64,000 nt of DNA from Neorhizobium tomejilense (lineage in GTDB: Bacteria > Pseudomonadota > Alphaproteobacteria > Rhizobiales > Rhizobiaceae). A program made the position numbers and the translations under genes. Shown piece after piece: positions 1-64,000 of this stretch. Within the stretch, counting starts at the first letter, position 1. The number at the start of each line of letters is the position of its first letter. The notes under the pieces are model-generated. The model was not told the origin of the DNA and did not search any database. It saw only the letters and a program-made list of their open reading frames with translations. The stretch covers positions 1 to 64,000 of the forward strand of contig PVBG01000029.1 of the NCBI GenBank assembly GCA_002968845.1. The letters run 5' to 3'.

Positions 1-112
1 CCTGTGATCGCCGCAAGGCACGGCGGACAGCGACGTGCCCGCCTTCAGTGATGGCGTGGATCTGAAAGACCGACTTGGCCAAATCCAGTCCAATTGTGGT
101 AATCTTCTCCAT
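1..112 (-). CDS. IS110-family transposase, N-terminal part (cut by window edge)
   Basis: Reading the minus strand from an ATG at 112 gives an N-terminus with the segment TIGLDLAKSVFQIHAI, typical of the RuvC-like DEDD domain start of IS110/IS1111 transposases, where the Asp in GLDLAK is the first catalytic acidic residue. Only 37 codons are inside the window, so completeness cannot be judged. The neighbouring upstream DNA (113-189) is non-coding and structured, as expected for an IS110 element end. An ISL3 relic follows on the other strand, so this is an IS-rich junction. Confidence 0.85.
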   Translation of the reverse strand, partial: MEKITTIGLDLAKSVFQIHAITEGGHVAVRRALRRSQ

Positions 113-189
113 GGAACGGTTCCCTCTATCTTGTGGCGATTGGCGTCACCACGATAGGCATCCTGGATGCTGGCGCGAAGGGCCGTTCC
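113..189. other. Structured non-coding flank of the IS110 element
   Basis: GGAACGG at 113-119 is the exact complement of CCGTTCC at 183-189, so the two can pair and close a domain. Inside lie GTGG (133-136) facing CCAC (149-152), and a perfect small hairpin, GCATC/GATGC with a 3-nt loop (158-170). The block begins one base upstream of the transposase start codon. In IS110-group elements this side of the recombinase gene is known to encode a structured bridge RNA. Whether this element makes one is inference from position and pairing alone. Confidence 0.35.
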
Positions 190-253
190 ACACCATCACA
201 TTTGATGATTTCAAGTCGAAGCTGGGTGCCGGCTATCAAAAGGAGTCAGCACC

Positions 254-607
254 ATGGCGACCAAATTTCGTTTGTCATCCCTGATCCCGGCCGGATTGAT
301 TGTAGAGCGTTCCGACGAGAGCGACGGGGTTATCATTGTTTTAGCGCGGGCTGCCACCGGTCGGCGTTCCTGCTCTTTGTGCAAACGTGTGTCTGATCGT
401 ATTGATAGCCGTTACGTCCGGATTATTGCCGATTTTCCCTGTGCTGGCACTAAGGTTCAATTACGGCTGTCGGCACGACGCCTTGTTTGTGAGATGACAT
501 TCTGCCGTCGCCGGATTTTCGTCGAAAGGCTTGGTGAGCTTGTCGTCCTTTGTGAGAGAGGATATGAGAATTGCAGACGTCCAACAGCGATCGGCGTGGT
601 TTACTGA
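254..607 (+). pseudogene. Truncated ISL3-family transposase
   Basis: The translation from ATG 254 (preceded by AAAAGGAG) carries the ISL3 N-terminal zinc-finger-like region: CSLC, then SRYVRIIADFPCAG, then a second Cys cluster ending CRRRIFVER. Homology stops near residue 95, and the last about 20 residues do not look like ISL3 before the stop at 607. Full-length members have about 400-550 residues, so the DDE catalytic domain is missing. The remaining part is not seen downstream, where the dehydratase operon ends at 624. Confidence 0.75.
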
Positions 608-623
608 CCGAAGCTGAGACTGA

Positions 624-1601
624 TCACCGCGCCAAATTGTAAATCTCGGCAAGGTCGCTTAGATCCCAATTGCCGCCGGACAAGACCGCACACACTTTCT
701 CATCTGGCCTCACGTCTATGCTGCCTGCCAACAGTGCTCCTATTCCGATGGAGGCGGCTGGTTCCGCGATCAATTTCGCATCCTTAGCAAGGGCACACAT
801 TCCGGCGATGATGTGTTCGTCTTCAACAAGAACAATCTCGTCGACATACTTTTCGATAATCGGGTACGGATTTTGACCCGGTACGCTTAACCTCAAACCG
901 TCCGCAATCGTATTCTTTAACGGAAGCGATGTGCGTTCCTTATTTTTGCGGCTGTAAAAGTATTTCGGCGTCAAGGCAGGCTCTGCGCCGATAACGCGCA
1001 CTGATGGCTTGGTTTCTTTTATCGCAGTGGCGATGCCCGAGATCAGCCCTCCACCGCCCAAGGGTACGATAACTGTGTCCACATCTTCCAAGTCTTCGAG
1101 GATCTCACACCCGATCGTTCCCTGACCAGCCATTACGACAGGGTCCTCGAAGCCGTGAATAACCGCATAATTGTTTCCTTCACCGATCTCGTAGACTTTT
1201 CTCCATCTAGCAGCGTTGTCACCATCAAAAAGGATGACTTCCGCGCCAAGGGCTACTGTATTGGCGATCTTGATTTTTGGTGTGGTGACCGGTAGCACCA
1301 AAATCACTTTTACGCCAAGCATCCTCGCGGCATAAGCAAGCGCCTGGGCGTGGTTGCCCGACGAGGTCGCAATGATCCCGTTTGCGATCTCTTCTCGGGG
1401 GAGCGAGAGAACCTTGTTCAGGGCGCCGCGGATCTTGAATGCGCCAGTGATCTGCAGGGTTTCCGGCTTGAGGTAGAGCTGACAGCCAGCAGCTTTTTCG
1501 ATTTTGTCGGCACGCAATAGCGGCGTGTGTCTGACATGCGTTTTTAGTCGTTGCTGAGCTTCACGGATGTCCTGAATGGTGGGATAGCTGCGCATTGTCA
1601 T
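624..1601 (-). CDS. PLP-dependent threonine/serine dehydratase-like protein (EutB/BhcB type)
   Basis: A 325-residue fold-type II PLP enzyme. The Schiff-base lysine lies in TGAFKIRGA (about residue 54), the substrate loop is SSGNHAQ, the phosphate-binding loop GGGGL, and a C-terminal SGGN motif closes the site. No ACT regulatory domain is present, so it is a catabolic-type dehydratase. The start overlaps the stop of the upstream cyclodeaminase gene by 4 bp (ATGA), which implies translational coupling. The pairing of such a dehydratase with an ornithine-cyclodeaminase-family protein is known from ectoine degradation (eutBC) and from the beta-hydroxyaspartate pathway (bhcB/bhcD). The remaining genes of either pathway are absent here, so the exact substrate is open. 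Confidence 0.85.
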
Positions 1602-2593
1602 TCCTCAAAAAACTGGAAGAAAGTGCCGACGTTACCAGCTATTGCGTTCTGATAGATTTTGCTGGCGGTCGTATTGTCTTGTATGGCCATCCCTGTGGAA
1701 TCGAAGATCGTTATTTCATCATCACTTTCTCGTCCCGGCTTCCTTCCCAGCAGTACCTCACCGATTTCGCCGTGGATGTCGTCCTTGGCAATTATGTTTT
1801 TATTCAGCGGGTGCCAAGTCTCGCCTTTTTCCGTGCATTGAGAAAGCGAGTCGACGATGATTTTGGCGTTTCGAAAAAGCTCCGGATCCAGCTCCTGTTT
1901 GCCGCGTTGATCCGTGCCGATTGCAACGATGTGCGTACCGGATTTTACCCATTCCGCTTCCACAAGCGACCCTTTTCCTCTGGTCGTTGTAATCAAGATG
2001 TCGGCCCGTCCGACCGCCTCCTTCTTCGAGCTTGCGACGGTGACGGGAATCCCGAATTCACGCTCGATATCCGCCTTGTATTTGGAACTTGTTTCGTAGG
2101 TGCTGTCCCAGGCGTGAATCTCTTCGATCTTCATGATCTCGTTGATCGCCCGGATTTGCATTCTTGCCTGATTGCCTGTGCCAATCGACGCGATCGTTCT
2201 GGAGTTCTTTCTCGCCAGTGCTTTGACGGAGACGGCTCCCGCCGCCCCGGTTCTAAGGCCGGTGATCAAGCTACCATCCATGATACAAATCAGCGCACAG
2301 CTCCTGGCATCGAACAGGAGAATGGTGCCCATGCTATTCGGCACGCCGTGTTCTACCGGGTTGTTCGTGAAGCCCCCGGAATGCGCCTTCATGGAGATGA
2401 TTTCAGCGACCTTATGGTAGCCAAGCTTGAAGTCGATCTCGCCACGCAGGGAGGGCAGATGAATCCCGATATAGTCGGGCTGCTCCACCTGATCGCTGCT
2501 GAAGGCCCTGTAAGCCTCTTCGACCGCGCCGATGACTTCCATCATGCCGATAAGCCGTCCTACGTCATTCTTCTTGAGCAGCAGCGTTTTCAT
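1598..2593 (-). CDS. Ornithine cyclodeaminase / mu-crystallin family protein (EutC/BhcD type)
   Basis: A 331-residue protein with the family layout: N-terminal dimerisation part, MKAHSGGF substrate segment, [15 protein letters not shown], and the NAD(P)-binding glycine motif IGTGNQA (about residues 137-143). Family members are NAD-dependent deaminating cyclases or imine reductases. It is the first gene of a two-gene operon, overlapping the dehydratase by 4 bp. By analogy with bhcD or eutC it could reduce the imine product of its partner; this is inference. Upstream (2594-2830) there is no recognisable gene, so the promoter should lie there. Confidence 0.85.
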
Positions 2594-2836
2594 GCGTGAC
2601 CTCTACCTCAACTCGTCGGATGCCCTCGGCGCATCACGATCTGAGCCGCACCAAAGATAGTGGGTCCGGTGGGATCTATTGGTCGTATTCGTGAAGCCCT
2701 AAGCAGATTGTTTCAAATCGCATGGCAATTTTGGCAGAGAGTTCCGGTAGGCTCCTTTTCGGAGCTTGAGCGGTGTGTTGGCAATATCCGGTCACCTCCA
2801 TGCTGACATCGGCGAAGGATTGGGAGCTGATCCTGT

Positions 2837-3013
2837 CGATCCCACTCGCTGCCAATCGACTCCGCCCTGCCGGGAGGTGGGCTGGCTTTCGGCGCACTGC
2901 ATGAATTTGCAGGCGGCGGGTCTGGCACGGTGGATGGTGCGGCGGCAGCCCTGTCTGCGACGGTTACTATTGCTGACAAGATGAAGAATGGGATACCTTT
3001 CGACGAGCGATGA
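2837..3013 (+). pseudogene. Remnant of imuA (RecA-like SOS mutagenesis protein)
   Basis: A stop-to-stop stretch encodes LPGGGLAFGALHEFAGGGS followed by GTVDGAAAAL, which matches the conserved core of ImuA proteins (typically LPGGGLALGALHEVAGG and DGAAAALFAAG). It has no start codon, an in-frame TGA at 2828-2830 and a TGA at 3011-3013, so only about 58 codons remain of about 250. imuA normally precedes imuB and dnaE2; neither is visible. The surrounding 2594-3417 shows no intact gene. Confidence 0.6.
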
Positions 3014-3417
3014 TCTCCAGGCGCGGAAGCGATCAAGCGATGCTTCTAACAAGCGCGCCCTCCAGATAGAGCAGTCGTCTCGTGATACCACCAGTCCGCG
3101 TAGTTCCGCCTTCGCGAGCGAGGGACTTTCACATGAAGGGTATTGACTACCAGCATCCAATCTGCTCGGAAATACCTACACCCGTCCTGAAGCTCGCACC
3201 ATGCGGCGTGCACCCCGGACGCGATCGAAGACTGCGATAACAATTGGCCAAATAACACGCCGCCCAGGCTCACGGTCCGCGGCATGATCCAATATTTCTA
3301 CCTTGCGATTAGGTGTTGAGTTCCGCGAGATGGTCGGGCTGTGGAAGGGGCAGCCCCGACGCGCATATAGATTTGTCTAAGGAGCAGGCGCCCTTCTTTT
3401 CCCGACGGCTTCCGATA

Positions 3418-3570
3418 TCGGCAGATGTGGTTCCTGCGGATATGCAGGCCGACCTGGTGCGTCTTATGAAGGAAATGCCCCTGAAGCCCTTCGGTTTTCG
3501 TGGCTACGAAGGCAAGCGGCGCGTTGTCTCCTTCGGTGGGAAGGTTGATTTCGACACGCAGCTCTTTCAT
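3418..3570 (+). pseudogene. Remnant of an AlkB-type 2-oxoglutarate/Fe(II) dioxygenase
   Basis: Within a longer open frame the segment QADLVRLMKEMPLKPF, then FRGYEGKRRVVSFGG and KVDFDTQLF, resembles the N-terminal half of bacterial AlkB-like proteins (MPLKPF, GKRRVVSFGW, YDF). The HxD...H iron ligands that should follow are not found and the frame diverges after about 3570. It lies 400 bp from the imuA relic on the same strand, so a DNA-repair cluster may have decayed here. Assigned by motif resemblance only. Confidence 0.5.
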
Positions 3571-3673
3571 GGCATCCAAGCTCTTTATAGGCCACGCAGG
3601 TCGCGACTCTCCGATAGGTTGCTGGCCAGGTACGCGAGGCAAAGTTTTGTATGCTCGTTTGTCGCGAGTTTGG

Positions 3674-4432
3674 CTAAAAAACCTCGTGGACAACGACGCC
3701 TTTCTCAGAAAATGGAAGGGTCGATGCGCTTCCATCGGCTGAAACAGCGAATAATTTACCGATAGCGGACGCATCTGCGATCTTATAGGGCGCAATTGTG
3801 CCAATTTTGTCCATGGTTACCGGCACCCAAAGCTGATTTGATTGTTCAATCATACACCGCTTAAGCTCCGCCTCTTCAGCATCCAATGCGGTCAACCCTA
3901 TATCCGCGTCTACACCGCACGTACCTAAAATGAAGATATCGGCGAAAATCCGCTTAGCTTCCCGCAGCGCCTGTCCACCTAAGCAAGCGCCTTTGGAAGG
4001 GTTGAATATACCGCCAAGCAAAATTGTCCGACACTTATCGTGGTTCTCGAGGGCGAGCGCTATGCTTGGAGCGTTCGTGATGACAGTCAGTTGCGGGCCG
4101 ACTGGAATGGCGCCAGCAATTGTGATGTTCGTCGAGCCTGCATCAATAAAAATGGTTTGACCGGACGTAAGCAGTTGTCCGATTGCGGCTCCGAGTCTGT
4201 GCTTCGCGTCGCTTAGTATGGCCGAACGAGCTTGGATGGTCCCGAGGTCAGGTGCGGGCGACAGCGCGCCGCCATAAACTCTGCGGCACCAACCCAGTCG
4301 TGCCAACTCTCTCAAATCACGCCTGACGGTATCTTCGGAAACACCAAAATCAACGGCTAGCTGCGCGGCAATCACCTTTCCTTTTCGCGCGAGTTCTCCT
4401 CGAATTTTGTCGTGGCGCTCTTCTGTCAACAT
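3674..4432 (-). CDS. DeoR/GlpR-family transcriptional regulator
   Basis: A 252-residue protein with the DeoR N-terminal helix-turn-helix (VSEDTVRRDLRELARLG, about residues 30-44) and the C-terminal sugar-phosphate sensor domain (FIDAGSTN, VITNAPSIAL, LLGGIFNP, and the late DAEEAELKRCMI segment). Such regulators usually repress sugar or polyol genes and are released by a phosphorylated sugar. It is divergent from the MFS/phosphatase genes at 5045-8009, with a VOC relic between. Upstream of its start, TGCAC occurs at 4463, 4473 and 4515; the first two are 10 bp apart and could be part of an operator. Confidence 0.9.
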   Translation of the reverse strand: MLTEERHDKIRGELARKGKVIAAQLAVDFGVSEDTVRRDLRELARLGWCRRVYGGALSPAPDLGTIQARSAILSDAKHRLGAAIGQLLTSGQTIFIDAGSTNITIAGAIPVGPQLTVITNAPSIALALENHDKCRTILLGGIFNPSKGACLGGQALREAKRIFADIFILGTCGVDADIGLTALDAEEAELKRCMIEQSNQLWVPVTMDKIGTIAPYKIADASAIGKLFAVSADGSASTLPFSEKGVVVHEVF

Positions 4433-4626
4433 GCAACACGTCTTCCTGTTTCACCAGGTTATTGCACATTGATGCACGATATGTAAAGCTACGGGTGGCA
4501 TTAACTTATCAACGTGCACGAACAAGTACCTGGCCGGCGCGGACTCGAGCAGGCTGTCGGACGGGAAGATTGGCTTAAGTGATCGGTCGCTCACGCGATT
4601 CGCCGCCAGAAGAAAAGGCAAAAAAG

Positions 4627-4990
4627 ATGCACCTGCACCATGTTCGCTCTGGGTGTCTGACCTCGACGGTTCAGCACGCTTTTGTCCGCGGTATTTCGGT
4701 GCAACGTCGGAGATCTCTACGAGAGCAAGAGCCCAATCGGCTTCAATTCACGGTTCCTGACAATGCCGGGTGCCGACCTTGATCGAACTGATGAGCAAGC
4801 TCAGCTGTCGGAAGGCCACGACCATTTCGGCTGGGCACATATTGCTCTTTCGCTTGGCAGCCAGAAGGCCGTTGATGACGCTGTTTCGCATTTCTCGAAA
4901 GGCGACAGGCTAATCCTTGGTGGCGGACCACCGGCGATGGCTTCTACGAGGCCATGGCCTGACGGTATAGAAATCGAACTGACGACCTAA
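4627..4990 (+). pseudogene. Frameshifted glyoxalase/VOC-family gene
   Basis: Pieces of one VOC (vicinal oxygen chelate) protein appear in order but in different frames: MHLHHV, then LWVSDLDGSARF and RYFGAT, then VGDLYESKSPIGFNSRFLTM, then LIELM, then HFGWAHIALSLGSQKAVD, then TGDGFYEA, and finally DGIEIELTT. In an intact gene these form one about 120-residue protein. At least four frame changes are needed, so this is a dead gene, not a single sequencing error. Confidence 0.7.
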
Positions 4991-5044
4991 CCAAAAAACA
5001 CTAGGAAACACAGCCGAAAACGGCTCACATATCAAGGATACGAC

Positions 5045-6214
5045 GTGACCAGCAACTATACCTCAATTCCAGCCCACCACGATTTGAGCGGTCGGCGTGA
5101 ACAGTATGCAACGAGGGCGGTCTTTCTAGTAGCCGGCATTGGAATGGCCGCCTGGGCACCACTCGTGCCGTTTGCAAAGGCGCGGGTGGCTGTCGGAGAC
5201 GCCACATTCGGCCTTCTGCTTCTTTGTCTTGGACTGGGGTCAATCGTAGCGATGCCGATCACCGGCATTCTGGCGTCCAAGTTCGGATGTCGAGCCGTGA
5301 TCGCCGCTTCCTCAATTTTATTAGCTATCGGCGTACCCTTTCTCACGCTTGCCAACACGTCTATTGAACTTTCGCTGGCATTGGCATTCTGCGGCGCAAG
5401 CGTTGGCACGCTCGATGTCGCGATCAACGTTCAGGCGGTGATTGTTGAAAAAGACAGCGGCCGCAACATGATGTCGGGCTTCCATGGTCTGTTCAGTTTG
5501 GGTGGTATCGTTGGCGCCGGTGGCGTCAGCCTTGTCCTGGCTGCCGGCCTGTCGCCTTTCGGAGCGACCCTGATCGCAAGCGCATCAATGTTGATCCTTC
5601 TGATTGCCTCATACTCTGGCCTGCTGCCCTACGGGAATCGCGACGCGGGCGCCACGCCGCTCTTCGTTCTGCCGCGAGGCATTGTCATTCTCATTGGCGT
5701 TCTCTGCTTCATCGTTTTTTTGGGTGAAGGGTCTATTCTCGATTGGAGTGCGTTGTTCCTCATTTCTGCACATGGACTCGATCAATCTTATGCCGGGTTC
5801 GGTTATACAATGTTCTCGATCGCTATGACGTTCGGCCGCTTGATCGGCGACTGGATTGTCAAGACGTTGGGCGGTGCCAAAGTGGTCTTCTTCGGCGGCC
5901 TGTTGTCTGCGGCCGGTTTCCTTCTTGCAGTCGTTGCTCCAAATGCTTCTGTCGCGCTTAGCGCATTTGCACTTGTCGGATTGGGCGCTTCAAACATCGT
6001 GCCCGTGCTATTCACCGTAGCAGGTCGGCAGAAGGCAATGCCGTCCAGTCTCGCGATCGCCGCCGTGACTACGGTCGGCTATGCGGGTATTCTGCTGGGA
6101 CCAGCCTTAATTGGATTCGTTGCGCAACACTTCAGTCTCTCGACCGCGCTGGTGATGCTTGCCGGTCTTCTGCTCGTCGTTGCTCTTGTCGGGCCGCGTT
6201 CCGCCGCCCGTTAA
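5045..6214 (+). CDS. MFS transporter (YbjJ-like)
   Basis: A 389-residue membrane protein with about 12 hydrophobic segments, starting at a GTG preceded by AAGGA. The layout (GMAAWAPLVPFAKARV near the N-terminus, GASVGTLDVAINVQA, then SGFHGLFSLGGIVGAG) matches the small MFS subfamily containing E. coli YbjJ. The substrate is unknown; linkage to DeoR and two small-molecule phosphatases suggests a sugar or polyol. It heads a rightward group with the IMPase-like gene 120 bp downstream. Confidence 0.85.
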   Translation: MTSNYTSIPAHHDLSGRREQYATRAVFLVAGIGMAAWAPLVPFAKARVAVGDATFGLLLLCLGLGSIVAMPITGILASKFGCRAVIAASSILLAIGVPFLTLANTSIELSLALAFCGASVGTLDVAINVQAVIVEKDSGRNMMSGFHGLFSLGGIVGAGGVSLVLAAGLSPFGATLIASASMLILLIASYSGLLPYGNRDAGATPLFVLPRGIVILIGVLCFIVFLGEGSILDWSALFLISAHGLDQSYAGFGYTMFSIAMTFGRLIGDWIVKTLGGAKVVFFGGLLSAAGFLLAVVAPNASVALSAFALVGLGASNIVPVLFTVAGRQKAMPSSLAIAAVTTVGYAGILLGPALIGFVAQHFSLSTALVMLAGLLLVVALVGPRSAAR

Positions 6215-6335
6215 GCCGAAGTGTAGGATCGGGGGCGGCGTCATCGCGGCCTCGATCATCTCAGCCAACATCATACAGAACGTCGGATCACCGGCGGAAC
6301 ATAAACCTTGCGGTCGACTTAAGCCGCCCATCGAT

Positions 6336-7130
6336 ATGGATCCCAACATGACAAAGCTACCTGACGCGCTGTTCCTGCATCGTCTTGCCGATGCGGCTGA
6401 CGCGGAAACGATGCAACGGTTCAGGACGCGCTTGAATGTGCAGACCAAGCCGAAAGACGGGTACAAGTTTGATCCCGTGACGGATGCGGACAGAGCGGCG
6501 GAAGTTGCTATCCGGGCGATTATTCGTGACGTTTACCCCGACCATGCCATTGAGGGAGAGGAATTTGGTGTCTCTGGTTCTGGCGATATACGTTGGGTCA
6601 TCGACCCCATCGATGGGACAAGACCCTTCCTGCTCGGTATCCCCGTTTGGGGAACTCTTATCGGAATGACGGAAAAGGGTCATGCCGTCAGCGGCATGAT
6701 GAGCCAGCCGGTCACGAGAGAACGCTTCTGGGCGGACCGGACGGGATCCTGGATGCAGAGGGATAGCAAGATCATCGAACTCAAAACAAGTGAAAAGGTC
6801 GATCTAGCCGACGCAATCCTTCACACGAACAGCCCCGAGCCGATTCTGCGGAACCCCCAAATCTCGTTCGGGGCTCTCAACCGTCAGGTCAAAATGACGC
6901 GTTATGGCGGCGAGTGCTACGCCTTCGCGATGTTGGCCGCCGGGCATATAGACATCTGCTTCGAATTCTCGCTTCAGCCCTATGACATAGTGGCCATCAT
7001 TCCGATCATCGAGAAAGCGGGTGGTGTCGTGACGACCCTGAGTGGCGGCAATGCCGCGGCAGGTGGTCCCGTCGTCATCGCCGCGAACACCAGCTTGCAC
7101 GCTCAGGTGCTTCAGATCCTAAACGGCTAA
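6336..7130 (+). CDS. Histidinol-phosphatase-like inositol monophosphatase family protein
   Basis: About 264 residues, the normal length for the family. It has the lithium-sensitive phosphatase motifs: DPVTDADRAAE, GEEFG with metal-binding Glu residues, and WVIDPIDGTRPFLLG with the metal-binding Asp residues. The GTRPF form is common in HisN-type histidinol phosphatases, but members also act on inositol or sugar phosphates. The start is ATG 6336 or 6348; a longer in-frame extension to 6159 overlaps the MFS gene and is unlikely. C-terminal LQPYDIVAIIPIIEKAGG also fits. Given the neighbours, a catabolic sugar-phosphatase role is plausible. Confidence 0.8.
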   Translation: MDPNMTKLPDALFLHRLADAADAETMQRFRTRLNVQTKPKDGYKFDPVTDADRAAEVAIRAIIRDVYPDHAIEGEEFGVSGSGDIRWVIDPIDGTRPFLLGIPVWGTLIGMTEKGHAVSGMMSQPVTRERFWADRTGSWMQRDSKIIELKTSEKVDLADAILHTNSPEPILRNPQISFGALNRQVKMTRYGGECYAFAMLAAGHIDICFEFSLQPYDIVAIIPIIEKAGGVVTTLSGGNAAAGGPVVIAANTSLHAQVLQILNG

Positions 7131-7337
7131 CGATCCCACGGTAGCAACGAGATGAGCATCGGCCGGAATGCTGCACTTGTTTACATCAGCTCTTTTACGT
7201 GGATATGAGGTGAGAGCTCCAGCCTGTTTCCAATCCGTTACGAAGACGTAGCGAGGGCCCGTTCGTGTCTGGAAACGACCCATTCGGCCCCGCCATCAGT
7301 CCTCCGGACAGAATTTCCAACATAGCAAGGCCGCACA

Positions 7338-8009
7338 ATGCCTCCTGGACAGATTGCAATGATAGCCGGGATCTTTGACCTGGATGGAACTCTCGTCGAT
7401 AGCGAGAACCAGCACTTCGCGTCTATGTCTGACGCATGTCGTTCAATGGGATGCGAGCTGTCTCCGGATCTGGCTTCGAGGTTGTCTGGCCTCAGCACGG
7501 ATGCCTGTCACGCTCTGCTTCAGCGTGAAGCGCAGCTTGTCGGTTCCTTCGACGATTTCGTCGATGCCAAACACAGGTACTATCTCGATCGCGCATCAAC
7601 GTTGACCATACGCGCTGGTGCTGAAGAAGTGCTCTCATTTCTCGCGCGATCGAGCATTCCATTTGCCATCGCGTCCAACTCTAGCAGGACTGTCGTCGAC
7701 GCAAATCTTGCTGCCAGCGGGCTGGATTCCACCAAAGTCATTTCGATCAGCCGGGACGATGTCGAGTTCGGGAAGCCACATCCCGATCCATTCCTCAAGG
7801 CCGCGGCATTGCTTGGCGTGGATCCGCAGTCATGTGTGGCGGTTGAAGACAGTGTGCCCGGCGCGATTGCGGCCCACGCCGCAGGCATGCAGGTGATCGG
7901 CTGGCCAGAACCGCATCGTGCCCAGATCATCTTCCCCAGTGGGACGCGCCTAGCCGATCCCAATGACCTTTACGCCACACTGGTGCACTATTTTGAGCGG
8001 GTAAGTTGA
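7338..8009 (+). CDS. HAD-superfamily phosphatase/phosphomutase-like hydrolase
   Basis: A 223-residue protein with all HAD motifs: FDLDGTLVDSE (nucleophile Asp), IASNSSR (motif II), GKPHPDPF (motif III Lys) and VAVEDSVPGAIAA (motif IV). The alpha-helical cap after motif I fits the phosphoglycolate phosphatase/beta-phosphoglucomutase/YcjU group. Start ATG 7338 has AAGG upstream; ATG 7359 is an alternative. It ends 77 bp before the convergent isomerase gene. The substrate is probably a sugar phosphate linked to the DeoR locus. Confidence 0.85.
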   Translation: MPPGQIAMIAGIFDLDGTLVDSENQHFASMSDACRSMGCELSPDLASRLSGLSTDACHALLQREAQLVGSFDDFVDAKHRYYLDRASTLTIRAGAEEVLSFLARSSIPFAIASNSSRTVVDANLAASGLDSTKVISISRDDVEFGKPHPDPFLKAAALLGVDPQSCVAVEDSVPGAIAAHAAGMQVIGWPEPHRAQIIFPSGTRLADPNDLYATLVHYFERVS

Positions 8010-8086
8010 TCGCGGCCGCTTGAACTGGCTCTCTCAGCCGATCCTTGAATTTGCCTTCATCAGGTCCGACTGCTTAAAATTCGCGA

Positions 8087-8911
8087 TCAGCTAAAGCGGC
8101 TCAAGTACAGGTAGGCGTTTTTGGCAAACTGCTCCGGGTGCTCTGGATCATCGTGCTCAGCTATTAGAAGTCGTGCACCCTCCTGGACCGCGCTTCTTAT
8201 CAGCAAAGGCAATACTAAAATCCCGTCCCCGACCTCCGCCCACACATATCCCCTATTTTCGGAAGATATGGCGACGTCTTTTATATGCGCGGCGACCAGC
8301 CTTGATTTCAAGCGACGGAGCCAGACGCTCGGATCTGCACCACCGAAGCGTATCCAGCCGATATCTGCTTGCCATCTCAGCAGACCACTGTCGTCCGCGC
8401 GGAACAGTTCTTCGATGGGCGACCGACCTGAATTGAGGATGTCAAAGCACTCTCCACCATTATGGAAGCCAAGTTCGATGCCGCTGCCAAAAAATCGTTC
8501 TGCCAGAATACCGAGACAAGCTCCCGCTCGTGCCCATTGAGAAGCGTCCCGCACCTTTTGAATTCGCAAATCGTGTACGAAGACACTTCGTATTCCTACG
8601 ATGAGGCAGGCGTCAAGAATGGCGCCGGCGTTGTCGATGAGGAACTGATACTCGACGTGCAGCGTCGTGCATTCCAGCCCCCGGACATCCAGCATTGTTC
8701 TGAAGATCGACGGTTCATTGATATGGATTTGCAGGCATTCGACCATCTTGAAACCGGCGTTGCGAGAGGCCTCAAGCTGTGCATCGATGGATCCTAGGCG
8801 CCTCATCGAGAAAAGCTGCAGCGCTATCGAAACAGACGCGTGACCCCACAGCGCCGTGTTTGGCGCTTCGACCATCGACGGAACCGACCTCGAACCTATT
8901 GCTGAGACCAT
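8087..8911 (-). CDS. Sugar phosphate isomerase/epimerase-like TIM-barrel protein
   Basis: A 274-residue protein of the xylose-isomerase-like TIM-barrel (AP-endonuclease 2) family: LQLFSMRRLGS at the first strand, LGFHNGGECFDIL, then WQADIGWIRFGG, AAHIKDV and LLIAEHDDPE, which hold the metal-binding Glu, Asp and His residues. Substrate specificity varies widely in this family. It is the last gene of the leftward unit (ABC importer, gluconokinase, isomerase), so it probably acts on the imported sugar. The true start could be ATG 8872, since the first about 25 residues are not typical. Confidence 0.8.
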   Translation of the reverse strand: MVSAIGSRSVPSMVEAPNTALWGHASVSIALQLFSMRRLGSIDAQLEASRNAGFKMVECLQIHINEPSIFRTMLDVRGLECTTLHVEYQFLIDNAGAILDACLIVGIRSVFVHDLRIQKVRDASQWARAGACLGILAERFFGSGIELGFHNGGECFDILNSGRSPIEELFRADDSGLLRWQADIGWIRFGGADPSVWLRRLKSRLVAAHIKDVAISSENRGYVWAEVGDGILVLPLLIRSAVQEGARLLIAEHDDPEHPEQFAKNAYLYLSRFS

Positions 8912-9066
8912 CTGATGCAGCAGCGCTCCCGTGACCCCTGAGATCGCCCGGAGCTTAGCCGGACTGATCGCAGCAGCGCAAGGACGTGAGGATCAGCCTG
9001 CCGTTTCTCGCAGTCACAGCAGCAGCTTATCCTCCAACCAGTTTCCTCAATGTCAGAGGAAACGGG

Positions 9067-9603
9067 TCATTGCGCGGCCTGTCGGTTCTCACCGGAGAGT
9101 ATGGTCATGAACTGCTCGACGATTCTCTCGGGTGTAGCAGCGTCGATCGTTATCACGTCATCCTCGGTCGAAGGATCTTCCAGGGTGTGGAACTGGCTCT
9201 CGATCAACGCGGCGGGCATAAAATGCCCAATCCGACAGCCAAGTCGCTGATTGGCTTCTTCACGGGAGATTCTCAGATAGAGGAATGTCACCGTACAGCC
9301 TGCGAGTGATCGCAATTTATCCCGGTATCGCGCTTTCAACGCGGAGCAAGTGATCACCGGCGGATCATGACTATCGGAAGCTAAGGCGCGACCGATGGTT
9401 TCTAGCCACTCAGCCCTGTCATTATCGGTCAGCGGTGTGCCAGCGGTCATCTTTGCAATGTTGGTAACGGAATGAAGCTCATCACCCTCCACAAACGTCT
9501 GTTGAAGCCGAGCCGCGACCAAGCGTGCAACCGATGTCTTCCCGCATCCTGACACTCCCATCACGATTACTGGTATCTTGTGCATTTGTCGTGCGACCAT
9601 CAT
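9067..9603 (-). CDS. gntK: Gluconokinase, GntK family
   Basis: A P-loop kinase of about 175 residues: Walker A GVSGCGKTSVA, VEGDELHSVTNIAKM (substrate region), ITCSALKARYRDKLR and the lid-like GHFMPAALIESQFHTLE. These are diagnostic for thermoresistant-type gluconokinase, which converts gluconate to 6-phosphogluconate. The start is uncertain among ATG codons at 9603, 9600 and 9585; the last fits the family length best. It lies 169 bp downstream of the ribose-type permease and upstream of the TIM-barrel isomerase. A second gluconokinase is encoded at 52020-52556. Confidence 0.88.
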   Translation of the reverse strand: MMVARQMHKIPVIVMGVSGCGKTSVARLVAARLQQTFVEGDELHSVTNIAKMTAGTPLTDNDRAEWLETIGRALASDSHDPPVITCSALKARYRDKLRSLAGCTVTFLYLRISREEANQRLGCRIGHFMPAALIESQFHTLEDPSTEDDVITIDAATPERIVEQFMTILSGENRQAAQ

Positions 9604-9772
9604 GCAGTCTTCTCATGCCTGTGAGGTAATTTTCCGCCTACGGCGATGCCTCTTTACCCTTAAGCCAACGCTTTACAGACCAGTACCAATTCAGAAGTTG
9701 CCGTGCGGCATAAGGCGAGAAATAGCGGAACGTGGACATTTCTTGGGTCTCCAATGGTGTCAAATGCAGCGG

Positions 9773-10798
9773 TCAACCCCGACCGCGACGGTTGCGATAG
9801 ACGTCAACCGTCACTGCGGCGACAATGATGACGCCCTTGACGATCTCCTGGTAGTAGGCGTCAACGCGCAAGAACGTGAAGCCAGAGGACATTACCCCCA
9901 GGATGATGACGCCGATGACCGTCCCAGTGATCCGTCCGATCCCGCCGGCTAGCGACGTTCCGCCGATAACGGCTGCTGCAATTGCGTCAAGCTCGTAGTT
10001 GACGCCCATGCCGGATTGCGCTGTTTGGGCACGCGCTGCGGTGACGATTCCAGCGAGTCCGGCGAGCATGCCGGCTATCGCATACACCTTGACCAGGTGC
10101 GCCTCCACATTGATGCCCGACACGCGCGCGGCCTGCATGTTCGAGCCAATAGCGTAGGTGAATTTGCCATATCGAGTGTACTTCAGGGCGACATGGAAAA
10201 TAATTGCGACCACGATGAACACGACGACCGGCCAGGCACCGGAGCCGATGAAGGTGAACTGGTCAGTCAGACCAGAGATTGGCTGGCCCTTCGTGTACCA
10301 TTTGGAAATGCCTCGCGCTGCAACCATCATACCGAGGGTGGCAATGAACGGAGGTATCCGAGCATAGGCAACAAGGGCACCGTTGATGAGTCCGGCTATC
10401 GCTCCGAGGATGATGCCGACGCTAATCGGCACGATTGCCGGCATGTCGGTGAAGCCGGGATATAAAGCCCGTGTCCATTCGGAGGATTGCGCTACGCTCG
10501 CAGCGATCATTGCGGTCATGGCGACCACGGAGCCTGCCGAGAGATCGATGCCGCTGGTGATGATTACCTGCGTGACGCCAACGGCGATGATGCCGACTAC
10601 GGAGACCTGCAGGATCGTGATTGTCAGGCGTTGCGTGTTTGCAAGAAAGCTCTGGCCGATGAATATCCAGCCCATTGCCTCATAGATCAGGGCAATCCCG
10701 ACGAGGACAAGGAGGATGTTGAGTTCCTGAGGAGGCTTCCATCTCTGCATAGCAGGGGAGGGCGCAATGCGAGTTTTTTCAGCGAGATTCTTTTCCAT
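9773..10798 (-). CDS. Ribose-type sugar ABC transporter permease (RbsC-like)
   Basis: A 341-residue membrane protein of the BPD_transp_2 family with about 8-10 hydrophobic helices. Markers are TSGIDLSAGSVVA, FIATLGMMVAARGISKWYT, ARVSGINVEAHLVKVYAIAG and GGTSLAGGIGRITGTVIG. It forms the membrane channel of the importer with the ATPase and binding protein encoded immediately upstream (25 bp gap to the ATPase gene). Confidence 0.93.
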   Translation of the reverse strand: MEKNLAEKTRIAPSPAMQRWKPPQELNILLVLVGIALIYEAMGWIFIGQSFLANTQRLTITILQVSVVGIIAVGVTQVIITSGIDLSAGSVVAMTAMIAASVAQSSEWTRALYPGFTDMPAIVPISVGIILGAIAGLINGALVAYARIPPFIATLGMMVAARGISKWYTKGQPISGLTDQFTFIGSGAWPVVVFIVVAIIFHVALKYTRYGKFTYAIGSNMQAARVSGINVEAHLVKVYAIAGMLAGLAGIVTAARAQTAQSGMGVNYELDAIAAAVIGGTSLAGGIGRITGTVIGVIILGVMSSGFTFLRVDAYYQEIVKGVIIVAAVTVDVYRNRRGRG

Positions 10799-10823
10799 CG
10801 GAGTTGTTCCCTTATTGGTCCGA

Positions 10824-12344
10824 TCAACGGGATGCCAGTTCCATTACGGCGACCTGGGTCGCATCGCTCCGCGGCAGGATGCCCGTCACCTTCCCTTCGT
10901 GCATGACCAGGACGCGATCGCTCATCCCCAGGACTTCGGGAAGCTCGGACGAGATCAGAATGACCGCTGCGCCGGATTTGGCGAGACTGGAAACGAGACC
11001 GTGGATTTCCGCCTTTGCGCCAACGTCGATACCCTTTGTCGGCTCGTCGAGAATGAGGATCCTTGGTGCGGTGAGTAGCCACCGCCCAATCAACACCTTC
11101 TGCTGGTTCCCACCCGACAGGTTCTGGATGCTCACGTTCAGGCCAGTCATCTTGATGCGCAGCCTACGCGCCATTTCGGCGCAATCCACGGCGACAGAGC
11201 CGCCCTGTACGAAGCCCGAGCGTGTATAACGGGTTTGTAGTGCTGCGATCTGCATGTTTTCGAGAATGTCGAGCGCGAGAAGACAACCTGTTTCCTTGCG
11301 ATCCTCGGTGAGAAAGGCCATGCCGTGCGCAATCGCATCGCTTGGCTTTCTGATTTGTACACTCTGTCCGGCGATGCGAATTTCGCCGGATGTCGGGGGG
11401 GTGACCCCGAAGAGGGCTTCCGCAACGTTTGAGCGCCCCGACCCTATGAGCCCGGCCATTCCGAGGATCTCGCCTGCGCGCAAATCGAACGAGACGTTGG
11501 AGAAAACACCTTCGAGATCGAGGTTTTTCACCGACAAAAGGACGTCGCCCAGTTCAACGTCCTCTTTGGGAAACATCTGAAGGACTTCTCTGCCCACCAT
11601 CCGCCGGATGATTTCGTCGCGACTGATGGTGCTGGCCGAATGCGTCGATATATATTTGCCGTCGCGGAAGATGGAGATTTCGTCAGAGATTTCCAGGATT
11701 TCGTTCATTTTGTGCGAAATATAGACGACACCTTTGCCTTCGGTCCTCAGTTCCCTGATGATCTCGAAGAGATGGCTCACCTCCCGATCGGTAAGGGCCG
11801 AAGTCGGTTCATCCATGATCAAGACTTCGGAATCATATGAGACAGCCTTGGCGATCTCGACCATTTGTCGGCTGGCGACCGACAGGGTTCTGACCTCGCC
11901 ATCCGCCCGGACGTTAATGCGAAGGCGCTGGAGAAGATCGTTTGTGATCCGGTTCATCTTCTTGTGGTCGATGAACCCGAACGCATTGCGCGGCTCTCGC
12001 CGTATCCAGATGTTCTCGGCCACGGTCATGGAGGCCATCAGGTTCAATTCCTGATGGATCATGGCGACACCCTTCTCGAGCGCATCCAGCGGCGTCGAGA
12101 GCATAACCTCTTTTCCCTTGAGGTGTAGCGACCCAGCGTCCGGCTGATAAATTCCTGCAAGGATCTTCATCAACGTAGATTTGCCGGCGCCATTTTCACC
12201 CATCACGGCGTGGACGCTACCGCTCCGGAGGTTGAATTGCGCGCCGTCAAGCGCGACCACGCCTGGAAACTCTTTCCGAATGCCTTGCGCACTGAGAAGC
12301 AAGGCCTGTTCGGCTGTGGGATCGGCCAATGTAACGTCGCTCAT
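10824..12344 (-). CDS. Ribose-type sugar ABC transporter ATP-binding protein (RbsA-like)
   Basis: A 506-residue tandem ATPase with two nucleotide-binding domains. The first has [28 protein letters not shown] and [11 protein letters not shown]; the second has a degenerate Walker A (GSGRS) with [16 protein letters not shown] and [16 protein letters not shown], the usual pattern of this class. Start at ATG 12344 is chosen because GGAGG lies 7 bp upstream; an in-frame extension to 12392 is less likely. It is the middle gene of binding protein, ATPase, permease. Confidence 0.94.
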
Positions 12345-12402
12345 GACAATTCCTCCGAAAATAAATTGCGCGCGACTTGTGGTCGCGCGCAAATTGTGAA
12401 CC

Positions 12403-13329
12403 TTACTTAAGGAAGTTCGCGAGATTGTCCTTGGTAACCAACGTCAGATTCGAATAGATCTTCTTCTCGGTGGGCTCGCCCTTCACGACCTTTAGGATCG
12501 CGTCTAGTGCATCCTTGCCCTGCACCGCTGGATCCTGCTGTACGGTTACAGCCATGTCGCCGGCTTTCATTGCAACGAGAGCGTCCTGCGTGGCGTCGAT
12601 ACCTGCGACAACAACGTTTTTCGTGGAGGCTCCCGATGCCTTCAATGCCTGGATGGCGCCGAGGGCCATCTCGTCGTTGTTTGCGATGACGGCGTCGAAC
12701 TGCGTGCCGGCCGTGAGCCAGTTGGTAACCAGATCGAGAGCGTTCGTTCTCTGCCAGCCAGCCGTCTGTTCCTCAACGATCTTAATGCCCTTGCACTCAT
12801 CCGATTTGAAGACGTTGTGAACGGCCTCGGTTCGGCCGCGAGCGACAAGCGTGCCCAGTTCACCCATCAGGATGACAGCATTGCCCCTGCCGCCCAACGC
12901 TTTGCAGACGGCGGTGGCTTCAAGTGTGCCCGCCTCGATCTGATCGGATCCGACGAATACCTGCTTTGCCGGCAGCTTGTCGATGTTGCTCGGCTGGTTG
13001 TTCGCAAAGACCATGGGAATTCCGGCATTTTCGACGGTCTTTGAGATCGTCACGCCAGCGTCTGCTTCGACAGGAATGACGATAATTCCATCGACCTTGC
13101 TGGCGATGAAGTTGTCGATCTGGCTCTGCTGCTTGGAGACATCGCCTTGCGCATCTTCGATCAGCAGCTTGACGTTACCGAGCTCCTTCGCGCGTGCTTC
13201 CAGGCCGCTACGCAGAATTGCGAGAAAGTTGTCATCGAAACGCTGCATGCTGAAACCGATCGTGGTTTCGGCGTGCGCGGATGCAGCGATGCTTGCTGCG
13301 AATACGGCTGCGAGTGCGAATTTCTTCAT
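12403..13329 (-). CDS. Periplasmic sugar-binding protein (RbsB-like)
   Basis: A 308-residue type I periplasmic binding protein. A signal peptide covers about residues 1-20 ([15 protein letters not shown], cut after AHA). The mature part begins [19 protein letters not shown] and contains the ribose/galactose-binding features [21 protein letters not shown] and [13 protein letters not shown]. It is the first gene of the leftward operon, behind the promoter at 13588-13615. The ligand is unknown; the gluconokinase and isomerase downstream suggest a sugar acid or modified sugar. Confidence 0.93.
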
Positions 13330-13580
13330 GTTCCTGCTCCGGTGTGTGGGTGATCATTCTTTGCCCGTTTTTCTGTTTCCTGCCGGAGCCCTATACGGGT
13401 AGGCGCTCACGGGGCGCACACGTCCCCGATCGCGGCAGTCCACAGACAGCCTCGGTTTGGGTTGTGTGGGGGAGTTTGCGTCGCTGGGTGCTCGACATCG
13501 GCCGAGAACCTGGAGTTTTGCGATAATTCTTCGAGCGGAGCGGCCACCTTCTCCCAAAAGGAAAGCCACCCCTTCGATAG

Positions 13581-13615
13581 GTGAAACGATAAACTTGACA
13601 TTTGGTTTGTGTCAA
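13581..13615 (-). promoter_or_regulatory. Promoter and LacI-type operator of the leftward ABC operon
   Basis: On the minus strand TTGACA (13615-13610) is followed 17 bp later by TTATCG. The -10 region overlaps GTTTATCGTTTCAC (13594-13581), which matches the operator GTGTATCGTTACAC found at the divergent promoter at 12 of 14 positions. TTGACA (13595-13600) and TGTCAA (13610-13615) also form an inverted pair. Repressor binding over the -10 box would block the binding-protein operon. Assignment to the LacI encoded at 13849 is inference. Confidence 0.6.
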
Positions 13616-13719
13616 TCGCCATGGCTGTGAATTATTATAAAATTTTGAGATTGGCTCCATTCCGGGGGAATTGTAGTCATCAGCCCCGGATAATCGGCGC
13701 ATAAAGGCGCAAAAAAAAT

Positions 13720-13752
13720 TTGACAACAAGTTATCGAGGTGTATCGTTACAC
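13720..13752 (+). promoter_or_regulatory. Promoter and LacI-type operator of the rightward unit
   Basis: TTGACA at 13720-13725 is followed after 16 bp by TATCGT, which lies inside the near-perfect palindrome GTGTATCGTTACAC (13739-13752, one central mismatch). Such palindromes with central CG are typical LacI-family operators. The promoter points to the LacI gene, 96 bp downstream, so it probably gives autoregulation and may also drive the hyuA unit. Confidence 0.6.
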
Positions 13753-13848
13753 TAACCAAGCGAGACTTGTCGGAGGACGCACATGTCCTCTGTCGCATCC
13801 TTCCTTCGGTGATATCCTTGTCGCTCCAATAGCCTGGACGGCCTGATC

Positions 13849-14982
13849 ATGGATGATGAACATATGGAAACCACACGGCCGAAGCGAAGCGAACGGCGAT
13901 CGAGTGCTCAGGGCGCGACATCGGTAGATGTTGCAGCCGATCGCGCGACCATTCAGGATGTGGCCAAAGCCGCCGGCGTCTCCAATACGAGCGTCTCGAA
14001 TTACATGAACGGCAGGCTGGAGCGGCTGGGTCTGGAAACAAGGGCGCGGATCGCGGATGCGGTGGGACGTCTCGGTTTCAAGCCAAATCAAGCCGCCCGG
14101 CAGTTGAAGACCGGTAAAACCAAGGGGATAGCGCTCGTTGTTCCCAGTATCGTCAATCCGTTCAACGGCCAACTGGTTTTCGCGATCGAGCAGGCTGCGG
14201 TCAAGGCTGGATACGCTGTCCATCTCTGCAACACGATGCGCGACAATGCAGTCGAAAAGCGCTTTCTGGAGAACCTGGTCGGTTTGGGTGTCAGCGATCT
14301 GATCACCATTGCGCCGCTGAGTGCCCGGAAAGGCTTTTACCGACCGCAAAGTGATTTCTCCGTTGTCGCGATTGACGCGGACCGGTCGGATCTTCGCCTC
14401 CCTCGCCTCGATACGATCAACTTCAATCATGAAGTAGCGATCGATCTGGCAGTGGAACACCTGTACGAACTCGGGCATCGCCGCATTGCTTACGTCACGG
14501 ATCCGATGATCACATACAGTCGCCGCAAGCGTCTGGCTGGTTTTAAGGCCGCCATGGCAAACAGAGGCCTCCAGGGCGATCTGGTCGTATTGCTCGATGC
14601 AGATCACGGAGCGCGTGATATCGCTGACGCCGAGATGCTGGAAGTTGGCCGAAGTGCAGCACCGGAGGTGCTGAAACTTCGCCCTCGGCCAACTGCTGTT
14701 GTGGCTTTCAATGATATGATTGCTCTCGGTCTCCTCGCAAGCTTCAGACAAGCTGGTCTATCCGTGCCCGGCGACCTCTCCTTGGTTGGAATAGACGATG
14801 TCTGGGTCAGTCAACTATCTTATCCGGCGTTGACGACGGTACGCCAACCCATCGAGGCGATGGGCGCGGCGGCCGTCGATCGGATCATAAACCATTTGGC
14901 AGGGGCTGTCGGGGGAGGTTCCGACACGCTTTTCCTGCCCGAACTCACAGTGAGGGAGACATGCGGAGAACCGTCCAGCTAA
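13849..14982 (+). CDS. LacI-family transcriptional regulator
   Basis: A 377-residue LacI protein. An about 30-residue N-terminal extension precedes the helix-turn-helix and hinge (TIQDVAKAAGVSNTSVSNYM, then RARIADAVGRLGFKPNQAAR). The effector domain shows VVPSIVNPFNGQL, HRRIAYVTDP, VVAFNDMIALGLL and VGIDDVWVSQLSYPALTTV. It lies between the leftward ABC operon and the rightward hyuAB genes and probably controls both through the twin operators at 13581 and 13739. ATG 13864 is an alternative start. Its ligand is unknown. Confidence 0.9.
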   Translation: MDDEHMETTRPKRSERRSSAQGATSVDVAADRATIQDVAKAAGVSNTSVSNYMNGRLERLGLETRARIADAVGRLGFKPNQAARQLKTGKTKGIALVVPSIVNPFNGQLVFAIEQAAVKAGYAVHLCNTMRDNAVEKRFLENLVGLGVSDLITIAPLSARKGFYRPQSDFSVVAIDADRSDLRLPRLDTINFNHEVAIDLAVEHLYELGHRRIAYVTDPMITYSRRKRLAGFKAAMANRGLQGDLVVLLDADHGARDIADAEMLEVGRSAAPEVLKLRPRPTAVVAFNDMIALGLLASFRQAGLSVPGDLSLVGIDDVWVSQLSYPALTTVRQPIEAMGAAAVDRIINHLAGAVGGGSDTLFLPELTVRETCGEPSS

Positions 14983-15082
14983 GCGCGCGGTAACAGCAGG
15001 TCCCAACAAACAACCAAACCTCCCCATGACTTTGAGCAACTGGCCGGCACATCGCCGCGCCTTAGAGAGAAGGCTTTGCTTG

Positions 15083-17182
15083 ATGGATATCAATTCCCAC
15101 GCCAAGGGCTTGAGCACGGGGCTTCGGCTTGCCTGCGACACCGGCGGCACATTCACCGATCTGGTCGTGGAGGACGGCGAAACGATTCGACTGTTCAAGG
15201 CGTCTACCACCCCGGATGATCCGGTTCGCGGCGTGCTCGATGCCTTGCAGCTCGCGGCGGATCACTACAAGCTTGACCGCGGCACATTCCTCAAACGCGC
15301 CTCCATGTTCATTCATGGCACTACCCGCGCAATCAACGCGATCATCACCCAGAAGACGGCCAAGACCGCGTTCGTAACGACAAAGGGGCACCGGGACATT
15401 CTGGTGATCCGTGAGGGCGGTCGGATCGAGCCCTTCAACTTCACCGTCGCATATCCGGAGCCATATGTACCACGCCGTTATACGTTTGAGGTCAACGAAC
15501 GAATTGACGCCCGCGGCAACGTCGTCTCCGAACTCGACGAGGCCGACTTCATGGAAACGCTGAAGCGCCTGAAAGACCTGAAGGTCGAGGCAATTGGGGT
15601 CTGCCTTCTCTGGTCGGTTACGAATTCCGTCCATGAGTTGCGCATCGGCGAGTTGATCAAGCAGCACCTTCCGGATGTTCCCTTCACCCTGTCGCACCAG
15701 CTCAACCCGACACTGCGCGAATATCGCCGCGCATCGGCCACCGTCATCGATGCGTCGCTGAAGCCGTTGATGTTCCGCTATCTCGACAGCCTCACCAATC
15801 GTCTGAAGGACGCGGGGTTCGATGGGCGCACGCTGATGGTCACCTCCAGCGGTGGTATCATGGATGCGGAGGCCGTCGCACGAGCGCCGATTCACTCGAT
15901 CAATTCCGGCCCGGCCATGGCACCGGTCGCCGGCCGCTACTATGCAGATCGCGATTTCGGAAACCCGATCGCCATCGTCGCGGACACAGGTGGCACCACG
16001 TTCGACGTTAGCCTCGTGCGCGACGGCCGTATTCCGTGGAGCCGGGAAACCTGGATTGGCCAGACAACGCGCGGCCATATGACTGGCTTCCCCTCAGTCG
16101 ACATCAAGAGCATTGGTGCCGGCGGCGGTTCGATTGCCTGGGTCGATGACGGCGGTATCCTGCAGCTTGGTCCCCAGAGCGCTGGCTCGACGCCTGGCCC
16201 AGTCGCCTATCGCCGCGGTGGCACCGAGCCGACGGTCACCGACTGCGCCATCATTCTTGGATATATCGATCCGGACTTCTTCCTTGGCGGCGCGATGGTT
16301 CTCGATCGTGCCGGCGCGACCGAGGCTCTGCGTACCAAGGTCGCTAATCCGCTCGGCATCAGCGTCGAGGAAGCTGCGGCCTCGGTTCTCAAGCTCTCGA
16401 CAGAGAAGATGGTCGGCGCTGTCGAGGAAATCACGGTCAATCAGGGTATCGATCCGGCATCTGCACTGTTGATCGGTGGCGGCGGCGCGGCCGGCCTCAA
16501 TGCGGTTGCAATCGGCAAGCGCCTGCAGTGCGCTGGGGTACTGATCCCGGAAGCCGGCGCGGTGATGAGTGCTGCCGGTGCGTTGATGTCGGAGCTTTCA
16601 TCCGATTACGCACAATTGAACTTCACGACCAGCGGCAAGTTCGACGGCGAGAAGATCAATACGGTGCTCGCTGAGTTGGAAGCCCGTTGCCAGAGCTTTG
16701 CGGAGGGCCCCGGGGCGAATGCGATCGAGCACAAGATCGAATTCTCGGTCGAAGCGCGTTATCCGCACCAGATCTGGGAGATTGACGTTCCCTTGCCGTC
16801 CAGCCGGATTTCCTCTGATGGCGACCTGCAGGCGCTGAAATCGGCATTCCATGAAATGCACCAGCGTATCTTCGAAATCTCCGATCCGGATTCCGAGGTC
16901 GAGTTCGTTACCTGGCGGGCGAAGGTAAGCTGCAAGCTGAAGGAGGCGACCTCAGGATCGCTACCACGTGAAGGGGGCTTCAGTGGCGGAAAGGCATCCC
17001 GGCCGGTCTATTTCAGTGAGACAGGTTGGATCGACGTCCCGGTTCACCGCTTCGAAGCGATGGCTCCCGGCAATCCGGCGCCCGGTCCTTCTATCGTCGA
17101 ATCCTCATTCACCACGGTCGTCATCGATCCGCAGACCGTAGCCGAACGCACCGCCGGCGGCGGCTTGCGCGTAACATTCTAA
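15083..17182 (+). CDS. hyuA: ATP-dependent hydantoinase/oxoprolinase subunit A (HyuA)
   Basis: About 699 residues, the usual length for HyuA. The N-terminal domain begins with LACDTGGTFTDLVVEDG and continues with FIHGTTRAINAIIT; the ATPase domain has VADTGGTTFDVSLVRDG; GGGGAAGLNAVAIGKRL and PEAGAVMSAAGALMSELSSD follow. This family hydrolyses cyclic amides (hydantoins, 5-oxoproline, caprolactam) or carboxylates ketones with ATP. ATG 15083 is preferred over the in-frame 15026 because the domain begins directly after it and AGAAGG precedes it. It is 100 bp behind the LacI gene and 13 bp before hyuB. Confidence 0.9.
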   Translation: MDINSHAKGLSTGLRLACDTGGTFTDLVVEDGETIRLFKASTTPDDPVRGVLDALQLAADHYKLDRGTFLKRASMFIHGTTRAINAIITQKTAKTAFVTTKGHRDILVIREGGRIEPFNFTVAYPEPYVPRRYTFEVNERIDARGNVVSELDEADFMETLKRLKDLKVEAIGVCLLWSVTNSVHELRIGELIKQHLPDVPFTLSHQLNPTLREYRRASATVIDASLKPLMFRYLDSLTNRLKDAGFDGRTLMVTSSGGIMDAEAVARAPIHSINSGPAMAPVAGRYYADRDFGNPIAIVADTGGTTFDVSLVRDGRIPWSRETWIGQTTRGHMTGFPSVDIKSIGAGGGSIAWVDDGGILQLGPQSAGSTPGPVAYRRGGTEPTVTDCAIILGYIDPDFFLGGAMVLDRAGATEALRTKVANPLGISVEEAAASVLKLSTEKMVGAVEEITVNQGIDPASALLIGGGGAAGLNAVAIGKRLQCAGVLIPEAGAVMSAAGALMSELSSDYAQLNFTTSGKFDGEKINTVLAELEARCQSFAEGPGANAIEHKIEFSVEARYPHQIWEIDVPLPSSRISSDGDLQALKSAFHEMHQRIFEISDPDSEVEFVTWRAKVSCKLKEATSGSLPREGGFSGGKASRPVYFSETGWIDVPVHRFEAMAPGNPAPGPSIVESSFTTVVIDPQTVAERTAGGGLRVTF

Positions 17183-17195
17183 TCAGGAGTCGCAC

Positions 17196-19010
17196 ATGAC
17201 CAGCTCCCCTTCGAAAAATGCTCCCGACGGTGTGCAGATGGCGATGATCTCCAGCCGCATGGAGACGATCGCCCGCAAGATGCAGAACACCATCTTCCGG
17301 ACAGCACGATCCGGCATTCTCAACACCGCGCACGACTTTTCGTGCGTCGTGCTGACGGCAGATTGCCAGATGCTGTCGGCCGCAGAAAGCCTGCCGAACC
17401 ACACACTGATCGGCCCGGACCTGATGTGCCAGGCTGTGCTGAAGCACCATCCCATTATGAAGCGCGGCGACTGCTTCCTGCACAACAGTCCTTATGAGGG
17501 CAATTCTCACGCCGCCGACCACTGCATGATTGTTCCGGTCGTCGATGACGGGGGCGTTTTGCGCTTCTTCGTCCTAGCGAAGGCGCATCAGGCCGATTGC
17601 GGCAACTCGCGCCCTTCCACCTATCTCGCCGACGTCAAGGACGTCTACGAGGAAGGCGCGCTGATCTTCTCGGCGACGAAGATCCAGGAAGACTACAGAA
17701 CCAACCAGGACATTGTGCGCATGTGCGAGTCTCGTATCCGCGTACCGGATCAATGGTGGGGCGACTTCCTGGCGACACTCGGTTCTGTTCGTATCGGTGA
17801 ACGCGAACTGCTGGCGCTCGGCGATGAACTTGGCTGGGATGTGCTGGAAGGCTACGCGTCGCGCTGGTTCGACTATTCCGAGCAGAAGATGATCCAGGCC
17901 ATCTCGAAGCTGACGACGGGCAAGATCACGCTGCATTCGGCACATGACCCCTTCCTTGGCCTGCCGGACGGTATTCCGGTCAAGGTGGAGGTCGAGATCG
18001 ACGCGGAAAATGCCCGCATCACGGTTGATCTCACCGACAATCCCGATTGCCAGCCCTGCGGTCTCAACCTGACCGAAGCGACCTCGAAGAGTGCTGCCAT
18101 GATCGGTATCTTCAATGCGCTCCTTGATCATCGTGTGATCCCGAACTCCGGAAGCTTCCGTCGCATCGACGTGAGGCTCAGGGAAAATTGCTGCGTCGGC
18201 ATTCCGCGTCATCCGGCATCCTGTTCTGTTGCAACAACCAATCTGGCCGACCACGTGACTAACCCGGTGCAGCGTGCGATTGCGGAGTTGTCAGCAGGTT
18301 ACGGTCAGGCGGCTACGGGGCCGATCCAACCGCCCGGCATGGGTGTCATTTCGGGACGCGATCCGCATAACAAAGACGAGCCATTCATCAACCAGGTCCA
18401 TATCGGCGTAAGCGGCGGTGCCGGTACGCCAGTCACCGACGGCTTCCTGTCGATCATCCATGCGGGTAATGCCGGCATGTGCCGTATCGACAGTGTCGAG
18501 GTTGACGAACTGCATCATCCGATCCTGATCGACGATCGGCATCTGATAGAAGATAGCGAGGGTGCCGGTACCTATCGCGGCGCCCCGTCCATCTACAGCG
18601 AATATGGCCCTTGGGGTGGGAGTGAACTGACCATTCTCTATGCCGCGGACGGCACGGTTACGCCGGCAGCCGGTACGCGAGGTGGCGGCTCGGGTGGTAC
18701 CTGCCGAGCGGCCATGCGCAAGGTTGACGGGAGCGTTGTCGAGCTACCCCCATGCCATGGCATCACGCTCAAGGCGGGAGAAAAGATCATCTCGCATTCG
18801 GCAAGTGGCGGCGGCTACGGCGTGCCAACCGAGCGCGATCCGGCTCGGGTCATCCACGATCTGGCCGAAGGCTGGATCAGCCTCGAACGCGCCCGCGACG
18901 TCTACGGCGTTGCCGTCGTCGGCTCGCGCGCCACGGATGATCTGGCACTTGACCCCGTCGGAACGGAGAAATTGCGCAGTAAGGGCAGGCCGCTCGCCGC
19001 AGCGAGCTAA
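17196..19010 (+). CDS. hyuB: ATP-dependent hydantoinase/oxoprolinase subunit B (HyuB)
   Basis: A 604-residue HyuB protein with family motifs HTLIGPDLMCQAVLKHHP, GDCFLHNSPYEGNSHAADHC, PGCADGF-like Gly-rich turns and GGGSGGTCRAAMRKVDG near the C-terminus. It forms a complex with HyuA. AGGAG lies 8 bp before the ATG. HyuA/HyuB pairs cannot be assigned a substrate by sequence alone; two aminotransferases downstream suggest that an amino acid or amine is released. Confidence 0.9.
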   Translation: MTSSPSKNAPDGVQMAMISSRMETIARKMQNTIFRTARSGILNTAHDFSCVVLTADCQMLSAAESLPNHTLIGPDLMCQAVLKHHPIMKRGDCFLHNSPYEGNSHAADHCMIVPVVDDGGVLRFFVLAKAHQADCGNSRPSTYLADVKDVYEEGALIFSATKIQEDYRTNQDIVRMCESRIRVPDQWWGDFLATLGSVRIGERELLALGDELGWDVLEGYASRWFDYSEQKMIQAISKLTTGKITLHSAHDPFLGLPDGIPVKVEVEIDAENARITVDLTDNPDCQPCGLNLTEATSKSAAMIGIFNALLDHRVIPNSGSFRRIDVRLRENCCVGIPRHPASCSVATTNLADHVTNPVQRAIAELSAGYGQAATGPIQPPGMGVISGRDPHNKDEPFINQVHIGVSGGAGTPVTDGFLSIIHAGNAGMCRIDSVEVDELHHPILIDDRHLIEDSEGAGTYRGAPSIYSEYGPWGGSELTILYAADGTVTPAAGTRGGGSGGTCRAAMRKVDGSVVELPPCHGITLKAGEKIISHSASGGGYGVPTERDPARVIHDLAEGWISLERARDVYGVAVVGSRATDDLALDPVGTEKLRSKGRPLAAAS

Positions 19011-19100
19011 TCAATCGAGATCCTGCTGGGACCCCTTGTCCAGCTAAGAGGCGCCAGCATCGGAGCCAAGCTAAAGGTAAATAGGTGAGGACATTCTCTC

Positions 19101-20006
19101 ATGTCGGATTTGGACTGGAGCAGCGGCGCTGCCTATGTCGACGGTCAATATGTGCCGCTCAAGGATGCCAAGATCCCGGTGACCGAATGGGGATATCGCC
19201 GTTCCGATGTCACCTATGACGTTGTCGGCGTCTATTATGGCGTGTTCTTCCGTTTGGACGACCACGTGAAGCGTTTTCGGGCGTCGATGGAAAAGCTTCG
19301 TATGAAGCCGCAGGAAAGTGACGATCAGATTAAGGAGATCCTGACCGAGATCGTCAAACGCTCGGGTTATCGAGAAGCATATGTCGCGATGGATTGCGTT
19401 CGCTCTCGCCCACCCCGCGGCGTGCCCCTACACCCTGCTTATGGGCGCAGCTACCTTATGTGCCACGTGTTGCCTTGGGTGTGGGTCTTCACACCGGAGC
19501 AACAGGAGCGTGGCGTTCACGCGATCATCGGCACCCCCGAGCGGATTGCGCCAGAATCCTTCGATCCGACGATCAAGAATTTTCATTGGGGCGATCTCAC
19601 CCGCGGTAACTTTGAGGCACATGAACAAGGTGCCGAGACCGCCATTCTGCTCGACCGCCACGGCCATATCACGGAAGGTCCAGGCTATAACGTCTTTGCG
19701 GTGTTCGAGGGCAAAGTTGTCACACCGCGCTCCGGCGCGCTCGAAGGCATTACACGCAAATCGGTAATCGAACTTTGCCAGATGCTCGGGCTTGATTGCG
19801 AGCTTCGGGACATCACGCGCGCCGAGTTTGAAAATGCCGACGAAATTTTCTGCTCAACGACAGCCGGCGGCATCATGCCGATCAGCAAGCTGGGCAGCCG
19901 CATTCTCGGAAATGGCCGACCGGGTCTGGTCTCGACCCGTCTCAAGGACACATTCTGGGAAAAGCGCAAGCAGGGCTGGCATGCCACGCCCATCGCCTAT
20001 GAATAA
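19101..20006 (+). CDS. Class IV aminotransferase (branched-chain/D-amino-acid type)
   Basis: A 301-residue fold-type IV PLP enzyme. The PLP lysine is expected in PTIKNFHWGDLTRGNF (about residue 157), and the HITEGPGYNVFAV segment carries the conserved Glu. The C-terminal SSA region reads EIFCSTTAGGIMPISKLGSR. Members include branched-chain aminotransferase, D-amino-acid aminotransferase and aminodeoxychorismate lyase; this sequence is not clearly any of them. Start ATG 19101 has GAGGA upstream. It is 90 bp after hyuB in the same direction. Confidence 0.85.
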   Translation: MSDLDWSSGAAYVDGQYVPLKDAKIPVTEWGYRRSDVTYDVVGVYYGVFFRLDDHVKRFRASMEKLRMKPQESDDQIKEILTEIVKRSGYREAYVAMDCVRSRPPRGVPLHPAYGRSYLMCHVLPWVWVFTPEQQERGVHAIIGTPERIAPESFDPTIKNFHWGDLTRGNFEAHEQGAETAILLDRHGHITEGPGYNVFAVFEGKVVTPRSGALEGITRKSVIELCQMLGLDCELRDITRAEFENADEIFCSTTAGGIMPISKLGSRILGNGRPGLVSTRLKDTFWEKRKQGWHATPIAYE

Positions 20007-20087
20007 CAGCGTTCAAAGCGACTGGCCCAGGCAAGGTGGCTGCCTTGCCCGGCGAAGTACCCAATGGAAAGCGAGTGAGTAACCGCC

Positions 20088-20858
20088 ATGCAGCAGCAGT
20101 CCATTTTCGACCTCAGCGCTAAGACCGCGCTGGTAACCGGTTCAAGTCAAGGCATCGGGTTGGCGCTCGCAAGAGGGCTTGCTCGGTACGGCGCCAAAGT
20201 TATCCTCAACGGCCGGAGCAGAGAAAAACTCGCAGCCGCGCAGAACCAGCTGCGGACCGAAAACCTTCTTTGCGAGGTCTGCTCCTTCGACGTCACGGAC
20301 GCACAATCGAGCGCATCCGGTATTGCTGAGATTGAGGCATCCGTCGGATCGATCGACATTCTCATCAACAATGCCGGCATGCAGTTTCGCTCACCCCTGG
20401 AAGAGTTTCCGGTTGAAAAATGGGAAGAGCTGCTGAGGACAAACGTGTCCAGCGCGTTTTACGTGAGCAGGGCTGTCGTGGCGGGCATGATCTCTCGCCG
20501 CCAGGGAAAGATCATCAATATCGCATCCGTCCAGAGCGAGCTCGCCCGTCCTGGAATTGCTCCCTATACCGCGACGAAAGGGGCCATCCGCAATTTTACC
20601 AGGGGGATGTGCACGGACTGGGCAAAGTACGGGCTGCAGATCAATGCGATCGCGCCGGGTTACTTCAAGACACCGCTCAATGAAGCTCTCGTAAAGAGTG
20701 AAGAATTCTCCGAATGGCTTCAGAAACGCACGCCAGCTGGCAGGTGGGGAGAGGTGGACGAACTTGTCGGCGCCGCGGTCTTCCTGTCCAGCCCAGCCTC
20801 CTCGTTCATCAACGGCCACACGCTCTACGTCGATGGCGGCATAACCGCCAGTCTTTGA
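20088..20858 (+). CDS. SDR oxidoreductase, gluconate 5-dehydrogenase-like (IdnO type)
   Basis: A 256-residue classical short-chain dehydrogenase: TGSSQGIGLALARGLA (NAD(P) binding), NNAGMQFRSPLEEFP, IINIASVQSELARPGIAPYT with the catalytic Ser and Tyr, and YTATKGAI. It ends PAGRWGEVDELVGAAVFLSS, then INGHTLYVDGGITASL. The same architecture and wording occur in the SDR at 52525-53283, so the two are paralogues of the IdnO family, which interconverts 5-ketogluconate and gluconate. Its place among hyuAB and aminotransferase genes suggests oxidation of a polyol-like part of the substrate. Confidence 0.85.
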   Translation: MQQQSIFDLSAKTALVTGSSQGIGLALARGLARYGAKVILNGRSREKLAAAQNQLRTENLLCEVCSFDVTDAQSSASGIAEIEASVGSIDILINNAGMQFRSPLEEFPVEKWEELLRTNVSSAFYVSRAVVAGMISRRQGKIINIASVQSELARPGIAPYTATKGAIRNFTRGMCTDWAKYGLQINAIAPGYFKTPLNEALVKSEEFSEWLQKRTPAGRWGEVDELVGAAVFLSSPASSFINGHTLYVDGGITASL

Positions 20859-20995
20859 AGTCGGAACCGACCGCCCACACCACCGTCTTTCGGAGGATGG
20901 ATGTCGCTCCGGGAACGACTAACTCGAAACACAGCTCGATGAGAGCGAGGGCGCCGCAGTTGCAGACAGGTCGCCGCAAACGGAGAACGATCCAA

Positions 20996-22315
20996 ATGAC
21001 AAAACTCTCTGAAATTCACGCCGAAGCCAGCAAGTATTTCATCGGCGGTGCTTCGGCGGGACAACGTTACAACGCACCGCTCGGCCAGCCGCTCTACATC
21101 ACCCGAGCCGATGGCAGCAGGTTCTGGGACGCTGATGGAAACGAGTTCATCGATTTCCACACGGGTGCGGGCGCCGCCCTATTCGGACATAACAACCCGC
21201 GTATCCGCGAGGCGATTGGCAAGGCCCTGGATGTGGGGTTCTTCATGAATTTCGATACGGAATACCACACGCAACTCGCCCGGTTGCTGCAGCACTTCTT
21301 TCCGAGTTGCGAGCGGTTCCGGTTATTGAATACTGGCGCGGAGGCAACGCAGTCTGCAATCCGGTTGGCCCGGACCTATACCGGCCGCGAGAAGGTGCTG
21401 AGATTCGAGGGCCATTTCCATGGCATGTACGAGAGCATCTGGTTTAACCATAACATGGTGAGCAATGTTGACCGGCGTGGTGAGGTGGAGACGAATGCAG
21501 ATTCCGCAGGATTTCCGATCCACGCCAAGGACGGCGTCGTCAACGTGGTTTTCAATGACGTCGAGGCTTTGGAGTACGCACTAAAGAAATACAAGGGTCA
21601 GATCGCTTGTGTCATCCTGGAGCCTATCAGCTATAACTGCGGGTGCCTCCAAGCGCGGGAGGAATATCTCCGCGGCGTCCGGGAAATGTGCACCCGCGAA
21701 GATATCGTCCTAATCTTCGATGAGGTGGTCAGTGGCTTGCGGATGCGGCCGGGTAGCGCTCAGAAGTACTATGGCGTCTTACCTGACATGACTGCCATGG
21801 CGAAGGCAATCGGCGGGGGCCTCTCAATCGCGGCCGTTGGCGGCAAAAAAGAAATCATGGAGCATGTCAATCCGATCGGGAACGCCGCGGTGAGCGGGAC
21901 CTATAGCGGTGCACTGATGCCAGTGCTGGCGAGTATCGCGTGCCTGACCATCGCCAGCGAAGACGGTTTCTACGATCGCATCGAGGATACCGGGAGCAAG
22001 TTGTTTACGGGTATCGACGCTCTCCTGTCCAAGCACAAGATTGCCGGCCACGTGCGTGGTCTCGGCGCTCGGTTCGGCATCTACTTTGGGGTCGAGAATC
22101 CGGAAGACGACTTCGACTTCCGCAAAGTTGCCGCATGGCAAGACAGGGCGACCTACAAGAAGTTCGTGACTGAGTGCTTGAGCCACGGGCTCTGGTTCCA
22201 CGATACCGCGGGCCCGGTTTCACCTGCCCATTATGGGATCACGATAGCTCACTCGGAACGCGATGTTCAGGACACTCTCGAGCGTCTTGATACGATCTTC
22301 AAGAAGTGCGCATGA
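20996..22315 (+). CDS. Class III aminotransferase (glutamate-1-semialdehyde aminomutase-like)
   Basis: About 439 residues in the GSAM/omega-transaminase group: FIDFHTGAGAALFGHNNPRI, LLNTGAEATQSAIRLARTYT, FEGHFHGMYE, LIFDEVVSGLRM (PLP Asp) and AMAKAIGGGLSIAAVGG with the PLP lysine. Start ATG 20996 has GGAG upstream; the in-frame extension to 20714 runs through the SDR gene and is rejected. It is unlikely to serve haem synthesis because it lies in a catabolic cluster. It is the last gene of the rightward unit. Confidence 0.87.
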   Translation: MTKLSEIHAEASKYFIGGASAGQRYNAPLGQPLYITRADGSRFWDADGNEFIDFHTGAGAALFGHNNPRIREAIGKALDVGFFMNFDTEYHTQLARLLQHFFPSCERFRLLNTGAEATQSAIRLARTYTGREKVLRFEGHFHGMYESIWFNHNMVSNVDRRGEVETNADSAGFPIHAKDGVVNVVFNDVEALEYALKKYKGQIACVILEPISYNCGCLQAREEYLRGVREMCTREDIVLIFDEVVSGLRMRPGSAQKYYGVLPDMTAMAKAIGGGLSIAAVGGKKEIMEHVNPIGNAAVSGTYSGALMPVLASIACLTIASEDGFYDRIEDTGSKLFTGIDALLSKHKIAGHVRGLGARFGIYFGVENPEDDFDFRKVAAWQDRATYKKFVTECLSHGLWFHDTAGPVSPAHYGITIAHSERDVQDTLERLDTIFKKCA

Positions 22316-22356
22316 AGCCTGCGAGCCGGGTGCGACCCTGTTTGACCATTCAGGCC

Positions 22357-22390
22357 TTGCCGCGCAATCACACTGGAGATCGCGCGGCAA
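22357..22390 (+). terminator. Stem-loop after the aminotransferase gene (weak terminator candidate)
   Basis: TTGCCGCGC at 22357-22365 pairs perfectly with GCGCGGCAA at 22382-22390 across a 16-nt loop, 42 bp after the stop codon. There is no T-tract, so it would be a factor-dependent end or an RNA-stability element. The rest of 22316-22632 shows no gene. Confidence 0.35.
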
Positions 22391-22632
22391 CCCGCGGGCG
22401 CTTTCATTGCCGGCCGAACAGGTTTGGACGAGATAGATTATATAAAGGAATGTGAAGTCGCCGAAGCTCCAATCGCGAGATAGCGTAAAGGAACCTTGGT
22501 GACGGCCCTATCATAGGGCGAGGGGTGGCAAGGGGGAGTACTCGGTCTAGCTTTGCGCGTCGCAACTATCGCTATGCGATCGTCGACTATCGCGGGAAAA
22601 CACTCTCTTTAATTGGGACTTTTGCGAATTCG

Positions 22633-23316
22633 TCAGGCGGTGGCTTTCAGCAGCCATGCGTCATGGTTCTTCAGGAAGGTCTTGAGGCGATCAGCGTAAT
22701 CATGTGTGACGGCCTCGCGGACGCTTTGGCGCGCTGCCAGTGCCTTTCGCCATGCCGTCACGCGGGGCAGCGCGTCGAACGCGCCGGTCGGCGCGATGGT
22801 GTCGAACACATCGAAATAGCGGAAGATCGGCGCAAAGACCGCATCGACCAGACTGAACGCCGCGCCGGCGAAGAATGGACCGTCGCCTAGCTCGGCTTCG
22901 ACACGGCCGAACTTGTCGATCAGGGCGTTGCGCTTGGCCTCGTAGTTTTCGGAATCCTTGGCGGTCTCGAAGCCCCAGAGGTCCGAGAGGATCGATGAGC
23001 CGAATTCGATCCAGCCACGATGCCTCGCCCGCGTCAGCGGATCGACGGGATGGAGGCGCGCGCCGGGCTGCGTTTCTTCAAGATACTCGCAGATCACGGC
23101 GCTCTCGAACAGCACGATGTCCGTGCCACCGTCCTGTTCGACGATCAGCAGGGGCACTTTGCCGAGCGGGGAAATGGCAAGGAACCAGTCCGGCTTTGCG
23201 GCCAGATGGACGTAGCGGCGCGTGAACGGCACGCCCTTCTCCGTCAGGGCGATCGCGGCCCGCTGCACGTAGGGGCAGAGGTGATGGCTGATGAGGCTCA
23301 GCTTTACGTCGGACAT
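22633..23316 (-). CDS. Glutathione S-transferase, cysteine-type
   Basis: A 227-residue GST with an N-terminal thioredoxin fold (HHLCPYVQRAAIALTEKG, then SPLGKVPLL, FESAVICEYLEE) and a helical C-terminal domain. The CPYVQR motif places a Cys at the active site, as in omega/DHAR-like GSTs, which favours thiol transfer or deglutathionylation. Start ATG 23316 has GGAG upstream; the longer in-frame form overlaps doxX. It is 20 bp downstream of doxX, so the two form an operon behind the MarR-regulated promoter. Confidence 0.9.
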   Translation of the reverse strand: MSDVKLSLISHHLCPYVQRAAIALTEKGVPFTRRYVHLAAKPDWFLAISPLGKVPLLIVEQDGGTDIVLFESAVICEYLEETQPGARLHPVDPLTRARHRGWIEFGSSILSDLWGFETAKDSENYEAKRNALIDKFGRVEAELGDGPFFAGAAFSLVDAVFAPIFRYFDVFDTIAPTGAFDALPRVTAWRKALAARQSVREAVTHDYADRLKTFLKNHDAWLLKATA

Positions 23317-23336
23317 GATGAAATCTCCTTTGTGGA

Positions 23337-23747
23337 TCAGCGAAGGGTGGGGGACGGACGCAGCGCATAGCGGCCGTCGCCAAGCAGAAATTGCGCGACA
23401 GACAGGATGATGAGGTAAAACGGATATTCCCAGCCCCCGCGCGGTGCGGTGAACACCCATCCGTTGCCGCCATGCACCCAGATGATCGCGCCGAGAAGCG
23501 CTGGAACCAGCGCCACGGCCGCCCACCGGGCATAGATGCCAAGAACCAGCATCACCCCGCCCACGGCTTCCGCCGCAAAAGTGACGTAAGCCAGCCATCC
23601 GGGCAGGCCGATGGCCTCGAAATAGCCCGCCGTGCCGGCAAGGCCAAAGGTGCACAGTTTAAGCACGATGGAATGGGCAAGATACATCACGCCGAGGCTG
23701 ACGCGCAGCAGCGTTACCCCGTCGTCGGTTAGTCGTTTCTGTGTCAT
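23337..23747 (-). CDS. DoxX-family membrane protein
   Basis: A 136-residue protein with four hydrophobic segments and DoxX features: LLRVSLGVMYLAHSIVLKL, YVTFAAEAVGGVMLVLGIYA and FTAPRGGWEYPFYLIILSVAQ. DoxX-like proteins are associated with redox and thiol stress. It is transcribed leftward from a promoter with TTGACC (near 23811) and TATAGAT (near 23787) overlapping the MarR operators. It is co-transcribed with the GST gene. Confidence 0.85.
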   Translation of the reverse strand: MTQKRLTDDGVTLLRVSLGVMYLAHSIVLKLCTFGLAGTAGYFEAIGLPGWLAYVTFAAEAVGGVMLVLGIYARWAAVALVPALLGAIIWVHGGNGWVFTAPRGGWEYPFYLIILSVAQFLLGDGRYALRPSPTLR

Positions 23748-23767
23748 GGTAGAGCCTCGGTGGATAA

Positions 23768-23830
23768 TAGATGTAGTTGCATCTATATAGGCACTTGCCT
23801 TGTTGGTCAATATAGATGTAATTGCATTCA
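23768..23830. promoter_or_regulatory. Divergent marR/doxX promoter with two palindromic operators
   Basis: TAGATGTAGTTGCATCTA (23768-23785) is an inverted repeat with 6-bp perfect arms. A second, imperfect copy, TAGATGTAATTGCATTCA, lies at 23813-23830, 45 bp away, and reaches the A of the marR start codon. On the minus strand TTGACC followed by a 17-bp spacer and TATAGAT forms a good doxX promoter covered by the first operator. MarR binding to both sites is inference. Confidence 0.65.
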
Positions 23831-24294
23831 TGTCCGATTGTTCAAATTCCAGAACGCAGCAACCCTCCCCAGCCATCACCCGGGCATGGGTCCGCCTTAT
23901 GCGCGCCCAGCAACTCGTGCTTGACGCGATCGAGCAGGATTTAAAGGCGGCCGATCTTCCCCCGCTTGGCTGGTATGACGTGCTGCTGGAGCTGTCGCGG
24001 GCCGAGGGTGGTCGCTTGCGGCCCTACGAGATCGAGGAGCGCACCCTCTTGGCGCAGCACAATCTTTCCCGGCTTCTCGACCGAATAGACAAGGCCGGTC
24101 TTGTTCAGCGCGAGGTGTTTTCCGAGGACGGACGGGGTCGATGGGTCATCATCACCGAGGACGGCCGGGCCATGCAGGCGCGCATGTGGAACGTCTATGC
24201 GGCGGCGATTCAGCGACATCTAGGCGACAAGCTGGACGACGCCCAAGCCGATCAACTGGCCGAACTGTTGGCCGCATTGTCGCGAAATTCCTAA
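23830..24294 (+). CDS. MarR-family transcriptional regulator
   Basis: About 154 residues with the winged-helix core: LPPLGWYDVLLELSRAEGG, RLRPYEIEERTLLAQHNLSR (recognition helix), LLDRIDKAGLVQREVFSEDG and RGRWVIITEDG (wing). It is divergent from doxX-GST and probably represses that operon and itself. ATG 23830 is the first ATG; an in-frame TTG at 23800 is the only upstream option. ATG 23830 has no ribosome-binding site and lies within an operator half-site, so the transcript may be nearly leaderless. Confidence 0.88.
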   Translation: MSDCSNSRTQQPSPAITRAWVRLMRAQQLVLDAIEQDLKAADLPPLGWYDVLLELSRAEGGRLRPYEIEERTLLAQHNLSRLLDRIDKAGLVQREVFSEDGRGRWVIITEDGRAMQARMWNVYAAAIQRHLGDKLDDAQADQLAELLAALSRNS

Positions 24295-24752
24295 CATTCG
24301 AGTCAATATCGCCGCCGCTGAATTTTAGGGGGAATCTCTGTCGCGAAATTCATTCGCAAAAGCCAGAGCTTCGCGAGTGAATCATTGGTTGTCAGTCGCC
24401 GGTTCACATCCGTCCTGCCGAACCAAGATCTTGCTCTGCATAGACAATCTGTCACCAAGCGAAAATAGGAATAGCGGGGCCGTCGGTTCAGATCCCATCA
24501 AGGCGGACATCGCTGACTTTCGCAATATGGCCTGCCGAGGAAACAGAAGATCAGTCCATTGGATAGCGGCTTCGCGCCCCGCCTCCGCCATTAATCACCC
24601 TGTCTTTCATTTTGCCGTCTTCTCCGTCCTGGGGGCTACAACCAAATCACCTTGGCATTTTGGAATGCTGTGAGGGGAAGACGGCAACTACCTTGTTCTG
24701 ACCCCTTTCTAGCAACTCTTATCCGCGCACGCCGCCGTCCGATGAATTCCTT
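24295..24752. other. Non-coding or degraded stretch
   Basis: About 460 bp after marR with only short open frames that lack ribosome-binding sites and recognisable motifs. I see no gene or clear signal. It leads directly into the DoxX remnant. Confidence 0.4.
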
Positions 24753-24890
24753 TTGGTGTTTGGCCTTTTTACCCCGCCGGTTGCGTTCATTTTGTCCGGC
24801 CTGATAGCGTTCGCCTATTTTATCGCGCATGGCTCGGGTGGCTTCTTCCCGGTTCTCAACCATGGCGAACCCGCTATGTTGTATTGCATC
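24753..24890 (+). pseudogene. C-terminal remnant of a DoxX-family gene
   Basis: The frame reads VFGLFTPPVAFILSGLIAFA, then YFIAHGSGGFFPVLNHGEPA and MLYC, which matches the second half of YphA/YqjF-type DoxX proteins (FAYF..HAP.GFFP..N.GE.A.LYC). The N-terminal half is missing and the C-terminus diverges after about 24890. It belongs to a different DoxX subgroup from the intact gene at 23337-23747, so it is not a simple duplicate. Confidence 0.6.
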
Positions 24891-25358
24891 GTCTTGAAAG
24901 CCCTCAGGGGTTCAAAGACAACGGCCGCCGTCGTGGCATGATTTTAATAGACGCGTGATGCCGAAGGTCGGTGTGGTCATCATGTCGGGCTTCGAAATCT
25001 ACTTTAGCGGGATCCCGAGGACGGCCATGAGGTTCTATTCGGCCGTTCTCATTCGCCCGCTCTACTCTGGTTATCTCCACCCGGCGGCCCGTATCTCCTT
25101 GCCAGCTGTTCATGCCTTCCGACGTTGATTCCGGCAGCGATGACGAGGCAACTCCATCGCCGAGCGGGATCCTCAGGGTGGCAAGTGCCTCAAAGGGCAG
25201 ATGTAGGATGCCATGGCTAGGTTGTCGTTCTCCGCGAATAATCTGGAAGGGGCGGTCGTCACGTTGAAGGCGTGATGGGCATCGCAACAGGCTGGGCCTT
25301 CGTGATGGAATACGTGCCGGTGGTCCGGCCCCAGCACCCGATCCCGAGGTGCGCCCTT
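24891..25358. other. Stretch with no recognised gene
   Basis: A long minus-strand open frame (24904-25368, up to 154 codons) covers it, but its product is rich in Arg, Pro, Ser and Gly without any motif, as expected for a shadow frame in GC-rich DNA. No ribosome-binding site or family signature was found on either strand. Confidence 0.35.
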
Positions 25359-25619
25359 TTATAACCACCGCTCGCTAAACGAGGAATCGGCGGTTTCCTT
25401 ATCTCGACGTTCGTCGGGATTGAGCCGCAAGCGTTGGCCTTTTACGCTAACTTCAGCGGGCAGGCGACACGATAGCTGCGCCAGGAATGGGCGGCAGTTG
25501 CTCGGCCTGCTTCGCTCTATAGACACGAAATAGGAGCCGGCGACGACGGCGCCTAGCAGGACTATCCCACCAGCACCAATCCCCGCTCGGCGACCAGCAA
25601 TTCTTGAGTTGGTTGTCAT
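25359..25619 (-). CDS. Small hypothetical single-pass membrane protein
   Basis: An 86-residue frame starting at ATG 25619. Residues about 13-31 (GIGAGGIVLLGAVVAGSYF) form one hydrophobic helix after an Arg-rich start, then an about 50-residue polar tail with two Cys (NCRPFLAQLSC). Topology suggests an N-terminal anchor or signal with a periplasmic tail. I do not recognise a family. It stands alone in a gene-poor area. Confidence 0.4.
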   Translation of the reverse strand: MTTNSRIAGRRAGIGAGGIVLLGAVVAGSYFVSIERSRPSNCRPFLAQLSCRLPAEVSVKGQRLRLNPDERRDKETADSSFSERWL

Positions 25620-25865
25620 GCCGCCGAACCTAGTTCGCCAGCAATGTCCCGGCTAGATCACCTAAAGTAGCAACGTCTATAGCTATCTTTCGGATGCCCA
25701 TCGCTCCTAGTTGAACGCCAACCACGACGCTCCTGAGACTAGACAGCCGAGTACGTCCGTCTGGCGGACGCAAAACAGGAATTCGTGCTGACTGGGCGGT
25801 GTCCGGTACATCCTGATCTCCTCCCGGAAATCAAATCGACACGGGTCTCCAAATTTTCCGCAAGC

Positions 25866-26051
25866 CTAGTGCAGCCGTGCGGATATCGTGGCAGCGATGG
25901 CTTCCTTGAGTTCGCCGACAATCTCTTCGTAGTCGGCGATCCGTTTACAGGGTGCTGGCTCGGTCTGCCTGGCTCTCATATCCTTGATGAGGTCGGTGAA
26001 CATCCGGACCTGTTGCTCAAGGTCGATGCTGTCGCTCACTGATATACGCAC
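25866..26051 (-). CDS. Small hypothetical protein, predicted helical
   Basis: A 61-residue frame from a GTG at 26051 preceded by GGGGA. The sequence (SIDLEQQVRMFTDLIKDMRA, then RIADYEEIVGELKEAIAATI) is acidic, amphipathic and without hydrophobic segments, so it is probably a small cytoplasmic helical protein. The amino-acid composition looks coding, but no family is recognised. Confidence 0.4.
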   Translation of the reverse strand: MRISVSDSIDLEQQVRMFTDLIKDMRARQTEPAPCKRIADYEEIVGELKEAIAATISARLH

Positions 26052-26175
26052 GATGCTATTCCCCGGCTAGTTCTCCCCCAGCCGCCGAGCATAGAACCAG
26101 CATTGCTCGCAATGCACAAATCAGCTTTTCGGAGTAAGCCTCGGTCCGAGACCAACTTAGCCTAAGCAGGCTCAA

Positions 26176-26256
26176 CTACTTCAGCGCGAAATAGATGAGG
26201 GCAATTCCCAGAATGATCGAACCGCACATGAGAGCGGGCGCATAGACGAAATCCAT
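26176..26256 (-). CDS. 26-residue single-helix membrane protein
   Basis: ATG at 26256 is preceded by GGAGG with a 7-bp spacer. The product starts MDFVYAPALMCGS and continues IILGIALIYFALK before a TAG. It is almost entirely one hydrophobic helix with an acidic N-terminus and one C-terminal Lys. In size and composition it resembles small transporter subunits such as KdpF, but no kdp genes are near. The strong ribosome-binding site and clean helix argue that it is real. Confidence 0.5.
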   Translation of the reverse strand: MDFVYAPALMCGSIILGIALIYFALK

Positions 26257-26478
26257 GATCGGGCCTCCGGTGTTGCCGCCCTGCCTAGAGCAGCTTGCCA
26301 AGGCATCCACCCCTAAGATGAGACCAAAACACAACGGTCCTACGTTAGAGGCTCGTTAGTCAGACTGAAGCCCGACGCCGGAACATGCGAGAAGCAGAGG
26401 GGTTTATCCGGCGAGTACGCGAAGCCATAGCGTCCCTGGCACCATTCAAACGGCTTCGTCAGATGGTGTGTCTCCCCT

Positions 26479-26748
26479 TCAAACCCGCCGCCTCACGGGC
26501 GGCGGGTTAAGCAGGTTCAAACGATAGAGTGACAGTCCGCCGGTTGAAGCCAGCGGGCTTGCTCCATCAATGGCAGTCAGAGACGATGAGCACTCGGGGC
26601 ACTCGGCCTTCGCAGCCTTCTGCGCTGCTGCTTCTGTGCTACCTATGCCCGTCGCGTAGCTCGCCTTGTTGCCTATATAGGCGCCGCACTGTTCGAAGGT
26701 CGGCATGACCTCGCACGTCGCACTACCGACGGCCTCGCATTCCTTCAA
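26479..26748 (-). CDS. DUF4189-like Cys-rich small protein, start uncertain
   Basis: The product includes ALKECEAVGSATCEVMPTFE, then QCGAYIGNKASYATGIGSTE and AAAQKAAKAECPEC. The spacing of Cys residues and the G.G.T.AAA..A...C pattern resemble DUF4189 domains of exported proteins. There is no ATG; TTG 26748 is a possible start, and an in-frame TAG lies about 45 bp further upstream. No signal peptide is visible, so this may be the 3' end of a decayed gene for an exported protein. Confidence 0.4.
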   Translation of the reverse strand: MKECEAVGSATCEVMPTFEQCGAYIGNKASYATGIGSTEAAAQKAAKAECPECSSSLTAIDGASPLASTGGLSLYRLNLLNPPPVRRRV

Positions 26749-26828
26749 GGCATTCGAAGATGCCGCATCCGTTGGTGCGTCCGCGATTGACCTGAGCTAG
26801 GTCAGCGCCGCTCAGAGGTATGAGCAGG

Positions 26829-27092
26829 CTAGGGTCCGGTCTTTCTTTCCGTGCAAGAAAATTGGCCAATGTTCTCCAAGGTGTATGTGCCGAGCTCGGT
26901 TTGTCCCCTCGTTGCCGGGTCCCAATCGTAGACAACGACCACCTTGTACTTCCCTCCACGCAGGAGACGAACGACTGAGTGCTCCAGCTTCCGCATGTCA
27001 TCGAAGTAAGCTTCGGCGTCTGGAGGTTCCGCGGATTGCGGCGTGACCCAGCACCGGATTGCAAAACGCCCCTGGACCATACCAGCCCCCAT
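26829..27092 (-). CDS. Hypothetical protein
   Basis: An 87-residue frame with ATG 27092 (or 27080). The middle (AYFDDMRKLEHSVVRLLRGG, then KYKVVVVYDWDP) looks like a real alpha/beta fold, and it ends LGTYTLENIGQFSCTERKTGP. No family is recognised. It ends about 80 bp before the DUF4189-like frame on the same strand, so they might share a transcript. Confidence 0.4.
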   Translation of the reverse strand: MGAGMVQGRFAIRCWVTPQSAEPPDAEAYFDDMRKLEHSVVRLLRGGKYKVVVVYDWDPATRGQTELGTYTLENIGQFSCTERKTGP

Positions 27093-27534
27093 TTTTCAGA
27101 TGCCAACACGCTATCGCATAGCAATCTGGATCTATCTAGAAGTGCCTGCAATTACCTCGGCGCGTTTCCTGCGCCGTGCGCGAGGCAGCTTGCATCCGAC
27201 CGTTCAAAAAGTCGAGGGGAGGGAATCAACGTTGAGAAACTGGAGTTCAACATCGATGTCCAACCAGGCTGACGCTCTTCTGAGTTTTGACCTCCACCCG
27301 AAGCAGCGGCAGCGCCTGCCGACGTCGAGCACCTTAAACAGCCGCGCTTAGCGCTCCATTGCCACATCGGTATGCGCAGCGACGGGGCCGATAGGACCTC
27401 GGCAAGCGGCCAGACTTCTCCTTTGGTCCGTTCAACTGAGTGCGGCCCTAATCAGACTGGAAAATGCTGTAGGCAGGAACTAATCGTCCTGTGAAGACTT
27501 CTTCGTTGGCCTCAACGGCCGAAGAGGGGATGCA
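27093..27534. other. Intergenic stretch before the response regulators
   Basis: Overlapping open frames occur on both strands but none shows motifs, a good ribosome-binding site or normal composition. It should hold the promoter of the two receiver genes; I cannot point to a clear one. Confidence 0.35.
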
Positions 27535-27954
27535 ATGGCGCCTGATGACGTGAGCGCGACAGAAATTGAAGCGTGCGGCGCTCCTCGCGTTCTAATCGCT
27601 GAAGACGAGATCTTGGTTCGGCTCGATCTTGCCCAGAGCATTCGTGATTTGGGTTGGGAAGTTGTGGAAGTATCTTCGGCTGACGAAGCCATTGAGCTGC
27701 TGCGCCATCCTCTGCATTTCGATCTCCTGGTGACCGACATCCAGATGCCGGGCCAGAAGGACGGGCTGGATCTCGCCCGCCATGTGCGCGAGCAATTTCC
27801 CGACATGAAGATCGCGATCGTCTCTGGCGCAGCATATCTGGTTGAGCAATCTCAGGACCTCTGCCACCTTGTCATGAGCAAGCCTGCTTCGGATGCCGTT
27901 CAACGGCTGTTAGAGTTGATGAAAGCTACCGGCGATGGACCCCAGCTTCGCTGA
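27535..27954 (+). CDS. Single-domain response regulator (CheY-like receiver)
   Basis: A 139-residue receiver domain without output domain: VLIAEDEILVRLDLA (acidic pair EDE), LLVTDIQMPGQKDGLD (phospho-acceptor Asp in VTD, about residue 65), IAIVSGAA (Ser switch) and VMSKPAS (conserved Lys). All catalytic residues are present. GAGGGG lies 5 bp before the ATG. It overlaps the next receiver gene by 20 bp. Such stand-alone receivers commonly act in phosphorelays; no histidine kinase is adjacent. Confidence 0.9.
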   Translation: MAPDDVSATEIEACGAPRVLIAEDEILVRLDLAQSIRDLGWEVVEVSSADEAIELLRHPLHFDLLVTDIQMPGQKDGLDLARHVREQFPDMKIAIVSGAAYLVEQSQDLCHLVMSKPASDAVQRLLELMKATGDGPQLR

Positions 27955-28309
27955 AGCAATCTTACTGGTCGACAGTAATACGCCCCAGCGGACGGCGGTC
28001 GCGCAATATTTGCGCGAGTGTGGTTACCGTGTTCTCGAGGCAACAAGTGCCGATGAGGCTCGACAAGCGATCGCACATCATAAAGTGGATATCGTCGTGA
28101 CGGACGTTAGCCTCAAGGACGACAGCGGCTTCGCGGTGTCATCCTTTGTTCGAAAAGAACAGCCGGAGGCAAAGATCATCTTGACGCACACCGTAGAGAA
28201 GACCGCGGCTGTTGCCGGTGATCTATGCGAAGACGGGCCGCTTGACCATCCCTATCATCCCCAACTGTTAGTGGAACGGATTAAGCGCCTGGGCCGAAAA
28301 GGTTACTAG
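27935..28309 (+). CDS. Second single-domain response regulator with altered active site
   Basis: A 124-residue receiver. The strand-1 motif is LLVDSNTPQRTAV, so one acidic residue of the usual pair is replaced by Ser. The phospho-acceptor Asp is kept in DIVVTDVSLKDDSG. The switch residue is Thr in ILTHTV, and the usual KP is replaced by DHPYHP, so the conserved Lys is missing. This points to weak or unusual phosphorylation. It overlaps the upstream receiver gene by 20 bp, so translation is probably coupled. Confidence 0.85.
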   Translation: MDPSFAEAILLVDSNTPQRTAVAQYLRECGYRVLEATSADEARQAIAHHKVDIVVTDVSLKDDSGFAVSSFVRKEQPEAKIILTHTVEKTAAVAGDLCEDGPLDHPYHPQLLVERIKRLGRKGY

Positions 28310-28652
28310 CGGATCGGTATCTGTTCATCGGAGTGGGATTTCCTGGTTGACCTCAGGATGCTGCACCGCCTGGCCCGCATCGAAAGTCTCAGCCTAAATT
28401 CTCTCACAACGCGTAGCTTTGGTTTCAGCGCCACCTCACGCCAGCGTCGAGCCATTCAGTTGAAGGACATTCCTAGCTTAATAGTCCTATCGTAGAGTTT
28501 TCATCGGAATGGCTCGTTCCGGTTGCACCATCAACGGCCGTGATTTTAGCTGCCGGTGCGGGAACAGAGGCCGACCATTCCGTTCGACGGACGTGTGCTC
28601 GGCTACAGCCAGCTAAAAGCAAAGCGCGCGGGTGCAGATGGAGGAATATCGC
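28310..28652. other. Stretch with no recognised gene
   Basis: About 340 bp between the second receiver (rightward) and the I78 gene (leftward). Only short frames without motifs are present, and no terminator with a T-tract was found. Confidence 0.35.
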
Positions 28653-28952
28653 CTAGCCACAAGTCGCCCTGACGATCCGGCCCGTTGCTGGATCCGTCTC
28701 GATGGTCACGCGGTTCCCCCTGAAATCGTGAGTGACCATTTGGTCCGGCCTGATCTGACGGACAATGGTTGCACCCGTCAACCGCATAACTTCTTCATCA
28801 GTTAGCCTTGGCTTCCCCGCAAGTGCCTGAGCCGCCGTGGGCGCGCAGGTTCGTTGGGGCGGCACCGCCGATGCAGTCCTGCCGTTGCATGAGGGCAGGA
28901 CGGGAAGCAATCCAATGAAAAGAATGCCGAGAACCTGATGCGGTGTATTCAT
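28653..28952 (-). CDS. Peptidase inhibitor I78 family lipoprotein
   Basis: A 99-residue protein starting at ATG 28952. A lipoprotein signal (LGILFIGLLPVLPSC, lipobox LPSC) is followed by the I78 inhibitor fold: LTDEEVMRLTGATIVRQIRP, then THDFRGNRVTIETDPATGRI and a C-terminal RATCG. I78 proteins resemble Aspergillus elastase inhibitor and act on serine proteases, here presumably in the periplasm. A 5' in-frame extension to 29048 has no signal peptide and is rejected. It lies 300 bp from the M48 peptidase operon in the same direction. Confidence 0.8.
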   Translation of the reverse strand: MNTPHQVLGILFIGLLPVLPSCNGRTASAVPPQRTCAPTAAQALAGKPRLTDEEVMRLTGATIVRQIRPDQMVTHDFRGNRVTIETDPATGRIVRATCG

Positions 28953-29236
28953 TAAACGGTTCCTGGTTGGCATTGAACGAGAAGATATCGCAGCAGCCGC
29001 GAAAATTGTTGGCCCCGGCGCCAAAACTGTGGCGGAGCACTCTCTCATCCGTTTCGTGACAGACCTTGGTCCCTCTCTCCGTCAGGTTTCCGAGGCTGTG
29101 ATCCAAGGTCTTTGGTCGGAGTCTCGACTATCAGTCGTTAAGATTTACCGACTTCTCTAACTCAGGGGTCAGACGGGCATGAAAGGATGTCAGCCGGAGG
29201 TCCTGATGTCCCAACTGCATGTCCGGAGATATCTGT

Positions 29237-29518
29237 CTATGGGGTTTCGTGCCGGCCAATGATCGGTGAGGTGGGCGAGCCGGCTTTGGCTATCAAGGCG
29301 CCGTACGTGCATTGGACCGGGATAGGATCCTTCGGCCCGATAAAATAGACCTCCGGATGGAGATGTAGCCGCGCCTGCAAGCGGTCCAGCAGCCGCCTGC
29401 ACGCCGAAGCATTGATATCTTCTTCTCCGGTTAGCCTGCCGATCAAACGCATGAACCAGCTGTCATAGGCTGCAACATAGAGGAACCACCGCGGGGGGGC
29501 TGAAGCATCAGACGGCAT
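29237..29518 (-). CDS. Small hypothetical protein coupled to the M48 gene
   Basis: A 93-residue frame whose ATG (29518) lies inside the end of the M48 gene in another frame (11-bp overlap), suggesting translational coupling. It contains PRWFLYVAAYDSWFMRLIGR and LLDRLQARLHLHPEVYFIGP. No family is recognised. The C-terminus (KAGSPTSPIIGRHETP) looks unstructured and could be a shortened end. It is the third gene of the DUF4034/M48 unit. Confidence 0.5.
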   Translation of the reverse strand: MPSDASAPPRWFLYVAAYDSWFMRLIGRLTGEEDINASACRRLLDRLQARLHLHPEVYFIGPKDPIPVQCTYGALIAKAGSPTSPIIGRHETP

Positions 29519-31145
29519 ATCCCGGCAAAAGCCAGATGGCGCGCGCATGCTGAAAGAGGGGTTTGAGGGTGTTCTGCAGCAGAGTAAGTTCGGACGCATC
29601 CAACCCGTGGGGATGGAGGCCTTCGCATATCAGGCGTTCAGCATCTTCGCACGTCCATAACCGGTCGGCCGCCTGCCGATGGCGCTCTGCCGCCGCCTTG
29701 TCTCCCGCGCGCAAATGGAGTTCACACAATCGGCGATGGATCAGATATTCGCTGGAGGACGGGTTCTGGCCGATACGATACCAAAGGGAGATCGCCCTGT
29801 GGATATCGCCCACTTGCTCCAGATCGCCGACCTTTAGCTGCAGCAACGCCACATTTTCCGGCGAGTGGCGCAGCCCCTCTGCGATCGCCTGGGCTCGAAC
29901 GGTGCCTGCCGGATCGAATTTCTCTGCCAGTTTCGCCAGTTGCAGCCAGTCCTGCTCGTCAAACACCTGTTGTTCGCGGCGCTGCAGGAGCTTTAAGAAC
30001 TCCTGTTCCTGATGGGCATGCCACTCTTTCGCCTTCCGCCAGCCTTGCGCGGCGTTCTTTCGCCAATCGGCATCAAGCTGTGCGGCGACAAATTCCGCAT
30101 GCTTCCCCAGCCATTCCGCTGCAGCGGACGTTTCTTCGAGGCGCCAGGGTAGATGATCCGGCAAAGGCTCTGCCGGATTGAATCCAGTCGCCGCGATGCG
30201 CTCGGCAAAAACGGGATGCGTGCTATGGATATCCGGTTTCTGGCAGAGCCTTTCATGCAGCCAGACGGAAGCTTGGGCGCCGTCACGCGAACAGCTGTTC
30301 ACCGGCTCCGTCAAAAGCTGCGCAAACGGCTGAACCTGTGCGATGTCGTTCTTGCCGGCTTGCACAAATATGCCTGGCCAGAACCGATTGGTCATGGCGT
30401 TTTCCCGCAAGGCCAGGGCGACCTCTGCCTGAAATGCAATATCGTTGCCGCAAACCGCGATTGCTTGCGCATCGGCAACCATCTCGCAACGGCGCGAAAA
30501 TTCCAGCGTCTCGCGCATCAAACGAGGCACGTACCAGGACAAAAACAATCTGAGCGGCGCGGTGATCAGCCGGTGATTGCGTTCGTGTAATTTGCCAAGT
30601 GCCGCCCAGCGCTGGCGGGCCATATAGGCCCAACGCGCAAAATGGCCGTGCAGCCGTGAAATATGGGCATATTCATGGGCGATGACGGCTGCTGCCTGCT
30701 TTCCCGTCAACAAGGCAAGAAGCGGTAAGCCGAGCACCAGAACATGCTTCCGCTGACCCGTACGGGACCCCACCTGATAGATGGATGCATTAAGCTCGGC
30801 ATTGACATAAACGGCCGTGAAGGTCGGTGCCTGGCAGGCAAGCCGCAGCCGCTCAAGCTCGTCGGAAAGGGCTGGGACCTTGCCGGGTTCCAGTAATATT
30901 CCGTCCGAAATCGGTGGCGGCGGTACCGCCGTATACGTGCGCAGGACCATCAGCCCGTAAAAGACCCATGACAGCGTCGGCAAGGCGAAAACCACCAGCA
31001 GAAGCCGCGAAGGCACCAGCAGCAAAAGCAAAAGAGGCGACACGACCAGCGTGAAGCCGCAGGCGACCAAACAAATGTCACCAAAGGCTAGCCAGGCCAA
31101 AGCTCGCCATCTTCCTTCACGCGGCGACTGGACGGAACTGGCCAT
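29508..31145 (-). CDS. M48-family membrane metallopeptidase with C-terminal TPR-like region
   Basis: About 545 residues. Two hydrophobic helices near the N-terminus (VACGFTLVVSPLLLLLLVPS and the following LLLVVFALPTLSWVFYGLMV) precede the peptidase domain with the zinc motif HEYAH (AAAVIAHEYAHISRLHGHFA) and the third-ligand region EMVADAQAIAVCG. The last 200 residues are helical and repeat-like (LLQLKVGDLEQVGDIHRAIS, LHLRAGDKAAAERHRQAADR). ATG 31145 is preferred because it lies 7 bp after the DUF4034 stop; ATG 31193 would overlap. A decayed copy of its 3' part is at 35193-35428. Confidence 0.8.
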   Translation of the reverse strand: MASSVQSPREGRWRALAWLAFGDICLVACGFTLVVSPLLLLLLVPSRLLLVVFALPTLSWVFYGLMVLRTYTAVPPPPISDGILLEPGKVPALSDELERLRLACQAPTFTAVYVNAELNASIYQVGSRTGQRKHVLVLGLPLLALLTGKQAAAVIAHEYAHISRLHGHFARWAYMARQRWAALGKLHERNHRLITAPLRLFLSWYVPRLMRETLEFSRRCEMVADAQAIAVCGNDIAFQAEVALALRENAMTNRFWPGIFVQAGKNDIAQVQPFAQLLTEPVNSCSRDGAQASVWLHERLCQKPDIHSTHPVFAERIAATGFNPAEPLPDHLPWRLEETSAAAEWLGKHAEFVAAQLDADWRKNAAQGWRKAKEWHAHQEQEFLKLLQRREQQVFDEQDWLQLAKLAEKFDPAGTVRAQAIAEGLRHSPENVALLQLKVGDLEQVGDIHRAISLWYRIGQNPSSSEYLIHRRLCELHLRAGDKAAAERHRQAADRLWTCEDAERLICEGLHPHGLDASELTLLQNTLKPLFQHARAIWLLPGYAV

Positions 31146-31152
31146 GGCTCGC

Positions 31153-33189
31153 TTATTTCGGCGGAAGATGTTCGCTTGAAAGCTTCTTGCCAAGGATGAA
31201 GGCTCTCAACGCCCGCCCTGCCATTTGCCATCCCGTCGATCCATAGACTTGCCTTTCCATCCAATCCAATGACGAATGGTCGGGGAAGAGTTCCTTGTAA
31301 CGGTCGAACCATTGCATGGCGATAAACTCGCTTTTGGGAACGCCGTCACCGTATTTATATGCCAAGACGACCTCGCCATAAGCCTCTCCGGCAATGTGGT
31401 CGTCATGGTGGGCAATAAGAGATTTCATATAGGCGACGGCCTGCTGCTTTTCTTCCTCGGTTCCATGCCGGCGCTCGACGCTCGCTAGGCGGATGAGGGA
31501 CATATCCATGCCGCCCTCCATGGCGCCGCGGTAATATCCGTGGACGCGTTCGAAATTCGCCCTGACCGACAGATCGAGGTTGTGAACATTTTCCAGCCGC
31601 CAGGCATAATTATAGAGTGCAACCGGCTCGCCTTCCTCGACAGCGCGCTCAAGCCATTGTCCGGCTTCGTCACTGTCAACCAGCTGCGGGTCGGTATCAG
31701 GCCGGTACCCCCTTGTAATGTCATACATGCTTGCCGCCGCGGAGTAGACGCGTCTCTCGGCAAAAGCGCGGGTGAGATAAGCCGACTCTTTTTGGAATCC
31801 ACCATCCCAAATCATCCGGCAAGCATGCATCGGGGTAAATCCATCGGGCTCATAAAGCGGTTCGAGCTGGGCCGCGCGGTCGATCAATCGCGTGGCAATG
31901 GCCGGATCCGCTTTGATGCCCCACATGCCGAACTGCCAGGCAAACGCCGCGACAGTCAGCATGGTCGGCTCATCAAAGCGGCGGGCAGCGGTTTGCAACA
32001 CGTTTGCGAAGGCACCCTCGTGATCTTCAAGATGCTTGATCAGCATCAGATTGGCAAAGTCCCGGAATGGACCATCAATGGCCGGATAGGTTCCCGGGGC
32101 CTTGCAATACCGAATGGATTCGACGTGGCGCTGGTGGGCCAGCTCATCGTTTTTGAGAGAATAGTGAGTAAAATTGGCGTACTTCCCAAGGGAAATGAAA
32201 CGCAGGCGATCTGGTAGATCCCGCGCCAGCCAACTCGTGAAGATCTTCTGGCGATCGGCGATTTCGCGCGTATCGCCAGGCTCCGGATAATCGGGAATAG
32301 TCAAGGCGTCCTGTACACCGGGCCATCGGACAGAGTTGCGTTCCTGCTCATTCAGCGCAGAGCATAACGGGCCGTTGGCGAATTTGTAGACCTCGCCTTC
32401 GTCACCACCCCATCGCGGGCTCAAATATTGAGCATAAGCTGCGAGGATATCGGGCCATCGGGGCTTGAGCGAAAGGCAGTAGCGCAGCCAGTAATAGCCC
32501 GGATTTTTGGCATCTCGCTGTTGCAGGGGTGGAAGAGAAGCGGGGAACGTCGCGGTTACAAAGCCTGGTGGCTTTATTCCGTACCTCGCAAGCTGGGCAC
32601 AGGCTGCGTCGTAGAGATCCGGTTCGAACTCGTCGGGCCGCATGGTTTTCTGGATGGGCAAGCCACGAAACAGTGCATCGACAAATTTTGGCTGACCCAG
32701 ATATTGGCTCATCTGCATCATGGTCTCGGCAGCGAGAGCCGGCCGCTCGGAAAGAGCCATTGCCTCCAACAGATGTTCGGCTGCAGTTACGCAGGCCATG
32801 TTGGCGGCAAGCCATTGGTCGCTTGCCACGTCTGATGCCCAGGCTGCCGTCCGGATGTCGCAGGCGCGGCGAAAATAATAATGACCAATGATTTGCCTTG
32901 CATGGTAGGAGGCCGGATAAGCCCGGCTCCATTCATGCAGCAGTTCAAGCCTGAGGGCGGCGTTGACGCTGGCGAAATCGAACACGCCGGCATCGGTTGC
33001 CAGATAGGCGTAGCGGTCATCCGCTAGTTCGGCAGACTGCCACCAAGCCGCCTCAAGCGCTGCCAATATGCGCTCGACTTCGTCAAAACGCCGGGCAAGC
33101 ATCGCCTTTCGCAGCTCTTCCCGCTGGCGGAACCGCTCCCATTGCGGACCGTCGAGTGGCAGGGGAGGTGAGCTTAATGTGGTTTGCAT
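31153..33189 (-). CDS. DUF4034-domain protein with Sel1-like repeats
   Basis: A 678-residue, mostly helical protein. The DUF4034 hallmark is present: LLHEWSRAYPASYHARQIIG, then YYFRRACDIR and YAQYLSPRWGGDEGEVYKFA. The C-terminal part has Sel1-like units (AGQWLERAVEEGEPVALYNY, VVLAYKYGDGVPKS). No signal peptide is seen with the start at ATG 33189, which has AAGGA 7 bp upstream; the 54-residue in-frame extension is rejected. It is the first gene of an operon with the M48 peptidase 7 bp downstream. Function unknown; such proteins are found with proteases and effectors, which is suggestive only. Confidence 0.7.
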   Translation of the reverse strand: MQTTLSSPPLPLDGPQWERFRQREELRKAMLARRFDEVERILAALEAAWWQSAELADDRYAYLATDAGVFDFASVNAALRLELLHEWSRAYPASYHARQIIGHYYFRRACDIRTAAWASDVASDQWLAANMACVTAAEHLLEAMALSERPALAAETMMQMSQYLGQPKFVDALFRGLPIQKTMRPDEFEPDLYDAACAQLARYGIKPPGFVTATFPASLPPLQQRDAKNPGYYWLRYCLSLKPRWPDILAAYAQYLSPRWGGDEGEVYKFANGPLCSALNEQERNSVRWPGVQDALTIPDYPEPGDTREIADRQKIFTSWLARDLPDRLRFISLGKYANFTHYSLKNDELAHQRHVESIRYCKAPGTYPAIDGPFRDFANLMLIKHLEDHEGAFANVLQTAARRFDEPTMLTVAAFAWQFGMWGIKADPAIATRLIDRAAQLEPLYEPDGFTPMHACRMIWDGGFQKESAYLTRAFAERRVYSAAASMYDITRGYRPDTDPQLVDSDEAGQWLERAVEEGEPVALYNYAWRLENVHNLDLSVRANFERVHGYYRGAMEGGMDMSLIRLASVERRHGTEEEKQQAVAYMKSLIAHHDDHIAGEAYGEVVLAYKYGDGVPKSEFIAMQWFDRYKELFPDHSSLDWMERQVYGSTGWQMAGRALRAFILGKKLSSEHLPPK

Positions 33190-33453
33190 GGGTGAATCCT
33201 TGGAGATTGTCCGGCCAGTTGCTGCATCCTTGTGGATACTTGCATCGCCTTCGCCTGCAATTCCTCGTTGGTGTAGGCAAGGGGAGGCGTCGCAATGGGA
33301 ATGATAGACAAGGCGAGAAGGGATTTCATTTTTTATCTTATTATTGAACAAAAACAGGCAAACAAAGCAGTTTTAGGCGAAAGCCCCGGGATTGAAAAGA
33401 TGATATCAGCTTACAAAGCGAAAACTTGCGCAACATAAAACACGAGGGTTAGT

Positions 33454-34383
33454 ATGAGGGTATTTTCTGTCGTTCCAACGACCATATTCGGAGTTGTGGC
33501 AATCGCAGTTCTGAGCATCGCGTTCGGCTCGTGGTACACGATCGATCAGGGCGAGCGCGGCGTCATTTTGCGATACGGAGCCATTGCCGGAACGGCGGAG
33601 CCGGGCCTTGGGTTTAAATTGCCCGTGATCGATACGGTGGTGCGCATATCAGTCCAGTCGAAAGCGGCGGTCTACGACGAGATGGAAGCCTATAGCCGCG
33701 ATCAGCAGCCGGCGACCGTGAAGCTCTCAGTGAACTACCGCATCCCCGTCGATAGGGTCGCTACAGTCTACGAACAGTATGGTTCGGAGGAGGGCCTGCT
33801 GGGGCGACTCATCGAGCGCCGGGTCTTTGAAGAAACGAAGACTGTGTTTGGACGCTTCAACGCAGTCACCGCCATCCAGGAGCGCGGCAGGCTCAATCAG
33901 GAAATTGCCATGGCGATCCAGGAGGGTGTTCAGGGGCCAGTCACCATCGAGAGCGTGCAGATCGAGAATATCGACTTCTCCGATTCCTACGAGGCCAGCA
34001 TCGAGCAGCGCATGCTGGCTGAGGTAGAAGTCCAGAAACTGCGGCAGAATGCGGAGCGGGAAAAGGTGCAGGCCGAGATCACCGTTACCCAAGCCAACGC
34101 CAGTGCTGATGCGCGCCGTGCAGACGCTCAGGCGCAGGCTGACGCAGTGCGTCTGCAGGCACAGGCGGACGCGGAAGCGATCAGATTGCGCGGCGATGCT
34201 GAGGCTCTCGCCATTAAGGCGCGCGGCGATGCCCTGCGCAACAATCCGGGCCTCGTTTCCCTCACCCAGGCCGAGAGATGGGACGGGCGTCTGCCAACTA
34301 CGATGTTGCCGAACGGCGCGCTGCCGATGATCGACCTGCGCAATCCGGGCCTCCGGGAAGTTGAACAGAGCGAGGCCCAATGA
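33454..34383 (+). CDS. SPFH/band 7 (prohibitin-like) membrane protein
   Basis: A 309-residue protein with one N-terminal transmembrane helix (FGVVAIAVLSIAFGSWYTI), then the SPFH domain (DQGERGVILRYGAIAGTAEP, VKLSVNYRIPVDRV) and an Ala/Gln/Asp-rich coiled coil (about residues 195-265). It ends with a PNGALPMIDLR segment. Such proteins scaffold membrane microdomains and often restrain membrane proteases. It is divergent from the DUF4034/M48 operon, 264 bp away, a meaningful pairing with a membrane peptidase. AGGG precedes the ATG. Confidence 0.88.
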   Translation: MRVFSVVPTTIFGVVAIAVLSIAFGSWYTIDQGERGVILRYGAIAGTAEPGLGFKLPVIDTVVRISVQSKAAVYDEMEAYSRDQQPATVKLSVNYRIPVDRVATVYEQYGSEEGLLGRLIERRVFEETKTVFGRFNAVTAIQERGRLNQEIAMAIQEGVQGPVTIESVQIENIDFSDSYEASIEQRMLAEVEVQKLRQNAEREKVQAEITVTQANASADARRADAQAQADAVRLQAQADAEAIRLRGDAEALAIKARGDALRNNPGLVSLTQAERWDGRLPTTMLPNGALPMIDLRNPGLREVEQSEAQ

Positions 34384-34742
34384 CCGCACCGCGGGCATGA
34401 GGTGCCAGGAGCAGCAGCTCAGAGTCGATCTGTTCAGGCGTCGCAGGAAAGGCGCGCGTGGCGATGACCGTGTGTTCCCACGTCGGTCTCTACTTCGATG
34501 GTACGGAATGCGTCGTAATTGCCTACAAGCACGGCGAGGACGGTAGACGCTCGGACTCCGATCAGCTTCCTCTGCGTGCGGGACCTCGAACTGGCGCAAC
34601 GGGCGTCCAACATCGCGTGCCAAATCTCGACAAGCTGACGGGGAAGCGCAGGACCGCGCCTGACATGCGGCCGACATCTTGAACGCTGATACTAGCGTCA
34701 TTGATTCTGCCTGCTCCAGAGAGCTAATTGCTACAAGGTGAG
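34384..34742. other. Stretch with no recognised gene
   Basis: A 75-codon plus frame (34458-34682) starts with a plausible SHVGLYFDGTECVVIAYKHG segment but then becomes Arg/Pro-rich without motif. It could be a broken small gene. No ribosome-binding site supports it. Confidence 0.3.
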
Positions 34743-35085
34743 ATGAACGTGATGATCAACGGCCTTTTTGACGAGCCGGTCTACGCGGGGAGCGGTCGTT
34801 ATCTAGTCGAGGATTGGGTGCGCCCACGACGCGCTCGACTATATGGAGGCTAGGTCCTTCGATGAGGACGATGTATTCGCTAAGGTGACTTGGCAGGCGT
34901 TGAGCAGATGCCTGGAAGGCCAACTCCCAGTCAGCGAGGCGCGCGAAACATTCTGCCGGATGCTGAGAAAGAAAGGCCTGCTGATCGAACCCGAACGGCG
35001 CCAAACAATGGGCGGTACTGAGAGAGGGATGTCGCCTTGCCAGAGCGGAGGGCCTCCCGGCTCTGGTCAGCCGCAGCGGGCGTAA
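34743..35085 (+). pseudogene. Frameshifted DUF982-family gene
   Basis: The first frame gives MINGLFDEPVYAGSGRYLVE, then runs into a stop. The next frame resumes with AHDALDYMEARSFDEDDVFA, then KVTWQALSRCLEGQLPVSEA and FCRMLRKKGLL. Joined, these form a typical rhizobial DUF982 protein of about 90 residues with a one-base shift near 34815-34825. The remainder to 35085 is a non-family tail. DUF982 genes are common on rhizobial plasmids. A sequencing error cannot be excluded. Confidence 0.6.
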
Positions 35086-35192
35086 ACGGCGCCTTTAAAC
35101 ATGCGCGAGACGCAGTACAAGATCGCGCACCAAGGCTTTTGTCACAGAGTGGTAAACAGCGACTGAACGTCTGGAGCAGCAGCGGCCATGCA

Positions 35193-35428
35193 GCCGCCTT
35201 GTCTCCTGCACCCGAATGGAGTTCACATAATCGGCGAGGGATCCGATATCACTGGCGAACGGGTTCTCGCCGGTGCGATGCCAAAGAGAGACCGCGGATC
35301 CCGCAGGCTTGCTCCAGATCGGCGACCTTTAGCTGCAGCAACGCCACATATTCGGGCGAGTGGCAGTCCGTGTGCGATCGCCTCGGCTCGAAGGGTACCT
35401 GTCGGCCCCAATTTCTCTGCCAGTTTCG
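35193..35428 (-). pseudogene. Decayed second copy of the 3' part of the M48 gene
   Basis: The DNA aligns collinearly with 29692-29936 inside the M48 gene: GCCGCCTTGTCTCC, GGAGTTCACA, CGGGTTCT, CTTTAGCTGCAGCAACGCCA and AATTTCTCTGCCAGTTTCG occur in the same order. The minus-strand translation keeps VALLQLKVADLEQ versus VALLQLKVGDLEQ in the intact gene. Small deletions break the frame. Both copies have the same orientation and lie about 5.5 kb apart on either side of the DUF4034-SPFH genes. Confidence 0.75.
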
Positions 35429-35481
35429 ATTTGAAGCTTCCGGACGAGCTGAACCAGAGCCACCCGCCTTCGCTTTTCTGA

Positions 35482-35967
35482 TCATCGAGCAGCGTTGCCT
35501 CTGGCGAAGGCGTGAAATGCCTCCCCCCTCAGAACGCGTACTTCTTCGTCCGACGAAGCCTCGATACCGATTCGATCGTAGAAGGTTTTCGCACCGAGAT
35601 TCGTTCTATCGACAGATAACCTGAGATAGCAGGCTCCTCTTGCCGACGCCTTCTCTGCCACAACACGCAGAAGCGACTGGGCGACGCCTTGGCCGCGGAA
35701 CTGCGACCGGACGAATAGATCCTGAATGTAAACCCCAGGCCTGCCCATCCATGAGGAGAAGATGGGAAAGAATAGGCACAATCCGGCGAACTGGCCCCCG
35801 GCCTCCGCGAGCACAACCTCGAATGACGGATGATCTCCAAATCCGTGTTCGCGAATATCTTCAATGGTAGATACAAATCGGCCGGCATCCTCGCCTTCAC
35901 GTGCAAAGGCTCCCAATGCGCCATGGATCGTCTCGGCATCCCCTAAAACGGCAGTCCTGATGTTCAT
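35482..35967 (-). CDS. GNAT-family N-acetyltransferase
   Basis: A 161-residue GCN5-related acetyltransferase: GVYIQDLFVRSQFRGQGVAQ carries the acetyl-CoA-binding R-x-x-G-x-G/A motif, followed by ACYLRLSVDRTNLGAKTFYD typical of spermidine/spermine acetyltransferase-like members. Start ATG 35967 has GGAG 6 bp upstream. The acceptor is unknown. Confidence 0.88.
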   Translation of the reverse strand: MNIRTAVLGDAETIHGALGAFAREGEDAGRFVSTIEDIREHGFGDHPSFEVVLAEAGGQFAGLCLFFPIFSSWMGRPGVYIQDLFVRSQFRGQGVAQSLLRVVAEKASARGACYLRLSVDRTNLGAKTFYDRIGIEASSDEEVRVLRGEAFHAFARGNAAR

Positions 35968-36046
35968 TAAATCTCCTTTTCTTACGCTCACGACGAATGA
36001 TCAAGTCGACACCAGGAAGCCCATTTTAAAAGACGGCATTCAGTTT

Positions 36047-37776
36047 CTATGCTACCAGGCCCTTGGTCAATTCCAGCGCCTGCCGTTCGAAAAGCCGGCG
36101 ATAGATACCGTTATTGAGCCTGCTCAGCGCCTGGTGGTCGCCTTCTTCGACGATATTTCCCTTGTCGAAGACCAGCAGCCGGTCCAGTGCTCGCACCGTG
36201 GACAGTCGGTGGGCGATGACCAGCGTCGTGCGGCCGTTCATCAGGCGTTCCATGGCCTGCTGGATCTGCACTTCGCTCTCGCTGTCGAGGCTCGACGTCG
36301 CCTCGTCCAGGATCAGCACCGGCGCATCAGCCAGGAAGGCACGGGCAATGGCGACACGCTGCCGCTCACCGCCCGACAGCTTGACGCCGCGTTCCCCGAC
36401 CATCGTCTCGTAGCCCTTGGGAAGCCTCATGATGAAGTCGTGGGCACTGGCCTGTTTTGCCGCCTGCTCGATCTCGCGCCGCGTGGCTTTCGGCCTGGAA
36501 TAGGCGATGTTTTCCGCCAGCGTGCGGTGGAACAGGATGGGTTCCTGCTGCACGATGGCGATCTGGCCGCGCAGGCTTGATTGCTTGGCCTCCGCAATAT
36601 CCTGGCCGTCGATGCGGATTTCGCCGGCATTCACGTCATAGAGGCGCTGGATGAGCTTCACGAAGGTCGTCTTGCCGGAGCCCGAATGCCCCACCAGGCC
36701 CACGCGCTCACCCGGCTTGATGGTGACCGAAAAGTCCTCATAAAGCGGGGTGGGATGCGCGCCATACTGGAAAGCGACGCGATCGAAGACGATCTCGCCC
36801 TCGACAATCTTGATCGGCTTGGAGTTCGGCTTATCCTCGATACCGAGCGGCATCTTGTCGAGCAGCACCAGTTCTTCCATGTCGTTGACCGCACGCTGCA
36901 GATTGCGGATGTCCTGGCCGACATTGCGCAGATAGCCTTGCAGGACGAAGAACATGGCCAGCACGAAGGTGATGTCGCCAGGCGTCGCCAACCCCTGCTG
37001 CCACATGACAAGGCTCGTTCCCAGAATACCTGCCTGCATGGAAACCATCATGAAGCCCTGGATCGTGCCGCTCAATGTGCCGCGCTTCCATGTCCGTCGC
37101 GTCCGGCTGTCCCATTTGGTCAGCACGTGGCGCAAGCGTCCCAGCGCGCCACCAAGCTTGGTGTCCCAGGCATTGGCAAGCCGTGCCGCCGGCGACACGA
37201 AGCCCTGGAAAGCGCCACGGTCACGCCGATATAGATAAGCGACCCCGCAGCCACGATCAGGCCCAAGATCGGCCAATAGCTGCCGAGCACGACGCTGGCG
37301 CCGACCAGCATGACGATGGACGGCAGCAGGGCCACCAACAGCAGGTCGTTGAGCTGGTCGAACGCCCACATTCCACGGGTGATCTTGCGCACCGTCGAGC
37401 CGGCAAAGCTGTTGGCGTGCCAGTCGGTTGAGAACCGCTGCACCTTGTGGAAACCGTTATTGACCACATCCGCCATGGTGCGCAGCGTCAGCCGGATGAT
37501 GCCGTTGAAGATGAACCAGCGCAGGACCACGCTGGTGAGGCCAAGAGCCACGACGATGACGAAAGCGCGCAGCGCACCGTCAGCCGCATTGCTGCCGGCA
37601 ATGGCATCGACGATCCGGCCGGAAAACACCGGCACCATCACTTCGGCCAGCGTGCTGACGACCACCAGCACAACAATAGTGGCCACCAATAGAGGCCGAT
37701 GGCGCCAATGATGAAAAGCAAAGCCGAGCACATGGCGATAGGCATCGGCGCGGAAGTCAAGCTTTTTGCGAGTCAT
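36047..37776 (-). pseudogene. ABC exporter (fused permease-ATPase), one-base frameshift
   Basis: Two frames together encode one type IV ABC exporter. The N-terminal frame (start at ATG 37776, MTRKKLDFRAD) has five or so transmembrane helices and loses homology after IYIGVTVAL. The other frame resumes at GFVSPAARLANAWDTKLGG and continues to the end with GHSGSGKTTFVKL (Walker A), KLSGGERQRVAIARAF, PVLILDEATSSLD and VIAHRLSTV. The break lies near 37199-37211 and fits loss of one base; total length 1730 bp is one short of 577 codons. All ATPase motifs are intact, so the mutation is recent or a sequence error. Confidence 0.8.
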
Positions 37777-38485
37777 TTTAGCCAGCCTCGGCCCCAACGT
37801 TTCGGCAGCCGGTCCTCAAATCAAAGTTTAATGGCAAAGCCTGAAGGCGAGGCGAAATGATCCCGTTGGATCGATCAGGCAACAAGGGAGTAAAAACCGC
37901 GTGTCGCGCTCGCCTCGGGCAAGTCGCGAATGGACCGGCCTAGCGGCGGTTCATTCCACTCGGGAGGATTTCGATGAATGCTGGTCTCATGCAACGCCTC
38001 CCTTGGTTGGATCTTATGCGGTAGGTTTTTGTTATCGATGCATCTACCAGATGCGGGTGTTTGAAGGGTCTTGCCCGACCGAGCCGCTGGTGATGGCGAT
38101 CCTCGCGGGATACGTACTTAAGTTGCTCGACCTCGACGAGGCGACCTCAAAAACCCATCTGAACCATTCGAATGGCGCGCGGCATGGCTGAGGGAGGTGA
38201 CATCCTCCGTCAGCCCGATTTGGGTCTGACGTGAGAGGGGACAAATGTCCCGCCCCTGCTGTTGGCGAGTACTCCACCAAATGCTTTGCGTCGGATGCCA
38301 AACCTCTCTCGCTAGAGCGTCGCCGCATCTGCTTGCCGACCATTCCCGAAGAGGTGATGAAGCGAGTTTGTGCTGAGATGGGTTTGAACCTTAAAATCTT
38401 TTTAAGTCACCGGGGCTAAATTTAGCAGAACCTCATGAAGTTCGGCCTGCCGATCTGTCGGCTAAACACAACGGGAGACGGTCGC
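37777..38485. other. Gap with one doubtful open frame
   Basis: About 700 bp between the exporter and the chemoreceptor. A 96-codon plus frame (37901-38191) has a plausible middle (EPLVMAILAGYVLKLLDLDE), and a second frame at 38231-38419 ends with EVMKRVCAEMGLNLKIFLSH. Neither has a clear ribosome-binding site or family. The chemoreceptor promoter should lie near its end. Confidence 0.3.
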
Positions 38486-40309
38486 ATGCGCAAGCCGAAG
38501 GTGAAAACATCGCTGATTGCCATCAATCTGATGTTTGGAATGATCTTCCTTGCATTTGCGCTCTTCTCGCTCGCGAGCATGCATAAGGTGCACGAGGACA
38601 CGACGGCATTTGCCGACAAATGGCTCCCCAGTGTCTCGAAGGTGAGGATTATCCGCTTTGAGATCGAACAGCTCAAATTCGCCTACGCGAACCACATCAT
38701 GTCGATCAACGAGGAAGCCATTGCAGCTGCAGAGCTCAATATTGCGGCCCATCTGGCCGAACTGATCAGCTCTGTCTCGCAATACCGGCCGCTTGTATCG
38801 TCATCTACGGAAGCGGGCCTCCTACAACAGATTGAGAAGCACGTGGCAGACTATCAGACTTCAGCCGGCCCGATGCTCGAGAAGTCGCGCCGCAACGAAA
38901 ACGAGGATGCCAAACGCATTTTTTACACTGATATGGAACCGCTGGTGCACGGCGCAGAAAAGCTGGTCCATGAGCTGCTGAGCATCAAGGCCGACGGTTC
39001 GCAGACCTCTCATGCAAGCAGTGAAGCAACCTATTCGACAGTTCTCCATGTTACATGGGTGGTGATGGGCTTGGTTTTCTCAATTGTCGGCACCGCCGTG
39101 TGGTACGTCGCATGGCAGATCTCGCGCCCGATCGGAACCATCACAGACGCGATGGCGAAGCTTGCCGCGGGTGATACCCAGTCGCAAATACCATTTTCAA
39201 ATAGGGCTGACGAGATAGGCACTATGGCTGGCGCTGTTGAAGTTTTCCGCCAGACGGCCTTGGCCAAGATTAGCGCAGACCGAGAGGCAGAGAGCAGCCG
39301 GACACGTGCAGAATCCGAACGGCAGCTTCGCGAGCACAGTGATCTGGCGCGAGCGGAGGTGATGGCACAGGTCACGACGAGGCTGGCGGAAGGGCTGAAA
39401 AAACTTGCGCAAGGCGACCTCACTACAGAGATCACAGATCCTTTCGACCGGGATTTCGAGGCACTGCGTCGCGATTTCAATGCAGCGGTCCACCAGCTCT
39501 CCCATACCCTTGCAAAAGTAACGGGATCCACCGTCAATATTGACAGCGGATCCGCGGAGATCGCAAACGGTGCGAATGACCTCGCCCGACGCACCGAGCA
39601 ACAGGCCTCGGCTCTTGAGGAGACTGCGGCGGCTCTCGATCAAATCACCGCGAATGTTACATCCGCTTCAAAGCGAGCTGATGAAGCCCATCACGTCGCG
39701 TCCGACGCGAATGCCAGCGCTACAGCCTCAGGGGAGATAGTTAGCCGGGCAGTTGAAGCAATGAACCGCATAAAGGTGTCATCTGATCAGATTTCCAGCA
39801 TCATCGGTGTCATCGATGAGATTGCTTTTCAAACCAATCTGCTCGCCCTCAATGCCGGGATCGAGGCAGCAAGGGCAGGGGAGGCTGGCAAGGGATTTGC
39901 GGTTGTAGCGCAGGAGGTCCGGGAACTCGCACAACGCTCGGCGCAGGCGGCAAAAGAAATCAAGACCCTCATTCAAACATCGACAGGAGAAGTTGCGTCG
40001 GGAGTTGACCTGGTTTCGCAAACGGGCGAATCTTTGAAAAAGATCGTGCAGCTGATCGTCGCGATGAACCAGCATGTCGAGGCGATTTCCGTCTCAGCGC
40101 GTGAGCAGTCTCTAGGGCTGTCGGAAATCAACATGGCCGTCAACAACCTGGACCAGACGACCCAACAAAACGCTGCCATGGTTGAAGAGACCAGCGCCGC
40201 TTCCGCGTCTCTTGCCGATGAATGTGCCGCGCTACGTCAGTTGATCAGCCAGTTCACCATCCCACGCACAGCGCGCGACACCCACCAAAACATTAGGAAG
40301 ATTGCTTAG
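38486..40309 (+). CDS. Methyl-accepting chemotaxis protein
   Basis: A 607-residue chemoreceptor. A first transmembrane helix (SLIAINLMFGMIFLAFALFS) precedes an about 170-residue four-helix-bundle periplasmic sensor; a second helix (VTWVVMGLVFSIVGTAVWYV) leads to HAMP (ISRPIGTITDAMAKLAAGDT) and the signalling domain with hairpin tip IDEIAFQTNLLALNAGIEAA and RAGEAGKGFAVVAQEVRELA. ATG 38486 is chosen over 38435 because GGGAG precedes it. It has no C-terminal CheR-docking pentapeptide. The ligand is unknown and no che genes are near. Confidence 0.93.
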   Translation: MRKPKVKTSLIAINLMFGMIFLAFALFSLASMHKVHEDTTAFADKWLPSVSKVRIIRFEIEQLKFAYANHIMSINEEAIAAAELNIAAHLAELISSVSQYRPLVSSSTEAGLLQQIEKHVADYQTSAGPMLEKSRRNENEDAKRIFYTDMEPLVHGAEKLVHELLSIKADGSQTSHASSEATYSTVLHVTWVVMGLVFSIVGTAVWYVAWQISRPIGTITDAMAKLAAGDTQSQIPFSNRADEIGTMAGAVEVFRQTALAKISADREAESSRTRAESERQLREHSDLARAEVMAQVTTRLAEGLKKLAQGDLTTEITDPFDRDFEALRRDFNAAVHQLSHTLAKVTGSTVNIDSGSAEIANGANDLARRTEQQASALEETAAALDQITANVTSASKRADEAHHVASDANASATASGEIVSRAVEAMNRIKVSSDQISSIIGVIDEIAFQTNLLALNAGIEAARAGEAGKGFAVVAQEVRELAQRSAQAAKEIKTLIQTSTGEVASGVDLVSQTGESLKKIVQLIVAMNQHVEAISVSAREQSLGLSEINMAVNNLDQTTQQNAAMVEETSAASASLADECAALRQLISQFTIPRTARDTHQNIRKIA

Positions 40310-40494
40310 CCTGGTTCAAGGTCACTGAGCCCACTGAGGCGAGGCTTTCGAACTTGGGCTAGGTAGTTCGATAAGCCTCCCCCCGCACACCGCCGGATCT
40401 CGGCTCAGTGGCGTCGGTCGACAACGGCGGCGACGTCATTCAAAGTGAATTGACCGACTAACCTGCGGTGCACTATGACAGTAACGAGTTTCAC

Positions 40495-40962
40495 ATGAAG
40501 TCGCGCGCGCCAGAGATTGCAAAAGGCCCTGATTCCGCCGATGCGTTCACGCCGGAGGCGATCGAAACGGATGTCTCGTGGCTTCCCGGTCCGGTCGATT
40601 GCGAGGAACCGCCAGAAACGAGCAAGATCTTCGTGCAGGCTTACCTCGCGGATCCGGGTGCATGGCATTGGTCGACGGATCTGGTCAATGACTCGAGGGA
40701 AAAGGTGCTGAAGCGGGCCCTCGCCATCATTGCCCAAGCCCGTCTGCCGGATCATCAACGGGCGCTCGGTCAGCTTGGCGCCGGGCCGCTCGAAGACTTG
40801 ATGTCCGACACCCTGCTTGATGACCTTTGTGCCTGGATGCCATTCGGCGATGCGATGCGCTACACGCTAAACTGCGTGCGAATGAACGTCGAGCCGCCCG
40901 CCTTGCAGCGCCGGTTAAAGGCAATGCTATACGAGAGGCAGTCTCACCGGGGCAGAACATGA
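40495..40962 (+). CDS. DUF6869-like hypothetical protein
   Basis: About 155 residues. The C-terminal half, LGQLGAGPLEDLMSDTLLDD followed by WMPFGDAMRYTLNCVRM, has the leucine-rich helical pattern of DUF6869-type proteins (GAGPLEDLL). No signal or membrane segment. The upstream in-frame start is a GTG at 40468 without a ribosome-binding site, so ATG 40495 is preferred. Function unknown; it stands alone after the chemoreceptor. Confidence 0.5.
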   Translation: MKSRAPEIAKGPDSADAFTPEAIETDVSWLPGPVDCEEPPETSKIFVQAYLADPGAWHWSTDLVNDSREKVLKRALAIIAQARLPDHQRALGQLGAGPLEDLMSDTLLDDLCAWMPFGDAMRYTLNCVRMNVEPPALQRRLKAMLYERQSHRGRT

Positions 40963-40999
40963 AGCCTTTCGCGAAATTGCGAGGGGTGCTCAGAGGATA

Positions 41000-41345
41000 G
41001 GTTCAAGGCGTGCAAGCCTTGGCGGTAGGACAGATCGACGAGCGGCTTGCCTAGAGTACCAGTCGATATGGATCATCCGCCGGCCGATAACATCGTCTGG
41101 ACAGATGCCGGCCGAGTAGACGCCAGGCGTCGTCGGTATGGCAATGTCGAAGCCCGGCCGGGTTCCAGCCACTTCAGCCGTCTCAACGGCAACGTCTAAC
41201 CCGACAGACCCCCTTCGACTTTCCGGCGTCGGCATCGGAGAGCGGAACCGGCGCCTTCTCGACTGACCAGCCGGCCTTTGGCAGGACATCGGTCGTCACC
41301 GTCTGCGATTTCGGAACGTCATCCCAGAGCTGCGTTGGATCTATT
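41000..41345 (-). pseudogene. Remnant of a PepSY-domain membrane protein
   Basis: On the minus strand the frames give KSQTVTTDVLPKAGWSVEKA, then (other frame) TRPGFDIAIPTTPGVYSAGI with CPDDVIGRRMIHID, then (third frame) GKPLVDLSYRQGLHALNL. This order matches the periplasmic PepSY part of PepSY-associated membrane proteins (GVYT...PDD...R.IHID.YSGK.L.D..Y). At least two frameshifts and missing membrane helices show it is dead. Confidence 0.55.
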
Positions 41346-41369
41346 CTTGACTAGGAGCGGAAAATGCTC

Positions 41370-41397
41370 TTGACGTCGATGTTATCGATAACATAGT
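41370..41397 (+). promoter_or_regulatory. Promoter with GntR/IdnR-type LacI operator for ABC importer 1
   Basis: ATGTTATCGATAACAT at 41379-41394 is a perfect 16-bp palindrome. TTGACG (41370-41375) lies directly upstream and CATAGT (41392-41397) could be the -10 box with a 16-bp spacer, so the operator fills the spacer. The palindrome resembles the known GntR (LacI-family) gluconate operators of enterobacteria. The same core recurs at 46361 and 53326. Confidence 0.75.
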
Positions 41398-41433
41398 GTA
41401 TGATGGCGGCAGCAAGCTTTGGGAGGAGCAGGG

Positions 41434-42930
41434 GTGGACAATCGCAGACTCATCGAGTTCCAGAACATCACCAAGGTATTTGGTGGCACTCGCGCCCTCG
41501 AAAACGTCTCTATCGATTTGCTCCCTGGCGAGATCCTGGCGCTCCTCGGCGAGAACGGCGCCGGAAAATCGACGCTGATCAAGACGCTTGCCGGCATCTA
41601 CAAGCCGGATGGCGGGCAAATCCTCTTTCGCGGCGAGCCTTACAGTCACCGCCCGCCGAAACCCAACACGCGTCAACCCGTTGCCTTCATCCATCAGGAT
41701 CTCGGTCTGATCGAATGGATGACGGTCGGCGAGAATGTCGGTTTGGCGCAGGGCTTTTCCATGCGCTCGCGGCTGATCGACTGGCGCGGAACGGAAGATC
41801 GTGCCCGCGAGGCACTGGCACTGGTCGGCTGCGACTTCGACCCCAGCACCCGCGTCCAGGACCTCACCCGCACGGAAAAATCGCTTGTTGCAATCGCCCG
41901 CGCACTTGCCGTCGAGGCTGACGTTCTGGTTCTCGACGAACCGACCGCAAGCCTTCCAGCCGACGAAGTCGAGCGGCTGTTCAACGCCATTCGTCCGTTG
42001 AAGGAACGCGGCGTTGGCATGATCTACGTGTCGCACCGGCTGGACGAGATTTTTCGCATCGCCGACCGCGTCGCAGTTTTGCGCGACGGCAAGCTGGTGG
42101 GCCAGCGGCCAGTCAGCGAGACGCGGCCGGACGACCTGATCGAGATGATCGTCGGCCGCCCGGCCAACCAGCTTTTCGTCAAGGCCGCCTGCACACCTGG
42201 CAGGACCGTCCTTGCAGCGAAAAACCTGACCTGCGCCGGCACAGGACCCGTATCCTTCGATATCCGCCAAAACGAGCTTCTGGGCCTTGTCGGACTGCGC
42301 GGCGCCGGTCAGGAAAACATAGGCCGCGCCCTGTTTGGCTGCGAGGCATCTGGCGGCACCATTCACCTCGACGACAAAATCCCCGACCTTTCGAGCGCTG
42401 TCGCAGCGATGAGATCCGGCGTCGGGTTGATCGCCCGCGACCGGACGGAGGAATCTGTTGCGATGTCGCTGTCGCTCCGGGAAAACACCTTCATCAACCC
42501 TGGTGCATCCGGCCGTGGCTTGTTCTCTTTCCTGTCGCCGACCGAAGAGGCCAAGCAGGCCCGCAAGATCGGTGAAGCAGTGGGCTTGCGCCCGAACGAC
42601 CAGAGACTGCCAATCGAAGCCCTTTCGGGCGGCAACCAGCAGAAAGTCGTCGTCGGCCGCTGGTTAGTCACGGCTCGCAAACTGCTAATCGCCGAAGACC
42701 CGACCGCCGGCGTCGATGTCGGAGCCAAGGCCGAGATTTACAAACTGATCGCCCGCGCATTGGAAGCCGGTCTAGCCGTCGTTGTCGTTTCCACTGATTT
42801 CGAAGAAATCGCCCACATCTGCCATCGCGCGCTGGTGTTTTCGCGCGGCCGCATCGTTGCCGAACTTCAGGGTGAGGCCCTGACCACATCCGCCGTCATT
42901 TCCGCCGCTTCGGCATCGGAAGCGGCCTAG
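41434..42930 (+). CDS. Sugar ABC transporter ATP-binding protein (RbsA-like)
   Basis: A 498-residue tandem ATPase: [40 protein letters not shown] and VLDEPTASL in the first half; [20 protein letters not shown] and [20 protein letters not shown] in the second, where Walker B has ED in place of LDE, usual for the degenerate half. The GTG at 41434 is chosen because GGAGGAG precedes it. First gene of an ATPase, permease, binding-protein operon under the 41379 operator. Confidence 0.92.
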   Translation: MDNRRLIEFQNITKVFGGTRALENVSIDLLPGEILALLGENGAGKSTLIKTLAGIYKPDGGQILFRGEPYSHRPPKPNTRQPVAFIHQDLGLIEWMTVGENVGLAQGFSMRSRLIDWRGTEDRAREALALVGCDFDPSTRVQDLTRTEKSLVAIARALAVEADVLVLDEPTASLPADEVERLFNAIRPLKERGVGMIYVSHRLDEIFRIADRVAVLRDGKLVGQRPVSETRPDDLIEMIVGRPANQLFVKAACTPGRTVLAAKNLTCAGTGPVSFDIRQNELLGLVGLRGAGQENIGRALFGCEASGGTIHLDDKIPDLSSAVAAMRSGVGLIARDRTEESVAMSLSLRENTFINPGASGRGLFSFLSPTEEAKQARKIGEAVGLRPNDQRLPIEALSGGNQQKVVVGRWLVTARKLLIAEDPTAGVDVGAKAEIYKLIARALEAGLAVVVVSTDFEEIAHICHRALVFSRGRIVAELQGEALTTSAVISAASASEAA

Positions 42931-42965
42931 ACCGCAAGCCTTGTAGACCACGGGAGCCACGAACC

Positions 42966-44030
42966 ATGCAATCGATCGAATCCACGGCGCTTGAGCCGAC
43001 GCGCGGCGAACTGGCGGGGCTAACCATTGGTCAGAAGATCGCCCGCTATGTCCCAGTCTATGGTCTCGTCATTCTGACGATCTTCCTGATCCTCCTGTTT
43101 TCGGTCCTGCTGCCCGCAACCTTCCCGACCCTGCTGAATCTGCGCTCGATCGTTTCGGACAAGGCGATCATCGCACTTCTGTCATTGGCGGCGATGATCC
43201 CGATGGCTTCCGGTCGCATCGATCTCACGGTAGGCTACGGCATCGTGCTCTGGCATATTCTGGCGATCAGTCTCCAAACCATGTTCGGTGTCCCGTGGCC
43301 GATCGCTGTTGCCATTGTGCTGGCGCTCGGCGCCTTCACCGGTTTCCTCAATGGGCTTCTGGTCGAGGTGGCGCGGATCGACAGTTTCATCGCCACGCTT
43401 GGCACCGGCACTATACTCTATGCGCTGGCGCTGTGGCATACCGGCGGTCGGCAGGTGGTGGGTGTTCTGCCCAATGGCTTCTATGCGCTCAACGGCACCA
43501 TGGTGTTTGGTCTGCCCATCACCGGCTTCTATGTTATGGCCATTGCCGTCACGCTCTGGATCATCATGGAATATCTGCCGATCGGCCGCTATGTCTATGC
43601 CATCGGTGCCAATCCGAAGGCAGCTGCGCTGAACGGTATCCCGGTCCGCCGCTTCGTCATCGGCGCGTTCGTCTCTTCGGGGACGCTTGCGGCGCTTGCT
43701 GGCGTCCTGCTCGCCTCGAAACTGCGTATCGGCCAGGCAAGCGTGGGGCTGGAATACCTGCTGCCGGCGCTCGTCGGTGCTTTTCTCGGCTCCACCACGA
43801 TCAAGCCCGGCCGCGTCAATGTCTGGGGCACGATGATCGGAGTCGTTATTCTGGCGGTTGGCATCTCCGGCATTCAGCAGATCGGCGGTTCATTCTTTGT
43901 CGAGCCGCTCTTCAACGGTCTCACCCTGCTCGTGGCTATCGGCATCGCCGGTTATGCGCAGCGCAAAAGGGGCGCAGCCGGCAAGGCGGCGGTGCCCGGC
44001 CCGTTGCCCGCAAAAACGCAGACAAGCTGA
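42966..44030 (+). CDS. Sugar ABC transporter permease (RbsC-like)
   Basis: A 354-residue membrane protein of the BPD_transp_2 family: MIPMASGRIDLTVGYGIVLW, RIDSFIATLGTGTILYALAL, YAIGANPKAAALNGIPVRRF and a late GRVNVWGTMIGVVILAVG. About ten hydrophobic helices. It lies 35 bp after the ATPase gene and forms the channel of importer 1. Confidence 0.92.
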   Translation: MQSIESTALEPTRGELAGLTIGQKIARYVPVYGLVILTIFLILLFSVLLPATFPTLLNLRSIVSDKAIIALLSLAAMIPMASGRIDLTVGYGIVLWHILAISLQTMFGVPWPIAVAIVLALGAFTGFLNGLLVEVARIDSFIATLGTGTILYALALWHTGGRQVVGVLPNGFYALNGTMVFGLPITGFYVMAIAVTLWIIMEYLPIGRYVYAIGANPKAAALNGIPVRRFVIGAFVSSGTLAALAGVLLASKLRIGQASVGLEYLLPALVGAFLGSTTIKPGRVNVWGTMIGVVILAVGISGIQQIGGSFFVEPLFNGLTLLVAIGIAGYAQRKRGAAGKAAVPGPLPAKTQTS

Positions 44031-44078
44031 CGAAAAAGGTTTCCACGAACCGCACCATCTTCAAAGGGAGGAAAGAAT

Positions 44079-45179
44079 ATGCAACGCAGAACACTGATCC
44101 AGAACTCGGTCGCCATGCTGGCACTGATGCTGGCGGGCCCGGCGCTGGCCGATGCCATGGCCAATGCCAAGACCGTGGTGGACAAATACGCCACCCGCGT
44201 CACCGCTTGGGACGGCCCGAAGACCAGCCCCAAGGCGCAGGAAGGCAAGACCATCGTCGTGCTGGCCGGCGATCTCAAGAATGGCGGCATCCTGGGCGTG
44301 ACCACCGGCGTCGAGGAGGCCGCGAAGGCAATTGGCTGGGAGGTCAAGGTGCTGGATGGCGCCGGCTCGATCGGCGGCCGCACGGCAGCGTTCGGCCAGG
44401 CACTGGCCCTGAAGCCCGCCGGCATCATCATCAACGGGTTCGATGCCGTCGAGCAGGCCCCGGCCCTGGAGCAGGTGAAGGCTGCGGGAATTCCGCTCGT
44501 CGCCTGGCATGCGGGACCAGTCATCGGCCCCGATAAAAAGACAGGTCTCTTCGCCAATGTCAGCACCGATGCGATGGAAGTCTCCAAGGCGGCGGCCGAC
44601 TACGCCTATGTCGATGCCAAGGGCAAGCCGGGCGTAATCATCTTCACCGACAGCACCTATGCCATCGCCATCGCAAAGGCTGACAAGATGAAGGCTGAAA
44701 TCGAGGTTCTCGGCGGCACGGTTCTCGCGTATGTCGACACGCCCATCGCCGAAACGTCGCAGCGCATGCCGCAGCTGACCACGTCGCTGCTGCAGAAATA
44801 CGGCGACAAATGGACTCACTCGCTGGCCATCAACGATCTCTATTTCGACTTCATGGGTCCATCGCTTGCAGCCGCGGGCAAGGGCGGCACCGATGCACCG
44901 ATCAATGTGGCAGCCGGCGATGGTTCGGAATCAGCCTATCAGCGCATCCGTGCCGGTCAGTTTCAGAAGGTGACCGTCGCCGAACCCTTGAACCTGCAGG
45001 GATGGCAGCTCGTCGATGAACTGAACCGCGCATTCGCCGGCGAAACTTGGTCCGGCTATCTATCGCCCCTGCACGTTGTCACGTCGGGCAATGTCGAGTT
45101 CGACGGTGGACCGAAGAACAGCTTCGACCCGGATAACGGCTATCGTGACGAATACAAGAAACTCTGGCGCAAGATGTAA
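44079..45179 (+). CDS. Periplasmic sugar-binding protein of ABC importer 1
   Basis: A 366-residue type I periplasmic binding protein with a signal peptide (NSVAMLALMLAGPALADA, cleavage after ALA). The mature part has IVVLAGDLKNGGILGVTTGV, PAGIIINGFDAVEQAP and LAINDLYFDFMGP. GGGAGG precedes the ATG. It ends the operon, before the terminator at 45202. The ligand is probably a sugar acid given the operator it shares with gluconate/idonate genes; this is inference. Confidence 0.88.
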   Translation: MQRRTLIQNSVAMLALMLAGPALADAMANAKTVVDKYATRVTAWDGPKTSPKAQEGKTIVVLAGDLKNGGILGVTTGVEEAAKAIGWEVKVLDGAGSIGGRTAAFGQALALKPAGIIINGFDAVEQAPALEQVKAAGIPLVAWHAGPVIGPDKKTGLFANVSTDAMEVSKAAADYAYVDAKGKPGVIIFTDSTYAIAIAKADKMKAEIEVLGGTVLAYVDTPIAETSQRMPQLTTSLLQKYGDKWTHSLAINDLYFDFMGPSLAAAGKGGTDAPINVAAGDGSESAYQRIRAGQFQKVTVAEPLNLQGWQLVDELNRAFAGETWSGYLSPLHVVTSGNVEFDGGPKNSFDPDNGYRDEYKKLWRKM

Positions 45180-45201
45180 CAACCGTCTCCCAAGCAAACT
45201 C

Positions 45202-45227
45202 GGCACCGCGAATGGTGCCCATTTTTT
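45202..45227 (+). terminator. Rho-independent terminator after ABC importer 1
   Basis: GGCACC (45202-45207) pairs with GGTGCC (45214-45219) around a 6-nt loop, followed by CATTTTTT. It lies 22 bp after the binding-protein stop and before the convergent LacI gene. Confidence 0.75.
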
Positions 45228-45282
45228 CAGTTTCTAAAAAACACCCAATAAAACTCCCTGACGGTCAGCTGGAAACCTGCAA

Positions 45283-46311
45283 CTAGAATTTTTCGGTGGT
45301 GTTGCCCTGGACCAAATGCAGCGCTGCTTGCCATGACCTGCTGGGGTTAACGTTGGCGTTCCGAAGCATGTCCAGTAGCGCGCGAGCGGCCGTCTCCCCG
45401 ATCGCCTCTCGCGGCGTATCGATCGTGGTGAGCCGGGTGCGCACCGTATTGGGAATGGACGTACCGTTGAACCCCACTACCGAGACCTGGCCCGGGACAG
45501 CAATACCCGCTTCGTGAAGATACGACAGGCCGCCCAGCGCCATTGCGTCATTCAGGAAGTGGATGGCCTGTACGTCGGGATGCGTCCGCATGAGTTGCTC
45601 CGTCAAAAGGCGCCCGGTCGCGGCCTGTCTCGGTTTCCGCTCGCACGTTACGCTCACCAGTCCGATGTCGGCGGCGGCAAGCGAAGACTGCAGTGAGAGA
45701 TAGCGGCGGCGGGCACAAAGATCCTTTTCCAGCTCGGCACCAACGTAGGCGATCCTCTGCAAGCCACGCGCGAGAAAATGCATTGCAACGAGACGGCCTG
45801 CCTCCGCATGGGATGGGCCTGCCCCGAAATCGAGGCCGGAGTTATCGCAATCCCAAAGCTGAATGGCTGGGCAGCTGCGGTTTTCAAGCAACCTCATGGA
45901 AGCGGCGCTCCGCTCCATACCGCCATTCAGCAAAAGTCCGGCCGGCTGGAACGAGAGCATTTCACGAATAAGATCGGCTTCCACGACCGGGTCGAAATGC
46001 GACTCGCCGATGAACGTTTGGTACCCATTCGGTCTGAGCACCGCGTTTACCCCGCTGAGCACTTCGGAGAAGACGATATCGCTGATCGAGGGGATGATCA
46101 CCGCCACCATACGGCTTTTGCGCGAACTCAGCGATCCTGCCAGGCTGTTGGGCAGGTATCCCAATTCGTCCGCCGCTCGCCTGACTCTCGCTCGCGTCTC
46201 CTCTGAGATGCTTCCGACGCCCCGAATCACCTTTGAGACGGTCATTCTGCTGACGTCCGCCCTGGCAGCCACTTCAACAAGAGTGACGGTCTTCGCGCGT
46301 TTCTGCCTCAC
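45283..46311 (-). CDS. LacI-family regulator (GntR/IdnR-like)
   Basis: About 342 residues. Helix-turn-helix VTLVEVAARADVSRMTVSKV with hinge ADELGYLPNSLAGSLSS; effector domain with VAVIIPSISDIVFSEVLSGV, HFLNDAMALGGLSYLHEAGI and VVGFNGTSIPNTVRTRLTTI. These features resemble E. coli GntR-type LacI members. The GTG at 46311 is preferred over GTG 46338 because GAGGAG lies 6 bp before it. It is divergent from ABC importer 2, with two operators between, so it is the best candidate regulator of the TGTTATCGATAACA sites. Confidence 0.88.
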   Translation of the reverse strand: MRQKRAKTVTLVEVAARADVSRMTVSKVIRGVGSISEETRARVRRAADELGYLPNSLAGSLSSRKSRMVAVIIPSISDIVFSEVLSGVNAVLRPNGYQTFIGESHFDPVVEADLIREMLSFQPAGLLLNGGMERSAASMRLLENRSCPAIQLWDCDNSGLDFGAGPSHAEAGRLVAMHFLARGLQRIAYVGAELEKDLCARRRYLSLQSSLAAADIGLVSVTCERKPRQAATGRLLTEQLMRTHPDVQAIHFLNDAMALGGLSYLHEAGIAVPGQVSVVGFNGTSIPNTVRTRLTTIDTPREAIGETAARALLDMLRNANVNPSRSWQAALHLVQGNTTEKF

Positions 46312-46346
46312 ATATTTCTCCTCTTTGCCGGGATGCACAAACAGAC

Positions 46347-46396
46347 TTGACGCTCCCGATTGTTATCGATAACATCAATTTAGGTTAGCGATAACC
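46347..46396 (+). promoter_or_regulatory. Promoter with tandem operators for ABC importer 2 and divergent LacI
   Basis: TTGACG (46347-46352), a 17-bp spacer and TAACAT (46370-46375) form a promoter toward the binding-protein gene. TGTTATCGATAACA (46361-46374), a perfect palindrome, covers its spacer and -10. A second site, GGTTAGCGATAACC (46383-46396), matches at 11 of 14 positions and is centred 22 bp downstream, about two helical turns, which would suit cooperative binding. Confidence 0.72.
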
Positions 46397-46544
46397 CCAT
46401 AACGCCAGATGCGACGGTTTTAAGTCCGGGCAGGCGGTTTGGGAGGAGAACGGCGATCCGAAGGAGCGGAGCTACGAGCTCGCGACCGCAAGCTCCGTGG
46501 CGAGATGCCTTGCAGCAATCATTATGACAAGTGGAGGAAGAACG

Positions 46545-47348
46545 ATGAAAATCTTAAACTATGTACGGACGACGCTGACTGCGATCGCAATAGGAATAGC
46601 AAGCCTGGCCGCGACTGCCGAGGCTAGCGCGACGACGCTGAACGACATCGTGTCGCGCGGCTCAGTCCGGATAGGTGTCCTGACCGGTGCCCCGCCTATG
46701 GGGATGGTGGACGAGAAGGGCAACCCGACAGGTTATGACGTCGACGTCGCCAATCTGATCGGCGGGTATCTGTCATTACCCGTCGAACTTGTGCCGCTCA
46801 CCCCGCCCGCCCGCATTCCCGCACTTCAGACAGGCAAGGTCGATTTCCTCGTCGCCACACTTGCGCCGACCGGCGAACGGGCGAAGACCGTCATGTTCAC
46901 GCAACCGTACAGCGCCTTCAACATGGACATCATCTCCGGCCCCGACCAAAAGTTCGCGAGCCTTGCCGATCTCAAGGGTAAGCGCGTGGCGGTCAATCGC
47001 GGTTCGTCGCAAGAGACTGCGCTACGAAAGGCCGCGGTACCCGGCATGCAAATCGTCGTATTTGAGGACGACTCCACCAGCGCGCAGGCCCTCATCGCCG
47101 GACAGGCCGATGCAGTTGCGCTGCCTTCGACAGTGGGTGAAGCGATCATCAAACAGCGTCCGGACGCCGGACTGCAGGTTGGCTTCACCTTTTTCCAGCA
47201 GGGCAACTCGATGGCGACCAAGATGCAGGATTTCGAACTGCGCCAATGGCTGAACACGGCGATCTACCTGATGAAGATCTCCGGTGACCTCGACAAGGTT
47301 GCAACCAAATGGACAGGCCGTCCAATGCCGACGCTTCCGTCCTTCTAA
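46545..47348 (+). CDS. Amino-acid-type ABC substrate-binding protein
   Basis: A 267-residue type II periplasmic binding protein (PBPb). The signal peptide ends near TAEASA; the mature part has DIVSRGSVRIGVLTGAPPMG, GYDVDVANLIGGYL, VDFLVATLAPTGERAKTVMF and LKGKRVAVNRGSSQETALRK. ATG 46545 has GTGGAGGAAG upstream; the longer frame to 46497 is rejected. The fold is that of polar amino acid or opine importers, but the operator suggests a sugar-acid-like or amino-sugar-acid ligand. Confidence 0.88.
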   Translation: MKILNYVRTTLTAIAIGIASLAATAEASATTLNDIVSRGSVRIGVLTGAPPMGMVDEKGNPTGYDVDVANLIGGYLSLPVELVPLTPPARIPALQTGKVDFLVATLAPTGERAKTVMFTQPYSAFNMDIISGPDQKFASLADLKGKRVAVNRGSSQETALRKAAVPGMQIVVFEDDSTSAQALIAGQADAVALPSTVGEAIIKQRPDAGLQVGFTFFQQGNSMATKMQDFELRQWLNTAIYLMKISGDLDKVATKWTGRPMPTLPSF

Positions 47349-47415
47349 GTGGGTTTGCGTGAGAGCCTGCCGGCGGAACCGTCGGCGGGCCACGAAACAT
47401 CGACGGAGCTCGCTT

Positions 47416-48120
47416 ATGTCCTATACGTTTCAATTCGGCGTGCTTGCACAGTATCAGGATGAAATTCTGAACGGCATCTGGCTGACGATCAAACTTTCAG
47501 TCCTTTCGATCCTTCTTGGCTCGGCGGCGGGCGTCGTCCTTGCCTCTATCCGTTCAGTGAAAGGCGGCGCCGCGCGATTTCTTGTCGATGCCTATGTCGA
47601 GATCATTCGCAACACCCCATTCCTGGTCCAGCTTTTCATCGTCTATTTCGGTCTACCCGGCGTCGGCCTGCGCGTCGGCGCCGATACAGCTGCGCTGATC
47701 GGTATGACGATCAATCTTGCCGCCTATTCGACGGAAATCATCCGCGCCGGAATTGAGGCGGTGCATAAGTCACAGATCGAAGCAGGCGAGGCGCTCGGCT
47801 TCACCCGCTTTCAAATCTATCGCCACGTCATCATCGTGCCGGCGATCGCCAAGGTCTATCCGGCGCTGTGCAGCCAGTTCGTGCTGATGATGCTGGCCTC
47901 GAGTATCTGTTCGGCGATTTCGACGCATGAACTGGCAGCTTCGGCCGCCTTTGTTGAATCGCAGACCTACCGGTCGTTCGAGGTCTATATCGTCGTCACG
48001 CTGATCTATCTGGCGCTTGCGCTTGCGTTGCGTGCTTGTCTGGCGCTCGTCGGTATGTGGCTGTTCGGCCGCCGTGTCGCCCGCCGTACTATGACGTCCC
48101 TGCCGGAGGTACAGGCATGA
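47416..48120 (+). CDS. Amino-acid-type ABC permease, first subunit
   Basis: A 234-residue HisM/HisQ-type permease: GIWLTIKLSVLSILLGSAAG, YVEIIRNTPFLVQLFIVYFG and EAGEALGFTRFQIYRHVIIV (EAA loop contacting the ATPase). ATG 47416 has GGAG 8 bp upstream. Its stop overlaps the next permease start by 4 bp (ATGA). Confidence 0.9.
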   Translation: MSYTFQFGVLAQYQDEILNGIWLTIKLSVLSILLGSAAGVVLASIRSVKGGAARFLVDAYVEIIRNTPFLVQLFIVYFGLPGVGLRVGADTAALIGMTINLAAYSTEIIRAGIEAVHKSQIEAGEALGFTRFQIYRHVIIVPAIAKVYPALCSQFVLMMLASSICSAISTHELAASAAFVESQTYRSFEVYIVVTLIYLALALALRACLALVGMWLFGRRVARRTMTSLPEVQA

Positions 48121-48776
48121 CGCTTAGAACATTCGGTTTCAATGAATTCGGTTTCCTGCTGCAAGCACTGCAATGGACCATCGTCCTGACGGTCATTGCA
48201 CTGATCGGGGGCGGTCTTCTCGGCTTTGCCGTGGCACTTGCCCGCACCTCGCGCACCAAGGCGGTGCGTATTGCTGCCGGCACTTACATCCAGGTCATCC
48301 AGGGCATTCCTGTGCTGATGATCCTGTTCTTATCCTATTATGGCCTAAGCCTTGCCGGATTGGAGTTGCCGCCACTGATTGCCTCGGGTGCATCGATGAC
48401 GATCTACGCATCGGGTTACCTGGCGGAAATCTGGCGTGGCTGCATTCAGGCAGTGCCAAAGCAGCAATGGGAGGCGTCGGAGTCCCTCGCCATGACCCGG
48501 CTGCAACAATATCGTTACGTCATCCTGCCGCAGGCTGTCCGCATCTCACTGCCTCCAACAGTCGGTTTCGCGGTGCAGGTGGTCAAGAACACCTCCATTA
48601 CCTCAATCATCGGTTTTGTTGAACTCGCTCGCGCGGGGCAACTCATCAACAATGCGACGTTCCAGCCCTTCCGCGTCTTCATCGCGGTTGCAGTTCTCTA
48701 TTTCGTCGTCTGCTACCCATTGTCCCAGCTGTCGCGTTGGCTGGAAAGGAGGCTCCATGCCGGAAGTAATCGTTGA
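48117..48776 (+). CDS. Amino-acid-type ABC permease, second subunit
   Basis: A 219-residue partner permease: LLQALQWTIVLTVIALIGGG, YIQVIQGIPVLMILFLSYYG and QWEASESLAMTRLQQYRYVI, QAVRISLPPTVGFAVQVVKN. Translation is coupled to the upstream permease (ATGA) and its end overlaps the ATPase start by 20 bp, so the four genes form one tight operon. Confidence 0.9.
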   Translation: MTLRTFGFNEFGFLLQALQWTIVLTVIALIGGGLLGFAVALARTSRTKAVRIAAGTYIQVIQGIPVLMILFLSYYGLSLAGLELPPLIASGASMTIYASGYLAEIWRGCIQAVPKQQWEASESLAMTRLQQYRYVILPQAVRISLPPTVGFAVQVVKNTSITSIIGFVELARAGQLINNATFQPFRVFIAVAVLYFVVCYPLSQLSRWLERRLHAGSNR

Positions 48777-49488
48777 AAAGGTTCACAAGAGCTTCGGTGC
48801 GCTCGAAGTTCTCAAAGGCGTCTCGCTCAGTGTCGGGCGCGGAGAGGTCTTCGCGCTGATCGGTCGGTCAGGCTCAGGTAAGAGCACGCTGCTGCGCTGC
48901 ATGAACGGTCTGGAAAAGATCAATTCCGGCCACGTGGAAATTGCCGGCCACACGCTTGGGGGAGATGCCAAAGCACTGCGCAGCCTGCGGACCGATGTCG
49001 GCATCGTCTTCCAGAGCTACAACCTGTTTCCGCATCTGACTGTCGGTGAGAACATCATGCTTGCGCCACGCATCGTGAAGGGCATAGCAAAGGCCGAGAC
49101 GCAGAAAATCGCCCGGGAGGTGCTGCAGCTCGTGGGCCTCCTGGAAAAGTTCGATTCCTACCCGGATCAGCTTTCCGGCGGCCAGCAGCAGCGGGTGGCG
49201 ATCGCCCGTTCGCTTGCCATGCGGCCAAAGGTGATGCTGTTCGACGAGGTGACCTCGGCGCTCGACCCGGAATTGACCGAAGAGGTGCTTACGGTGATGG
49301 AGACGCTCGCTCGTGACGGGATGACCATGATCCTTGTGACGCATGAAATGGCGTTCGCCCGACGGGTGGCGACGAAAACCATCTTCATGCACAAAGGCAC
49401 GATCTGGGAAGAGGGGCCGTCTAAGGAACTGTTTGCCAATCCGCAAACGCAGGAGCTGCGGCAGTTCGTGAAGTCCGACGTGAAGTAA
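48757..49488 (+). CDS. Amino-acid-type ABC ATPase
   Basis: A 243-residue single-domain ATPase: IGRSGSGKSTLLRCMNGLEK (Walker A), VGIVFQSYNLFPHLTVGENI (Q-loop), QLSGGQQQRVAIARSLAMRP, VMLFDEVTSALDPELTEEVL and LVTHEMAFARRVA. Start ATG 48757 has AAGGAGG upstream; the longer in-frame form lies inside the permease gene. It completes importer 2. Confidence 0.93.
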   Translation: MPEVIVEKVHKSFGALEVLKGVSLSVGRGEVFALIGRSGSGKSTLLRCMNGLEKINSGHVEIAGHTLGGDAKALRSLRTDVGIVFQSYNLFPHLTVGENIMLAPRIVKGIAKAETQKIAREVLQLVGLLEKFDSYPDQLSGGQQQRVAIARSLAMRPKVMLFDEVTSALDPELTEEVLTVMETLARDGMTMILVTHEMAFARRVATKTIFMHKGTIWEEGPSKELFANPQTQELRQFVKSDVK

Positions 49489-49512
49489 CCGGATTAAAGC
49501 CCGTCAAACATC

Positions 49513-49545
49513 CTGTCGCCGCAGGGCAAGCCCCTGAGGCGGCAG
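49513..49545 (+). terminator. Imperfect stem-loop after ABC importer 2
   Basis: CTGTCGCC (49513-49520) pairs with GGCGGCAG (49538-49545) with one G-U pair, and the inside holds an extra CAGGG/CCCCTG stem. No T-tract follows, so it is a weak or factor-dependent terminator, or an RNA-stabilising hairpin, between this operon and the convergent LacI gene. Confidence 0.45.
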
Positions 49546-49622
49546 GAGTAGATCGGGTTGCTTGGTGGACGCCGCACCTTGTCGAATGTCCGCTTGGTAT
49601 GTAACAGCAAGGGCCGGGGTCG

Positions 49623-50642
49623 TCAGCGGCTGGTCTCTCGCAGGATCAAGTCCGGCCGGATCGTCACGCGTCCCAATCCGTTCGCCAGCCGTCCGTCCAG
49701 GACGTCAATAATGAGCTTCGCCGCCTTTGTTCCGATCTCAGCCGCGAACGCATTGATTGTCGTCAGGCTGGGAACGCAGATTGCGCCGATCTCGTAGTCG
49801 CCAAAACCACCGATCGCGATTTGCTCCGGCACTGCAAGGCCGCGACGTTGACATTCCGTGAGCGCGCCAAAGGCGGAAAGGTCGGAGACGCAAATCACCG
49901 CCTCGGTGTCAGGAAATTGTTCCAGCAGCCGTCCCATCGCGTTCGCGCCCTCCCGCATCGAAATCGGCGGAGGGCCGGCAGCAATCAGGCGTTCCGCGTC
50001 CAGACCGTGATCCTTTATTGCGGCGATGAAGCCGGCCCGGCGGTCGGTGCCGCGCGTGTCGCGGTCGGCGTCACCGCCAATGAAGGCGATCTTTCGATAG
50101 CCGGAGGAGACGAAGTGATTGACCATCTCGCGCACCGCAAGGGCATTGGAGAAGCCGACGACGTGACCGATCGGCTCTTCAGGAAGGTCCCAGGTCTCGA
50201 TGACCGGGATTCCCGCGTTCGACAGGAGCTTGCGGGCGCGTGGGGTGTGTTTGCCCCCAGTTACCACGATCGCTTCTGGCTTGCGCCGCAAGAGCTGCTC
50301 GATGAGGCGTTCTTCTTCCTTCGTGTCGTAGTTGGTGTAGCCGAGGAGGATTTGCAGACCCCTCTCGGCGAGGCCGTCGCTCAGCGAACGTACCGTATCG
50401 GCGAAATTGGCGTTGTTGATTGAAGGAATTGTCACCGCGACAAAGTCAGTGCGTTGCGAACGCAAGTTTGCGGCGGTGCTGTCGAAGACATAACCGAGTT
50501 CCTCCGCAGCACGCAGCACCGCTTCGCGCGTTTCCTGGCTGACGGAGGCGTCCTGCTTGAAGGCGCGCGAAACCGTCATCGGCGACACGCCGGTGCTGCG
50601 TGCAATGTCCGCCATCGTGATTGGCTTGCGAATATTATGCAT
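49623..50642 (-). CDS. LacI-family regulator (second of the sugar-acid region)
   Basis: A 339-residue LacI protein starting at ATG 50642: ITMADIARSTGVSPMTVSRA (helix-turn-helix), EELGYVFDSTAANLRSQRTD (hinge), then VAVTIPSINNANFADTVRSL, FIGGDADRDTRGTDRRAGFI and a C-terminal SLTTINAFAAEIGTKAAKLI. The 52-residue in-frame extension to 50798 runs through a terminator and is rejected. It lies downstream of the leftward idnO-gntK unit but has its own promoter region with a partial operator at 50651. It may compete with the 45283 regulator for similar sites. Confidence 0.88.
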   Translation of the reverse strand: MHNIRKPITMADIARSTGVSPMTVSRAFKQDASVSQETREAVLRAAEELGYVFDSTAANLRSQRTDFVAVTIPSINNANFADTVRSLSDGLAERGLQILLGYTNYDTKEEERLIEQLLRRKPEAIVVTGGKHTPRARKLLSNAGIPVIETWDLPEEPIGHVVGFSNALAVREMVNHFVSSGYRKIAFIGGDADRDTRGTDRRAGFIAAIKDHGLDAERLIAAGPPPISMREGANAMGRLLEQFPDTEAVICVSDLSAFGALTECQRRGLAVPEQIAIGGFGDYEIGAICVPSLTTINAFAAEIGTKAAKLIIDVLDGRLANGLGRVTIRPDLILRETSR

Positions 50643-50650
50643 TTTGGCCC

Positions 50651-50666
50651 ATGTTATCGTTATCAC
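50651..50666 (-). promoter_or_regulatory. Partial GntR/IdnR-type operator upstream of the LacI gene
   Basis: ATGTTATCGTTATCAC shares its left half and central CG with the palindrome ATGTTATCGATAACAT but not the right half. It lies 9 bp before the LacI start codon, a position fitting autoregulation. Weaker evidence than the perfect copies. Confidence 0.4.
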
Positions 50667-50751
50667 CGGCACTACAGCGAGTTTGTCGCACGATTGCAAG
50701 CCCGTTATCACACCGCTCGCAAAGGACGGGGTCGCAAAGCTTGATGCGGCG

Positions 50752-50788
50752 GAAACAAAGAAAAGCGAAGCCTTGAAGGGCCTCGCTT
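50752..50788 (-). terminator. Rho-independent terminator of the idnO-gntK operon
   Basis: On the minus strand AAGCGAGGCC (50788-50779) pairs with GGCTTCGCTT (50772-50763) with one G-U pair and a 6-nt loop, followed by TTCTTTGTTT. It ends the leftward transcript 19 bp after the stop codon at 50807 and separates it from the LacI gene. Confidence 0.75.
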
Positions 50789-50806
50789 CTTGGGGCATCT
50801 TGCGGG

Positions 50807-51139
50807 CTACAGTGGGAATTCGTTTGCCTGTGTCACATGGTGGTGAATGCGTCCGTCGAAGAACCGGGCTAGGACTTCTTCCGTGGCCGCCTTGGCAGCA
50901 GTGCGGGCTGGACTCGCCAACGCCGTCTCAACCGTCGCAAGATCGGGATAATTGATCGCAAGGATCATCGGGATTTCCGGCGCCCCTTCGTCCCGGGCAT
51001 CCGCAAAGGTCACTCTTACTTCGAGCGCACCTGGGAAGGCTTTCCATTTTGGCAGGATATTCTCCAGGACGGCGGTCCGAAACGCTTCGGTCTGACCTTC
51101 CTTCACCGTTCCTTCGAAGAGAGCATAGCGTGTGATCAT
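50807..51139 (-). CDS. Small dimeric alpha/beta-barrel protein (monooxygenase/EthD-like)
   Basis: A 110-residue protein with the ferredoxin-like layout of ABM/EthD proteins: YALFEGTVKEGQTEAFRTAV at the first strand and helix, then MILAINYPDLATVETALASP and a His-rich end (GRIHHHVTQANEF). Its start overlaps the upstream dehydrogenase stop by 4 bp. It is the last gene of the leftward sugar-acid operon; a role in sugar-acid metabolism, for example as mutarotase-like helper, would be a guess. Confidence 0.6.
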   Translation of the reverse strand: MITRYALFEGTVKEGQTEAFRTAVLENILPKWKAFPGALEVRVTFADARDEGAPEIPMILAINYPDLATVETALASPARTAAKAATEEVLARFFDGRIHHHVTQANEFPL

Positions 51140-52023
51140 TGTGCGATATCCTTGTTGGGACCCTTGAAAAATTCCATCAGAGCGGCCTGATCCTCACCAC
51201 CGAGGCCGGCGGCCGTCAGCATCCGATGCACTTCGGCGCAGGTAGCTGTGAGTGGCATGGCCGTGTTGGTCAGGCGTGCAAGATCCTGCGCGCCGTTCAG
51301 ATCCTTGACCATGTTGTCAATCCGGCCGGTGCGCCGGTAGTCCTTGGCAACGAATCGCGGCATGTATTCCTGCAGGATGGCGCTGTCGGCGCGGCCACCC
51401 TTCAGCGCCTGCGGGATTTTTGCTGCATCCACGCCAGCGTCGAGCGCCAACTGCGTGGCTTCGGCCACCGCCAGAAAATTCAGGCCGCAGAGAACCTGGT
51501 TGATCAATTTCGTCGTCTGGCCAGCACCTGAAGGCCCCATGTGGGTGTAGTTCGAGGCGACATGTTGCAGCACACGATGCGCGTCTGCGACATCCTGTTC
51601 TTTGCCACCTGCCATCAGCGTGAGCTGTCCGACCAATGCTTTTGGAGCGCCGCCCGAGAGGGGACTGTCGACCCAGCGCAAACCAACCTCCGCAGCGTCC
51701 GATGCCAGCGCCTTCGTTGCTTCCGGATCGATGGAGGACATGTCGATGACGAGCGTTCCGGGCGCGGCACCTTCGGCGACACCACCGGTGCCAAAAACAG
51801 CCAGCCTCACGATCTTTGGAGAATTGAGGCTGAGGATCACGTAGTCCGAAACGGACGCTGCCTCTGCCGCACTCGCTGAGGTTTTTGCACCCTTGCCCAC
51901 CAGCTCTTGCACCCTTGCCTTGTCCAGGTCAAAGACCGTCAAGTTGTTGCCGGTCTCCAAGAGCCGCGCGCCGATAGCTCCGCCCATCGCTCCGGCGCCT
52001 ATCAATGCAACTCTGTTCGTCAT
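51136..52023 (-). CDS. Beta-hydroxyacid dehydrogenase family oxidoreductase
   Basis: A 295-residue NAD(P)-dependent enzyme of the 3-hydroxyisobutyrate/6-phosphogluconate dehydrogenase superfamily: VALIGAGAMGGAIGARLLET, DSPLSGGAPKALVGQLTLMA (substrate loop) and GAGQTTKLINQVLCGLNFLA with the catalytic Lys. Start ATG 52023 overlaps the gluconokinase stop by 4 bp; the longer frame is rejected. Position in a gluconate operon suggests oxidation of a sugar acid such as tartronate-semialdehyde- or glycerate-like compounds, or a 6-phosphogluconate relative. Confidence 0.85.
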   Translation of the reverse strand: MTNRVALIGAGAMGGAIGARLLETGNNLTVFDLDKARVQELVGKGAKTSASAAEAASVSDYVILSLNSPKIVRLAVFGTGGVAEGAAPGTLVIDMSSIDPEATKALASDAAEVGLRWVDSPLSGGAPKALVGQLTLMAGGKEQDVADAHRVLQHVASNYTHMGPSGAGQTTKLINQVLCGLNFLAVAEATQLALDAGVDAAKIPQALKGGRADSAILQEYMPRFVAKDYRRTGRIDNMVKDLNGAQDLARLTNTAMPLTATCAEVHRMLTAAGLGGEDQAALMEFFKGPNKDIAQ

Positions 52024-52556
52024 CCTCGCATCCCTCCCAATTGTGCAATAATCTTGTCGACGACCGCGTCGAGCGGCTCGTCGATATCCACAGTGATCGC
52101 ATTCTCCTCCGACCCCGGCGGTTCGAGCGTCGAAAACTGGCTTGCCAGCAACCCCTGCGGCATGAAGTGCCCCGATCTGGCTTTCATCCGCGCTGCGATA
52201 ACCTCGGGCGTGCCCGAAAGATGGATGAAAATCACAGGCGCTCCTGCTTCCTGCGCGATATGGGCACGGTACGCACGTTTGAGAGCTGAGCAGCCAATGA
52301 TCAACGGGTTCTCGGAGGCGGCGAGTGCCCGTCCTACTCGCGTCAGCCACGGCCAGCGGTCGTCGTCGTCCAAAGCGATTCCCTGGCTCATTTTCGCAAT
52401 GTTTGCCAATGGGTGCAGATCATCCCCGTCCAGGTAGGCTGCGCCCAACCCGACGGCGAGCGCCGCTCCGACAGAGGACTTGCCGCATCCGGCAACACCC
52501 ATCAATATCAATCGTTGACTGGCCTCAGAGAGAGGCCGTGATGCCGCCGTCGACAT
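52020..52556 (-). CDS. gntK: Gluconokinase
   Basis: A 178-residue P-loop kinase: MGVAGCGKSSVGAALAVGLG, LDGDDLHPLANIAKMSQGIA, IIGCSALKRAYRAHI and SGHFMPQGLLASQFSTLEPP. These match E. coli GntK/IdnK closely. The reaction is gluconate plus ATP to 6-phosphogluconate. ATG 52556 (or 52565) lies within the 3' end of the SDR gene, giving about 32 bp overlap. Second gene of the leftward operon. Confidence 0.92.
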   Translation of the reverse strand: MSTAASRPLSEASQRLILMGVAGCGKSSVGAALAVGLGAAYLDGDDLHPLANIAKMSQGIALDDDDRWPWLTRVGRALAASENPLIIGCSALKRAYRAHIAQEAGAPVIFIHLSGTPEVIAARMKARSGHFMPQGLLASQFSTLEPPGSEENAITVDIDEPLDAVVDKIIAQLGGMRG

Positions 52557-53283
52557 AGAGCACATGTCCGTTCACAAAAGAGGAGGCGCTCGAAGCAAGG
52601 AACACGCAGGCGCCGACCAGCTCTTCGACCTTGCCCCAGCGGCCGGCCGGTGTGCGTTTTTCCAGCCACGCGGAAAAATCGGCGTCGCCGACCAGAGCGG
52701 CGTTCAGCGGCGTGTCAAAATAACCGGGCGCTATCGCATTGCATTGCAGCCCGTATCTTGCCCAGTCAGTTGCCATGCCCTTGGTCAGATTGCCAACTGC
52801 GCCTTTGGTGGCCGTATATGGCGCGATGCCGGGGCGGGCTAGGGCAGTCTGTACGCTGGCGATATTGATGATCTTACCGGCGCCGCGTTTGATCATATGC
52901 CGGGCAGCCGCCTGTCCGACGTTGAAGACACTGGAAACATTGGTGCGCATCAGCCGTTCGAACGCATCCGCCGGAAAATCCTCTAGCGGAGTTCGGTGCT
53001 GCATGCCTGCGTTGTTCACAAGGATGTCTATCGCGCCCGTTTTTGCTTCGAATTCGTCAACGGCGCGCCGCGCGGCCTCATGTTCGGTCACGTCGAAGAC
53101 CACCTGATGGGCGCCGGCGCCGAAGCTTGTCGCGGCTTGCGCCAGCTTGACCGCATCGCGTCCATTGAGCACGATTTCTGCGCCGGCGTCAGCCAAACCA
53201 CGGGCAAGGGCAAGGCCGATGCCCTGCGACGAGCCGGTGATCAAGGCCCGGCAACCGGTCAAGTCAAACAAGCTTCGCCCCAT
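52525..53283 (-). CDS. idnO: Gluconate 5-dehydrogenase (SDR)
   Basis: A 252-residue SDR: ALITGSSQGIGLALARGLAD, NNAGMQHRTPLEDFPADAFE, IINIASVQTALARPGIAPYT, YTATKGAVGNLTKGMATDWA and INGH-like VNGHVLYVDGGITASL. Members reduce 5-ketogluconate to gluconate. It is the first gene of the leftward operon behind the operator at 53326, coupled to gluconokinase. The SDR at 20088 is a close paralogue. Confidence 0.9.
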   Translation of the reverse strand: MGRSLFDLTGCRALITGSSQGIGLALARGLADAGAEIVLNGRDAVKLAQAATSFGAGAHQVVFDVTEHEAARRAVDEFEAKTGAIDILVNNAGMQHRTPLEDFPADAFERLMRTNVSSVFNVGQAAARHMIKRGAGKIINIASVQTALARPGIAPYTATKGAVGNLTKGMATDWARYGLQCNAIAPGYFDTPLNAALVGDADFSAWLEKRTPAGRWGKVEELVGACVFLASSASSFVNGHVLYVDGGITASL

Positions 53284-53322
53284 TGATCTCTCCGTTTTCT
53301 CTCGACATCCACAATATTGTCT

Positions 53323-53351
53323 CTTATGTTATCGATAACATTGATTGTCAA
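53323..53351. promoter_or_regulatory. Divergent idnO / hydroxyacid-dehydrogenase promoter with perfect operator
   Basis: ATGTTATCGATAACAT at 53326-53341 is identical to the 41379 site. On the minus strand TTGACA (53351-53346), a 17-bp spacer and CATAAG (53328-53323) make a good promoter for idnO with the operator in its spacer. On the plus strand the operator ends 26 bp before the dehydrogenase ATG. One site can thus control both directions. Confidence 0.78.
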
Positions 53352-53367
53352 GAGACGGAGAAGCTAA

Positions 53368-54315
53368 ATGAACAAGCCGCAGATCCTCCAGGTCGGACCC
53401 TATCCGGAATGGGACGAGGCGCCCCTCACTGCCAGCTTCGAGGTCCATCGGTATTTCGAGGCCGCCGACAAGGCCGGTTTCCTCGCGTCTGTCGGTCCGG
53501 ACGTCAAAGCCATCGCAACAAGGGGCGAACTTGGCGCCAGCCGGGCGATGATCGAGGCTTGCCCCGCGCTCGAGCTGGTCTCCGTCTACGGGGTCGGCTT
53601 CGACGCTGTCGATCTCGCGGCTTGCAGCGAACGCGGCATCCGCGTCACGAACACGCCCGACGTGTTGACGAGCGATGTGGCAGACCTCGGCATAGCGATG
53701 ATGCTATGTCAGTCGCGTGGCCTGATCGGTGCGGAAGGTTGGGTGAGAGATGGAAGCTGGGTCGAAAAGGGCCTCTATCCGCTCAAACGCCGCGTATGGG
53801 GGCGAAGCGCAGGCGTGCTCGGCCTTGGCCGCATCGGCTATGAGGTTGCAAAGCGCCTTCAGGGTTTCGACATGCGGATCGCCTATTCCGACGTCGCGCC
53901 GAAGGATTTCGCTTCGGATTGGGAGTATATTGCTGATCCCGTGGCGCTCGCCTCGCGGTCTGATTTCCTCTTTGTCACCCTGGCTGCTTCCCCAGTCACT
54001 CGCCACATCGTGGGTCGCGAGGTGATTGCGGCACTGGGCGGGGAGGGGATGTTGATCAATATCTCTCGCGCCTCCAATGTCGACGAAGAGGCATTGCTCA
54101 CTGCACTGGAAAGTGGTGCACTCGGCTCGGCGGCTCTTGATGTGTTCGAGGGAGAGCCAAAACTCGACCCGCGTTTTCTGGCGTTGGACAATGTCCTCCT
54201 GCAGCCCCATCACGCCTCGGGAACCATTGAGACGCGCAAGGCTATGGGGAAACTGGTCCGCGATAATCTCGCCGCGCATTTTTCCGGTCAGCCACTGTTG
54301 ACGCCAGTCCTTTGA
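53368..54315 (+). CDS. D-isomer-specific 2-hydroxyacid dehydrogenase (2-ketogluconate reductase-like)
   Basis: A 315-residue protein: VSVYGVGFDAVDLAACSERG, VLGLGRIGYEVAKRLQGFDM (NAD(P) binding), LINISRASNVDEEALLTALE (catalytic Arg), ALDVFEGEPKL (Glu) and LLQPHHASGTIETRKAMGKL (His). GhrB/TkrA-type members reduce 2-ketogluconate, hydroxypyruvate or glyoxylate. Divergent from idnO and 10 bp before idnD, so a role in keto-sugar-acid reduction is likely. Confidence 0.88.
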   Translation: MNKPQILQVGPYPEWDEAPLTASFEVHRYFEAADKAGFLASVGPDVKAIATRGELGASRAMIEACPALELVSVYGVGFDAVDLAACSERGIRVTNTPDVLTSDVADLGIAMMLCQSRGLIGAEGWVRDGSWVEKGLYPLKRRVWGRSAGVLGLGRIGYEVAKRLQGFDMRIAYSDVAPKDFASDWEYIADPVALASRSDFLFVTLAASPVTRHIVGREVIAALGGEGMLINISRASNVDEEALLTALESGALGSAALDVFEGEPKLDPRFLALDNVLLQPHHASGTIETRKAMGKLVRDNLAAHFSGQPLLTPVL

Positions 54316-54325
54316 GGAGGCCGCG

Positions 54326-55357
54326 ATGAAAGCTATCGTTGTTCACGGCGCAAAGGATTTGCGCATCGAGGAGCGTCCGGTTGAAGCACCAGGCCCAGGA
54401 GAGGTACGCCTTCGCCTGGCCGCTGGTGGAATCTGCGGCAGCGATCTCCACTATTACAATCACGGTGGCTTCGGCACCGTCCGGCTACGCGAACCGATGA
54501 TTCTCGGACACGAAGTTTCCGCACATGTCGATGCCCTTGGACCGGGTGTAGAAGGATTGGAGTTGGGACAGCTCGTTGCCGTTTCGCCGTCCCGTCCGTG
54601 CCGAACCTGCCGCTACTGCCAGGAGGGGCACCAAAACCAGTGCCTCAACATGCGGTTCTACGGAAGCGCCATGCCGTTTCCGCATGTCCAAGGCGCCTTT
54701 CGTGAGGTTCTCGTTGCGGACGCGATCCAATGCGTTTCGGCCGATGGCCTAACGCCGGGCGAGGCGGCAATGGCCGAACCGCTGGCCGTGACGCTCCACG
54801 CGACCCGCCGGGCTGGAGAAATGTTGGGCAAACGGGTTCTGGTGACGGGTTGCGGGCCAATCGGCGTTCTGGCCATTCTGGCGGCTCGCCGTGCTGGGGC
54901 CGCTGAAATCGTCGCGACTGACCTCTCCGAATTCACCCTGTCGCTCGCCCGCAAAGCCGGCGCCGACCGGACGATCAACATGGCGCGAGAACCCGACGCG
55001 CTGGCCTCTTATGGGGCAGGGAAAGGAACGTTCGATGTCCTCTACGAGTGCTCCGGCGCCGCAGCGGCGCTCGCAGCGGCCATCGCTGTTTTGCGGCCGC
55101 GGGCGGTGATCGTTCAGCTGGGGCTTGGCGGAGATATGGCAGTCCCGATGATGGCTATCACGGCCAAGGAGCTGGATCTGCGCGGATCCTTTCGCTTCCA
55201 TGAAGAATTCGCCACTGGCGTCGGGCTCATGCAGAAGGGTCTCATCGACGTGAAGCCGTTGATCACCCACACGCTCCCCCTGCAGGAGGCCGTCACAGCC
55301 TTCGAACTGGCGAGTGACCGGAGCCAGGCGATGAAGGCGCAGATCGCCTTCATCTGA
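54326..55357 (+). CDS. idnD: L-idonate 5-dehydrogenase
   Basis: A 343-residue zinc-dependent medium-chain dehydrogenase: AAGGICGSDLHYYNHGGFGT (catalytic Zn Cys), ILGHEVSAHVDALGPGVEGL, CRTCRYCQEGHQNQC (structural Zn cysteines), VTGCGPIGVLAILAARRAGA and TDLSEFTLSLARKAGAD. GSDLHYY...GGFG is typical of IdnD, which oxidises L-idonate to 5-ketogluconate, the substrate of idnO. GGAGG precedes the ATG. Operon with the preceding dehydrogenase. Confidence 0.9.
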   Translation: MKAIVVHGAKDLRIEERPVEAPGPGEVRLRLAAGGICGSDLHYYNHGGFGTVRLREPMILGHEVSAHVDALGPGVEGLELGQLVAVSPSRPCRTCRYCQEGHQNQCLNMRFYGSAMPFPHVQGAFREVLVADAIQCVSADGLTPGEAAMAEPLAVTLHATRRAGEMLGKRVLVTGCGPIGVLAILAARRAGAAEIVATDLSEFTLSLARKAGADRTINMAREPDALASYGAGKGTFDVLYECSGAAAALAAAIAVLRPRAVIVQLGLGGDMAVPMMAITAKELDLRGSFRFHEEFATGVGLMQKGLIDVKPLITHTLPLQEAVTAFELASDRSQAMKAQIAFI

Positions 55358-55386
55358 ATTGCTGAGAGGTTTTTGACGGAAACAGA

Positions 55387-55420
55387 AAGGGGGCGATCCG
55401 GATCAGCGCCGCCTTTGTTT
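55387..55420 (+). terminator. Rho-independent terminator after idnD
   Basis: AAGGGGGCG (55387-55395) pairs with CGCCGCCTT (55407-55415) with one mismatch around an 11-nt loop, followed by TGTTTTCTG. It lies 30 bp after the idnD stop. Confidence 0.6.
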
Positions 55421-55531
55421 TCTGCGAGACCGGCAGACCAGGGCGCTGCCGTCCCGGCGGCCATTGAGGTGCCCCAGGCGGGGCCTTCAGACATCTCGTC
55501 ACCCTTGCCTGTTCATATCAAGGGTATCGGG

Positions 55532-55545
55532 TGATATCGATAGCG
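55532..55545 (+). promoter_or_regulatory. Weak GntR/IdnR-type operator before the gluconolactonase gene
   Basis: TGATATCGATAGCG matches the TGTTATCGATAACA core at 11 of 14 positions, including the central TATCGATA, and ends 31 bp before the gluconolactonase ATG. It follows a terminator, so the lactonase likely has its own promoter under the same control. Confidence 0.5.
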
Positions 55546-55576
55546 TTCTCACAGCTTCCAGAAAGGGAAGGCCGGC

Positions 55577-56473
55577 ATGTCGTACTTTGAAGTGGTCGGT
55601 CCGCTGTTTAGCCGATACGTCCTTGGGAATGCGCCGGTGAAACAGATTGCGACGGGCTTTGACTGGGTCGAGGGGCCGGTCTGGTTCGGTGATGCAGGAT
55701 GCCTCCTCTTTTCCGACATTCCGAACAATCGCATCCTCCGCTGGTCTCCAGGCGCTGGGGTCTCCACGTTCCGACAGCCCTCGAACTTTGCCAACGGCAA
55801 TACGCGCGACAGGCAGGGAAGGCTGGTAACGTGCGAACATGGCACGCGCCGTGTGACGCGCACGGAACTTGACGGTTCCGTCACTATCGTGGCTGACCGC
55901 TACCGGGGAAGGCGCCTGAATTCTCCCAATGATGTGGTTGTAAAATCCGACGGCTCCATCTGGTTCTCCGATCCGAACTACGGGATCATGACGGACTACG
56001 AGGGCTTTCTGGCCGAGCAGGAACTGCCGTGCCACGTTTACCGCGTCGATCCTTCTGGAGAAATTGAAGTCGCCTTAACGGACTTCAACTGCCCGAACGG
56101 CCTCGCCTTCAGCCCCGATGAAACCCGCCTCTATGTCGCCGATACCGGACGCATGTTCGGCTCAGACCCCCAACATATCAGGGTTTTCAATGTTGCCTCC
56201 AGCGGCGCGCTTTCTGGCGGCGAGGTGTTTCACACCATCAGCCCAGGATGCGCGGACGGTTTTCGAATGGACAGCGATGGGAATATGTGGTCCTCGGCGG
56301 CAGATGGCGTGCACTGCATTTCCCCCGACGGCCACCTGATCGGAAAGCTACTTGTTCCTGAACCGGTCTCGAACCTCTGCTTTGGCGGCCACGCGAAGCA
56401 TCAACTCTTCATGACTGCGACGACCAGCGTCTATTCGATTACGTTGAACCGCAGAGGTGCTCAAACCCCTTGA
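55577..56473 (+). CDS. SMP-30/gluconolactonase family protein
   Basis: A 298-residue six-bladed beta-propeller lactonase: FDWVEGPVWFGDAGCLLFSD (metal Glu), LNSPNDVVVKSDGSIWFSDP (metal Asn and catalytic region), CPNGLAFSPDETRLYVADTG (metal Asp side) and PGCADGFRMDSDGNMWSSAA. It opens sugar lactones such as gluconolactone to the free acid, feeding the pathway. GGGAAGG precedes the ATG. No signal peptide is visible, so it acts in the cytoplasm. Confidence 0.9.
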   Translation: MSYFEVVGPLFSRYVLGNAPVKQIATGFDWVEGPVWFGDAGCLLFSDIPNNRILRWSPGAGVSTFRQPSNFANGNTRDRQGRLVTCEHGTRRVTRTELDGSVTIVADRYRGRRLNSPNDVVVKSDGSIWFSDPNYGIMTDYEGFLAEQELPCHVYRVDPSGEIEVALTDFNCPNGLAFSPDETRLYVADTGRMFGSDPQHIRVFNVASSGALSGGEVFHTISPGCADGFRMDSDGNMWSSAADGVHCISPDGHLIGKLLVPEPVSNLCFGGHAKHQLFMTATTSVYSITLNRRGAQTP

Positions 56474-56860
56474 ATTCAAAGCGCGTTCATATTCGGGCAC
56501 ATGGTTGGCGTTCGCGGGTACCTTCTTTCATGCTGGACTCGGCCATGCCGAACGGGAAGACAGCCGGTCCCTTCACTGCCCCGCCGTATCGCTGAGAGCG
56601 GCCATCCAAACCGCTAGGTTCTTATTGCGTAGCAATCAGGGAGATGCGTCGGTCGCCGGAAACGGCCTTTCCAGAACTAGGAGCTCTATTTGCCGTCCGT
56701 TTGATGCTTAATCAGGTCACTTCCAATGCGGCCCCCCAGCCGCGGACGAGCCGGACAGGCAGGCTAACCTCTGGCGGCTGGGAAGAGGTTCGGTGGCTCC
56801 CATCTCTCCCAAAGGCGCCGGCGGCACGCCAAGGTGCACCCGCCAAGCTCGGCCGGCAGA
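56474..56860. other. Gap with no recognised gene
   Basis: About 390 bp between the convergent gluconolactonase and diguanylate cyclase genes. Short frames (for example 56644-56913) are Arg/Pro/Gly-rich without motifs. No clear terminator seen. Confidence 0.35.
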
Positions 56861-58750
56861 TTACGACCCCGCTCTTGCCGCGGATACCCGGCGGGCAGGG
56901 CCTTGCACCCTGATCTGATTGCGACCTTGTTCCTTTGCCTCGTACATAGCCGCATCTGCTGCCGCCAAGAGCTTTTGCGTGTCCGAGAAGACCTTTCCTC
57001 CAGTTGAAGATATGCCGATGCTGGCCGTCACCCTGCCGAATTCGCTACTCGTATGGGGAAGGTCCTCGCGGCTCAGGAGGCGTTTGAATTCTTCTGCAAC
57101 GATCATGGCCCCGGTTTCATCGGTATTTGGAAGCAAAACCACGAACTCCTCGCCGCCGTAGCGCGCAACAACATCTCCGGACCGTTTCACCGATTTTTCG
57201 AGACATTCCCCCACGGCGCGTAGGCATTCGTCGCCGGCAAGGTGCCCGTAGGTGTCATTGTACAGTTTGAACCTGTCGACATCGATCATCAGAACGCTCA
57301 AAGGGATGTTGGTTTCACGACACGTCTCAAACTCGCGGACGAAGGCGGCGTCAAACGCTCTGCGATTTGCCAGGCTCGTTAAGCCGTCGGTGTCGGCGAG
57401 CGATCTCAGTTGCTGCGCAGAAAGCTGAAGCGCCGCTTCAGCCTCTTTCGTCACGGTAATGTCCGACACCACCACCATCGCTGAGCCGTCATGCGCGAGG
57501 CGCGTCTTGAGGGCGCGCCATTCGCCATTCCTAAGTTGGATTTCCTCGTCCTTGTTCACATGCAACGCCGCTGCCGCCGCCTCAACCCATTTCTCTGGCG
57601 TCTCCTGAGGCAACCCGATCCGTTCACCGGTTTCGATCACGCGCTGAAGGATTTTCGTGATATGCGCACCGACGACCCGCACATCACGCGACAGAGGGAA
57701 CGCGTTGCGATACTGCTCATTGCAGAAGACAAGAACACCCTTCTTGTCGAACATTGCGAAGCCCTCGGACATGCCGTTCATCGCAAGTGTCAGCAGGTTC
57801 CGTTTTTGACGGAGTTCACGCTCGAGCTCGATGCTTTCGGTGACGTCGCGAGTAACACCAGCAAGCCCGATGATCTGCCCTTCGCTATCCAGAAGAGGAA
57901 CTTTCGATGCCAACAGATGGCGTTCGCCCATCCGCTCAAGGGAATCGACAAGCGGCTCGCCGGTGCGAATGATCTCCTGCTCTCGATGATACAATTCCTC
58001 TGCGTCCGGAGCCGTGCGCAAACTGAAATCCGAAAGTCCGAACATTTCCGCCGGTGAGGAGAAATGGAAGAGCCGCGCCATGTTGTTGTTTACGGCAATG
58101 AACCGGCTCTCCCGGTCTTTCACATAAAGATAGTCCGGCGACTGCGAGAAAGCCGTTTCGAGCACCCGCCGTTCCAGCTTCAATCGGGCAGTCTTCAGCA
58201 TGATCAGACCACAGATGATCGTGGCCACGCAGTTCATAAGGACAAGCGGAACGCCGAACGCCGCCGCCGCCCCCGATTGTGTGAGGCTGGGCAAGGTCAC
58301 CAAGATGATCGACAATCCGAACCCAAGCAGGATGGTAACAGCCGCGAGCTTGTAGATATCGGCCCTTCCCCGTCGATAGAGGATGTGGACAACGACTCCT
58401 ATGGCAGTGACGAACAATATGGCAACGACGCCGTCGAAGGCTCCGGCACCGCCGGCGAAGCTCCGGAAGACAATTGCGGGAACTGCCGCAACAGCAGCCG
58501 CAATCACGCCACCGAAGAGCCCTGCAAGCGCAAGTGGTGCGAAGCGCAGATCGATGAAAATGCCTGACGCAAACTGGATTGCGAGCATCATCGAGCCGAT
58601 GGACGTGATGCCCGCGATAACACCCCAAGTAGGCCTTTCAAGCCCGATCAGGGATTTCTGATACCAGATCGAGATATGTGCCCACATGGCAACGGCAAGC
58701 GTCACAAATGCCAAATTGCCTGCGAATTGCTCCCAACTGGCTGACGTCAT
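56861..58750 (-). CDS. Membrane PAS-GGDEF diguanylate cyclase
   Basis: A 629-residue protein. About six transmembrane helices (residues 10-205) resemble the 5TMR-LYT sensor. A PAS domain (AFSQSPDYLYVKDRESRFIA), a second PAS (NGMSEGFAMFDKKGVLVFCN) and a GGDEF domain (DTDGLTSLANRRAFDAAFVR, DVDRFKLYNDTYGHLAGDEC) follow. The active site is GGEEF, so the enzyme should be active, and RSGD five residues before it is an RxxD inhibitory site for c-di-GMP. It makes c-di-GMP in response to a membrane or redox/small-molecule signal. No EAL domain. Confidence 0.93.
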   Translation of the reverse strand: MTSASWEQFAGNLAFVTLAVAMWAHISIWYQKSLIGLERPTWGVIAGITSIGSMMLAIQFASGIFIDLRFAPLALAGLFGGVIAAAVAAVPAIVFRSFAGGAGAFDGVVAILFVTAIGVVVHILYRRGRADIYKLAAVTILLGFGLSIILVTLPSLTQSGAAAAFGVPLVLMNCVATIICGLIMLKTARLKLERRVLETAFSQSPDYLYVKDRESRFIAVNNNMARLFHFSSPAEMFGLSDFSLRTAPDAEELYHREQEIIRTGEPLVDSLERMGERHLLASKVPLLDSEGQIIGLAGVTRDVTESIELERELRQKRNLLTLAMNGMSEGFAMFDKKGVLVFCNEQYRNAFPLSRDVRVVGAHITKILQRVIETGERIGLPQETPEKWVEAAAAALHVNKDEEIQLRNGEWRALKTRLAHDGSAMVVVSDITVTKEAEAALQLSAQQLRSLADTDGLTSLANRRAFDAAFVREFETCRETNIPLSVLMIDVDRFKLYNDTYGHLAGDECLRAVGECLEKSVKRSGDVVARYGGEEFVVLLPNTDETGAMIVAEEFKRLLSREDLPHTSSEFGRVTASIGISSTGGKVFSDTQKLLAAADAAMYEAKEQGRNQIRVQGPARRVSAARAGS

Positions 58751-59046
58751 TTTTCCCTACAGCTCTGACGAACCACCCCTGTGTATCATTGGACTGGTTT
58801 GAAGTAAGTTAACCAACCTCGTCCGAGCGTAGAGATGAAGGTACTAGACGGTCACTGCTCAAGGGACCCACCCATTGTCAATGCCGCTCGTCATATGATC
58901 AGGTGTACGTTCTGGCTGAGGCGGCGAGCCGGCAGCAAATGGGAACGCTTCTCCAAATCAGCTGAACCCGGCTCGGCGTACCTGCTGTCAGGGCCAAGCA
59001 GGAATGAATGGGAGCATTCCGCGCCCTCAACTGCAGATATCAGGGA

Positions 59047-59742
59047 CTACTGCGCGGGTCTTGCAAATCCCTTCGCGATGATCGGACCTGTGGGACGCCC
59101 GGTCGGCGACCCACCCCGCTGCTCAAGGGTGATCTCGTATAGCTGATCGTTGCGTGGTGCAGGAAGTGACGGGGCCCGCAGCCGCACCGACCGGGCCCTG
59201 TCGATCAGGCCGAGCGAGACCGGTCCCATCTCTTGCGAAGGCAGGGTCCAGACCTGAAACGTCTTGCCCTCCGGCACGTCAAAGTCGCCAAGCAGCCGCA
59301 CGGTCGCCTTCTCGCTCCCGAAATCCTCCACCACAGCTTGCGCCTCACCAGCCTCGTTGATCAGCACGGCAATGACCACCGGCTCCACCACGCGCGTCAG
59401 GCTCCACCCGAGCCCGACGGCCATCAGCAGCGCCGCGGCCAGCGCCGAAAGGGCGGTTGCTCGCCAGCTGTTTCGTCGATTGTCGTTGGCTGGCGGCGTG
59501 GAGACCACGGCTTGGCGAGCCGGCAACGCGGCTTCGATCTTCCGCCAAAGCTTCTCCTCCACGGTGGCCGGCTCCACACCCGAGTCGAGTGGCAGGAAGC
59601 GCTCCCGGCTTGCTGCGACGGCAGCTTTCAGTTCGGCATCGCCGTCGATCTGCGCCTCGATTTCCGCCGTCTCCGCAGGCTCCAGCAGGCCCAGCACATA
59701 TTCGTCGGCGATGCCGGCAATGTTGTCGCGGTTATAGGTCAT
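59047..59742 (-). CDS. Anti-sigma factor (RskA/ChrR-like)
   Basis: A 231-residue protein with an N-terminal zinc-less anti-sigma domain (DEYVLGLLEPAETAEIEAQI), a single transmembrane helix (ATALSALAAALLMAVGLGWS, about residues 100-119) and a C-terminal RskA domain (AQAVVEDFGSEKATVRLLGD, FQVWTLPSQEMGPVSLGLID). It should hold the sigma factor at the membrane. ATG 59742 overlaps the sigma stop by 4 bp (ATGA); the longer in-frame form is rejected. Confidence 0.88.
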   Translation of the reverse strand: MTYNRDNIAGIADEYVLGLLEPAETAEIEAQIDGDAELKAAVAASRERFLPLDSGVEPATVEEKLWRKIEAALPARQAVVSTPPANDNRRNSWRATALSALAAALLMAVGLGWSLTRVVEPVVIAVLINEAGEAQAVVEDFGSEKATVRLLGDFDVPEGKTFQVWTLPSQEMGPVSLGLIDRARSVRLRAPSLPAPRNDQLYEITLEQRGGSPTGRPTGPIIAKGFARPAQ

Positions 59743-60290
59743 GCCATGCACTCCCTGAGTGCCCGAAGGCCGCGGCGAATCCAGGATTTCGCCGTGCCAA
59801 GCGGGATACCCAGTCGCCCGGCAATCTCGCCATGAGTGTAGCCGCCGACATAGGCCATCAGGATGCCACGGCGCTTGATGTCGTCGAGCGCGCCAAGGCA
59901 GTCGCGCAACCGGCTTTCCCGGTCCAGGCGATGCCATGCTGCCATGATTTCATCAACCTGATCGACCTCCCGCAGCGTTTCCACCTCCTCGACCGTCTGC
60001 TCGCGGCGGCCGTCGCGCAAGAGGTTGAGTGCCCGATTGCGGACGATTGCATAGATCCAGCCCCGTGCCGAACCGCGCTCGGGGGCGTATTGATGTGCAT
60101 GGGTCCAGATGCGGATGAAAGCTTCCTGGACGACCTCTTCGGCAAGATCGCGCCGGCGAACGATCCGCTCGGCGACTGCAATCAATCGCGGCGCCTCCAG
60201 GTCGAAGATCTGCCGAAGCGCTGCCCGGTCTCCATTGGCGCAACGGGCAAGCGCCTTGTCAAGTTCGTCTGGCCAGGAGCCCATCAACAT
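59739..60290 (-). CDS. ECF RNA polymerase sigma factor
   Basis: About 183 residues. Region 2 is LRQIFDLEAPRLIAVAERIV and EEVVQEAFIRIWTHAHQYAP with GWIYAIVRNRALNLLR; region 4 is LDDIKRRGILMAYVGGYTHG followed by EIAGRLGIPLGTAKSWIRRG. The neighbouring RskA-type anti-sigma and divergent DUF4394 gene match the SigK-like ECF group. ATG 60290 or 60284 is the start; the longer frame to 60386 lacks family homology. Likely autoregulated from the repeat at 60357. Confidence 0.9.
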   Translation of the reverse strand: MLMGSWPDELDKALARCANGDRAALRQIFDLEAPRLIAVAERIVRRRDLAEEVVQEAFIRIWTHAHQYAPERGSARGWIYAIVRNRALNLLRDGRREQTVEEVETLREVDQVDEIMAAWHRLDRESRLRDCLGALDDIKRRGILMAYVGGYTHGEIAGRLGIPLGTAKSWIRRGLRALRECMA

Positions 60291-60356
60291 CTTTCTTCTT
60301 CTCCCGGACCAGCGTGTCCTTGCACCCCTATACGCGCAGGAGCCCTCCAAGGATGC

Positions 60357-60417
60357 ATAATCAAGAAATATTTCTGGCACCTGCATCCAGAGATACCCAC
60401 AGCCGTGTCTTGATTAT
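60357..60417. promoter_or_regulatory. Symmetric inverted repeats in the sigma/DUF4394 divergent promoter region
   Basis: ATAATCAAGA (60357-60366) and TCTTGATTAT (60408-60417) are perfect inverted copies, 41 bp apart. Each copy reads TCTTGATTAT toward its own gene, 66 bp before the sigma start and 64 bp before the DUF4394 start. A 12-bp palindrome, AGAAATATTTCT, lies between at 60364-60375. The simplest reading is one promoter element used in both directions, perhaps by the ECF sigma itself. Confidence 0.5.
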
Positions 60418-60481
60418 GGAAGCCATTGAAGGTCGGTTATTCGACCAGCTTCCGAACCGACCAACGCCCGGGAGAATTGAT

Positions 60482-61270
60482 ATGACTACCATTCGCTTCG
60501 CTCTGATCACCTCCGCCGCCCTCGGCCTGTCGGCCGCCGCTGTCTCCGCAGCACCCGTTTTGGGACTGACCGGCGACAAGACGCTCGTCATCTTCGATAC
60601 GGCAAAGCCAGCCGTTTCCAAGAAGATGGACGTCGCCGGCGTCGATAAACTCATCGGGATCGATTTCCGGCCTGGCAACAAGACGGTGATCGGCGTCACT
60701 CCGGATCACCGCATCGTTTCGATCAACCTGGAAACCGGTGCCACCACCGATGTCGCCAGAATGGACAAGTTGCTGACTGTGACGCAGGCGCCAGTAGTGG
60801 TGGACTTCAACCCGATGGCCGACCGGCTTCGTTTCATGACGGGCACCACCAACCACCGCGTCCACCCGGATACCGGTGCGGTGACGGTGGATGGGACGCT
60901 CGCCTTTGAGGATGGCGATATGCACAAGGGCGAGACACCGAACGTGGTGTCGGCCGCCTACACCAACTCATTCGGGAAGCCTGAAAAGACCGCGATGTAT
61001 AATATCGACGCGACGATCGGCGCGCTGATCCAGCAAACCAAGCCGAACGACGGCACGCTGAAGGCGATCGGAAAGCTTGGTCTCAAAGACAAGCCCACGA
61101 CCTATGCCTTTGATATCCAGGGCATGGCGGAGGGAAAGAACATGGCATATCTCGCTGCGGGCAAGACTCTCTACACGGTCAATCTGGAAACGGGGGGCGC
61201 GACCGAAGTCGGCATGATCACAGGAGTCGATGACGACGTGCGCGATATCGCGATACTTCCAGCGATGTAA
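60482..61270 (+). CDS. DUF4394-domain exported protein
   Basis: A 262-residue protein with a signal peptide (FALITSAALGLSAAAVSAAP, cut near VSA-AP). The rest is DUF4394: GLTGDKTLVIFDTAKPAVSK, IGIDFRPGNKTVIGVTPDHR, VDFNPMADRLRFMTGTTNHR and VHPDTGAVTVDGTLAFEDGD, a beta-propeller-like repeat. GGGAG precedes ATG 60482. Divergent from an ECF sigma/anti-sigma pair, so it is a probable regulon member. Biochemical role unknown. Confidence 0.88.
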   Translation: MTTIRFALITSAALGLSAAAVSAAPVLGLTGDKTLVIFDTAKPAVSKKMDVAGVDKLIGIDFRPGNKTVIGVTPDHRIVSINLETGATTDVARMDKLLTVTQAPVVVDFNPMADRLRFMTGTTNHRVHPDTGAVTVDGTLAFEDGDMHKGETPNVVSAAYTNSFGKPEKTAMYNIDATIGALIQQTKPNDGTLKAIGKLGLKDKPTTYAFDIQGMAEGKNMAYLAAGKTLYTVNLETGGATEVGMITGVDDDVRDIAILPAM

Positions 61271-61297
61271 ACGGTATCCGCTCCCCAACAAAAAACC

Positions 61298-61322
61298 AAG
61301 GCTGGTCCCGACCAGCCTTTTG
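61298..61322 (+). terminator. Rho-independent terminator after DUF4394
   Basis: AAGGCTGGT (61298-61306) pairs perfectly with ACCAGCCTT (61311-61319) around a CCCG loop, followed by TTT. It lies 27 bp after the stop codon. Confidence 0.8.
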
Positions 61323-61488
61323 ATCCTTGGCGGCTTCGGCCTTTGGGCGACAGACCTTAGTCCGCATTGACTAGGTGTGCCTGCTCCGTAATTTCGCGCT
61401 ACTCGAACTCCGCGAACAGCGCGGGGCGAGCCGGCGGCCGGGGGAGTGTGGACTCTTCGGTCGCCGATCAACGGCTAGTCGCGGACCG

Positions 61489-61725
61489 CTAGCGCGGACC
61501 TTTCTTGCCTGACGAGACTGCAACTGCACCCTCCCGCTCCAATTTCTTCCCCATCAGCTTACGGGCGCGGCGGACAGCGTCTGCCTTCTCGCGTGTCCGC
61601 TTCTCTGACGGTTTCTCGAAGTGCTCGCGCAGGCGGATCTCCCGAAAAACACCTTCGCGCTGCAGTTTCTTTTTCAGAACCCGCAGCGCCTGCTCGACAT
61701 TATTGTCTCTCACCAGTACCTGCAC
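61489..61725 (-). CDS. rpsU: Ribosomal protein bS21
   Basis: A 78-residue basic protein: [40 protein letters not shown] and [20 protein letters not shown] match rhizobial bS21, including the long C-terminal basic tail. bS21 belongs to the 30S head/platform and helps initiation. Rhizobia often carry several rpsU copies, so its presence does not prove that this is the main chromosome. It is monocistronic. Confidence 0.95.
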
Positions 61726-61985
61726 AGAACGCTCCTGACTTCTGTTCGGAGGGACGGCCCCTTGAGCCGCTAGAAATCACCTGAGAGACAATGTGGTTCC
61801 GAGGCTGGGCAGCACCTGATAACACCGGTGCCGCGTCATCAGAGTCTGCGCCAGGCTCCGGCCTCCACCGAGCTGGCGGGCGCTTACTGCGAGCAACATC
61901 ATTGTGAATGGGCTCGTGTCGGAAGCAATCCTGAATAACGCGCGCCGCTGCAAGAGAGCTTTGGACCATCTCAACGAAACCACGT

Positions 61986-62888
61986 TCAACCGGCCACTGG
62001 GCGAAAACCCCGGACATGCTCCACCAGCGCCCTCAGTTTGGGCGCCATGTTGCGGCGGCTCGGATAGTAGAGATAGAAACCCGGGAAACGCGGGCAAAAT
62101 TCTTCCAGGATCGGCACCAACTCCCCGCGCGCAAATGCCGGCCGAAAACTGTCCTCCATGCCAAAGCTGATCCCGGCGCCCGCGATTGCAAGGTTGATCA
62201 TCAGCGCCATATCGGTGGTGGTAATCGTGTCCGCCACCGCCACCGAGAACTCTCGGCCATCCTCCGCGAATTCCCAGCGATAGGGCGCAACGCTAGCCGC
62301 CCGACGCCAGCCGATGCAGCGGCGGCCTGCAAGTTCGCTCGGATGGCGCGGCCTGCCGAACCGTTCGAGATAGCCCGGCGAGGCCACGGCCAGCTGGCGT
62401 TGCTCGCCGGAGACCGCCACGGCGATCATGTCCTGGGCGATCACTTCCCCCAGCCTGACACCCGCATCATATCCTTCCGCGACAATATCGAATTCGTCGT
62501 CGGTCACGGTGACATGCAGTTTCACGTCCGGGTTTTCTTCCAGAAAGGACGCCAGAAGCGGGCCGGACAGGAAGCTGTCGGCAATCGACGAGACCGCGAG
62601 CATCAGCCTTCCGCGCGGACGTCCGCGAAGGTTCGAGGCCGCTTCGATAGCGCCCTGCATCTCGACAAGCGCTGGCGCCGCGTCGGTATAAAGGCGTTCC
62701 CCTGCTTCCGTCAGCGCCACGCTGCGGGTCGTGCGGCTGACGAGTGCAATGCCGAGGGTTTCTTCCAGCCTGCGGATCGTCTGGCTCACCGCCGAGCGGG
62801 TGACGCCCATCCGGTCAGCGGCGGCGCGAAAGCTCTTTTCTTCGGCAACGAGAGCGAAGACGGCAAGCGCGTTGAAGTCCGTCAACAT
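61986..62888 (-). CDS. LysR-family transcriptional regulator
   Basis: A 300-residue LysR protein: ALAVFALVAEEKSFRAAADR and MGVTRSAVSQTIRRLEETLG form the winged helix, followed by the effector domain (LMLAVSSIADSFLSGPLLAS, YDAGVRLGEVIAQDMIAVAV). It belongs to the group that regulates divergent SDR/oxidoreductase genes. It is divergent from the SDR at 62998 with 109 bp between, the usual arrangement for a LysR target. Confidence 0.92.
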   Translation of the reverse strand: MLTDFNALAVFALVAEEKSFRAAADRMGVTRSAVSQTIRRLEETLGIALVSRTTRSVALTEAGERLYTDAAPALVEMQGAIEAASNLRGRPRGRLMLAVSSIADSFLSGPLLASFLEENPDVKLHVTVTDDEFDIVAEGYDAGVRLGEVIAQDMIAVAVSGEQRQLAVASPGYLERFGRPRHPSELAGRRCIGWRRAASVAPYRWEFAEDGREFSVAVADTITTTDMALMINLAIAGAGISFGMEDSFRPAFARGELVPILEEFCPRFPGFYLYYPSRRNMAPKLRALVEHVRGFRPVAG

Positions 62889-62997
62889 TGGTTAGTTTTT
62901 CTTACCGCTGTATGAATGAATGGGAGACTTATCACGACAATGCCTCAGGCTTATCTTCCTGGCAACCGCAATTAAGCGGAGTCGAGAGGAATAAGTC

Positions 62998-63720
62998 ATG
63001 GACAAGGTTGTTCTCATCACGGGTGCTTCCAGCGGCATCGGTGTCGGCATCGCCCACGAATTGGCAAAGGCCGGCGCGACCGTCGTGCTCGGTGCCCGTC
63101 GCACCGACCGGCTGGAAGCCGTCGCCGAGGAAATCCGCGCTGCCGGCGGCAAGGTCATGACCCGCAAGCTTGACGTCACCGATCGCGCCGATGTCGCCGC
63201 CTTTGCCGAGGCTGCGCGAAAAGAATTCGGCCGCGTCGACGTCATCGTCAACAATGCCGGGGTCATGCCGCTCTCGCCGATGGCCTCGCTGAAGGTCGAC
63301 GAATGGGACACGATGGTCGACGTCAACATCAAGGGCGTGCTCTACGGCGTCGCGGCCGTCCTGCCCGAGATGAACGAACGAGGTTCGGGCCAGATTATCA
63401 ACATCGCCTCCGTCGGCGCGCTCACCGTCTCCCCGACAGCAGCCGTCTATTGCGCCACCAAATACGCCGTCCGGGCGATTTCCGATGGCCTGCGCCAGGA
63501 AAGCGACAAGTTGCGCGTCACCTGCATCCATCCGGGCGTTGTCGAAAGCGAGCTTGCCAGCACGATTACCGATCCAGCCGCGATCGAAGGAATGAAGACA
63601 TACCGCGCCACCGCGCTCACGCCCGATGCCATCGGTCGCGCCGTCCGCTTCGCGATCGAGCAGCCGGAGGATGTCGACGTCAACGAGATCGTCGTGCGCC
63701 CGACCAGGGCCGCGTTCTGA
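62998..63720 (+). CDS. SDR-family oxidoreductase (YdfG-like)
   Basis: A 240-residue short-chain dehydrogenase: VLITGASSGIGVGIAHELAK, GARRTDRLEAVAEEIRAAGG (Arg after strand 2 favours NADP), NNAGVMPLSPMASLKVDEWD, NIASVGALTVSPTAAVYCAT with catalytic Ser and Tyr, and ATKYAVRAISDGLRQE. Divergent from LysR and 38 bp before a carboxymuconolactone-decarboxylase-like gene, so the two probably form the LysR target operon. Confidence 0.92.
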   Translation: MDKVVLITGASSGIGVGIAHELAKAGATVVLGARRTDRLEAVAEEIRAAGGKVMTRKLDVTDRADVAAFAEAARKEFGRVDVIVNNAGVMPLSPMASLKVDEWDTMVDVNIKGVLYGVAAVLPEMNERGSGQIINIASVGALTVSPTAAVYCATKYAVRAISDGLRQESDKLRVTCIHPGVVESELASTITDPAAIEGMKTYRATALTPDAIGRAVRFAIEQPEDVDVNEIVVRPTRAAF

Positions 63721-63758
63721 TCGCAACGCCAGCAAACAGCCAGTAAGAGGAGGTTTCC

Positions 63759-64000
63759 ATGCTCCAGCAGATCCGATCCCATGTCGCAGCGGCGGGCGCC
63801 GCAGCCGCCCTTAGCTTCGCACCGGAAGCAGCTTTCGCGCAGACTATCGACGAACGGCGGGAGCGCGGGGCGGCGGTAATCCGTAGCCTGAACAATGGCA
63901 TGACGCAGCCGACACTTGAAGGCATGCGGCGCGAATTTCCGTTTCTTGCCGAGGCGACCGAAGCCTATGCGCTGGGCGACGTGTGGTCGCGCGGCGGTCT
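63759..64000 (+). CDS. Carboxymuconolactone decarboxylase-like exported protein, partial
   Basis: The first 80 codons are in the window. A signal-like start (AAGAAAALSFAPEAAFAQ, cut after FAQ) precedes TIDERRERGAAVIRSLNNGM and FPFLAEATEAYALGDVWSR, which resemble CMD/AhpD-like proteins (RR..G...R.L.........FP.L.....YA.GDVWSR). AGGAGG lies upstream. The 3' part is outside the window, so the Cys-x-x-Cys or other active-site residues cannot be checked. Confidence 0.75.
   Translation, partial: MLQQIRSHVAAAGAAAALSFAPEAAFAQTIDERRERGAAVIRSLNNGMTQPTLEGMRREFPFLAEATEAYALGDVWSRGG

Follow-up and report, generated by a model that had tools for sequence, protein, structure and literature searches.

Predicted LacI-family operators over the -10 regions of two divergent promoters between a sugar-type ABC importer operon and a lacI-hyuAB unit in Neorhizobium tomejilense

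Introduction

In the lac operon of Escherichia coli, auxiliary operators serve one promoter, and the C-terminal part of the LacI protein holds a tetramerisation helix. For the LacI family at large, PMC4052901 gives even palindromes centred on CG as the typical type of operator, reports autoregulation in 72% of the LacI-family transcription factors (LacI-TFs) studied and describes multiple sites in divergons. The AglR and ThuR regulons of Rhizobiales are treated in the same source and, together with the lac operon and the ribose repressor RbsR, are the systems with which the present locus is compared.

The locus lies on a stretch of 64,000 nucleotides from Neorhizobium tomejilense (contig PVBG01000029.1, positions 1 to 64,000; hereafter the window), in which an ABC importer operon and a LacI-family gene diverge from a common intergenic region. 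From its sequence the arrangement is an ordinary LacI-family divergon; in sites of the window's type the CG of the family is present and the arms are imperfect in most loci. Two 14-bp CG-centred sites in this region are most probably operators (a probability of about 0.88) for the product of the LacI-family gene at 13849, which would thereby be autoregulated and would occlude both promoters.

Results

The first leftward gene encodes a sugar-type ABC substrate-binding protein (SBP; 12403..13329, minus strand) that is 84.7% identical in Rhizobium laguerreae. On the same strand are genes for a sugar ABC ATPase of the RbsA/MglA type (10824..12344, its ATG start taken from the ORF), a sugar ABC permease of the RbsC/MglC type (9773..10798, from a family match and comparison with R. 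laguerreae) and a gluconokinase-type kinase (9067..9603, TIGR01313 above cut-off), the last placed in the operon by its strand and distance. An ORF beyond the kinase matches no family at the thresholds used and is 39% identical to an R. laguerreae protein annotated as a sugar phosphate isomerase/epimerase. On the plus strand the LacI-family gene is followed by a HyuA-like hydantoinase/oxoprolinase A subunit (15083..17182, the start chosen within an ORF of 15026-17182), a HyuB-like B subunit (17196..19010, family match), an aminotransferase of class IV (19101..20006, family match), an SDR oxidoreductase resembling gluconate 5-dehydrogenase (20088..20858, NF005711 above cut-off) and an aminotransferase of class III (20990..22315, approximate start). 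The nearest NCBIfam models for the HyuAB pair (15083-19010) are those of caprolactamase, with scores far below cut-off. In R. laguerreae, genes whose annotations cover the same functions lie on a plasmid.

The presumed cognate repressor is a LacI-family regulator of 377 aa (13849..14982, plus strand). Its N-terminal LacI helix-turn-helix (Pfam LacI, PF00356, 42.7 bits against a cut-off of 27) and its periplasmic-binding-protein-like effector domain (Peripla_BP_3, PF13377, 126.2 bits against 26.5) both score above cut-off. The gene is rare among relatives: at an E value of 1e-60 it was found in one of 200, namely the window's own genome. Relaxing the E value to 1e-50 gave 10 genomes out of 397 in the order and 5 out of 394 in the family; these counts include the own genome, and the others are at no more than 51% identity.

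The leftward SBP gene starts at 13329 and the rightward LacI gene at 13849, with 519 bp between them. Within this region the predicted left operator, GTTTATCGTTTCAC (13594-13581, minus strand), covers the -10 region in the promoter of the ABC operon, and the predicted right operator, GTGTATCGTTACAC (13739-13752, plus strand), covers the one in the LacI/hyuAB promoter; their centres are 158 bp apart in the window. The -35 hexamer of the leftward promoter (TTGACA, 13615-13610, minus strand) starts 21 nt from the operator start, and that of the rightward promoter (TTGACA, 13720-13725, plus strand) 19 nt from it. An earlier note on this DNA had reported that the two sites agree at 12 of 14 positions and that each overlaps the -10 box of a promoter with a perfect TTGACA, one facing each way. 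The agreement was found again, with the same sequences, strands and coordinates, and the promoter arrangement was borne out by a promoter scan. The overlapped -10 is TATCGT at both promoters, matching TATAAT at four of six positions, with spacers of 18 (left) and 16 (right). As TATCGT falls wholly within the operator on both sides, the '-10' and the operator are the same bases and do not count as independent observations. The scan found four promoter-like sites against 0.5 expected from shuffles, two of them weaker and on the plus strand (13609-13638 and 13616-13643). The right operator is palindromic at 12/14 positions and the left at 8/14.

Two further features of the region were seen. The left -35 hexamer is surrounded by an inverted repeat, TTGACA-N9-TGTCAA (13595-13615); it was rejected as a separate element, the R. 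laguerreae copy having one arm base changed and both Mesorhizobium loci lacking it by eye. A short reading frame, ATGTCCTCTGTCGCATCCTTCCTTCGGTGA (13783-13812), follows GGAGG in the LacI leader and by eye is a possible leader peptide.

Genome contigs were scanned with the LacI protein, and five loci were found, in R. laguerreae (L006, 74% identity), two Mesorhizobium genomes (L007 and L008, both 67%), Mesorhizobium sp. YM1C-6-2 (L009, 51%) and Bifidobacterium (L010, 33%); a plasmid record of R. laguerreae (L011) is a repeat of L006. The divergent layout of the window is also found in L006, L007 and L008. The earlier note had proposed a search of orthologous intergenic regions as a check on its reading, which a lack of conservation would have refuted, and in these three loci both operators are present beside LacI. 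Moreover, the distance from the start of TTGACA to the operator is exactly 21 nt on the SBP side and 19 nt on the LacI side in all four loci. In the four-locus alignment 23 of 28 operator columns are invariant (12/14 in the left operator and 11/14 in the right), as are all 12 columns of the -35 hexamers (each TTGACA in 4/4 loci), against 75 of 491 columns elsewhere (Fisher P ~1e-13 for the operators, with columns treated as independent). Identity of the window to L006, L007 and L008 over the aligned region, with the operators counted in, is 51, 43 and 43%, respectively. L007 and L008 are 77% identical to each other in the intergenic region and so count as less than two loci. The central CG is invariant in both operators across the four loci, and the four proteins share an identical recognition region (VSxxSVSNYMN) and an identical hinge (ARQLKTG). 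The earlier proposal that the leftward ABC operon and the rightward LacI/hyuAB unit are tied to one repressor is thus well founded, since the predicted operators are conserved at fixed promoter positions beside the closest LacI orthologues.

The six operators of L006-L008 are palindromic at 8/14 positions in five cases and 10/14 in one. Most orthologous operators share one asymmetry, reading GTGTATCG and then TTTTAC downstream from TTGACA, perhaps because one half doubles as the -10. It was also seen that the 2-nt difference in the -35-to-operator distance (21 against 19) is preserved exactly across the four loci. Searches of held-out genera gave no new orthologue: the gene was found in one of 4 genomes and, in the genus of L007, in 2 of 146, all of them previously known loci.

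More distant homologues were taken from 12 other genomes matching LacI, six with wide flanks and the rest in short loci, and from eight of the 112 plasmid records in which LacI had a match. These were searched with a strict rule of TTGAC[AG], a distance of 19-21 nt and no more than three mismatches to one or other of two consensus strings. The strings derive from the orthologues, so that for the window and L006-L008 only the offsets are independent evidence. At least one site was found in 8 of 12 LacI-bearing loci (L011 not counted), where at most 0.02 per locus are expected by chance (100 shuffles of two-base blocks). The positive loci are the window, L006, L007, L008, Agrobacterium vitis L012, R. 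phaseoli L013, L028 and L031, and the first five of these have two strict sites facing in opposite directions. In A. vitis (LacI 46%) the ABC and hyuA promoters each have a similar site, 19-20 nt from TTGAC(A/G), and one site each is found in R. phaseoli (LacI 40%), L028 (45%) and L031 (39%). The A. vitis and R. phaseoli sites are 12/14 palindromes. Near the 45%-identical LacI homologue of L028, two operator-like sites were seen 53 bp apart (8221-8234 and 8274-8287).

The strict rule found no site in L027 (same genome as L009), L029, L030 and L032, nor in 13 further distant loci (L010, L017-L023 and L048-L052). Promoter and site occur together in 6 of 7 loci with LacI identity of at least 45% (window included) and in 2 of 18 below 45%. 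The strict arrangement is absent from L029, a divergent SBP/LacI pair with LacI below 45%, and two Sinorhizobium loci that lack a close LacI and have a related ABC operon, its SBP 59-60% identical, gave no promoter-site; in Sinorhizobium L038 a 28% LacI paralogue adjoins a different ABC operon. In L009/L027 (LacI 51%) the strict promoter-site is also absent, and the only site, with three mismatches, lies 24 bp before the SBP start. The genes of this cluster are all on one strand, with SBP at 62%, hyuAB at 70-77% and SBP, ABC and hyuAB overall at 62-77% identity. By eye, palindromes of the AAAATATATTTT type were seen upstream of the SBP gene in L027 (YM1C-6-2), possibly marking a changed regulator.

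When the -35 was not required, Caballeronia L050 was found to have CTGTATCGATACAC before TRAP genes, and sites with three mismatches lie near the expected promoters in L048, L049 and L051 (one of those in L049 just inside a gene), a result compatible with chance. L052 has no such site and carries a different palindrome, ATGAAACGTTTCAT, twice; the SBP-only locus L053 has none near its SBP gene. It is therefore only suggested that the motif belongs to a wider LacI subfamily.

The pattern TTGACN{12,18}GTKTAWCGWT, composed after the operators were known, occurs three times in the 6.56-Mb genome, against none for a reversed control, and two of these are the operators of the window. The third fits one operator half only, is apparently intergenic (by eye) and was taken as chance. 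In the genomes of L006, L007, L008 and L009 there are 4, 2, 1 and 0 occurrences (control 0); two of the four in L006 are situated away from the locus, and one L008 operator misses the pattern by a single base. A genome-wide search for a wider regulon with GTGTAWCGWTACAC at up to two mismatches gave 10 places, whereas the reversed control gave 13, and hence no excess.

Discussion

Other readings of the two sites were weighed against that of operators for the LacI at 13849. When the 519-bp intergenic region was shuffled by dinucleotides, 59 of 300 shuffles held an inverted pair agreeing at 12/14 or better, which speaks for a chance pair of similar 14-mers; the 12/14 similarity on its own is weak evidence. 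A scan of the whole window with the right operator at up to three mismatches gave 4 matches against 1.80 expected, a number reached in 12 of 100 shuffles; these are the right operator on both strands, the left operator and one at 58781. However, an inverted pair with TTGACA upstream of both members arose in none of the 300 shuffles, and a chance pair is refuted by the retention of both operators at fixed offsets in the three closest loci, leaving it a negligible probability. The same conservation might be that of promoters alone, with the stretch an unusual -10 element (TATCGT) and not an operator: it occupies the -10 position of both promoters at a fixed distance from TTGACA, and the orthologous sites are mostly just 8/14 palindromic. 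What is conserved, however, is 14 bp including the central CG and both ends, not a single hexamer. TATCGT is moreover poor as a -10 and is TAACGT or TACCGT in orthologues, where the GT and AC ends are unchanged, and palindromes of the same kind stand near the more distant homologues of A. vitis and R. phaseoli. We regard promoters alone as very unlikely. Much the same low probability attaches to the sites belonging to a different regulator by which this divergon happens to be controlled. Two DeoR genes are close by in R. laguerreae, and the assignment to LacI is itself drawn from sequence; yet in the loci examined related sites adjoin LacI homologues with differing neighbours (hyuAB/ABC, and TRAP in L050), and a CG-centred even palindrome is of the LacI-family type according to PMC4052901.

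The earlier suggestion that the spacing of about 158 bp could allow looping found no support. A repressor bridging both operators for cooperative repression would be in keeping with two sites for one regulator within one intergenic region, and the spacing in the window is close to 15 helical turns. However, the spacings in the window, L006, L007 and L008 are 158, 149, 154 and 154 bp, or 15.05, 14.19, 14.67 and 14.67 turns at 10.5 bp, so that window and orthologues are out of phase. The protein is also without a C-terminal extension like that of E. coli LacI: the match to the latter ends at chain residue 328 of 360, 32 short, where the query has 6 residues left. The R. laguerreae and Mesorhizobium proteins run slightly longer past the conserved end, with nothing like a tetramerisation helix to the eye. 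The histogram of intersite distances in PMC4052901 peaks at 13, 22 and 32 bp. Looping is on these grounds improbable, if somewhat less so than the promoter and second-regulator readings.

In the preferred reading, that of LacI operators occluding both promoters, a LacI dimer on either operator would cover a sigma-70-type promoter at its -10 region, from which RNA polymerase would be excluded by the bound dimer. One repressor would in this way silence the operon of the sugar-type ABC importer to the left and the lacI-hyuAB-aminotransferase-SDR unit to the right, taking the operon extents as predicted, and LacI would repress its own gene too. An inducer, probably the transported compound or its catabolite, would free both promoters. 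An importer and a catabolic unit under one repressor with a defined predicted operator would provide a handle on the inducer, and hence on the substrate. At a guess, the substrate is a lactam- or hydantoin-like sugar derivative. The regulon may serve uptake and ATP-dependent ring opening (HyuAB/caprolactamase-like) of an unrecognised lactam or hydantoin derived from a sugar; transamination, oxidation and gluconokinase-type phosphorylation would come next. We hold this possible but rather unlikely. If it is true, the two operators embedded in the promoters would switch a catabolic pathway of rhizobia and relatives that has not been described before.

Literature searches joining LacI with hydantoinase, oxoprolinase or gluconokinase, all terms being required, returned nothing. 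Among six operator strings searched for, only a 10-base string matched, with no title on the subject among the papers listed, and a search for divergent LacI operators in S. meliloti listed PMC4052901 alone. The regulog may already be contained in the supplements of PMC4052901 or in RegPrecise.

Among the described systems, the locus resembles the AglR and ThuR regulons in its layout. According to PMC4052901, these too pair a local, autoregulated LacI-TF with an adjacent ABC transporter/catabolic cluster, and they have a CG-centred operator and sites in a shared intergenic region. In contrast, the predicted operator here is GTGTATCGTTTTAC-like and the unit is of the hyuAB/aminotransferase kind, while the AglR and ThuR motifs given in that source differ. 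With E. coli LacI and the lac operon the locus shares the protein family and an operator overlapping the promoter; unlike there, the C-terminal extension is absent, two divergent promoters have one predicted operator each, and loop phase is not conserved. RbsR gives the best NCBIfam score (NF047341, 210 bits), and an RbsABC-like importer is the presumed target in both cases. However, this score is far under the cut-off of 382 bits, and the further predicted targets here are gluconokinase-type and HyuAB-type genes.
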